Virus record (IMG/VR): IMGVR_UViG_3300027851_000102
Span: 1 to 28,286 of that record
Direction: 5' to 3' (one strand)
Length of the DNA stretch: 28,286 bases
From: a virus
Shown: piece by piece, positions 1-28,286 of the stretch
Position numbering within the stretch: the stretch's first letter is position 1
Layout: each line of letters starts with the position of its first letter
Made by a program: the position numbers and the translations under genes
Notes under the pieces: generated by a model
What the model was told of the DNA's origin: nothing
The model's input: only the letters and a program-made list of their open reading frames with translations
Databases searched by the model: none

Positions 1-47
1 CTGATCTGGGTGGGGAGGGCTTCGGGCGAACTCCCCACCCAGATCAG
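1..47. terminator. Perfect 17-bp hairpin, likely bidirectional terminator
   Basis: Bases 1-17 and 31-47 are perfect inverted repeats around a 13-nt spacer. The spacer can itself fold as TTCG-GG-CGAA. The stem is GC-rich and lacks a T-tract, as is common for actinobacterial terminators. It probably ends the leftward excisionase operon, or a rightward transcript entering from the left of the window. Confidence 0.7.
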
Positions 48-70
48 GGGGACGCCGCTACGGTGTCCGT

Positions 71-307
71 ATGGCGAAATGGGATCTCATCTACAACGGG
101 GCGACGCTCATCCGAGGTGTGGACGACACAGACAGGGTTGGACTGTCCGACACGATCAGCGGGACGATCAAACGCGGCGAGACTGTCTGGGTCACGACGG
201 GTCGGGGGGAAGACGTAGGTGTGGTCGCCTTCCTCGTCACACCAGGTATTGGGGCCGTGTTCGTAACCAGTGACGGTGAAGCGGAGACGGCTGTCCTTCG
301 GGAGTGA
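71..307 (+). CDS. Small hypothetical phage protein (78 aa)
   Basis: I do not recognise this protein. It is acidic and beta-rich in appearance, with a hydrophobic stretch at about residues 50-64 too short and polar-flanked to be a clear membrane segment. The ATG has no obvious Shine-Dalgarno and lies just downstream of the hairpin at 1-47. The codon-aligned antisense frame (44-316, minus) is also open. I prefer the plus frame because about 79% of its first codon positions are purines and its third positions are more GC-rich than its first; the antisense frame has about 55% purine first positions. The stop lies 5 bp from the stop of the convergent excisionase gene. A plus-strand gene here is opposite in direction to the neighbouring operon, so strand assignment is not certain. 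Confidence 0.5.
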   Translation: MAKWDLIYNGATLIRGVDDTDRVGLSDTISGTIKRGETVWVTTGRGEDVGVVAFLVTPGIGAVFVTSDGEAETAVLRE

Positions 308-312
308 CCCAC

Positions 313-522
313 TCACGATCCACCCCCAGGACGCTCAGACGGGAGCGACCGGAGCCATCTCTCGCCTTCCTCGCGCATGATCAGCGGCTTCGACTTCGAG
401 TACGAAGGCACAAGGTTCCCGTCGCGGATGTGTTGCCTGACTCCCTCTACAGAGAGGTCCACAGCCTTCGCGAAGTTCGGGATTGAGTAGGCAAGCTTGT
501 CGAGAACGATCTGTTCTGGCAT
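313..522 (-). CDS. xis: Excisionase-like HTH protein (69 aa)
   Basis: A small DNA-binding protein with a winged-helix/MerR-type look: a helix-turn-helix at about residues 12-45 (NFAKAVDLSVEGVRQHIRDG), then a basic wing ending in a short Arg/Ser/Pro tail. Excisionases of this type bind the attachment site and steer the integrase toward excision. The start is the ATG at 522, not an upstream in-frame codon, because this ATG overlaps the stop of the preceding gene as TAATG, a translational-coupling arrangement, with a GGTGG stretch just upstream. It is transcribed away from the repressor, as expected for an early-lytic gene controlled from the lysogeny switch. It could instead be a Cro-like or other regulator. 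The xis call rests on size, fold and position near the integrase. Confidence 0.6.
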   Translation of the reverse strand: MPEQIVLDKLAYSIPNFAKAVDLSVEGVRQHIRDGNLVPSYSKSKPLIMREEGERWLRSLPSERPGGGS

Positions 523-713
523 TAGGGGTCCACCAATTCGGTCGTGGTCAAACCCAAAAGGCCGCCAGCCCTCACAAGCTCCTCGACGCTGCAATCCGCG
601 TGGGTGAGACGCTCATGCAGGTTTGAACTCGGAAGGCTGACGGCCTTGTTGTGGGCGATCTCCGCAGCTAGGGCGCTAGCGGATTCGCGTTCTGGTGATC
701 TTCTATCTGACAC
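522..713 (-). CDS. First gene of leftward early operon, hypothetical (63 aa)
   Basis: I recognise no family. The predicted product is short, with a likely helical segment at about residues 10-22 (SASALAAEIAHNKAV) and a second in the C-terminal half ending LLGLTTTELVDP. The start is taken as GTG at 713, because a TATATT -10 element lies exactly 6 nt upstream (720-725) and a TTGTGT -35 lies at 744-749. This would give a leaderless mRNA beginning at the start codon. Its TAA overlaps the ATG of the excisionase-like gene (TAATG), so the two should be translated together. In position it corresponds to a cro-like or excisionase-partner gene, but no HTH is evident. A longer in-frame extension to 755 exists but would run through the promoter, so I reject it. 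Confidence 0.55.
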   Translation of the reverse strand: MSDRRSPERESASALAAEIAHNKAVSLPSSNLHERLTHADCSVEELVRAGGLLGLTTTELVDP

Positions 714-749
714 ATATGAAATATAACACGCCGAATGTGGGCAACACAA
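713..749 (-). promoter_or_regulatory. Leftward early promoter, leaderless
   Basis: Reading the minus strand, TTGTGT (749-744), an 18-bp spacer, TATATT (725-720), then 6 nt to a GTG at 713. The transcription start would coincide with the start codon. It diverges from the repressor promoter about 70 bp away. Confidence 0.6.
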
Positions 750-755
750 GCACAT
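735..755. promoter_or_regulatory. Candidate operator in the divergent switch
   Basis: ATGTG (735-739) and CACAT (751-755) form an inverted repeat, with a nested TGTG/CACA pair (736-739, 745-748), overlapping the -35 of the leftward promoter. A repressor bound here would block leftward early transcription. This is inferred from position and symmetry; the arms are short. Confidence 0.3.
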
Positions 756-793
756 CTGGACCCATATCTCGCATTTTTGGGGGATTCAGTCGC

Positions 794-806
794 TAAAGTG
801 ATGTGG
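794..806 (+). promoter_or_regulatory. Repressor promoter -10, leaderless start
   Basis: TAAAGT at 794-799 is followed by 6 nt and a GTG at 806, so transcription would begin at or next to the start codon. No good -35 is visible 16-19 bp upstream, and no Shine-Dalgarno is present. Confidence 0.5.
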
Positions 807-1213
807 TGCCCAAGAAAATCAAGCCAGTTACCTTTGCCCAACATCTCGGCGCTGCGATCAATGCTGTGATGACGGTTCAAGGCCGCACACAGGAAGAGAT
901 GGTGGAGGCGACCGGGATCACCGCCCAGACCTTCGGGCGTCGTATTCGTGGAGAGGCCCCACTGTTGGTCAGCGAATTGGTCAAGATCGGGGAAGTGTTA
1001 GGCGTGAGGCCTAGCGAGATTCTTGATCGCGCGATCGCCAACTACGGCGGAATTGAACGACTGATGTCGGAGGCGACCGATACACCTGACGAGATCGCCA
1101 CGAAACGTAAGCAGAACGAGGCCCAGTCAATGACGACCGAGCAGATTCAGGAACTAGATGCCGCCGCAGAGGACAACCCCGAAGAACGGGAAGACGAGCC
1201 CGACCTTCCCTAG
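806..1213 (+). CDS. Lysogeny repressor, XRE/Cro-C1 HTH family (135 aa)
   Basis: The N-terminal half is a classic XRE-type DNA-binding domain at about residues 8-70, with the HTH signature QEEMVEATGITAQTFGRRIRGE at its core and the follow-on helices LLVSELVKIGEVLGVRPSEIL. The C-terminal 60 residues are acidic and Gln/Glu-rich (EQIQELDAAAEDNPEEREDE), likely a flexible tail or oligomerisation region. There is no S24 autoprotease domain, so RecA-stimulated self-cleavage is not expected. Inactivation may instead involve the ImmA-like product encoded immediately downstream and overlapping by 56 nt. The start is GTG 806 by leaderless geometry; GTG 803 is an alternative one codon upstream. It is divergent from the excisionase operon, the standard layout of an immunity switch. 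Confidence 0.85.
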   Translation: MPKKIKPVTFAQHLGAAINAVMTVQGRTQEEMVEATGITAQTFGRRIRGEAPLLVSELVKIGEVLGVRPSEILDRAIANYGGIERLMSEATDTPDEIATKRKQNEAQSMTTEQIQELDAAAEDNPEEREDEPDLP

Positions 1214-1583
1214 TGGTCGTGACTACGATCCTTTCGACCACGCACACGCACTCGGCATCCAAGTCATCGTCCGACCAATCCGAACAGCGAATGAGCTGTG
1301 GCTACCCGATCACAAAACGATTGTGCTACGAGACGGCCTGCGGCACGTTCACCAGCGCACTGCATTAGCCCACGGTATCGGGCACGCAGATCTCGGACAC
1401 AGGGACGACCGTCCGAAGCATGAGGTACAGGCGGACCGATACGCGGCAGAGAATCTGATCGACTATGACGAGCTTGTGGACTTGATGCGGTGGACCCCAG
1501 ACCCTGCCCGTCTGTCGCTTGAGCTGGGGGTCACTGTTCGATTGCTGCGGGTGTATCTGAACGTTCACCGGCTGGCAGAGTGA
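1158..1583 (+). CDS. ImmA/IrrE-like protein with altered metalloprotease motif (141 aa)
   Basis: This resembles ImmA/IrrE (DUF955) metallopeptidases, which relieve phage or ICE immunity by cleaving the partner repressor. The core shows AHGIGHADLGH at residues 71-81 and a downstream EVQADRYAAENLI (89-101) that supplies the usual third ligand region (ExxAD). The expected HExxH is HGIGH here: the zinc-binding histidines H72 and H76 are kept, but the catalytic glutamate is replaced by Gly73. The protein may bind the repressor without cutting it, or use another residue. The start is ATG 1158, preceded by AGGA at 5-nt spacing, so the gene overlaps the repressor by 56 nt and is co-transcribed with it. 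Its last 53 bp overlap the integrase 3' end on the opposite strand. Confidence 0.75.
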   Translation: MPPQRTTPKNGKTSPTFPSGRDYDPFDHAHALGIQVIVRPIRTANELWLPDHKTIVLRDGLRHVHQRTALAHGIGHADLGHRDDRPKHEVQADRYAAENLIDYDELVDLMRWTPDPARLSLELGVTVRLLRVYLNVHRLAE

Positions 1584-2742
1584 ACAGGGTCGAGAATTGC
1601 TCCATCGCTCCGAGCAGTCGAACGTTATTGCTGCGGGTTTTGTAGGCCCTGGTCATGGTGCGAGTGGAGTGACCGACGATCTCGGAGATGAGGTCTTCGG
1701 GTACGCCGGCCAGATAGAGAAGGTCAACAGCCGTGTGGCGTAAGTCGTGGATGGTGACGTTCTTCTGGATGCCTAGTTCGGCTAGAAGTGTGCGCCAGTT
1801 CTCCCAGTCCTTTGCGGGGTCCAGCGGCTTCCCATTCGAGGTGAACAGGAGTCCCCAACGGTTGGGTTCCGCTGCAGCTATGTGTCGCTCAAGGATCGTT
1901 TTCAGGGGGTCGATGAGCGGGATGATTCGCCAACCTTTCGAGGACTTCGGGCGGGTCAGGTACAGGCCACCGGAGAGGTGACGGTACTCGAAGTCAGCGG
2001 GTACCTTGGGTACACCGATCGTCTCGGTGAGGGGGAGTCGCTGGATCTGCCAGGACAGGTCGATGACATCCGATACCCGGTCCTGTTCGATTCCGATCGT
2101 TTCGCCCTGGCGCGCACCTGTGAGGATCGCGGTGGCCCACCGTGCGCCCATCTCTGGGTCCTTGGTTACGTGTTCGAGCAACGCCAACGCTTCGTCCAGG
2201 TTGAGGGCTTCACGGGGCGCTGACGACTTCCTGGGGGCATTGGTGAGCTCGGCAGGGTTACGACCGATACGCCCTTCCCTGACGGCGACCTTGAGTGACA
2301 CGGACATGGCCCGGTGGGCCAGGAGTGCGTACGTGGATGACAGCCCAGAATCGGTGATCCGGTCGTGGACTCGGCGGATGTGGGCGGCGGTCAGCTTCTC
2401 GAGCTTCACCTTCCCGATCTCGGGGATGATGTGCTGAAACACGACGGACTTGTAACCCCGGAGAGTGTTGGGCCGTACCTCTTTACTCGCGATCTGTTCG
2501 AACCAGTAGGAGAACCACTGGTCGACCGTCTGCCCCTTGGTGGGAAGGTCGCCGCGTTTCTTCAGTTCAGAGCGCAGGGATTCCATCTCGGCGATCAGGG
2601 CAACCTTGTCTTTACGACGTCGGGTGATCTTCCTGCGGTCTCCATCGTGTGACGGTAGTTCGATGGTTCCCACCCAGTATTTGAGGGGCTGCTTCCTATC
2701 CTTGGGTACTCGGTAGATGCCACCTTCACCCTTGCCGCGCAT
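1531..2742 (-). CDS. int: Phage integrase, tyrosine recombinase (403 aa)
   Basis: Catalyses site-specific recombination between attP and the host attB. Domains: an N-terminal arm-type-binding region (about 1-65, beta-rich AP2-like start GEGGIYRV), a SAM-like core-binding domain (about 70-165), and a C-terminal catalytic domain (about 175-385). The catalytic residues are visible: R211 in TGARQGE, K266 in RPKSSKG, H332 and R335 in HDLRHT, H358 in VGHST and the nucleophile Y367 in RAYKTR. AAGGAG 6 nt upstream fixes the ATG at 2742. The attP lies directly upstream, so integrase bound there could also affect its own transcription. The last 17 codons overlap immA convergently. Full length, with no sign of damage. 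Confidence 0.95.
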   Translation of the reverse strand: MRGKGEGGIYRVPKDRKQPLKYWVGTIELPSHDGDRRKITRRRKDKVALIAEMESLRSELKKRGDLPTKGQTVDQWFSYWFEQIASKEVRPNTLRGYKSVVFQHIIPEIGKVKLEKLTAAHIRRVHDRITDSGLSSTYALLAHRAMSVSLKVAVREGRIGRNPAELTNAPRKSSAPREALNLDEALALLEHVTKDPEMGARWATAILTGARQGETIGIEQDRVSDVIDLSWQIQRLPLTETIGVPKVPADFEYRHLSGGLYLTRPKSSKGWRIIPLIDPLKTILERHIAAAEPNRWGLLFTSNGKPLDPAKDWENWRTLLAELGIQKNVTIHDLRHTAVDLLYLAGVPEDLISEIVGHSTRTMTRAYKTRSNNVRLLGAMEQFSTLFTLPAGERSDTPAAIEQ

Positions 2743-2770
2743 GTTGTCTCCTTGTTGTTTGGACGAGGGT

Positions 2771-2788
2771 GGGAGCGCCGTTGCTCCC
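2771..2788. promoter_or_regulatory. Hairpin in integrase leader
   Basis: GGGAGC (2771-2776) and GCTCCC (2783-2788) form a 6-bp stem with a 6-nt loop, about 30 nt upstream of the integrase start in the minus-strand transcript. It could reduce or regulate integrase expression. I see no T-tract. Confidence 0.35.
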
Positions 2789-2900
2789 TCACCTCATCTG
2801 GAATGGGCTGACCAAACTGCTTGATTGATCACGCCGGTATGGCGGGGTCTTCTGTGGTAAATGTGCTTGAACTGCACGGTGTCTTCTTCCGGCCAAGGAG

Positions 2901-2920
2901 GTGTAGCCGATGGTGTAGCC
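2901..2920 (+). repeat. Left pair of integrase arm-type sites in attP
   Basis: Two direct copies of GTGTAGCC (2901-2908 and 2913-2920), start-to-start spacing 12 bp. The same octamer, orientation and spacing recur to the right of the core at 3100-3119. Paired directly repeated octamers flanking a tRNA-derived core next to an integrase gene are what arm-type binding sites of lambda- and L5-type tyrosine integrases look like. Confidence 0.7.
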
Positions 2921-3011
2921 ATTGCTACGTTTCGGCACGAGCCCGTGTGTGCCCGTATGGACACCTTATATGCCAGAAACGCCAGAATGCAAGCCATTAC
3001 CGACACCGGTA

Positions 3012-3060
3012 GGACGACTTAAAATCGTCCCAGTGTCAGTTCGAACCTGACCGGGGGTAC
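3012..3060 (+). other. attP: attP core: 3' half of a tRNA gene
   Basis: A perfect anticodon arm (stem 3013-3017/3025-3029, loop CTTAAAA at 3018-3024, anticodon TAA), a 5-nt variable region, a perfect T arm (GTCAG/CTGAC around TTCGAAC at 3040-3046), and a 7-nt acceptor 3' strand (CGGGGGT, 3052-3058) with discriminator A. There is no 5' half: no complement to the acceptor strand occurs upstream. A tRNA 3' fragment beside an integrase is the classic overlap region that restores the host tRNA on integration. The TAA anticodon points to tRNA-Leu, but the short variable region is not leucine-like, so host tRNA identity is uncertain. Confidence 0.8.
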
Positions 3061-3099
3061 AAGTAAACACAGGGAAGTGGTCGCCTTACCCGTTGCTCA

Positions 3100-3119
3100 G
3101 TGTAGCCGCGAGTGTAGCC
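3100..3119 (+). repeat. Right pair of integrase arm-type sites in attP
   Basis: Two direct copies of GTGTAGCC (3100-3107 and 3112-3119), 12-bp period, same orientation as the left pair at 2901-2920. Together the four copies bracket the tRNA-derived core and define an attP of about 220 bp (2901-3119). Confidence 0.7.
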
Positions 3120-3148
3120 GACCATCAAAAAGCGAGGGGATATAGGGA

Positions 3149-3514
3149 TCATGCGTTATTCATGACCCAGCCAACATCGCCCTGACAGTAGCTAATGGCA
3201 TGACCACGCCACGAGGCGTAGTCATCTACGGGAGTGAAGCTCTCCCCGAGGGCATCCCCCAAAGGGTCCGCGAGCAGTCGGAACCATCCGAGAGTCTCAT
3301 CATCGAAATATCCCAGCCGTAACTCTTCAACCACCCGATCGTTGAGTGACTGCAGTTCGGCGGCGCTCATGTCACCAGCCTCCGCAGAATCGAATTCTGG
3401 TAGGTATTCATCAATTGACCGACAGCCCATCTCGGCTAACGACGCTGCTTGCGGGGCACATCCGGTAAGCAGTAGTACACCTAACGTGATCCCCACGATA
3501 CTGATTCGGTTCAT
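3149..3514 (-). CDS. Phage-encoded lipoprotein, probable lysogenic-conversion gene (121 aa)
   Basis: Begins with a clear lipoprotein signal: MNR, a hydrophobic stretch (ISIVGITLGVLL), then lipobox LTGC, so the mature protein would start at the lipid-modified Cys19 and sit on the outer face of the cytoplasmic membrane. The mature part is acidic, with no recognised domain; two further cysteines (in EMGCRSID and SYCQGD) could form a disulfide. The ATG at 3514 is chosen over an in-frame upstream codon because the signal peptide starts there and a TACGCT -10 lies 6 nt upstream, making the gene leaderless. It lies between attP and the late-operon terminator, with its own promoter: the usual place for genes expressed from a prophage. 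Superinfection exclusion is a plausible role, but nothing in the sequence proves it. Confidence 0.75.
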   Translation of the reverse strand: MNRISIVGITLGVLLLTGCAPQAASLAEMGCRSIDEYLPEFDSAEAGDMSAAELQSLNDRVVEELRLGYFDDETLGWFRLLADPLGDALGESFTPVDDYASWRGHAISYCQGDVGWVMNNA

Positions 3515-3526
3515 GCGCGTAGCGTA
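3514..3526 (-). promoter_or_regulatory. Lipoprotein promoter -10, leaderless
   Basis: Minus-strand TACGCT (3526-3521) followed by 6 nt and ATG at 3514. No Shine-Dalgarno is present. A weak -35 candidate TTAGGC lies at 3551-3546 (19-bp spacer). Confidence 0.45.
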
Positions 3527-3559
3527 TCGAGATCGTCGCCTCACTGCCTAACGACGAAT

Positions 3560-3600
3560 AGCCCCGCCCGAGATCCGTTGTGAGGATCAGGGGCGGGGCT
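3560..3600. terminator. Late-operon terminator hairpin
   Basis: AGCCCCGCCC (3560-3569) pairs perfectly with GGGCGGGGCT (3591-3600), and the loop contains a second stem GATCC/GGATC (3572-3576/3584-3588). Very stable and only weakly T-rich on either side. It lies directly downstream of the leftward late operon and upstream of the lipoprotein promoter, separating the two transcription units. Confidence 0.8.
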
Positions 3601-3625
3601 TGTTCTGTCTAGTCGTGTTAGACGG

Positions 3626-3694
3626 TCACTGGCAGGATTCGCAGGCTACGAGCTCGGCTGGGTCTTCGGGCACGTAGTACGGGTCGCCGCTCAC
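3626..3694 (-). CDS. Tiny protein at the end of the lysis cassette (22 aa)
   Basis: A 22-residue product, start GTG overlapping the holin stop as GTGA, so it can be translated by re-initiation. It ends with a CxxC pair (ACESCQ). I know no family. The tight coupling and clean codons argue for a real gene; the size keeps confidence modest. Confidence 0.45.
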   Translation of the reverse strand: MSGDPYYVPEDPAELVACESCQ

Positions 3695-3942
3695 TCGCCC
3701 TGCACCGGGAGTTCGCCGGCACCATCGTTGAACGTGTCTGCGTAGGTGAGGTCTCGAGCTGGGTCGCGTTTGATGTACCCGGCGAGGGCTGTGCCGATCG
3801 CAGCGATGCCAAGGTAGGCGACACCCGCCCACGGGCCGAGGAAGGTGAGCAGGTCGGGAGTGATGCCAGCAATAGCGGCGACTACTCCAATGAGGATGAT
3901 GTTGAAGATCGCGGGGGCGATCACTTTCGGGCTGATGTTCAT
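3691..3942 (-). CDS. Holin-like protein, two membrane segments (83 aa)
   Basis: A small protein with two predicted membrane helices, at about residues 8-27 (IAPAIFNIILIGVVAAIAG) and 31-52 (LTFLGPWAGVAYLGIAAIGTALAG), joined by a short turn, then a charged, partly acidic tail (KRDPARDLTYADTF). This is the layout of actinophage holins, which collect in the membrane and release the endolysin. The ATG at 3942 is preceded by GAAAGG at about 8 nt; an in-frame upstream extension is Cys-rich and overlaps the next gene, so it is rejected. It follows the endolysin and another membrane protein, forming a lysis cassette. Confidence 0.75.
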   Translation of the reverse strand: MNISPKVIAPAIFNIILIGVVAAIAGITPDLLTFLGPWAGVAYLGIAAIGTALAGYIKRDPARDLTYADTFNDGAGELPVQGE

Positions 3943-3956
3943 GGGGGTGCCTTTCG

Positions 3957-4178
3957 TTAGGTTGTGGTGTTGAGAAGAGTTGCGATCAGTTGCGACCCGC
4001 CAGCACCCACAACCCCGGCAGCACCAATCCAGATCCACAGGTACCGTTCGATCGCACGGATGCGGATCTCATGGTCGGATACCCGGTCGGGGAGAGGGTT
4101 GACTGCATCACGGGTTTCGAGTGCGACTTTGTACACGTCGCGGAGGGTGATACGAGTGGCAGGTTCTTCTTCAGCCAT
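3957..4178 (-). CDS. Single-span membrane protein of the lysis cassette (73 aa)
   Basis: A soluble charged N-terminus with a heptad-like helix (VYKVALETRDAVNPLPDRVSDHEIRIRAIE shows the spacing), then one membrane segment at about residues 46-68 (YLWIWIGAAGVVGAGGS). This matches the small N-in/C-out proteins often found beside holins, which serve as a second holin or a holin regulator. TAGGAGGTCACC provides a near-perfect ribosome site for the ATG at 4178. It lies between endolysin and the two-span holin, so a role in lysis timing is inferred from position. Confidence 0.65.
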   Translation of the reverse strand: MAEEEPATRITLRDVYKVALETRDAVNPLPDRVSDHEIRIRAIERYLWIWIGAAGVVGAGGSQLIATLLNTTT

Positions 4179-4202
4179 GGTGACCTCCTACGGTCTAGGA
4201 GG

Positions 4203-5027
4203 TTATTTAGCGACGGTTACTGTGGGGTACTGCGGATCGGTTGTCACATCGCGGATGATCCGCCCAGTGAGTGGTCCCCGCCCGGTGAGCTTCGTGCCGT
4301 CATGAATGTCGGTGAAGCCCTTGGGGATCGGCAGGTACTCGGCGAACCCGTACAGCATGGCGATGATGCGAATGTCGTTGCCGCTGAGGGTGTCGCACAC
4401 CGGACGCTGCTGCGTCACAACGACGTGCTCATATTCCAGGTTCGAGATCCCCAAGAGAGGACCATCACCTACCTGCTTGTACACCCAACCGTTGACGATA
4501 AGGCCATCGTCGGAGCCGCCGTTTGCGTGGTAGTAATCGGGCATGTCAGGGTCTGCTTTCTTTTCGATGATCGGGGTGCCGTGGCCAGCGACGATCAGAC
4601 CGTTTTGTTCGAAGTGCCAGGCTTCGACCACGCTGAAGTTCTTGCCGGTCCAGATGATCCCGAACCGTGGACCAGTCGCCACGAGCCAGTTATGCTCCGC
4701 AGTACCGTGGGTGGCGCATTTGCCGCCGAAGTCCCAGGCGTTCCCGAACTCATGCACAGAGTGTCCGGGTGGGGCGGCGAGGTTGAACCCGGGCAGGTGG
4801 TTGATATAGCCCTGGTACAGATAGTTCTGCCGGTTCCGGGTGCGCCCCGCTTCTATCACCGGGAGGGCATACCCGAAGTGGGCGATGAACTCGCGGTTGA
4901 GCGCCTCAAATGCAGCCGCCGAGTTAGTTGTGCAGTACAAGCGGCCGTCAGGGTCTAAGAACGGCCCTCGCGCCGAGGTTCGAACCGAGAGTTGAACCCA
5001 GCTCGCTGGGAGTGAATTGTCGGTCAT
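4203..5027 (-). CDS. lysA: Endolysin, M15-family (VanY/L-Ala-D-Glu-type) peptidase (274 aa)
   Basis: Peptidoglycan peptidase expected to cut stem peptides at lysis. The M15 zinc motifs are present: HSVHEFGNAWDFG gives H92 and D99 (SxHxxGxAxD-type) and VEAWHFE gives E135 and zinc ligand H138. The catalytic domain covers about residues 25-150. The remaining 120 residues show no recognised cell-wall-binding repeat (no LysM, PGRP or SH3 pattern visible) and may be a novel binding domain. It starts 3 nt downstream of the receptor-binding-type gene and precedes two membrane proteins, completing a lysis cassette. No second lytic enzyme and no mycolate esterase is present nearby. Confidence 0.85.
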   Translation of the reverse strand: MTDNSLPASWVQLSVRTSARGPFLDPDGRLYCTTNSAAAFEALNREFIAHFGYALPVIEAGRTRNRQNYLYQGYINHLPGFNLAAPPGHSVHEFGNAWDFGGKCATHGTAEHNWLVATGPRFGIIWTGKNFSVVEAWHFEQNGLIVAGHGTPIIEKKADPDMPDYYHANGGSDDGLIVNGWVYKQVGDGPLLGISNLEYEHVVVTQQRPVCDTLSGNDIRIIAMLYGFAEYLPIPKGFTDIHDGTKLTGRGPLTGRIIRDVTTDPQYPTVTVAK

Positions 5028-5030
5028 CCG

Positions 5031-6227
5031 CTATCCGTTGTATTCGCCATAAACGGTCACACGACCAGTGATAGTCCCCGTATTCGGTTTGATCGTGAAC
5101 CCGTCATAAGAGGTCCCGTTGGTGTTCTGCGCCGCATAAAAACCACGAGTTGGAACGGTCCCAGTCGGGGCATCAACAGTGTCCACGAACAGCACAGTCG
5201 TGGCAGCCGCCGCCACATTACTGAGACTCAAAGTGATCGTATGGATGACAGCCGGTGTGATAGTCACAGCACCAAATGATGAGCTGGCAGTAACGACAGT
5301 CGCAGCTCCAATAGTTGATGCCGGCGCAATATACCCAGCCATGCTGTAGTAGTTCGTAGATGCATCTGTACCCGAAGCCCGCAACCACAAACTGATCTGG
5401 TTCGCTGCACTCGAGGCAGTGATCTCAATGACAACCCGATACTTGTCAAATCCTGCTGTAAAGCATCCGTTCAAACTCAACGACGTCCCAGCAGTGGTGA
5501 ATGTAACCTTGCCGGCATCATTGATAGTCGCTGTTCCTGAGCCAACCGCAGTCGATGTAGGTTTCATCAGAAGACTTCCCGAGTTGGATGCTGACCAACT
5601 AGTGCCGTTGAACTGGATCGACAAGTCTGAATCGAGCAGCCAACCCAACTGAGACTCAAGATAGGTTCCTGCGTCCCTTTCAGTTGTGTTTCTGAAAGGG
5701 ATAATCCCCCCGGCAAGGGCCGTGAAGGGAGCAGTTTGAGTAATCGTTGCAGAGCTAGTCGCGGTGATACCTGCCCCTACTGTCGCGCGAGCCAACTCGA
5801 TTGCGCCAGGAAACGCACCCAACGACGGGGCAACAGGGACAGCCGCAGCCGTTCCCTGCACAACACCAATGACTGGGTTGGAGTCCACACCATCGAGGGA
5901 GTATTCACGGTGCCAGTGGTAGATGATGTCGATGCGCGAGTTAGACCCAGGAGCTGCGGTGGTCGCAACTGACAAGGTGCCATCGTTCCCGCCCAGCACT
6001 ACGCCGGCTGATGCTCCCCTAGTGGTGACGCAGTTGTAAGCCGCGACTGAGTAGGCCATCCCGGCAGTGCCAGAGACGATAGTTGCGGTTCCTCCCCAGA
6101 ACAATCCGGGTCGCACCGCATTGAGCGCGGTCTTTGAGATCAGACCAGCGTCAGCCATCTTGTGGTCCAGTGGTGTGACTACCCCTACAGCGTTGCCGTA
6201 GGTTCCGAGTCCCTTTACTGCGGTCAT
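5031..6227 (-). CDS. Minor tail / receptor-binding-type protein (398 aa)
   Basis: A Ser/Thr/Ala/Gly-rich, beta-dominated protein at the distal end of the tail gene cluster. Its N-terminal region (residues 1-120) resembles baseplate or fibre attachment modules of siphoviruses (HKMADAGLISKTALNAV, then an AYNCVTTRGASAGVV repeat-like part). Residues about 225-395 look like a jelly-roll carbohydrate-binding or lectin-like domain (alternating TINDAGKVTFTT, YRVVIEITASS, ITGRVTVYGEYNG). Position just before the endolysin and composition suggest host-surface recognition. GAAAGG at about 7 nt precedes the ATG. The upstream tail gene ends 441 bp away because a plus-strand gene has been inserted between them. 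Confidence 0.65.
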   Translation of the reverse strand: MTAVKGLGTYGNAVGVVTPLDHKMADAGLISKTALNAVRPGLFWGGTATIVSGTAGMAYSVAAYNCVTTRGASAGVVLGGNDGTLSVATTAAPGSNSRIDIIYHWHREYSLDGVDSNPVIGVVQGTAAAVPVAPSLGAFPGAIELARATVGAGITATSSATITQTAPFTALAGGIIPFRNTTERDAGTYLESQLGWLLDSDLSIQFNGTSWSASNSGSLLMKPTSTAVGSGTATINDAGKVTFTTAGTSLSLNGCFTAGFDKYRVVIEITASSAANQISLWLRASGTDASTNYYSMAGYIAPASTIGAATVVTASSSFGAVTITPAVIHTITLSLSNVAAAATTVLFVDTVDAPTGTVPTRGFYAAQNTNGTSYDGFTIKPNTGTITGRVTVYGEYNG

Positions 6228-6289
6228 GTGGGGCCTTTCGGTTGCGCCCCAGTAGTGGGCGTGCTATGGCGGAAATCGGTGGGAGGCAT

Positions 6290-6303
6290 TAATGTCTGCC
6301 ATA
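6290..6303 (+). promoter_or_regulatory. Promoter -10 of plus-strand moron, leaderless
   Basis: TAATGT at 6290-6295 followed by 7 nt and ATG at 6303. No Shine-Dalgarno at usable spacing. No convincing -35. Same geometry as the repressor, early-operon and lipoprotein promoters. Confidence 0.5.
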
Positions 6304-6671
6304 TGGCAAAGAAACGAACGTGGGGGATCATCGGCGGTAGCGCTGCTGTTGCAGTCGCGATCAGTGTCGCCGCGACCATCGGGCTGCTAGGTGTTCCCAC
6401 ACCTCAGGCCAGCGAGACGCCCCGGATCTCAGTCGAGCAGGGCGAAGTGGCTTCAACACCAATTCCTGTCGCGCCTGAGGTCGTATCGGATGAGGTCGCC
6501 CCTGTATCTTCACCGCCGGTTCCGGTTGGGCCGGTGAAGTGTCCAGCCGGAACGAAAGCCGGTCAGGTTGACGGTGCAGGAAATGAGACGAACTGCCAGA
6601 CGACCCACAACGGTCAGCCGTGCGTCGAGTACAACGACGCGAACCAGTGCGTAGCTTGGTACAAGCCCTAA
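6303..6671 (+). CDS. Plus-strand moron: anchored protein with Cys-rich C-terminal domain (122 aa)
   Basis: The only plus-strand gene within the late operon. The N-terminus is a basic stretch (MAKKR) followed by a hydrophobic segment at about residues 9-29 (IIGGSAAVAVAISVAATIGLL), a signal or uncleaved anchor. A Pro/Val/Ser-rich linker follows (about 36-78). A compact C-terminal domain (about 80-122) contains four cysteines in KCPAG, NCQTT, PCVEY and QCVAW, probably two disulfides, outside the membrane. The ATG at 6303 is set by the leaderless -10 at 6290-6295. The stop overlaps the stop of the convergent tail gene. Orientation, own promoter and an exported product are typical of a moron expressed in the lysogen. 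Function is unknown; adsorption or injection blocking is a guess. Confidence 0.75.
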   Translation: MAKKRTWGIIGGSAAVAVAISVAATIGLLGVPTPQASETPRISVEQGEVASTPIPVAPEVVSDEVAPVSSPPVPVGPVKCPAGTKAGQVDGAGNETNCQTTHNGQPCVEYNDANQCVAWYKP

Positions 6672-7441
6672 AGCCCTAAAGCCCGCTCAATTGCAGTCAG
6701 CCGATCGTCGGTCTTCTGCTTGTGGACCTGAAACGCAGCCCAAACCGTGCGCGCGGCTTCCACACCAAGAAGACCCATCATTTCGTAGTGAAGTGCTATT
6801 GGCTTTTCGTGATCTTCGTAGACGACGAACTGCCACAGACCGAGCTCGTGAAACCACTCAGCAATCGACCCCCACTCGACCGCGACCTTGTAATGCGGGT
6901 CGTAATCCGGGTTCTCGGGATTGTCCCGCTTGTCGATCTCTGCCTTGTAGTTGAAATGAGTGGAAATTCGCTTGGCATTGAGGAGCGTCTGAATGTCAGG
7001 GCCATCAACATCTGGGCGAAGACTCTTCTTGTTGAGACTTGAGGAGGCATACCCAGCCCGTCCATCATTTCCCCACCACGCGCCACGGCGGGTGTAGGTG
7101 ATGTCGAACCCGTACGCACCAGTCGAGGTAATCCCAGTTGTCCCTACGACGGTGCCCGGTGTTGAAATGGTCCCGCCTGCTGTGACTGTCGTCCCAGCGG
7201 AAACGGAAGTCCCAGCGGAAACGGAAGTCCCAGCGGAAACGGAAGTCCCAGCGGTGACACTCCCCGTCGCATTGACATCCGCCTGCTCCAGTAGGCCGTT
7301 CACCAGATCGGTCAGTGTCGCAAGTGCCTCCGCCGTCTGCGATCCTGTAGGTCGCTCAAGTTCAGAAAGGCGAGCAACAATTCTGCGGATCAACTCGAAC
7401 AGTTGTTTGATCTCGTCACCCGGCGGGGAGGGGTAACCCAT
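6668..7441 (-). CDS. Minor tail protein / fibre with internal repeats (257 aa)
   Basis: The N-terminal 55 residues are helical and heptad-like (IKQLFELIRRIVARLSELE; LTDLVNGLLEQ), a likely trimeric coiled coil. A tandem hexapeptide region follows (about 60-90: AGTSVS repeated three times, then AGTTVT, AGGTIS), typical of a beta-helical or triple-beta fibre shaft. The C-terminal half (about 110-257) is a globular domain rich in Trp, Tyr and charged residues, ending in a long helix that contains a chaperone-like segment (KTDDRLTAIERALGL). Fibres of this plan trimerise through the C-terminal helix. The ATG at 7441 immediately precedes the stop of the upstream tail gene. Confidence 0.7.
   Translation of the reverse strand: MGYPSPPGDEIKQLFELIRRIVARLSELERPTGSQTAEALATLTDLVNGLLEQADVNATGSVTAGTSVSAGTSVSAGTSVSAGTTVTAGGTISTPGTVVGTTGITSTGAYGFDITYTRRGAWWGNDGRAGYASSSLNKKSLRPDVDGPDIQTLLNAKRISTHFNYKAEIDKRDNPENPDYDPHYKVAVEWGSIAEWFHELGLWQFVVYEDHEKPIALHYEMMGLLGVEAARTVWAAFQVHKQKTDDRLTAIERALGL
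7193..7254. repeat. 18-bp tandem repeat in the fibre gene
   Basis: The unit CCCAGCGGAAACGGAAGT occurs three times without a mismatch (7193-7210, 7211-7228, 7229-7246) plus eight bases of a fourth. It is in frame and encodes the hexapeptide repeat of the fibre shaft. Identical copies suggest recent slippage, which would change shaft length without breaking the frame. Confidence 0.9.
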
Positions 7442-7442
7442 G

Positions 7443-8600
7443 TCAAACCTCCGGGGCGAACGTCAGATCAACAGTTTTGGATCGAACATCACCAGACCGG
7501 CCCAGTATCCGCATGATGTGAGGTCCAGCTTCCAGGTACGGGTCATCGGTCACACGAACCTCAGCAAAGTCACCAGCACGGAACGAGGTGAGAAACGGTT
7601 GAGTGGATACGTTGTGGGTGAACGTCCACGTCTGGTATGGCTTCCGCCCGCGCATGACCGCCTCATCGGAGTACTCCTGCAACGTACCCAGTTCCTCGAC
7701 GGTGGAGTGCGCCGAATCGACCACCTCAAGGAGGGGGTAACCAGCAGCGGTCAACGTCGAATCGGTAGACACGGATACCAACGCTTTATCGACCGATCGG
7801 CCACCCGAGGCGAATGCCTGCGAGGCTAACTTGGTCCCGTTCGTGGTAACGCGCAGTCGAGTCACTGAAGACTTGTCGACGCCGATGTAGAAGACAGGGC
7901 GTTGCGGGGAGAATATCAACGGTTGGGTGGGTGTACCGATCTCAGCAACCCATTGGATGCCGAGATGGTCAGTCGTCCACTGGGCGGTTAGGCGCACTTC
8001 TGGCCCGTTGATCACCTGGGTGAGCTCTCGAACACGCTCACCCACAGGCGCAACATCAGACCCACGGTACGGACGCTCCGAGGTACCAGCGATCACAGAC
8101 GGAAGAGTAAGCGGGACATTGCCCGAAGGCCAGGAAAGCGCCTGCGCGAACAAGCCGACCATGATTCCCTGCAAGGATCGGCGAGTGTCAGTCGGCCACG
8201 GATAAGACGAATCAGGGGAAAGATCCTGCGGCATATACCGGGTATCCGTGGTCGGGTCAGAAGGGAGGCGACCCACAAGCACCGGCAAGACCGTACGGTG
8301 ATCGAAATACGACAACAGCCCAGCACCGCGCAACGTCAGACGTCGACCATCACCGTCATAGTCGTGATCCCAAATCGGTCCAGCCTGAAGAACCGTATCG
8401 CCCTCAACTGCCGCCAAAAACGCTTTACCCGTCAACGCCGACTGGCTCAGCCCAAGACGCTTCACCACCCGGTTTCTGAGCGAGACAGTGCATGACACTT
8501 CACCGGCATCGTTGATGCCCTCAGACCATGAGCCCGATAGGGCCGGGAGGGTTTGAATACGACGACCAGTGAGCAGATCCCCAATGATGTACGTAACCAC
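7443..8600 (-). CDS. Minor tail protein, tail-tip (Tal/hub-like) (385 aa)
   Basis: The second gene after the tape measure in a siphovirus order, normally the tail-tip hub or central fibre base. It is rich in beta structure, with no membrane segment or catalytic motif that I can identify. The start is chosen as GTG 8600 because it overlaps the stop of the upstream gene as TAGTG, a coupling arrangement; a TTG at 8627 would add nine residues inside the upstream gene. Segments such as GDLLTGRRIQTLPALSGSW and RLRVTTNGTKLASQAFASGG fit minor tail proteins of actinophages. Exact assignment (hub or adaptor) is by position only. Confidence 0.7.
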   Translation of the reverse strand: MVTYIIGDLLTGRRIQTLPALSGSWSEGINDAGEVSCTVSLRNRVVKRLGLSQSALTGKAFLAAVEGDTVLQAGPIWDHDYDGDGRRLTLRGAGLLSYFDHRTVLPVLVGRLPSDPTTDTRYMPQDLSPDSSYPWPTDTRRSLQGIMVGLFAQALSWPSGNVPLTLPSVIAGTSERPYRGSDVAPVGERVRELTQVINGPEVRLTAQWTTDHLGIQWVAEIGTPTQPLIFSPQRPVFYIGVDKSSVTRLRVTTNGTKLASQAFASGGRSVDKALVSVSTDSTLTAAGYPLLEVVDSAHSTVEELGTLQEYSDEAVMRGRKPYQTWTFTHNVSTQPFLTSFRAGDFAEVRVTDDPYLEAGPHIMRILGRSGDVRSKTVDLTFAPEV

Positions 8601-9457
8601 TACCAGTACCCATTCGCAATAGTCCAAGTAGCTGTTGGGGTGCCGGATGATCCACCGATCGCATTGAGCTGCACATCGAAGGTCTCACCAGGCAAAATGC
8701 TGAAAAACTCGTAACGGGTCAGATAGGTGGACCCATCCGACAGGCTGTCTATGAGGACTTCGCCAGTCCGAAAATTGATCTCCACCGTTGAACCGGCAGG
8801 GACAACACGGTCATAACGGACAACCTCACCCGTCGTCAGCTTCTGCACGTAGAACCCAGTAGTCAGCTCGCCTGTAACGGTCACGGACGGCCAGACCGTT
8901 GCCGTACCCGAGTTCGCCAACGACACACGACCCAGCGTTCCATTCGCCCCGTAGTAGAGAGCGCCACCGGACCCACCAGAGAACAGGTTGTACTCGAGCC
9001 CACCCCCCGCAGTCGGAAGACCCGTGGCCAAAGTTGTTTCCGCACCGTACTTGACTGGATCTCGTGCCACTAGTTGGAGCACATAGGCGGCATCCCCATC
9101 AATGCCTGGGTCGATGTCATTGACTGCAACTGAAACGGTGCAGCTCCGTGTTCCCATCGCGTCGGTCACACTGAACGTGGATGGGATTCCGCTTGGCTGC
9201 AGGGCCGCGAACGCATCCCACACCGGGATTGCTTCATCGGTGGACGCGGCTGACAGCAAACCATTGAGGGTGATCACTCGAGCAGCCCTAAAATCCTGGT
9301 CAACGTCAGAGGCCCCATCTGAGTTCGGGTTGTTCTCCACTTCGACCCGCTTGGGCGCTCCCGAATACCATCCCTCCATCGTCGCCAGGGTGTGATCTGA
9401 GCTGTCATCGACGGCGAACGAAAGCGCTCCGATGGTGGCAACGATTGGAGTGCTCAC
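8600..9457 (-). CDS. Minor tail protein, distal-tail (Dit)-like (285 aa)
   Basis: Directly follows the tape measure gene, overlapping it by 4 nt, the usual place for the Dit protein that forms the first ring of the tail tip. Sequence: an N-terminal beta-rich half (about 1-140, including VWDAFAALQPSGIPSTFSV and a VVSVAVNDI-like strand), then a second beta domain (about 170-285) with repeated short strands (TFDVQLNAIGG). No enzymatic motif is visible. Its stop is coupled to the next minor tail gene through TAGTG. Confidence 0.7.
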   Translation of the reverse strand: MSTPIVATIGALSFAVDDSSDHTLATMEGWYSGAPKRVEVENNPNSDGASDVDQDFRAARVITLNGLLSAASTDEAIPVWDAFAALQPSGIPSTFSVTDAMGTRSCTVSVAVNDIDPGIDGDAAYVLQLVARDPVKYGAETTLATGLPTAGGGLEYNLFSGGSGGALYYGANGTLGRVSLANSGTATVWPSVTVTGELTTGFYVQKLTTGEVVRYDRVVPAGSTVEINFRTGEVLIDSLSDGSTYLTRYEFFSILPGETFDVQLNAIGGSSGTPTATWTIANGYW

Positions 9458-12066
9458 AGGTTCGCCAATCCGGCTTTCAGCCTCTGATAGACACGCTCAG
9501 CCGCAACTTCTGGGTCAACACCAGAGACGTTCAGGTCGATCTTCTGATTCCGCGTGGCGCTGGTCTGAGTCGGGGAGACTCCAAGACGTTGGCCGGCTTC
9601 AGCCCAGATAGCCCGGTTCCGGTCACCCTGCCCAGGCTTCCCAGAGATGTACGCTTCCCAGCCCACGTTCTCTTCCGCGAACTTGTGAATTCCACCCTGA
9701 CGGCCCGCGTAGATCCCCGTTGGGAAACCACCATCAGCGAACGCTTGAGGACGTCCACCCCCATATAGGTTGCCGTTCTCGTTCGGGAGCCGGTTCACAT
9801 AGGCGCTCAAGGTGACACCCGAGTTCCTGAACTTATCGAGTGAGGCTTGCACCCCATCAAGTTCACGTTTCGCTTGTGACGCTTCGACCGTCAACTGCAC
9901 CTCTCGTGTAGTTGGGATCCCGTACACCTTGTCGGTCAATGCTTGCGCCGCATCTGCATTTCCGCTGATCGCCAAAGCATTGTCGTACAACGCCTGCCTG
10001 CCGGCTGCGACCGTCGCATAATAGGCATCCGAATTGCCGTCGAGCTCCAATTGAGCTTTCGCAGCATCCTGCGACTTCTTGGCCAGGTCTGCAAGCATGT
10101 CAGAGTTAGCTGATCCGGCCTCGGTGGACTCGTCCAGTCCGCCCTCTAGACTGCCAACCTTCTCGCGCACATCTGCGAGCGCCCGCTGGTAGGCGGCGTT
10201 TGTTGAGACGGCATCTTGACCGACACCATTCGCCTTGTTGATCGTGTCAATCAGAGAATTCAGGTTGCTGTTCAGACCCTCCGCTTTCGACGCAGCAGAC
10301 TGGTACGCAGCGGCTGCATCCTGAGTCGACTCAGCAGAACCCTTCGCCGCAGCCTTCTCGTCGTCCAAGTTGTCGCCGGCCTGAACAACCGAGTCACCGA
10401 GACGGCTCACATCAGTAGCAGCATTCTTCGCACTCAGACCAAGGAACGGCAGGAAATAGGTCAGTGGATTGTTCGTAGCAACTGCTGACATCTTCACATT
10501 CGCCTCAATGAGAGCATCCCCGCCCTCGAGCACAGCGTCTGTCAGCTCTCGTTGCGAGATACCTGCCTGCTCAGCGACATCGAACGCGCCGGCTTCCGCA
10601 AGTTTCTTAGCCACCAACTCACGGGTGTACTCCGTGGTCGCCCCCGTGAGTTGGTCAAGCGAGTCCTTGAACTCTGCCGTGTTAGCTGTCGCCTCAGCCT
10701 GCTTCTGAACAAAATAGCCGATGACTAGCGTCGCAGCCGTGAGTGCCCCCGCAGTCGTTCCGATACCGATCGCCGCAGACTTTGCAGTGATCCCAAGAGT
10801 TCCAAGCGCAGTTTTCGCCGCAGCGATTTTCGGCGCAAGAACGAGGAACCCTCCGCCAGCCAACGCGACTGCAGCAGTCAATCCGCCGATCGCCAAACCG
10901 GCACCAAGCACCGGTGTCGGGAGCCCACCAATCAGATCCACCAGACCAGTGACCGACTGCACAAGAATTCGCAGAACATCGTTCGCCCCCGACCCCGACT
11001 TGATCAAAGCAGTGTCGAACGCGCCACCCAACTTCTCAACATCACCCTTGAGGTTGTCCATCCGCTGCGCCGCGATCCTCGCCGCATAACCAGTGTCGTT
11101 CACCTCAGCGGTGTACTTCGCAACATCCTTCGCGCCACCCTGGAACAACACCCGAGCTGCGGTCACCTGTTGGTTGCCGAAAATCAGACCCAACGACAGG
11201 TCACGCTGCTGATCAGTCAAACCACCGAACGCCTTATCGAGCTGCCCCGCAGTGTTCTCCACCCCAAGAAAACGACCACCAGTGTCGTACAACTTGATGC
11301 CCAGACGCTCAATCTCTTTACCCGCCTCAGAAGACGGCGAAGTCAGCGACGACAGCACACCACGGAGAGAAGTACCAGCCTGCTCCCCAATGATGCCCTG
11401 ATCAGCGAACAACGCCAGCGCACCCGTGGTCTCCTCAAGAGAGACACCCATCGACGCAGCCACAGGACCAACAAACTTGAGACCCTGCGCCAAGTCCTCA
11501 ACAGAACCGAGAGCCTTACCAGCGCCAGCCGACAACACATCCGCGACATGTCCAGCCTGTGTGCCATCCAGCCCGAACTGCTTCAGAGTAGTCGCCATGA
11601 CCTCCGCAGCTCGAGCAACCTCAATCTGCCCAGAAGCCGCGAGCGCCAAAGTCCCACCGAGAGCATCGATACTGTTCTTCGTCCCCAGAGAAGCTTTCCC
11701 CAACTCCTCGAGAGCCTGAGCAGCCTCAGTCGCGGTAAACACCGTTGCGCCACCAGCATCCAGAGCGGCATCACGAAGCAAAATCAGATCTTCAGCAGAC
11801 GCCTGAGTCGCAGCCTGCGTGTTCGACATCTGCGCGTCGAAGTCCGCGAACTTCTTTACCGCGATACCAACAGCAGCAGCAGCCAAAGCCCCGAACGCTA
11901 GCAACCCGGTTCCGAGCTGCTGAATAGCCTGACGTTTCGCCGCTAACTTCTCAGCCTCGGTACCCAACGTTCTGGTACGTGCCGCAGCCTGTTCCATGCC
12001 AGCGATGTAGCCGTTGACCTGAGCAATCAGATTCACTTTGACGGTGCGCTCGGGAATGAGAACCAC
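9454..12066 (-). CDS. Tape measure protein (870 aa)
   Basis: Sets tail length and is ejected with the DNA. The N-terminal 350 residues match the TP901-type tail tape measure core (LIAQVNGYIAGMEQAAARTR start; ATVFTATEAAQALEELGKAS; GALALFADQGI; EQAGTSLRGVLSSL). Hydrophobic segments lie at about residues 52-70, 370-415 and 425-450 (AIGIGTTAGALTAATLVIGYF), commonly seen in tape measures that cross the host membrane. The rest is Ala/Gln-rich coiled helix, and the C-terminal 130 residues are more globular. The start is GTG 12066. At about 0.15 nm per residue the tail would be near 130 nm (general rule, not measured). It follows the frameshifted chaperone genes, as in nearly all siphoviruses. Confidence 0.93.
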   Translation of the reverse strand: MVLIPERTVKVNLIAQVNGYIAGMEQAAARTRTLGTEAEKLAAKRQAIQQLGTGLLAFGALAAAAVGIAVKKFADFDAQMSNTQAATQASAEDLILLRDAALDAGGATVFTATEAAQALEELGKASLGTKNSIDALGGTLALAASGQIEVARAAEVMATTLKQFGLDGTQAGHVADVLSAGAGKALGSVEDLAQGLKFVGPVAASMGVSLEETTGALALFADQGIIGEQAGTSLRGVLSSLTSPSSEAGKEIERLGIKLYDTGGRFLGVENTAGQLDKAFGGLTDQQRDLSLGLIFGNQQVTAARVLFQGGAKDVAKYTAEVNDTGYAARIAAQRMDNLKGDVEKLGGAFDTALIKSGSGANDVLRILVQSVTGLVDLIGGLPTPVLGAGLAIGGLTAAVALAGGGFLVLAPKIAAAKTALGTLGITAKSAAIGIGTTAGALTAATLVIGYFVQKQAEATANTAEFKDSLDQLTGATTEYTRELVAKKLAEAGAFDVAEQAGISQRELTDAVLEGGDALIEANVKMSAVATNNPLTYFLPFLGLSAKNAATDVSRLGDSVVQAGDNLDDEKAAAKGSAESTQDAAAAYQSAASKAEGLNSNLNSLIDTINKANGVGQDAVSTNAAYQRALADVREKVGSLEGGLDESTEAGSANSDMLADLAKKSQDAAKAQLELDGNSDAYYATVAAGRQALYDNALAISGNADAAQALTDKVYGIPTTREVQLTVEASQAKRELDGVQASLDKFRNSGVTLSAYVNRLPNENGNLYGGGRPQAFADGGFPTGIYAGRQGGIHKFAEENVGWEAYISGKPGQGDRNRAIWAEAGQRLGVSPTQTSATRNQKIDLNVSGVDPEVAAERVYQRLKAGLANL

Positions 12067-12081
12067 CGCCTGTCTTTGTAT

Positions 12082-12857
12082 TTATTGGTTTTTCAACTGC
12101 ACTGACCAGAGATGCCCTGATCTGTCGATCGGGTTCTTCGGGTCGGTGTCGTACCTCTTGTAGTAGGCGTCTTTCGCCCTGGAGAGAGCTTGCTCAGCCC
12201 AGTCCACGACAGGGCCACGGGCAACAAACCTGTGCTGATTTGCAGGGTTGGTCGCATCGACGCGGGAGATCCCCAACGGCCCCGTCTCCTCCTCAACTTG
12301 TTGGAGGGCGAGCATCATGTCTATGTCGCGGCGGGGCCACTCTGCGACGAGTCGGGAGCGGGGGATTCCGAGAGAGCGGGCGAGAACGACTTCATCGCGG
12401 ACTCGACCTCGAAGGCTTTTTTTGCCTCCGTCACCGCCAACGCGGGAGCCCACTGATTAAGCTGAAATATCGCATCCGCTATGGCCCGCAGTTGAGCCCC
12501 CGCAAGACCGCGAATCAGTTTCTTCCACCGGTCAGCAGAGAGCGGCACCCAGTCCTCACCGGACTGCATAAGCCCTGACGTTGTAGCGGCGAGGATCGAA
12601 GCCCCGAGGACGTTGTACCCGTATACGCGGTCAACATCCAGAACCTTCGGCACCTCACCCGCTTTAGTCGCTTCACTGGTCAACCTGGGCGGGTTCCTGT
12701 CACAGACATCAGCCCACGCGAGACCATCCATCTGCGTGAACTTCAGCCGACGTAACTTCCCATTGACCACGATTTGACAGATGGAATAGTCGGGCTCGAG
12801 CTCGGACTGTGCTTGCATGTCCTGATCGAGCTGTTCCTCGAAAGATAGTTCAGTCAT
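12082..12857 (-). CDS. Tail assembly chaperone, long form by -1 frameshift (258 aa)
   Basis: The G-T type fusion: 147 codons of the upstream frame (12857 to 12417), then a -1 slip on A AAA AAA and 111 codons of the overlapping frame ending at 12082. The extension (after TEAKK: SLRGRVRDEVVLARSLGI...) is charged and helical and would recruit tape measure to tail subunits. The second frame has no good start of its own: its first ATG (12453) lies before the slip site, without a ribosome site. This arrangement between major tail and tape measure genes is conserved in siphoviruses. The join is an inference from the slippery site, not observed. Confidence 0.8.
12321..12857 (-). CDS. Tail assembly chaperone, short form (178 aa)
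   Basis: The unshifted product. ATG 12857 is preceded by GGAAGGAA. An acidic N-terminus (SFEEQLDQDMQAQSELEPDYS) is followed by a region with KLRRLKFTQMDGLAWADVC and a helical core (residues 60-130), ending in a Ser/Pro-rich tail used only when no frameshift occurs. Chaperones of this type coat the tape measure before tail polymerisation. It is separated from the major tail gene by a strong double hairpin, which may keep its level well below that of the tail subunit. Confidence 0.85.
   Translation of the reverse strand: MTELSFEEQLDQDMQAQSELEPDYSICQIVVNGKLRRLKFTQMDGLAWADVCDRNPPRLTSEATKAGEVPKVLDVDRVYGYNVLGASILAATTSGLMQSGEDWVPLSADRWKKLIRGLAGAQLRAIADAIFQLNQWAPALAVTEAKKAFEVESAMKSFSPALSESPAPDSSQSGPAAT
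12417..12423 (-). promoter_or_regulatory. Programmed -1 frameshift site A AAA AAA
   Basis: Seven consecutive A residues on the minus strand, read in the upstream frame as GCA AAA AAA GCC, exactly the X XXY YYZ register. A -1 slip leads into the open frame ending at 12082. Confidence 0.8.
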
Positions 12858-12870
12858 CGTTTTCCTTCCA

Positions 12871-12927
12871 CCGTTTCCACCGAGGGGAGGACCCTGCCGC
12901 ACCGTCCGGTGGAAACGGTGCGGCAGG
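12871..12927 (-). promoter_or_regulatory. Two mutually exclusive hairpins between tail and chaperone genes
   Basis: Hairpin A pairs 12871-12882 with 12907-12918 (12 bp, perfect). Hairpin B pairs 12893-12904 with 12916-12927 (12 bp, perfect). They share 12916-12918 and interleave, so both cannot form fully. In the minus-strand transcript B forms first, right after the major tail stop; A ends next to the chaperone ribosome site. No T-tract. Likely a leaky terminator or mRNA-stability element that lowers expression downstream of the abundant tail subunit. Confidence 0.75.
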
Positions 12928-12933
12928 AACTTG

Positions 12934-13416
12934 CTACGCGGCGATAGCTGCGTCTTCCTCAGTCGGGAGGATCGGATACCACGCTTGCGTGTACGTCTGC
13001 ACACCGTTCTCCACTGGCGCGTTCTTACGTCGCGCACCACACTTGATGTGGAGAATGTCAGCGATCTGAGCTGCGGCCGGCTCAGTCGCGTTCGGGAGTG
13101 AGTAGCGGACAGCCACATTCAGCACAGTTCCCGGCGCACACACGTCATAAGCCACATCGCCCGCGTCACCGAAGACACCAGTGACCTCGATCGTCTCGGT
13201 AGTCTTCCCCGGACGAGAAAGGTTCTGAGAGAGGGTCAGACGCGGGTCGTTGACTGTCGCTTCCGCGATCGTGCGGTTAAAGGTGATGAGGCTGTATGTC
13301 AGGTCATCACCCGCCGCCAGATCGGCGGCAGACTTGGCGTCATCAGCGGCTGCAACCGCGATGATTCGAAGGTTGTCATCAGAGTTGACGCTGAGAGGCG
13401 TAGCTTCCTGTGTCAC
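12934..13416 (-). CDS. Major tail protein (160 aa)
   Basis: Structural subunit of the tail tube. Assigned by order (directly before the chaperone pair and tape measure) and by composition: Ala/Thr/Val-rich, beta-stranded, no Lys-rich or membrane regions, two cysteines. Segments such as LITFNRTIAEATVNDPRLTLSQ and ETIEVTGVFGDAGDVAYDV look like the strands of a tail-tube beta-sandwich. The size is in the usual range. GTG at 13416 with AAGGAG upstream gives strong initiation, fitting an abundant protein. A double hairpin follows the stop. Confidence 0.85.
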   Translation of the reverse strand: MTQEATPLSVNSDDNLRIIAVAAADDAKSAADLAAGDDLTYSLITFNRTIAEATVNDPRLTLSQNLSRPGKTTETIEVTGVFGDAGDVAYDVCAPGTVLNVAVRYSLPNATEPAAAQIADILHIKCGARRKNAPVENGVQTYTQAWYPILPTEEDAAIAA

Positions 13417-13417
13417 G

Positions 13418-13603
13418 TTAGTTCTCCTTGGTTTCTTCGCCCTCGGGGGCTGGGGTAGCGGCCACCGGGGCGGTGGTCTTCTTTTCCGCCACGGGGCGGA
13501 AACTCACGTCGAGAGATGTCTTCCATCGGCGGTAGTGGGAGAGGGGGACGGTGACCTTCTTGTGGGTCTTCCGGTCCTCAAGTTCGATCTCGTTTTCAGG
13601 CAT
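13418..13603 (-). CDS. Small conserved-position protein before major tail gene (61 aa)
   Basis: Acidic start (MPENEIELEDRK), a short basic middle (THKKVTVPLSHYRRWK), then a Pro/Ala/Glu-rich disordered tail. I know no function. It ends 1 nt before the major tail gene and has a good ribosome site (GAAAGGGG, about 8 nt), so it is expressed with the tail genes. Many actinophages carry a small open frame here; a head-tail joining accessory or tail-tube assembly factor is possible but unsupported. Confidence 0.65.
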   Translation of the reverse strand: MPENEIELEDRKTHKKVTVPLSHYRRWKTSLDVSFRPVAEKKTTAPVAATPAPEGEETKEN

Positions 13604-13645
13604 GGTGATGAACCCCTTTCAAGGGCAGTCGTGCGCGAGAAGGCT

Positions 13646-14059
13646 CTAAGCCGGGTCGCTAGTCCAACCGAGCTCGACCACCGCATATACAAGCCAGGGG
13701 GTAACATCACGGTCGGTTTGCAACGGCATCGGAGAACGCCAATACACGGGCCTGTTCCGGCGACCTGTCACGGTCACGGTGACCCCACGGCCAGCAGTGA
13801 CGAACTTCGCCTTCACGAGACCAACGACGGTCTGCACCGATGTTGCGGACGCCCCAACAATGTGCAGGGTGTACTCCGGGTGAGTGGTGACCTTCGGCCC
13901 TGTCACCCGGTCAGTGTCGTCAACACCCTCAGACGGGTGGATGATGCAATAGGGGAGAGTCTGCGTGCCAGCCGGCACCAGAGTGACGAACGTGTGACCC
14001 GAAAGAGCACCAGCAGACTCGACCAAAGTCTTCACCGCCGCAGTGTCAGCCGCAGTCAT
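13646..14059 (-). CDS. Tail terminator protein (137 aa)
   Basis: By order and length this is the protein that caps the tail tube at the head-proximal end. The alpha/beta pattern fits the family: an N-terminal helix (TAAVKTLVESAGAL), strands (TFVTLVPAG, YCIIHPSEG), a helix (TSVQTVVGLVKAKFV), strands (GVTVTVTGRRNRPVYW, WLVYAVVELGWTS). The start is ATG 14059, overlapping the TGA of the upstream gene as TGATG, so the two are co-translated. Confidence 0.75.
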   Translation of the reverse strand: MTAADTAAVKTLVESAGALSGHTFVTLVPAGTQTLPYCIIHPSEGVDDTDRVTGPKVTTHPEYTLHIVGASATSVQTVVGLVKAKFVTAGRGVTVTVTGRRNRPVYWRSPMPLQTDRDVTPWLVYAVVELGWTSDPA

Positions 14060-14526
14060 CAGTAACTACCCCTCAGCACAGCCCCGAGGGAACCTGTGAA
14101 CGATGAATCGATCCCTGCCTGACGTTCCGCCTCAGCGGTAGCAATCAGCAGACCTTCCTCAAGGTCAGGGGCGTTCTCGATAAGAGCACCAGCACCATAC
14201 CCGCGAGGGGCACTGTTGTTACCGGGTGCCCCGAACTCGTTGACCACAACAATGGGGGCCTGCATGCGACCACGCTCAGCACCGATCTCGGCCTTCAAAA
14301 CCGATACACCGAACGCTTGAGTTGAGGACAGGTCATAGGTGATGCTCCGTGAACCATGGGGGAGACCCGGTTCACCCTTGAGCTTGTCAGCCCAGGTCTT
14401 CTTCACATTCCGGGCAGTGATCTCCACCGCCTGCCGGATCTTCCGGCCCGCGTTATCGGGTACCTTCCCGAGATCCGCCGCAAGCTGGTTGATATCAGAG
14501 AAATCTATGTCGATGAAGTCCGTCAC
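14059..14526 (-). CDS. HK97 gp10-like head-tail connector (155 aa)
   Basis: Belongs by pattern to the HK97 gp10 family: residues 1-60 form a helix that starts as DINQLAADLGKVPDNAGRKIRQAVEITARNVKKTW; then comes a Gly/Pro-rich middle with HGSRSITYD and IVVVNEFGAPGN (the family's conserved GT/EFG region), ending in a helical tail (LEEGLLIATAEAERQAG). It likely acts at head-tail joining or tail completion. It overlaps the preceding membrane protein gene by 4 nt (ATGA) and the tail terminator by 1 nt. Confidence 0.8.
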   Translation of the reverse strand: MTDFIDIDFSDINQLAADLGKVPDNAGRKIRQAVEITARNVKKTWADKLKGEPGLPHGSRSITYDLSSTQAFGVSVLKAEIGAERGRMQAPIVVVNEFGAPGNNSAPRGYGAGALIENAPDLEEGLLIATAEAERQAGIDSSFTGSLGAVLRGSY

Positions 14527-14765
14527 GAATCAACCTCGTTTCGTGCCTCGACCCGCCAGCGGAACCAGTTGCGTCCGTAGACGATGCCATACGCAACGGA
14601 AGAAAAAATGAAACCGTACTGACCTGTGACAATTCCAAAGACGAGCCATAGAACCTGCGCCCCGAAGCCGACAGCCCAGCCCCAGAGGCTCTTCCTCCCG
14701 GCGAGGTAGATGCCGAGGATGCCGACCACTGCGAGGGCGACTGACCAGATTAGGTTGGCGGTCAT
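14523..14765 (-). CDS. Three-span membrane protein inside the head-tail connector genes (80 aa)
   Basis: Almost wholly hydrophobic, with three membrane helices at about residues 4-21 (LIWSVALAVVGILGIYLA), 27-46 (LWGWAVGFGAQVLWLVFGIV) and 50-66 (YGFIFSSVAYGIVYGRN), then a basic tail (RWRVEARNE). The loop motif GRKSLWGW and the span QVLWLVFGIVTGQYGFIF recall part of PnuC-type nicotinamide riboside transporters, but it is far too short for a full carrier. It overlaps both neighbours by 4 nt, so it is translated with the virion genes. A membrane protein at this place is odd for a structural operon; a role in DNA entry, exclusion or membrane docking can only be guessed. Confidence 0.75.
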   Translation of the reverse strand: MTANLIWSVALAVVGILGIYLAGRKSLWGWAVGFGAQVLWLVFGIVTGQYGFIFSSVAYGIVYGRNWFRWRVEARNEVDS

Positions 14766-15160
14766 GCGGATTGCACCTCCACCGGAAACCTTCGCGCCGT
14801 CGAATGAGTCTGCGTATGAAACCCTGCAATACGGGCCACAACCGTGTTCGAGTCCAACGGGGTCGTGATCGTCGCCACATCATCTGTTCGCACAGCAGCC
14901 GACCCTGTAGCAGTAACAGGGAGAGACAGAATCGGCGACTGGACCTCGATCGACTGCCCCGCCGCCGCAACCTCATCCGACCGAGCATCAGACATCCGCA
15001 GACGGCACTTGCCCGTGTAGATGGTGGTCAACGATGGAGTTTCGGCTCCCGTAGCAGGGTCAACAGTCGGGGACCCAGCGCGAGTGATCACACAGGTGGA
15101 ATCCATCAACGCCTCAGCAGTACGGCGACCCATCAACGTCACACCAGCGGCGAGAGTCAT
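14762..15160 (-). CDS. Head closure / stopper-like connector (132 aa)
   Basis: Assigned by order (third gene after the major capsid gene) and by a beta-barrel pattern seen in head-tail stoppers: STCVITRAGSPTVDPATGAE, YTGKCRLRMS, IEVQSPILSLPVTA, RTDDVATITTPLD, TVVARIAGFHTQTHSTARRFPVE. Such proteins retain DNA in the filled head. It overlaps the upstream and downstream genes by 4 nt each, showing tight translational coupling across the connector genes. Confidence 0.7.
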   Translation of the reverse strand: MTLAAGVTLMGRRTAEALMDSTCVITRAGSPTVDPATGAETPSLTTIYTGKCRLRMSDARSDEVAAAGQSIEVQSPILSLPVTATGSAAVRTDDVATITTPLDSNTVVARIAGFHTQTHSTARRFPVEVQSA

Positions 15161-15726
15161 TTCGTGTTCACTACCCAGCCGGTCGTTCCGTAGGCGGATT
15201 GCAGATACGCGATCGTGAACGGCGTCGGGTTCATCCCTGACTCGGCACCGCCGTCAGCCCATGCCGCTTTGAAGTCATCAAGGGCGACGGAACTCAACCC
15301 GCCAGCGTTGAGCCCGATCCCGGCTTCAACCGTCATAATCGGCCCCGAAACGAGAGCACAATTGATGCCCACCAGATCATCGGGAGCGGTATCAAGTCCG
15401 CTGGTGACGGTGATATCCACTGGGTCGTTGCAGCCCAGAATGATCGTGTCCTCGAATCGGGTGTAGTCGGTGTCTTCTACCAACGTCACGCCGGCGAGCT
15501 CAACAGCATCAATGGACTGGATGAAACCTTGGGGCAGGGCCACCCGCCTCCCAACCGGGTACGCACGGTACGTCGATTGGGAGGACGGGTAAACCTGTGA
15601 ATGCATCACGCCACGCATGATCCCCGCCGCCTGTTCGAGCAGTGAGGTAACCCACGTTTGCTCTTCAGTCGTGAAGGTGCGCTGCATCGCGGTAGCGAGT
15701 TGCGCGGCGGTGGCGAATGCATCCAT
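15157..15726 (-). CDS. Head-tail adaptor/connector (189 aa)
   Basis: First gene after the major capsid gene. The N-terminal 45 residues are helical (ATAAQLATAMQRTFTTEEQ; VTSLLEQAAGIMRGV), as in adaptor proteins of the gp6/gp15 fold that dock on the portal. A beta region follows (YRAYPVGRRVALPQGF; VELAGVTLVEDTDYTRFEDTIILG), then a C-terminal helical stretch (VALDDFKAAWADGG). No Shine-Dalgarno is obvious for ATG 15726, which begins 7 nt after the capsid stop, so re-initiation is likely. Confidence 0.7.
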   Translation of the reverse strand: MDAFATAAQLATAMQRTFTTEEQTWVTSLLEQAAGIMRGVMHSQVYPSSQSTYRAYPVGRRVALPQGFIQSIDAVELAGVTLVEDTDYTRFEDTIILGCNDPVDITVTSGLDTAPDDLVGINCALVSGPIMTVEAGIGLNAGGLSSVALDDFKAAWADGGAESGMNPTPFTIAYLQSAYGTTGWVVNTK

Positions 15727-15733
15727 GAGGGGG

Positions 15734-16933
15734 TTAGACCGCGAGTCCGCGATACACGCCGTGAGCGAGCACGTTGCCGTACTTCAGACCGATCTCGCCG
15801 TAAATCTGCGAGTCGATCGAAGAACCGACCTTCGCCAGCTCCTCCTCAAACAGCACACCCTTGCCGGGGATGTCGATGAAGACAGGATCAACCTGCTCGA
15901 GCGACACAATCGCGATGGTGTCAGCGGCGAGTGCCCGGTCCACCACAACGTTCAGCAGACCGAAGTTCGTCTCGATGGTCTGCAGGTTGAGGCCACCCAC
16001 GTTGCGGGTGCCTGCGTACGGGTCTGCCTTGCCGTACTCGGCAGCGTACGCGGCGGTGAGGCCACGCTTCTGTCGTGACGAGCAGAACAGAGTCGCAGTT
16101 TCCTGCTCCGAGATTCCGCCATTGTCGAAGACGGTCTGCATGAGACCTTCGATCCCATCGACAGTGAGGGTGGTTCCGGCTTCGATGACCGACACAGTTG
16201 CAGTGCCCACGGTGATCGCCGAGCCACCAAGAGTAGCCGCGACCTTGAACGAAACGGTCGTGGATACCGACTGGATGTAGTACACGGTGTCGGGACGAAC
16301 CGTAGTAGATGCCCCCACCTTCGTGAACACAACCTTGTCGTTGACCGAGAAGGCGTGCGTGCCGGTGATGGTGTCGGTCGAAGCCGAGGCGTCGACCACC
16401 TCACCAACCGCAATGCGGTTGGTGGTAACGACGGAAAGCAGACCAGCGGTCGCCCGTGCGGTGCCGTTGGTTGTCGGCTTGACCTTGATGCCGTGCCAGA
16501 AGGAGTAGTTCACATCGCGGGCGATGGTCTTCAGAGCAAGAGCCACCTGGTGGCCGTGCTCATCCGCGACAGGGTTCGGCTCGCCGCTTGCCGTGTAATA
16601 CGGGGCGGATGAGGGCGTGGTGTACTGCCCAGTCGTTGCCTGCTTCGTGTACGACGTGGTGACGCGCTCGTGGAAGATCTGAGCAACATTCTCCACGTTG
16701 CCGCGAACACGCTCCTCAGCAGTCGGAGCTGCGGCACCCTCGAGGCGCGCGCGGATCTCGGGTGCGCGAAGGTCCTCAGTCTGCCACTCGAAGGCAACAG
16801 AATCAGACTGCTTCCCGCCACCGATGCCACCCGCAGCAGAGAGAAGCGGGGTGTCGGAGGGGGTGATGGCGATCAGATCGCCGTGGTAGTTGGGCAGGTT
16901 AAACGTGGTGCCCATTCCAGTGATGCCGGACAT
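15734..16933 (-). CDS. Major capsid protein, SU10/HK97-fold (399 aa)
   Basis: Shell subunit. The N-terminal arm and the SU10-type signature are clear: FNLPNYHGDLIAITPSDTPLLSA at residues 11-33 and a VAQIFHERVTTSYTKQATTG segment at 83-102, conserved in this capsid family. A threonine/valine-rich beta insertion at about residues 165-260 (KVVFTKVGASTTVRPDTVYYI, SVSTTVSFKVAATLG) interrupts the A-domain and looks like an Ig-like or decoration domain. The C-terminal part (TLFCSSRQKRGLTAAYAAEYG, LLNVVVDRALAADTIAIVSLEQV) is canonical. There is no separate maturation protease gene. GAAAGG precedes the ATG. Confidence 0.9.
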   Translation of the reverse strand: MSGITGMGTTFNLPNYHGDLIAITPSDTPLLSAAGGIGGGKQSDSVAFEWQTEDLRAPEIRARLEGAAAPTAEERVRGNVENVAQIFHERVTTSYTKQATTGQYTTPSSAPYYTASGEPNPVADEHGHQVALALKTIARDVNYSFWHGIKVKPTTNGTARATAGLLSVVTTNRIAVGEVVDASASTDTITGTHAFSVNDKVVFTKVGASTTVRPDTVYYIQSVSTTVSFKVAATLGGSAITVGTATVSVIEAGTTLTVDGIEGLMQTVFDNGGISEQETATLFCSSRQKRGLTAAYAAEYGKADPYAGTRNVGGLNLQTIETNFGLLNVVVDRALAADTIAIVSLEQVDPVFIDIPGKGVLFEEELAKVGSSIDSQIYGEIGLKYGNVLAHGVYRGLAV

Positions 16934-16935
16934 GG

Positions 16936-17559
16936 TTAGCCTTTCTTGGCTTCAGCGGCCTTCTGCGTGCGCAGAGTTGCGGCCAGTGCGAAATTGCGGG
17001 ATGAGACTGCAGCCGCGATCGCATCGTCAAGGGATTCCTTCGGCTTCGGGGGAGCACCAGCTCCTCCATCGCCGGCACCGTCGAATCGCGGCGCGTTGCC
17101 GGATGCGAGGTGTGGCTTCTTCTTGATCAGATCTGCGATCGCCACCTTGAGCGCGTCAGTGTCGGCGTTCCCGTCTTCGTCCACTTCGAAATCCGTTAGA
17201 TCGATGTAGAGATGTGCATCCTTGGGATCGACCAGTTGCGTTGCTGCTACTGCGAGCAGGTTGGCGCGTAGGATCTTCAGGTTTGCCTTCTCTGTGGCTT
17301 CCGCTGCGGCTTCACGCCGTGCGGCATCGAGAGCTACTTCCTCGGCTGGTTTGTCCTTCGCCGCGAGCGCCTGTTCGGCAGCAGCGAGCTTCTTCTCGGC
17401 GTCCTTGCGTGCAGCTCGTTCTTTCACGAGAGCAGACTTGGCACCAGCGTCAGGGTCATCGGTGGGCGGGTCAGCGACCGGAGGATCGGCAGGTGCCGGG
17501 TCGGTCACGATGGGATCGGTTGGTGCATCCGTCACGGGTGCATCGGTTTGTACTGACAT
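16936..17559 (-). CDS. Capsid scaffolding protein (207 aa)
   Basis: Directly upstream of the capsid gene (2-nt gap). A disordered Pro/Asp/Thr-rich N-terminus (1-37), a long charged coiled coil at about 38-95 (ALVKERAARKDAEKKLAAAEQALAAKD spacing), a small globular part (HLYIDLTDFEVDEDGNADTD), and a C-terminal helix likely to contact capsid subunits (LDDAIAAAVSSRNFALAATL). This is the typical layout of scaffolds of SU10-type capsids. AAGGAG lies about 10 nt from the ATG. No protease domain is fused. Confidence 0.85.
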   Translation of the reverse strand: MSVQTDAPVTDAPTDPIVTDPAPADPPVADPPTDDPDAGAKSALVKERAARKDAEKKLAAAEQALAAKDKPAEEVALDAARREAAAEATEKANLKILRANLLAVAATQLVDPKDAHLYIDLTDFEVDEDGNADTDALKVAIADLIKKKPHLASGNAPRFDGAGDGGAGAPPKPKESLDDAIAAAVSSRNFALAATLRTQKAAEAKKG

Positions 17560-17644
17560 GAAGAAATCACTCCTTCGAGATGGATGAGCGCCGCATCACA
17601 CGGCAGTTCCACCGCTGTAGGAGCGGGGAAGATTTGGGCAAACG

Positions 17645-17669
17645 AAAAGCCCCACGTCACCGTGAGGCT
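17645..17669 (-). terminator. Intrinsic terminator between portal and scaffold
   Basis: On the minus strand AGCCTCAC (17669-17662), loop GGTGAC, GTGGGGCT (17655-17648), then TTTT, an 8-bp stem with one G-T pair. It sits inside the late operon downstream of the portal gene. It probably acts as a leaky terminator that sets a lower level or requires antitermination for capsid genes. Confidence 0.65.
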
Positions 17670-17746
17670 CGAATGTTTGTACGAAATGGGTCGGTAGGTA
17701 GGAACAGAGAGGGCTCTAGGCGGCGCTGTACGCCTCCCTGAGCGAC

Positions 17747-19234
17747 TTAACCCCCGATTTGGGCCTGGTCCTCGTTCGGAGAATCGACAGGTGGGGTCGG
17801 AGCGACTACCGAATTAGTGTTCGATGCCTCGGCACGTTCTGCCTTCAACATCTCTTCGATACGCGCCATGTCGTAGGGATCGATGCCGTCTTGCTCCATG
17901 ATCCACTGCAGCGGGTAACCTGTCTGCCGTTTCTTCAGGTACGCATCAGCCAACTGAGTTTCAGAACGAATCGCCGGGTTCTTCCACACGATCGTGGAAA
18001 GCTTTGTCTCCTCGGCCAGAACCTTCTCACCCTTCGCCAAAGCAATGAGAGTGAAAACCTCCTGAATAGCCGGGTCCGCGAACGTCTGGAACTCGAGCGC
18101 CTTCTGAATCAGTCCCAGCTCGGACTTCTCAAGACCATCACCGCCAACATTCGACATTCCGACCTTCGAAATGAGGTAGGTCGGTGGGGTGCGGGTCTGG
18201 GAGAAGATATGCCCGACGAGGATGTCGATGACATCGGTGAACACCTCAAGGTTGGAGGCATCCCACTGGCCGATCTTCGCGTTCTCACCCGAGAACACCG
18301 CGAACCGAGTCTCGTTGAGCTCCTGCATGGTGATCTGTTCTTCATGGAACGTCACACCATCCGCATGCATCACTCGACGCATCGGCGGGTTCGCACCAAG
18401 CAGCACCCTCGCCGGCATGGACGCGTAGTCGGCAGCGAAGAACAGATACGCCCACAGAAGGTTCACCGCGTTCTGCTTCGGAATGACCGTCTCAATCTCC
18501 GAGACAGGCTCCCCCCGAAGCATGGGACGGTTCTTCACCTCAACGATCGGGACAACACCCATCGGGTTGCGCAGAGGCCAAGGCTCACCCTTGACCTCAC
18601 GAGCAGTCCACGCACCCCAAGCGCCGTTGCCGTGGTTCTCCATCTGCACCGACTGAGGAGCGTTCCGCAGTGATGATGTGTTACGGGGACGCTCGAACTT
18701 GAACAACTCATCGGGGGTGTAAAGGTTCGCGTACTCTTTGGACTCATCCACCCATGTCTTCAGGGCTGCTTTCCGCTTACGCGGGTTCATCCAGTCATAC
18801 TCGATCTCGACATTCGAGGGGTGTTCCCACGTCACCTCGGCGTCATCGCCCCACACCATCACGTAAGACCGCTTCGCATTGAATGTGGTCAAGAATCCCT
18901 GCGACGACTGGGCATCCATCTGATTACGCAGCCAGTGATCCCACAGCCCAGAGGCGCGCTTCTGAGTAGCGGCATCGCGAACCATAGGATCTTCGCCACG
19001 CAACTTGATCCCAATGACCTTCTCGCGTTCACCGATCGCGTTCGTCACTGAAGCGCACCAGTTGTCAGAGAACTCCGAGTACCGGGCACCATTTGACTTC
19101 AGCCACTCATCCGACGCGAAAGTGAGACGCTGCCGGCCGGCGTAATACTGCTCGAACATGTCGATCTCAGGCCGGCGAGCTGCGAGCCGTGAGTAGATGC
19201 TGTTCACCAGCGCGAGGGCATCGGGGGTTTCCAT
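17747..19234 (-). CDS. Portal protein, SPP1 gp6-like (495 aa)
   Basis: Forms the dodecameric vertex for DNA packaging. N-terminal features of this family are visible (LVNSIYSRLAARRPEIDMFEQYYAGRQRL) with a helix-rich core (ETVIPKQNAVNLLWAYLFFAADYASMPARVLLG) and the stem/crown region (FTDVIDILVGHIFSQTRTPPTYLISK). A charged helical C-terminus ends in a Pro/Gln-rich tail. GAGGG lies a few nt before ATG 19234. It is 14 bp from the large terminase stop, in the canonical terminase-portal order. Confidence 0.9.
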   Translation of the reverse strand: METPDALALVNSIYSRLAARRPEIDMFEQYYAGRQRLTFASDEWLKSNGARYSEFSDNWCASVTNAIGEREKVIGIKLRGEDPMVRDAATQKRASGLWDHWLRNQMDAQSSQGFLTTFNAKRSYVMVWGDDAEVTWEHPSNVEIEYDWMNPRKRKAALKTWVDESKEYANLYTPDELFKFERPRNTSSLRNAPQSVQMENHGNGAWGAWTAREVKGEPWPLRNPMGVVPIVEVKNRPMLRGEPVSEIETVIPKQNAVNLLWAYLFFAADYASMPARVLLGANPPMRRVMHADGVTFHEEQITMQELNETRFAVFSGENAKIGQWDASNLEVFTDVIDILVGHIFSQTRTPPTYLISKVGMSNVGGDGLEKSELGLIQKALEFQTFADPAIQEVFTLIALAKGEKVLAEETKLSTIVWKNPAIRSETQLADAYLKKRQTGYPLQWIMEQDGIDPYDMARIEEMLKAERAEASNTNSVVAPTPPVDSPNEDQAQIGG

Positions 19235-19248
19235 CTGCCCTCTTTCGT

Positions 19249-20991
19249 TTACAGGAGCCAGGTATATTCAGTCGGAACTTCGAAGTCGCCGGCCTTGATC
19301 GCGTCCATAGTCGCTTCATGCGCCAAATCGGATGACATGGCCTGGTCTATCTTTTGATGGTCAGCCCCATACGGCTTCCCCAGCACGTACCTGTTGCCGG
19401 TCTTTGCGATCATCACCGCGTTCGTGATGTGGGTACGGGTGACCGGATCTCCGTCGTGGGAGAACTTCGACTCTGGGTTGCGGATCGCTGATCGGAATTG
19501 CTCGAGCGAGGCATGCATCTGAGTTACCCGCGAACAGTTCCATGTCATAAAGACCTTTTCGCCGTACTTTGCGGCCCACTCCGCCACCTCGTTGCGCCAT
19601 GAGTCGTCATCCACAGCCGTCTCATCGACTGCGCCCATGGCCGACCCCGCAGGGTCGATGTACGCACGCACGATGTGGAATCGGGTGGCAAGATAGTCGA
19701 CTGCGGCGCGGACCTCGCCGCGAGGGATGAACCCCCCGAAGTTGGCTGGGTTCCATACCGTAGGCCGAAGGTCACCACCGACCTCATAGGTTGGAGTGAA
19801 CTGGTACTGATCGGCCGTCTCGAGCCGGATGCCGGTCCAGTCGTTGTTATTCGACAGGTCCATACCCAAAGCCACAGAAGTGCGGGGCTTCACAGTGATT
19901 GGGGCGACCTTCTTGACATCCCATTCCTCAGCGGTTGACCACTGCCCTGCGCCGGCCACCAGACGATTGCCGAAGAACCGTTCAGCTTGTGCCGGGTCGC
20001 GTTTCATCAGACTCGCAGCCAGAGCCTCGATCGAGTCGAGGTTCACCCACCATGAACCTTCATAGGCGTACTCGTGGATGCGGCGGCGATCGGCTTTGAT
20101 CGAGTACTGCAACCGCTTCCCGTGCTCATCCTTCAGAGCGTCGTCAGGATTCCGATAAAAAATGAAAACGTCATCCTCGGCAGCTTCGAAAATCTGCTGC
20201 GCGTACGAGTTCTCTGCCGGGTTCCAGGCATTTGTCGTGAGGTGGGTGCGCCCACCCATACCCGCCGCACCTCGAGCTTGAGTATCAGCAGTGTCGATCA
20301 TCTTGTTCGACTTGAGGTACGTGCCAACCTCATCCTGCTCAGCATCCGAAATCGGGTTACCGAGTCGAGAGCGAGCAGAGGACGTTACAACGTCGATTCG
20401 GTCGAAGTCATCCTGATCCGACAACCCAAGAATGCGAATGAAACCCTCACGCACAGCCAGCAGCTTCTTCAGCGGACCAAGCTTCACCATCGCCGTCAAA
20501 GGGCGGTAGATATTCGCGGCCTGCTCTTCCGAGTTCGCAGTTATCTGAATCAGCGGCGATGGATGCCGCATACCCATAGGATCGCCGGGCTGGTAGGCGT
20601 ACGTCCAACCACACTCACAACCTGCATCGGCGCAAGAGTAAACCTCGCCGCCTTCAGCCCAACCCGCAAACACAGACGGTCCACACGCCTCAAAGGCAAC
20701 CTGAGACGCCGAGAACGGACCCTTGCCCGTCTTCTGCGGCGCGACAATCATCGTCTGCCGGTAGAAGAACGCCTGGTTCATCACCGGAGGCTCGTCAGGA
20801 CCAACCCTCTCAGGCGGCACAAACTGTGCATCATCACGAACCCGATATCTGTTCGCGTGACACCAGAACTGCCAATCAGCCAACTCGAACGGCTTACCTC
20901 GAGTGAACCCATCCGGCACACGACAATGACGCGTGATCCACGCATCCCCGAGATCCCCAAGAGTGGGAAAATCGACAAGAAACTCAGTCAC
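19249..20991 (-). CDS. terL: Terminase large subunit (580 aa)
   Basis: ATP-driven packaging motor and nuclease. A Walker A-like loop is visible at residues 83-91 (VAPQKTGKG), then an acidic stretch likely holding the Walker B/catalytic Glu (PISDAEQDEVG). The nuclease domain starts near VALGMDLSNNNDW, with D residues for metal binding (also YIDPAGSAMGAVDETAVDDD). A Cys cluster (YSCADAGCECGW) lies between motor elements, possibly a zinc-binding insertion. The start is GTG 20991, overlapping the small subunit stop by 8 nt; ATG 21039 would add 16 basic/hydrophobic residues inside the upstream gene and is less likely. Placed first in the late operon with terS. Confidence 0.92.
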   Translation of the reverse strand: MTEFLVDFPTLGDLGDAWITRHCRVPDGFTRGKPFELADWQFWCHANRYRVRDDAQFVPPERVGPDEPPVMNQAFFYRQTMIVAPQKTGKGPFSASQVAFEACGPSVFAGWAEGGEVYSCADAGCECGWTYAYQPGDPMGMRHPSPLIQITANSEEQAANIYRPLTAMVKLGPLKKLLAVREGFIRILGLSDQDDFDRIDVVTSSARSRLGNPISDAEQDEVGTYLKSNKMIDTADTQARGAAGMGGRTHLTTNAWNPAENSYAQQIFEAAEDDVFIFYRNPDDALKDEHGKRLQYSIKADRRRIHEYAYEGSWWVNLDSIEALAASLMKRDPAQAERFFGNRLVAGAGQWSTAEEWDVKKVAPITVKPRTSVALGMDLSNNNDWTGIRLETADQYQFTPTYEVGGDLRPTVWNPANFGGFIPRGEVRAAVDYLATRFHIVRAYIDPAGSAMGAVDETAVDDDSWRNEVAEWAAKYGEKVFMTWNCSRVTQMHASLEQFRSAIRNPESKFSHDGDPVTRTHITNAVMIAKTGNRYVLGKPYGADHQKIDQAMSSDLAHEATMDAIKAGDFEVPTEYTWLL

Positions 20992-21430
20992 CAGCAGCCC
21001 GCAACCGGCGAACCGGCGCGGGAACGACAGGCTCATCACGCTTCGCCGCGAGCTCGTCAGCAGCGATCGCCCAACCGTTTTCCTTCAGACCGGCAGGCGT
21101 AAGCCCTAAGTCGGCCCGGAGCTGCCGAACGATAGTCGCAATGTTGACCGGCGCATCATGTGCCTCACCACGTACCTGCAGCCGTACGAGGTCAGCCACG
21201 TTCAGCCAACGCCACGACTGCACCGACCACGCACAAGCTTGGGGAGTAGTCCACAGCTCGGCCCAGATATCCAACTCGCGTTCTGTCGAATCGGGAAGCG
21301 GAAAATCGGGGACAACACCGGAGTAGCCCTCGGACGGCAGCGCATCGAGCTTGAACCCGCGCCGATCCGAACGACCAGAAGACGGATCTACCTGCGGACC
21401 GGACCTATTACGCGCACCACCTGAGCCCAT
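20984..21430 (-). CDS. terS: Terminase small subunit (148 aa)
   Basis: Recognises packaging DNA and activates the large subunit. The N-terminus is basic and Gly/Ser/Arg-rich (GSGGARNRSGPQVDPSSGRSDRRGF), and the C-terminal half has a helix-rich oligomerisation region (ADLVRLQVRGEAHDAPVNIATIVRQLRADLGL). This pattern, with LPSEGYSG and the Trp-rich ACAWSVQSWRWLNVADL, is typical of actinophage small terminases. ATG 21430 has GGGAG/GTAGG upstream. It lies next to the likely cos region (21431-21663). Confidence 0.85.
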   Translation of the reverse strand: MGSGGARNRSGPQVDPSSGRSDRRGFKLDALPSEGYSGVVPDFPLPDSTERELDIWAELWTTPQACAWSVQSWRWLNVADLVRLQVRGEAHDAPVNIATIVRQLRADLGLTPAGLKENGWAIAADELAAKRDEPVVPAPVRRLRAAGD

Positions 21431-21663
21431 GATCTACCTACTCCCTCAGCATCACGCTGGCCTCGTCACGAGGCGTCGGATATGTGTTCGAACGTTTTCA
21501 GCGAAAGGGGGGATTTGAAAGTCTTGAACCCTCCACACCACCGAAAGAGGTACCCGGCGCGTCCGTATCAGCCTTGTGTTGGGGGTGTCCCCCCGGTGTA
21601 TCGAACGGGTGTACGAATGTGTCGACTGGGAGGTCTAAGCCCTTAGATGGGCGTACAGGGCGT
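21431..21663. other. Non-coding region upstream of terS, candidate cos
   Basis: About 230 bp without a supportable gene. It contains a GGGGG-TGT-CCCCC hairpin at 21581-21593, a TTCGAA palindrome at 21488-21493, and purine/pyrimidine-skewed runs (AAAGGGGGG at 21505-21513). In cos-type actinophages the cohesive end and terminase-binding sites lie just upstream of the small terminase gene, so this is the best cos candidate in the window. I cannot identify the cut. Confidence 0.35.
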
Positions 21664-22182
21664 CTAGTTGCGTGAACGACCTGTGTACGCGAAGTCAAAG
21701 GTGATATGGCAACGACGGCACCGTGGTACGTAGTGATCTAGGTCTAGTGCGTAAGGCCCGTCGTTCGAAGTTCGTTCGTCATCGCTTGCATGGTCATATG
21801 ACCAGTCGCTTGCGGCGTCACCACAATCAACGCAGGCATGTAGCGATGCGGCACCCTTGGCCTTGCGCACCCGCTGATGCCAGCCTTCGTAGCTGACCTG
21901 ATCACCAACCCAGTTGTGGTTCAGCGATCCTGATGCTGGCTTGCCTTGCAGAACGATGAGCGGGTCACCATTGAGTCGGGCGCGACGTGCGTGCTTCTCG
22001 CACCAGCCCTTGGATTCCTTGGGCTCGTCACAGCCCTCTATGTTGCATGAGCCGACTTGTCTCAGTCGAACCGTGATCGTTGGATCACCATGCCGGGTAA
22101 ATCTTGCATAGTGCATTGCGCACATCTGCCCTGCCGCTTGTGGCTTCTGGCAGTCAACGACTGTGCATGTACGATTCGTCAT
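21664..22182 (-). CDS. HNH endonuclease with N-terminal zinc-finger repeats (172 aa)
   Basis: Two repeats of a CxxxxC...CxxH zinc knuckle (about residues 5-35: CTVVDCQKPQAAGQMCAMHY; 46-72: CNIEGCDEPKESKGWCEKH) precede a linker and an HNH-type nuclease core (about 95-165): a YEGWHQRVRKAKG segment, CVDCG, a SYDH histidine pair and CRRCH near the C-terminus. These are usually homing or phage-encoded endonucleases; those next to terminase can assist packaging or cos cutting. TTGGAG lies about 7 nt from ATG 22182. Repeated fingers may help bind DNA. No flanking repeat suggests a mobile element. Confidence 0.75.
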   Translation of the reverse strand: MTNRTCTVVDCQKPQAAGQMCAMHYARFTRHGDPTITVRLRQVGSCNIEGCDEPKESKGWCEKHARRARLNGDPLIVLQGKPASGSLNHNWVGDQVSYEGWHQRVRKAKGAASLHACVDCGDAASDWSYDHASDDERTSNDGPYALDLDHYVPRCRRCHITFDFAYTGRSRN

Positions 22183-22266
22183 ATCGAAGCTCCAACTTCG
22201 GTCATGCTCCCGGCAGTTGACGCTGCGCGGGAGTCTTCTCTGTCCCCATTTTAGTGGATGGCACTG

Positions 22267-22614
22267 TCAGTCACGGCTATTCCAACCGCCCGGCTGATGT
22301 CGGGCGGTCTCCTGGTCATGGTGCCTCTTACACAAGCCCCTGCCGTACTCGGCTGAGTTGGGGTTGAGCCCGAGTTCGATGAGTTGTGTTCGTGAGCGTG
22401 GGTAGTGGTCGGCTATCTCTGATTGTGTGAGGTAGTCGATGACGCAGAGGGGGTCACGTCGTAGTACGGCTGCTCTGAATGCGCGGTGCCCTTTGGTGTT
22501 GTAGGCGGTGGTGCGTGACCAGTGGGCTCGCTTGGCTGCTGTCTCATGTGTTGGGCAGCGTGAGGTGATGCCGTCGTGAATTGTGGGGCAACCGGGGACG
22601 CTGCAAACTCGCAC
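22267..22614 (-). CDS. HNH endonuclease, atypical metal site (115 aa)
   Basis: Core visible: RVCSVPGCP at the N-terminus (CxxxxC), FRAAVLRRDPLC (about 46-57), an ADHYPRSR motif holding the catalytic His (about 68-75), and GLCKRHHDQETA at 93-104. The usual CxxC before ADH is CVID here, so one zinc ligand is replaced by Asp. Related small HNH proteins are encoded beside the terminase in many cos phages and are needed for maturation of cos ends (HK97 gp74 type). The start is GTG 22614. The 55-aa gene ends 8 nt upstream, so this is the distal member of a small early operon. Confidence 0.75.
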   Translation of the reverse strand: MRVCSVPGCPTIHDGITSRCPTHETAAKRAHWSRTTAYNTKGHRAFRAAVLRRDPLCVIDYLTQSEIADHYPRSRTQLIELGLNPNSAEYGRGLCKRHHDQETARHQPGGWNSRD

Positions 22615-22622
22615 GCTACCTC

Positions 22623-22790
22623 TTACCCGTCTTCCATATCCCCGTTATCGATGCGTTCACGCATGAGTGCTGCGGCGTTCTGCATGTCGTCGTGGATGCG
22701 TGCTTGTGCGGTGATCGCTGCTACCTCGACAGGGGTGAGGGTGTCGAGTATTTGTGCGGCTACAGCTTCGGCAGGGGTGAGAGCATCCAT
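22623..22790 (-). CDS. Small hypothetical protein (55 aa)
   Basis: Acidic and helical, starting MDALTPAEAVAAQIL and ending in RERIDNGDMEDG. No family recognised. The ATG overlaps the TGA of the upstream gene (TGATG), so it is coupled. Its codons are clean and it precedes an HNH gene. Confidence 0.6.
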   Translation of the reverse strand: MDALTPAEAVAAQILDTLTPVEVAAITAQARIHDDMQNAAALMRERIDNGDMEDG

Positions 22791-22954
22791 CAGACGACGT
22801 TCTTCATGAACTCGCGCATGACGTCCTTCGACCTGTCATCAAGGTGGTCGATGAACTTCCATGCTTTGCGTTCTTGCTCGTCAGCTACAGCAACGACCAC
22901 TGCTACGTCGTCATCGATCGCGCCTGGTGTTGCTGTCCAACTGGTTTCGCTCAT
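22790..22954 (-). CDS. Small hypothetical protein (54 aa)
   Basis: Starts MSETSWTATPGAIDDDVAV, with a C-terminal charged helix (DHLDDRSKDVMREFMKN). GGAG lies about 12 nt upstream; the stop overlaps the next start as TGATG. The upstream small frame ends across this ATG (ATGA). No function recognised. Confidence 0.6.
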   Translation of the reverse strand: MSETSWTATPGAIDDDVAVVVAVADEQERKAWKFIDHLDDRSKDVMREFMKNVV

Positions 22955-23042
22955 GCGCGTAGTTGCTCCTCGAGTGGGTTGAGGACTTCTTCTGCGGTGG
23001 GGTTTTGAGGAGTAGGTCTTCGCGTTTGCCGTTGTCAGTCAT
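22951..23042 (-). pseudogene. Frameshifted tiny ORF, about 30 aa
   Basis: ATG 23042 overlaps the upstream stop (ATGACTGA) and reads MTDNGKREDLL; a sensible frame ending NPLEEQLRA at the ATGA of the next gene lies one base out of register. Adding one base in the AAAA or CCCC run near 23000 joins them into a 30-aa peptide. Either a real frameshift or a homopolymer error. Confidence 0.4.
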
Positions 23043-23214
23043 TGAGGAGGAACTGCAGTTCAAGGTCGAGGTTCACCGGGATTTGCGGGTGAACGGGGAC
23101 CCACCAGAAGACGAGGAGTGGCAATAGTGACACCAGCCCAGTGACCGGCCATAACGCGGCGACTGTGATACAGAGGGTGACCGTCAGTGCAGGCCATCTG
23201 AGTACCTGCCACAT
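23035..23214 (-). CDS. Small membrane protein (59 aa)
   Basis: Two hydrophobic segments at about residues 8-26 (ALTVTLCITVAALWPVTGL) and 28-43 (SLLPLLVFWWVPV), then a short polar C-terminus (PVNLDLELQFLLND). The ATG at 23214 follows AAAGGTG, which sits in a small CCTTTTGAAAGG hairpin and may be partly masked. It is the first gene of a leftward run toward the HNH genes. Function unknown; small early membrane proteins sometimes act in exclusion or host take-over. Confidence 0.65.
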   Translation of the reverse strand: MWQVLRWPALTVTLCITVAALWPVTGLVSLLPLLVFWWVPVHPQIPVNLDLELQFLLND

Positions 23215-23598
23215 GAGGTCACCTTTCAAAAGGGTTTCTGTTTGGAACCTTTTATGACAGTCGAAAGGGTGCGGGCAGAGGCGGTGCCGAGATCAGTCGG
23301 TCCTGGTGCGTGCCCCGCTATGTTCGGCTCCGTCGTATTGACGCTGAGCCTGCTTATCGCCATTTGGATCGGTTGCGCGCTACCTACCCCTTCAACCCAA
23401 TGACTTGGGGCTTCCCTATTTGAGCGTCTGCGAGAGGCTTGGGAAGGGTGGAAGATCAGGGAGTCGGACCCTGCTCCGGTCGTTGCTCTTGCAAGCCCTA
23501 ACGACCGTCGAAACCAACTATCTCCCGTACAGATTTCCGACTATTGGAGGCAATCGGGGCCAGTAACTCTATGAATCTGGTTATTGCAGCGCACCTAG
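23215..23598. other. 384-bp non-coding region with structured RNA-like segment
   Basis: No supportable protein gene on either strand. It holds the leader of the small membrane protein gene on one side and, at 23447-23526, a tRNA-like fold described separately. I see no clear terminator for the phosphoesterase gene except these hairpins. Confidence 0.6.
23447..23526 (-). ncRNA. tRNA-like or structured RNA candidate
   Basis: On the minus strand a T-arm-like hairpin CAGGG-TCCGACT-CCCTG (23473-23457) is followed by ATCTTCC (23456-23450), which pairs with GGGAGAT at 23526-23520 as a 7-bp acceptor with one G-T pair, then ACC. Between them lies an 8-bp hairpin CGGTCGTT/AACGACCG (23507-23500/23484-23477) with a 15-nt loop that does not fit a standard anticodon arm, and the D arm is poor. 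It could be a decayed tRNA, a tRNA mimic or a terminator with chance similarity. Confidence 0.3.
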
Positions 23599-24792
23599 TT
23601 AGAGGATCTGTAGGTCCGCGAACTGGCCGGCCGCAGAGGTGAACACCAGAGCGCCACGCTTGCCAACATCTCCCGTGCGATGTCTCCACCAAGTGGACTC
23701 ATCCTCGAAGGATGGGCAGCACATGACCGTGCGTTCACGTTTGCCGTACACGTTGAATTCGTGCTCGTGACCGTGGAGGAGGAACTGGGATGCGCCTGGT
23801 GCATGCCAGTTGAGTGATTGGCCGGCCCACCAGTCCATCGCCTTACCTCGACGCCATTTATGCCCGTGGGTCATGGTCATTGTCGAGTCGCCTACTGGGC
23901 GGGTGATGGTCGCTTCGTCTTTGTTGGGGACGTAGACCTTGACGTGTCCGTAGGCGGCAGGGTTGAGCTCGAGCGCATCGGAGAGGGCGACTGCGGATTC
24001 GGTTGCGTGTCCGTCGTCTTCGCGGGTGGCTTGGAAGCGTTGCGCTTCGTCATGGTTGCCGTTGACAACATCGATCTCGACTGTTTCGGCGAGGGGTGCG
24101 AACGCATCGACGGCGTACAGCATGAGGCGGCGGAAGAGTCGGTATTGCTCGGTGACGGTCAGTTCGGTGCGCCACATGTTGCGGCCACCTTGTGACTGGT
24201 TACCTTCGCCGCAGTCACCGAGGAAGCCGAGGTGGGCGATGCCGAGTGACCGGGTTTTGCGTAGGTGTTTGAAGTCGATCACTGCTGCATCGATGGAGCG
24301 GGTGAATGCGTCCACGATCCCTTGAGATCCGTCACCGTCAGCTTTCCCTAGTTGTAGGTCGCCGCCAACCCAGTTGTAGACACCGGGACCAGCCGGGAGC
24401 ATTGGAGCTGGCTTGCGTTTGCCTATCGACTTGATGAGCTCGGTAAGGTCTGAGCTGATCGATACAGGTTCGACCATGAACCGGTAGAACCATGTGCCCT
24501 GGGTGGTGGCTTTTTTACCTTCTTCGGCGCGTGTCCAGCCGTGCGTGTTGTGACGCATCTCGACCAGGCGGACCCTGTAGCCGGCGGCGACCTTCCCGCC
24601 GTTCGCGGTTACGAACTCGGTCCAGTCATCCTCAGTCTCGAGCGCCACCATGGAGGTGGCTTTGATGTCCTGGGTGTTCGGGTCGTGGGGTGCGGGCAGG
24701 ACGGTGAAGCCCCAGTCGCGACTGTCCCTCGAATGCACCGGCTCGGTGATCGGCGGGATCTCGAGACGGTCAGCGAGTGAACCCACGGCCAC
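23599..24792 (-). CDS. Calcineurin-like metallophosphoesterase (397 aa)
   Basis: The five metallophosphoesterase motifs are present in order: GDLQLGK (D145), GDCGEGN (D193), NGNHDE (N246, H247, D248), MTHGHKW (H309) and LHGHEHE (H340, H342 region). These bind two metal ions; the family includes Mre11/SbcD nucleases and phosphodiesterases. The N-terminal 135 residues (VRLVEMRHNTHGWTRAEEG and surroundings) show no known domain and may bind DNA. Phages of actinobacteria often carry such a gene beside a small HTH protein and near the terminase; a nuclease role in packaging or recombination is inferred. The start GTG 24792 overlaps the HTH gene by 23 nt; GTG 24786 is nearly as good. Confidence 0.85.
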   Translation of the reverse strand: MAVGSLADRLEIPPITEPVHSRDSRDWGFTVLPAPHDPNTQDIKATSMVALETEDDWTEFVTANGGKVAAGYRVRLVEMRHNTHGWTRAEEGKKATTQGTWFYRFMVEPVSISSDLTELIKSIGKRKPAPMLPAGPGVYNWVGGDLQLGKADGDGSQGIVDAFTRSIDAAVIDFKHLRKTRSLGIAHLGFLGDCGEGNQSQGGRNMWRTELTVTEQYRLFRRLMLYAVDAFAPLAETVEIDVVNGNHDEAQRFQATREDDGHATESAVALSDALELNPAAYGHVKVYVPNKDEATITRPVGDSTMTMTHGHKWRRGKAMDWWAGQSLNWHAPGASQFLLHGHEHEFNVYGKRERTVMCCPSFEDESTWWRHRTGDVGKRGALVFTSAAGQFADLQIL

Positions 24793-24985
24793 GTCTCCAC
24801 GCCATGAGGGTGTTCAGGCTGATGCGGTAACCCTCGGCAGCGATTGCTTCCATGAGTTGACGGGTGGGCCACGCGATGTCCAGAGCCGCGACTTCGAGGG
24901 CGTCACGGTCAGCCTTGGGAAGTTCTGCTAGCCAGTCTTCGAACTTGGGCTTGGGTTTTTCTGCCAGCCGGGCAGCAAGAGACAA
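24770..24985 (-). CDS. Small HTH-like DNA-binding protein (71 aa)
   Basis: Helical, with a C-terminal motif that looks like a helix-turn-helix: ALDIAWPTRQLMEAIAAEGYRISLNTLMAWRRGRGFTR (about residues 34-71, given only to mark the region), where a recognition helix LNTLMAWRRGRG resembles phage small-terminase or transposase-like HTH ends. The start is TTG 24985 with GGAG about 7 nt upstream. It overlaps the phosphoesterase gene by 23 nt and is co-expressed with it; it may deliver the enzyme to DNA. It is first after the terminator at 25117-25140. Confidence 0.65.
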   Translation of the reverse strand: MSLAARLAEKPKPKFEDWLAELPKADRDALEVAALDIAWPTRQLMEAIAAEGYRISLNTLMAWRRGRGFTR

Positions 24986-25116
24986 CGGGTTTCTCCGATG
25001 TTCAGGCGGATGGGGAGGGGTTCGTCGGGATCGAATCGCAGTTGCGTTTAGCTTGTCGGGCCGTAGTGGGCTCGTGAATTGTGTTGGCCTGCGATGTGGG
25101 ACGAACGCCTTAACGC

Positions 25117-25140
25117 AAAACAGCCACCCGAAGGTGGCTG
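25117..25140 (-). terminator. Intrinsic terminator with UUCG tetraloop
   Basis: Minus strand: CAGCCACC, TTCG loop, GGTGGCTG, then TTTT. An 8-bp perfect stem closed by C-UUCG-G, the most stable RNA tetraloop. It ends the leftward unit 25217-25967. Confidence 0.92.
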
Positions 25141-25216
25141 AGTGCTTGAGCTGGGAACCGATAGTTCTCGAGCTTCTAAACTGAGTTTGCCAGTTGTGTC
25201 ACTACAAAGTCAAGTC

Positions 25217-25402
25217 CTAGTTCTGGCGTGTCGCCGTCTCTCGTTCGGCGCGCTCTAGATCGGGAACGTTGAGCCAGAGGACACGCTGCGGCCTCCATGA
25301 CCTGACCCGACCTTCACGCACCCACCGGTAAATCGTCTCCTTCGATCTGTCGAACCTTTCGGGAGCTTCGTGAACTTGTACCCAGTCTTCGGACCCGCTC
25401 AT
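25217..25402 (-). CDS. Small excisionase/MerR-type HTH protein (61 aa)
   Basis: Reads VQVHEAPERFDRSKETIYRWVREGRVRSWRP: a helix-turn-helix followed by a basic wing, as in excisionase-family DNA-binding proteins (the ETIYRWVREGRV part is diagnostic). ATG 25402 lies 89 nt inside the 3' end of the upstream gene in another frame; no strong ribosome site, so re-initiation is likely. It is the second small HTH gene in this phage, far from attP, so a regulatory role is as likely as excision. Confidence 0.65.
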   Translation of the reverse strand: MSGSEDWVQVHEAPERFDRSKETIYRWVREGRVRSWRPQRVLWLNVPDLERAERETATRQN

Positions 25403-25967
25403 CCTTCTCTTTCTGTTCGGCTTCGATAAGCAATGCCATCCGCGCGAACATCTGCTCATCGATTACGGCACGGCATTCCTTGTTAGTGCATTTCACGGCT
25501 GAGTCGATGAGACGTTCACCTGCAAAGGTCGGTGGGTAGTACCGAAGAGTCAGCATCTGACACGCGGTACAACGGAAGTACCGAACGGATCGCGCTCGTT
25601 CTGACATGGGCCACTTGGCGCAAGCGGTCTCTACTTCCTTCGTCAGCAGGGTGCATATCTCGACGCCCTGTAGGTCATTGGCGGCGTCCTCGAGCTCACG
25701 CCACTTGTTGAGCTCGCTCGACAGTTGACTGATCTCCTCAGCCGCAAGCCACGTCGGCGGGAGTCCCAACGGCATCGTCCCCCGAGATCCGCGACCGCGT
25801 TCCTCGTCTGGGTCGGACCCCATCCGCACATAGCCGGCGACTCTCCACCAGGCCATGTGCGTCGATGCGTTGTGAACTGCCCGCCGAAGCCTGTCGAACT
25901 CTTCGGCCGTCAGGTAGCCGACGTTCCCTTCGGTGTTGTCCCAGTCGAGGTTCGCTGCGTTTGGCAT
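25314..25967 (-). CDS. Zinc-ribbon-containing hypothetical protein (217 aa)
   Basis: The N-terminal 125 residues are mostly helical (YLTAEEFDRLRRAVHNAS; ISQLSSELNKWRELEDAAN) with no known family. At about residues 130-165 a zinc ribbon is clear: CTACQ, then CTNKEC (CxxC...CxxxxC). The C-terminus is charged and basic (EKDERVRRLGTSSRSSRKVRQ), suggesting nucleic-acid binding. ATG 25967 has AAAGGAAG close upstream; an in-frame extension to 26021 is less likely. Several small neighbouring genes also carry Cys pairs, which suggests a set of zinc proteins in the early region. Confidence 0.7.
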   Translation of the reverse strand: MPNAANLDWDNTEGNVGYLTAEEFDRLRRAVHNASTHMAWWRVAGYVRMGSDPDEERGRGSRGTMPLGLPPTWLAAEEISQLSSELNKWRELEDAANDLQGVEICTLLTKEVETACAKWPMSERARSVRYFRCTACQMLTLRYYPPTFAGERLIDSAVKCTNKECRAVIDEQMFARMALLIEAEQKEKDERVRRLGTSSRSSRKVRQIEGDDLPVGA

Positions 25968-25986
25968 GTCTTCCTTTCGTGCACGG

Positions 25987-26019
25987 AAAAGGACCGCCGA
26001 CCCCGAGGGGTGACGGTCC
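25987..26019 (-). terminator. Intrinsic terminator
   Basis: Minus strand: GGACCG (26019-26014) pairs with CGGTCC (25996-25991), an inner ACCCC/GGGGT stem closes the hairpin, then TTTT. It lies just before the ATG at 25967, separating the upstream small genes from the zinc-ribbon gene. Confidence 0.85.
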
Positions 26020-26039
26020 ATGGTTGAAGCAGGGTGTGG

Positions 26040-26107
26040 CTAGTTGAGCGCCTTGGTCAGTGCATCCGCGAGTGCCTGAGCTTCGGCCCGACGTTGATTA
26101 CTGCCAT
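26040..26107 (-). pseudogene. Frameshifted tiny ORF, about 22 aa
   Basis: ATG 26107 with AAGGA 6-8 nt upstream reads MAVINVG; the frame one base away continues as AEAQALADALTKALN and stops at 26040. Adding one G to the GGG run near 26085 gives one intact peptide. Same pattern as 22951-23042. Confidence 0.4.
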
Positions 26108-26141
26108 GTCGCTATCCTTCTGGTTGTGCACTATTTGATGC

Positions 26142-26300
26142 TTAGACCGCCCGTGAGAGTGTCAGCAGCCGATGTTTGGCCTCGAGTAGCAGTGCACCGA
26201 GTTGATCATGCTCGGGCGTGTTCTGGTCGGTGCACCAGCCGGAGTACCAACTGAGACGGTTCGCGATGGTCTGATCATCGTCTTCTTCGTAGTTGGGCAC
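26142..26300 (-). CDS. Small hypothetical protein (52 aa)
   Basis: GTG 26300 with a good AAGGAG about 6 nt upstream. Acidic N-terminus (PNYEEDDDQTIANRLSWYSG) followed by a helix (DQLGALLLEAKHRLLTLS). No family recognised. Its codon phase clearly beats the overlapping ATG-started frame, which is basic and short. Confidence 0.65.
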   Translation of the reverse strand: MPNYEEDDDQTIANRLSWYSGWCTDQNTPEHDQLGALLLEAKHRLLTLSRAV

Positions 26301-26329
26301 ATCCACTCCTTAGGTCAGCACGTTTCGAT

Positions 26330-26365
26330 GCTTTGAAAGTCACACCTAGGCGATACTTTCAAAGC
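26330..26365. promoter_or_regulatory. 11-bp perfect inverted repeat
   Basis: GCTTTGAAAGT (26330-26340) and ACTTTCAAAGC (26355-26365) around a 14-bp spacer that contains the palindrome CCTAGG. It lies between two leftward genes, with no T-tract on either side, so an operator is at least as likely as a terminator. Confidence 0.5.
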
Positions 26366-26385
26366 GTTTACGGGTGCGTAGTTGC

Positions 26386-26721
26386 TCAGCGGTCCACTGC
26401 GACAGTGGCCAAATTGTGTCGGTCGCAGGCTTCGAGCAGATCGTTCAGAAATTCAAGGGTTGATTCGACGGTGCCCCACCGGTTGTCGGGCTCCATCTCT
26501 CGGTACTGCTTCGGGTGGGTCGAGATCTCGCCAATCGCCTTCTCAAGCGCAGCGCCGAACTCAATCGCTCCTTTACCGTGGAACTCTGCAATGTCACAGC
26601 CGGCCGCTCGCCACATTCGGGCAGTGTTCGAGGTGTGATTGCGCGAGAACACGCTGACCGAGTTGGCCGACCCATCCGACCTCGCGCCGGTCGCGACCAT
26701 CAGGTCTACGTCATAGCTCAT
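26386..26721 (-). CDS. Hypothetical phage protein (111 aa)
   Basis: Reads SYDVDLMVATG at the start and ends in a helical LNDLLEACDRHNLATVAV. Contains MWRAAGCDIAEFHGKGAIEFGAALEKAIGEI in the middle, an alternating strand-helix pattern. No known family. AAGGACG lies just upstream of ATG 26721. It sits in the leftward early run. Confidence 0.7.
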   Translation of the reverse strand: MSYDVDLMVATGARSDGSANSVSVFSRNHTSNTARMWRAAGCDIAEFHGKGAIEFGAALEKAIGEISTHPKQYREMEPDNRWGTVESTLEFLNDLLEACDRHNLATVAVDR

Positions 26722-26739
26722 CGTCTCGTCCTTCTATGC

Positions 26740-26898
26740 TCAGGTGCTTGTCGTAGCGGCGAGTGCTGCCGCCTTCTCTGCAAGCTCGTCGTCGGTGAGA
26801 TCCCGGCTTGCCGAACACCTGTTGCAGAACGCCTGGTTGCACGTGCACGCTCCAAAACAGACGCACCAGGAGTGCTTGTGCGGCTCGATCTCAGTCAT
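26740..26898 (-). CDS. Small Cys-rich zinc-finger-like protein (52 aa)
   Basis: Six cysteines and two histidines in the first 30 residues: HKHSWCVCFGACTCNQAFCNRC, then a helix (DDELAEKAAALAATTST). Likely binds one or two zinc ions. ATG 26898 overlaps the previous stop by 8 nt (ATGACTGA) and has GAGAGG about 6 nt upstream. Confidence 0.7.
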   Translation of the reverse strand: MTEIEPHKHSWCVCFGACTCNQAFCNRCSASRDLTDDELAEKAAALAATTST

Positions 26899-27301
26899 GG
26901 GTGAGCCTCTCTGAATCAGGGGATAGTGCGCGGCGGCGTGCGTCAGCCGCGTGGATCTCGGCCCACTCTTCAGGGGTTATCCGCTCGTAGACGTTCACGT
27001 CGCGCATCTGAAGGTGGATGGTTTCGCCGGACACATCGATGATGCACATCCAGTTGCGCTTGCTAAGCCGCTCCACATGGACTCTGGCCCCGGTAGCGAC
27101 CACTTCATCGAGGATTCGACCCTCAGCGCCGTACAGGTTCTCGTCGTAGGTCTCTCGAACGAGGGTGCCGTCGATTGCGTCTGCGGCACGGTTGAATGTG
27201 TCGGCGAGTGAGGTGTTCTTCTTCTTGAGTTGCCCCTCAGCGCGCGACCTGAGCTCGGTTGCAAGGTCGATCTGCGGTTCGCCCATAATCGTGTCAGCCA
27301 T
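26891..27301 (-). CDS. Hypothetical phage protein (136 aa)
   Basis: The N-terminal half is helical and charged (DLATELRSRAEGQLKKKN; SLADTFNRAADAID). The second half is beta-rich (GARVHVERLSKRNWMCIIDV; IHLQMRDVNVYERI) and ends in a charged helix. No family recognised. ATG 27301 overlaps the preceding stop by 8 nt (ATGGCTGA), so the frame upstream of it is not used. It is coupled at both ends to its neighbours. Confidence 0.7.
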   Translation of the reverse strand: MADTIMGEPQIDLATELRSRAEGQLKKKNTSLADTFNRAADAIDGTLVRETYDENLYGAEGRILDEVVATGARVHVERLSKRNWMCIIDVSGETIHLQMRDVNVYERITPEEWAEIHAADARRRALSPDSERLTHD

Positions 27302-27494
27302 CGGTTTCACCGGCACTCTCGCGTGCTTGCACATCGGCCAGCAGCTTCCGCAGGGTCCAGCGGCCACCACGGCGACCCGACTGCCAGATGATCTGTTCGC
27401 CGGCCAGTAGCCGGGTTCCGATCTCGGCTTGCCACGGCAGAAGTTCGACGCCAGCCATCTCGGCGGCGCGTACGAGGCGCTCGTCAGTCTTCAC
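27294..27494 (-). CDS. 66-aa protein resembling a terminase/helicase N-terminal fragment
   Basis: GTG 27494 has GGGAG 5 nt upstream and overlaps the upstream stop by 11 nt; longer in-frame starts lie inside the upstream gene. The sequence LLPWQAEIGTRLLAGEQ, then WQSGRRGGRWTL, has the spacing of a Q-motif followed by a Walker A loop as in large terminases, but the critical Lys-Thr is Arg-Trp, so ATPase activity is not expected. Possibly a degenerate or repurposed ATPase start, or a chance likeness. Confidence 0.65.
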   Translation of the reverse strand: MKTDERLVRAAEMAGVELLPWQAEIGTRLLAGEQIIWQSGRRGGRWTLRKLLADVQARESAGETDG

Positions 27495-27984
27495 GACTAC
27501 TCCCACGTGCTTGTTCCGCCTCAAGCTCCTCGCTCGTCTTCGGGCGGAGGCGGTACTCCTGCCGGAGACGGACCTCAAGGGGATCTAAGCCGAAGCCATC
27601 GGTCCACATCGTTTGTACCGGGCCGGTCTCGAAGACGTAGTCCTTCGCAAGTTCCTCGGGCGTCATGCGAAGCGCCTCGCAGACCTCCCGGAGATACTTC
27701 TCCTGCGCCGCGACGATCTCATCGCTGCCCTTCTTGACGGCTTGACTGATCAGCGTCATTGGGTCATTCACTTCGACTCCCGTCTCTGCACTCATACCTG
27801 CTTGTTCGCCTCGATAGATGACCTTCCACCCAGGAGCGCCCAGCCACATCGTGGCGTCGTGCTCATCGGTCATGTAGGTGGCATCGCTGCCGATCTCGCG
27901 CCACCCCTCCATCGTCAGGACGTAGGGGTTGAACTCCTCGTCATCCGTGTTGGCGATGACGGTTCCGATCATGTACTTGCTCAT
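27484..27984 (-). CDS. Hypothetical phage protein (166 aa)
   Basis: Acidic, alpha/beta. N-terminal strands and turns (KYMIGTVIANTDDEEFNPYVLTMEGW), a middle with EHDATMWLGAPGWKVIY, and a C-terminal part with a long charged helix (EELAKDYVFETGPVQ...; PKTSEELEAEQARGSS). No family recognised. It overlaps the CxxC gene by 4 nt (ATGA). Confidence 0.7.
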   Translation of the reverse strand: MSKYMIGTVIANTDDEEFNPYVLTMEGWREIGSDATYMTDEHDATMWLGAPGWKVIYRGEQAGMSAETGVEVNDPMTLISQAVKKGSDEIVAAQEKYLREVCEALRMTPEELAKDYVFETGPVQTMWTDGFGLDPLEVRLRQEYRLRPKTSEELEAEQARGSSRED

Positions 27985-28145
27985 CGCTCACCAGCATCCA
28001 TAGGTACAGGCATGAGCATTGGGGTCGCGTTCTTTGGTTTGCACGCTGCCGCCGACGAGTTGATGTGAATCCACCAAGGCTCAATTTTCGGGTTGTCGTC
28101 GTACAGGCGGATCGATTCGCCGCAGTGCAGGCAGATCGAGTGCAT
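27981..28145 (-). CDS. Small zinc-finger-like protein (54 aa)
   Basis: Opens with CLHCGES, then a C/H set further on (WWIHINSSAAACKP), fitting a short zinc ribbon; the C-terminus is Met/Pro-rich (TPMLMPVPMDAGER). AAGGAG lies 6 nt before ATG 28145. The stop overlaps the next start (ATGA). Role unknown. Confidence 0.65.
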   Translation of the reverse strand: MHSICLHCGESIRLYDDNPKIEPWWIHINSSAAACKPKNATPMLMPVPMDAGER

Positions 28146-28169
28146 TGCTATCTCCTTACTCGCTAGTAA

Positions 28170-28286
28170 TCAGTCTTTGGGCAGCTCGTCGCGATGTTCC
28201 GCGACGTACGCCTCGAGCGCCGGGCGCAGAACGTGCAGCGACAAGTTCTCCTTGCGGACGGCGGCGATCTTCTTCGCGTCATCCCA
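28170..28286 (-). CDS. Partial hypothetical protein, C-terminus only
   Basis: The last 38 codons of a gene that starts beyond the right edge. Helical and charged: WDDAKKIAAVRKENLSLHVL, ending HRDELPKD. Function unknown. It is followed after 24 bp by the small zinc-finger gene and is in the same leftward run. Confidence 0.6.
   Translation of the reverse strand, partial: WDDAKKIAAVRKENLSLHVLRPALEAYVAEHRDELPKD

Follow-up and report, generated by a model that had tools for sequence, protein, structure and literature searches.

The window, by which we mean the whole stretch of 28,286 bases analysed here, encodes a tyrosine integrase, read from 2742 to 1531 on the minus strand with the att site upstream of its start, as the preliminary description had it, and a Cro/C1-type helix-turn-helix protein, which is likely the immunity repressor (Table 1). 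The integrase is composed of an N-terminal beta-beta-beta-alpha domain (approximately residues 1-63) predicted to bind the arms, a SAM-like core-binding domain and a catalytic domain. The catalytic residues R211, K266, H332, R335, H358 and Y367 are invariant in 33 sequences, so that the active site is intact. In the AlphaFold2 model (mean pLDDT 84.7) the N-terminal domain is predicted to consist of strands 9-12, 22-29 and 37-43 and a helix 46-63, placed ahead of the core-binding domain, and the best Foldseek matches of the model are Tn1549 Int and lambda Int. Two small helix-turn-helix-like proteins, with weak or absent family matches, are encoded on the minus strand at 313-594 and 25217-25459; they could be excisionases.

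Table 1. Features of the integrase and attachment site region (window coordinates).
Feature	Position	Strand	Basis or remark
Cro/C1-type HTH protein, beside int	803-1213	+	PF13443, phrog_4583
Tyrosine integrase, 403 aa	1531-2742	-	PF14659, PF00589, phrog_1, invariant columns, model, Foldseek
P arm: P1 (2901-2908) and P2 (2913-2920), two copies of GTGTAGCC, 12-bp pitch	2901-2920	+	Predicted integrase arm-type sites; equivalent position in relatives
Putative integrase promoter, TTGCAT (2992-2987), 16 bp, TATAAG (2970-2965), towards int	2965-2992	-	Hand-found; between P arm and core
Predicted core-type sites and crossover: inverted repeat GGACGA-CTTAAAA-TCGTCC	3012-3030	.	Sequence; homologous junctions in four prophages
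Predicted attP core, 3' half of tRNA-Leu(TAA)	3013-3060	+	Genome matches; hybrid tRNA folds
Anticodon stem-loop	3013-3029	+	Within core
T stem-loop	3035-3051	+	Within core
Acceptor strand	3052-3058	+	Within core
A73	3059	+	Within core
P' arm: P'1 (3100-3107) and P'2 (3112-3119)	3100-3119	+	Predicted integrase arm-type sites; P' pairs of relatives share helical phase

The octamer GTGTAGCC is found four times in exact form, and no further exact copy is present on either strand of the whole 28,286-base window. It is thus not frequent elsewhere in the window, and the preliminary description would have taken frequent occurrence in the phage genome as an argument against an attachment site; the two pairs of identical pitch and orientation which it reported were found at the coordinates it gave. 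The left and right pairs, taken as 20-mers, are identical in 17 of 20 positions. The description of the arms as symmetric had to be abandoned, since they are direct repeats at unequal distances from the anticodon stem, 92 bp on the left and 70 bp on the right. A scan of the window for 8-mers that form two pairs of the same pitch within 400 bp, at lags of 9-20, returned GTGTAGCC and one coding tandem repeat near 7191; no 8-mer formed an equal-pitch double pair in any of 1000 dinucleotide shuffles of the window. The coding repeat (7191-7250) is an 18-bp in-frame tandem repeat (TSVSAGTSVSAGTSVSAGT) inside a structural gene. If one mismatch is tolerated, GTGTAGCC occurs 22 times in the window, which is the number expected by chance and would suit the view that the four octamers are a fortuitous repeat near a tRNA fragment. 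The exact copies, however, are present only as two pairs, and the shuffle statistics together with the recurrence of such pairs beside related integrases (see below) refute this view, to which we give practically no probability. Comparison of the att region with phage records by blastn gave no match. The titles and abstracts searched held nothing relevant on GTGTAGCC or GGCTACAC as an integrase site, and the arm octamer was not found described in this literature.

Between the two pairs lies half a tRNA gene, made up of the anticodon stem GACGA/TCGTC, the loop CTTAAAA with the anticodon TAA, the T arm GTCAG-TTCGAAC-CTGAC, the acceptor strand CGGGGGT and A73. The seven-base loop (3018-3024) sits between 6-bp inverted repeats and is presumed to be the overlap region, the cleavage positions being likewise presumptive. 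A tRNA 3' half had been announced at 3012-3060; it is present, 44 of the 46 bases of 3015-3060 being identical to Microbacterium tRNA-Leu(TAA) through the 3' end of the tRNA, with the correction that the 5' strand of the stem starts at 3013, one base after the announced 3012, which falls outside the 5-bp stem. ARAGORN and Rfam call no tRNA anywhere in the window, as one would expect when only half of the gene is present. When the host 5' half is joined to the phage 3' half, ARAGORN calls a tRNA-Leu(taa), which is not called on phage DNA alone; the core corresponds to a host tRNA 3' half and the gene is rebuilt in the hybrid. As both arms flank one half gene, the window carries the unintegrated form of attP.

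The exact 23-base 3' part of the core (3037-3059) was found in one genome among those scanned, a Microbacterium MAG, where it lies inside tRNA-Leu(TAA) with two mismatches to the phage core further upstream; in viral contigs the 23 bases are absent. Similar core matches are present in 93 of 198 Microbacterium genomes, and all sixteen that were checked are tRNA-Leu(TAA), including one (L113) with an anticodon stem identical to that of the phage. The genome search proposed in the preliminary description for attB and host therefore leads to a match reaching the 3' end of Microbacterium tRNA-Leu(TAA), but not to the exact host: no exact attB was found in the genomes scanned, the best host having two mismatches in 46 bases.

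Leucine tRNAs normally have a long variable arm. The Microbacterium tRNA-Leu(TAA) genes used as attB (L309 and L112 of G115; L002:1522-1596) are 74-75 nt long and have a short variable loop. In G115, a genome in one 3.6-Mb contig with 45 tRNA matches, the short tRNA is the sole TAA tRNA, the long type being represented by the leucine tRNAs CAA, GAG, TAG and CAG. TTA codons are rare in the phage (8 across the 22 genes counted), and the integrase gene has one, codon 334 (1741-1743, minus strand), which specifies the leucine of the conserved HDLRH active-site motif. This codon fits UUA being read as leucine, and through it translation of the integrase may depend on the very tRNA gene into which the phage inserts.

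Integrases 42-73% identical to that of the window are present in viral contigs. Related integrases occur in 21 of 367 Microbacterium genomes, and more are found in genomes from elsewhere in the family and order, in phage records and in 80 viral loci. For the lag statistics thirty related-integrase loci were chosen by protein similarity alone, with the window excluded. An exact 8-mer repeat at lag 11-13 is present in 14 of the 30, whereas 500 shuffles gave 1.46 on average and never more than 6, and other lag classes reach 1-4 in the same loci. A scan with the octamer-pair pattern gave 105 viral stretches, which were kept out of these statistics, since many are tandem arrays and many do not adjoin a related integrase. 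The layout of pair, core and pair with GTGTAGCC is also found around cores of tRNA-Phe, Met, Lys and Thr type (anticodons read from the loops), so that the arm sequence is separable from the target gene; other relatives have the arm variants GTGCAACC, GTGTACCC, GTGTACTC, GTGTATCC and more. No octamer pair was seen in the available DNA of several relatives (e.g. L003, L148 and L151-L153), some of which are cut at the contig or prophage end; L003, with an integrase 73% identical, is available as a stretch without the att region. Different arrangements occur at L091:8852-9073, where inverted GTGTAGCC pairs face each other about 200 bp apart, with a weakly similar integrase some 5 kb away, and in L076, L044, L014 and similar viral contigs, where GTGTAGCCNNNN is repeated in tandem (6-8 octamers) and the stretch examined contains no related integrase.

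Both ends of a related prophage could be located in four Microbacterium genomes: G205, with tRNA-Met as target and a prophage of 40.3 kb, and G070 (44.5 kb), G085 (41.7 kb) and G268 (51.2 kb), all three with tRNA-Phe as target. At the int end of all four, the P pair comes first, then the core and then host DNA. At the far end ARAGORN calls an intact tRNA, with the P' sites behind it; these can be recognised as a pair in G205, G070 and G268, and G085 has one clear and one degenerate site. These junctions are the outcome that would be predicted for the phage of the window. In G070 a third partial tRNA-Phe core (L323, near C13:81476) lies beyond the int-side end of the prophage, at a distance of about 5 kb, and is perhaps the remnant of another integration.

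Excisionase sites, like the octamers, are short direct repeats in att regions. The octamers might accordingly be sites of another protein (an excisionase, a repressor or a host bending protein), with the integrase arms elsewhere, and the window does encode excisionase-like small proteins, that at 25217-25459 having a weak match to phrog_66. We consider this very unlikely, as the sites flank the core on either side and are present at each end of the four integrated prophages, the octamer sequence varies between relatives alongside the N-terminal residues of the integrase, and no different repeat lag is prominent in the upstream regions of related integrases.

On the left, the end of the arm pair lies 81-82, 89-94, 104 or 114 bp from the anticodon stem in 38 loci; the right-hand distance is 58, 68-70, 79, 91-92, 102-105 or 114-116 bp in 18 loci, and 47 bp in L211. 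The far ends of the four prophages, measured later, gave 47, 104, 93 and 93 bp. On both sides the best period is about 11.5 bp, with a vector strength of 0.83-0.85. Equally strong periodicity was seen in none of 5000 simulated sets and in none of 20000 in a second run; these tests take related loci as independent and so overstate their independence, and a thinned version still holds. Collapsing the right side to distinct distances left the periodicity unchanged. The spacing steps are compatible with one helical turn or with one 12-bp arm unit.

Since the putative int promoter is placed between P arm and core, int would retain it after integration. A promoter-like match is present at the equivalent position in five relatives (L007, L058, L069, L141 and L144); a stricter consensus scan called no promoter, the putative int promoter included. 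In the KplE1 prophage the promoter of intS lies within the att region adjoining a tRNA gene and is autoregulated (PMC2951348); the window is similar in having its putative promoter inside the att region, and autoregulation, shown in KplE1, may occur here. With the P pair about 40-60 bp downstream of the putative transcription start, the octamers might even be chiefly leader operators for int autoregulation and not serve in the assembly of a recombination complex. This appears most improbable, given that the P' pair is beyond the core, away from int, and that the spacing falls into discrete steps on both sides, a regularity for which autoregulation has no need. One role does not preclude the other.

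The arm sites of lambda are unequal in number and orientation, and lambda has no tRNA core. The system of the window has the repeated arm sites on either side of the core that mark the lambda type, and it is like lambda Int and attP (1z1b, 5j0n) in overall protein fold and arm-core-arm logic, with a sequence identity of about 18%. In cluster J mycobacteriophages (Omega, BAKA) a tRNA-Leu core lies between two pairs of direct arm repeats, and a plasmid with int and attP integrates (PMC3706429). The window shares with these phages the tRNA-Leu core, the two direct arm repeats per side and the lambda-like tyrosine integrase, and differs in the arm consensus (TGCATACg/tPuPy there, GTGTAGCC here), in the position of attP (3' of int there, 5' of int here) and in the tRNA-Leu gene used; lacking the TGCATAC type of arm, it is of the same kind but not of the same cluster. 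Cluster K phages (CrimD, Pixie, Boilgate) have arm consensus sequences that differ among near relatives, and integrase N-terminal residues have been proposed as determinants (PMC3203893, PMC10865867). As in cluster K, the core of the window is upstream of int with arm-site pairs on both sides; unlike it, CrimD has P3/P4 inverted relative to P1/P2, and the cluster uses tmRNA or tRNA-Lys targets and 11-bp arm repeats that differ in sequence. Mycobacteriophages L5 and Giles, as far as they are cited in PMC3203893, also have paired direct-orientation arms on either side of the core, with extra arm sites in L5 that the window does not have. The pairs flanking a tRNA or tmRNA core known from clusters J and K are thus found in the window, which is another case of the paired direct arms around a tRNA core already described in actinobacteriophages.

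Taken together, 2901-3119 is very probably the attP of a temperate actinobacteriophage, likely infecting Microbacterium or a close relative, with the octamers as putative integrase arm sites. The attP proposed in the preliminary description is supported by the match to a tRNA 3' end and by the att junctions in integrated relatives, which are as predicted. In the mechanism we propose, an integrase dimer would bind the anticodon-stem inverted repeat of the core and strand exchange would take place in the anticodon loop, while one integrase N-terminal domain would occupy each GTGTAGCC, giving two subunits per arm, and DNA bending would carry the arm-docked subunits to the core. After exchange with the tRNA gene of the host, one end of the prophage would carry int, the P arm and an extra copy of the core, and the other would carry the P' arm behind a tRNA whose 5' half comes from the host and whose 3' half comes from the phage. 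The int promoter could also be repressed by integrase occupying the P arm.

The natural variation in arm sequence offers a lead on arm recognition. When 48 integrases were sorted by arm octamer, in hand-curated motif classes, the alignment columns equal to residues 40, 38, 10 and 26 were among the top by z-score of mutual information. All four integrases with GTGCAACC have Tyr or Phe at 40, in the five with GTGTACTC residue 26 is Arg or Lys and residue 38 is Gln or Thr, and of the five with TACCC-type octamers two have Lys at 40 and three Arg at 26. An independent-pairs test of the residue 26 contrast, on a tree built without the N-terminal domain, gave four pairs in agreement, none opposed and one undecided (p 0.125). 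The covariation of the octamer with residues 26, 38 and 40 seen in these alignments is suggestive and not significant. A tentative arm code, which we hold to be somewhat less probable than its absence, would have residues 26, 38 and 40 (window numbering) set octamer bases 6 and 7: at position 26 a small residue would be paired with GTGTAGCC and Arg or Lys with C at base 6; at position 38 Gln or Thr would be paired with GTGTACTC; and at position 40 Tyr or Phe would be paired with GTGCAACC and Lys with GTGTACCC.

These data provide complete integration-site predictions for an abundant and little-studied integrase family of Microbacterium and related actinobacteria, from which integration vectors might be developed. 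The natural variation in arm sequence and spacing opens the way to tests of how the N-terminal domain reads the arm and of how strict the helical phase between arm and core is. If the arm code is true, arm specificity would evolve apart from the tRNA target, and the spacing between arm and core would shift only by whole helical turns.
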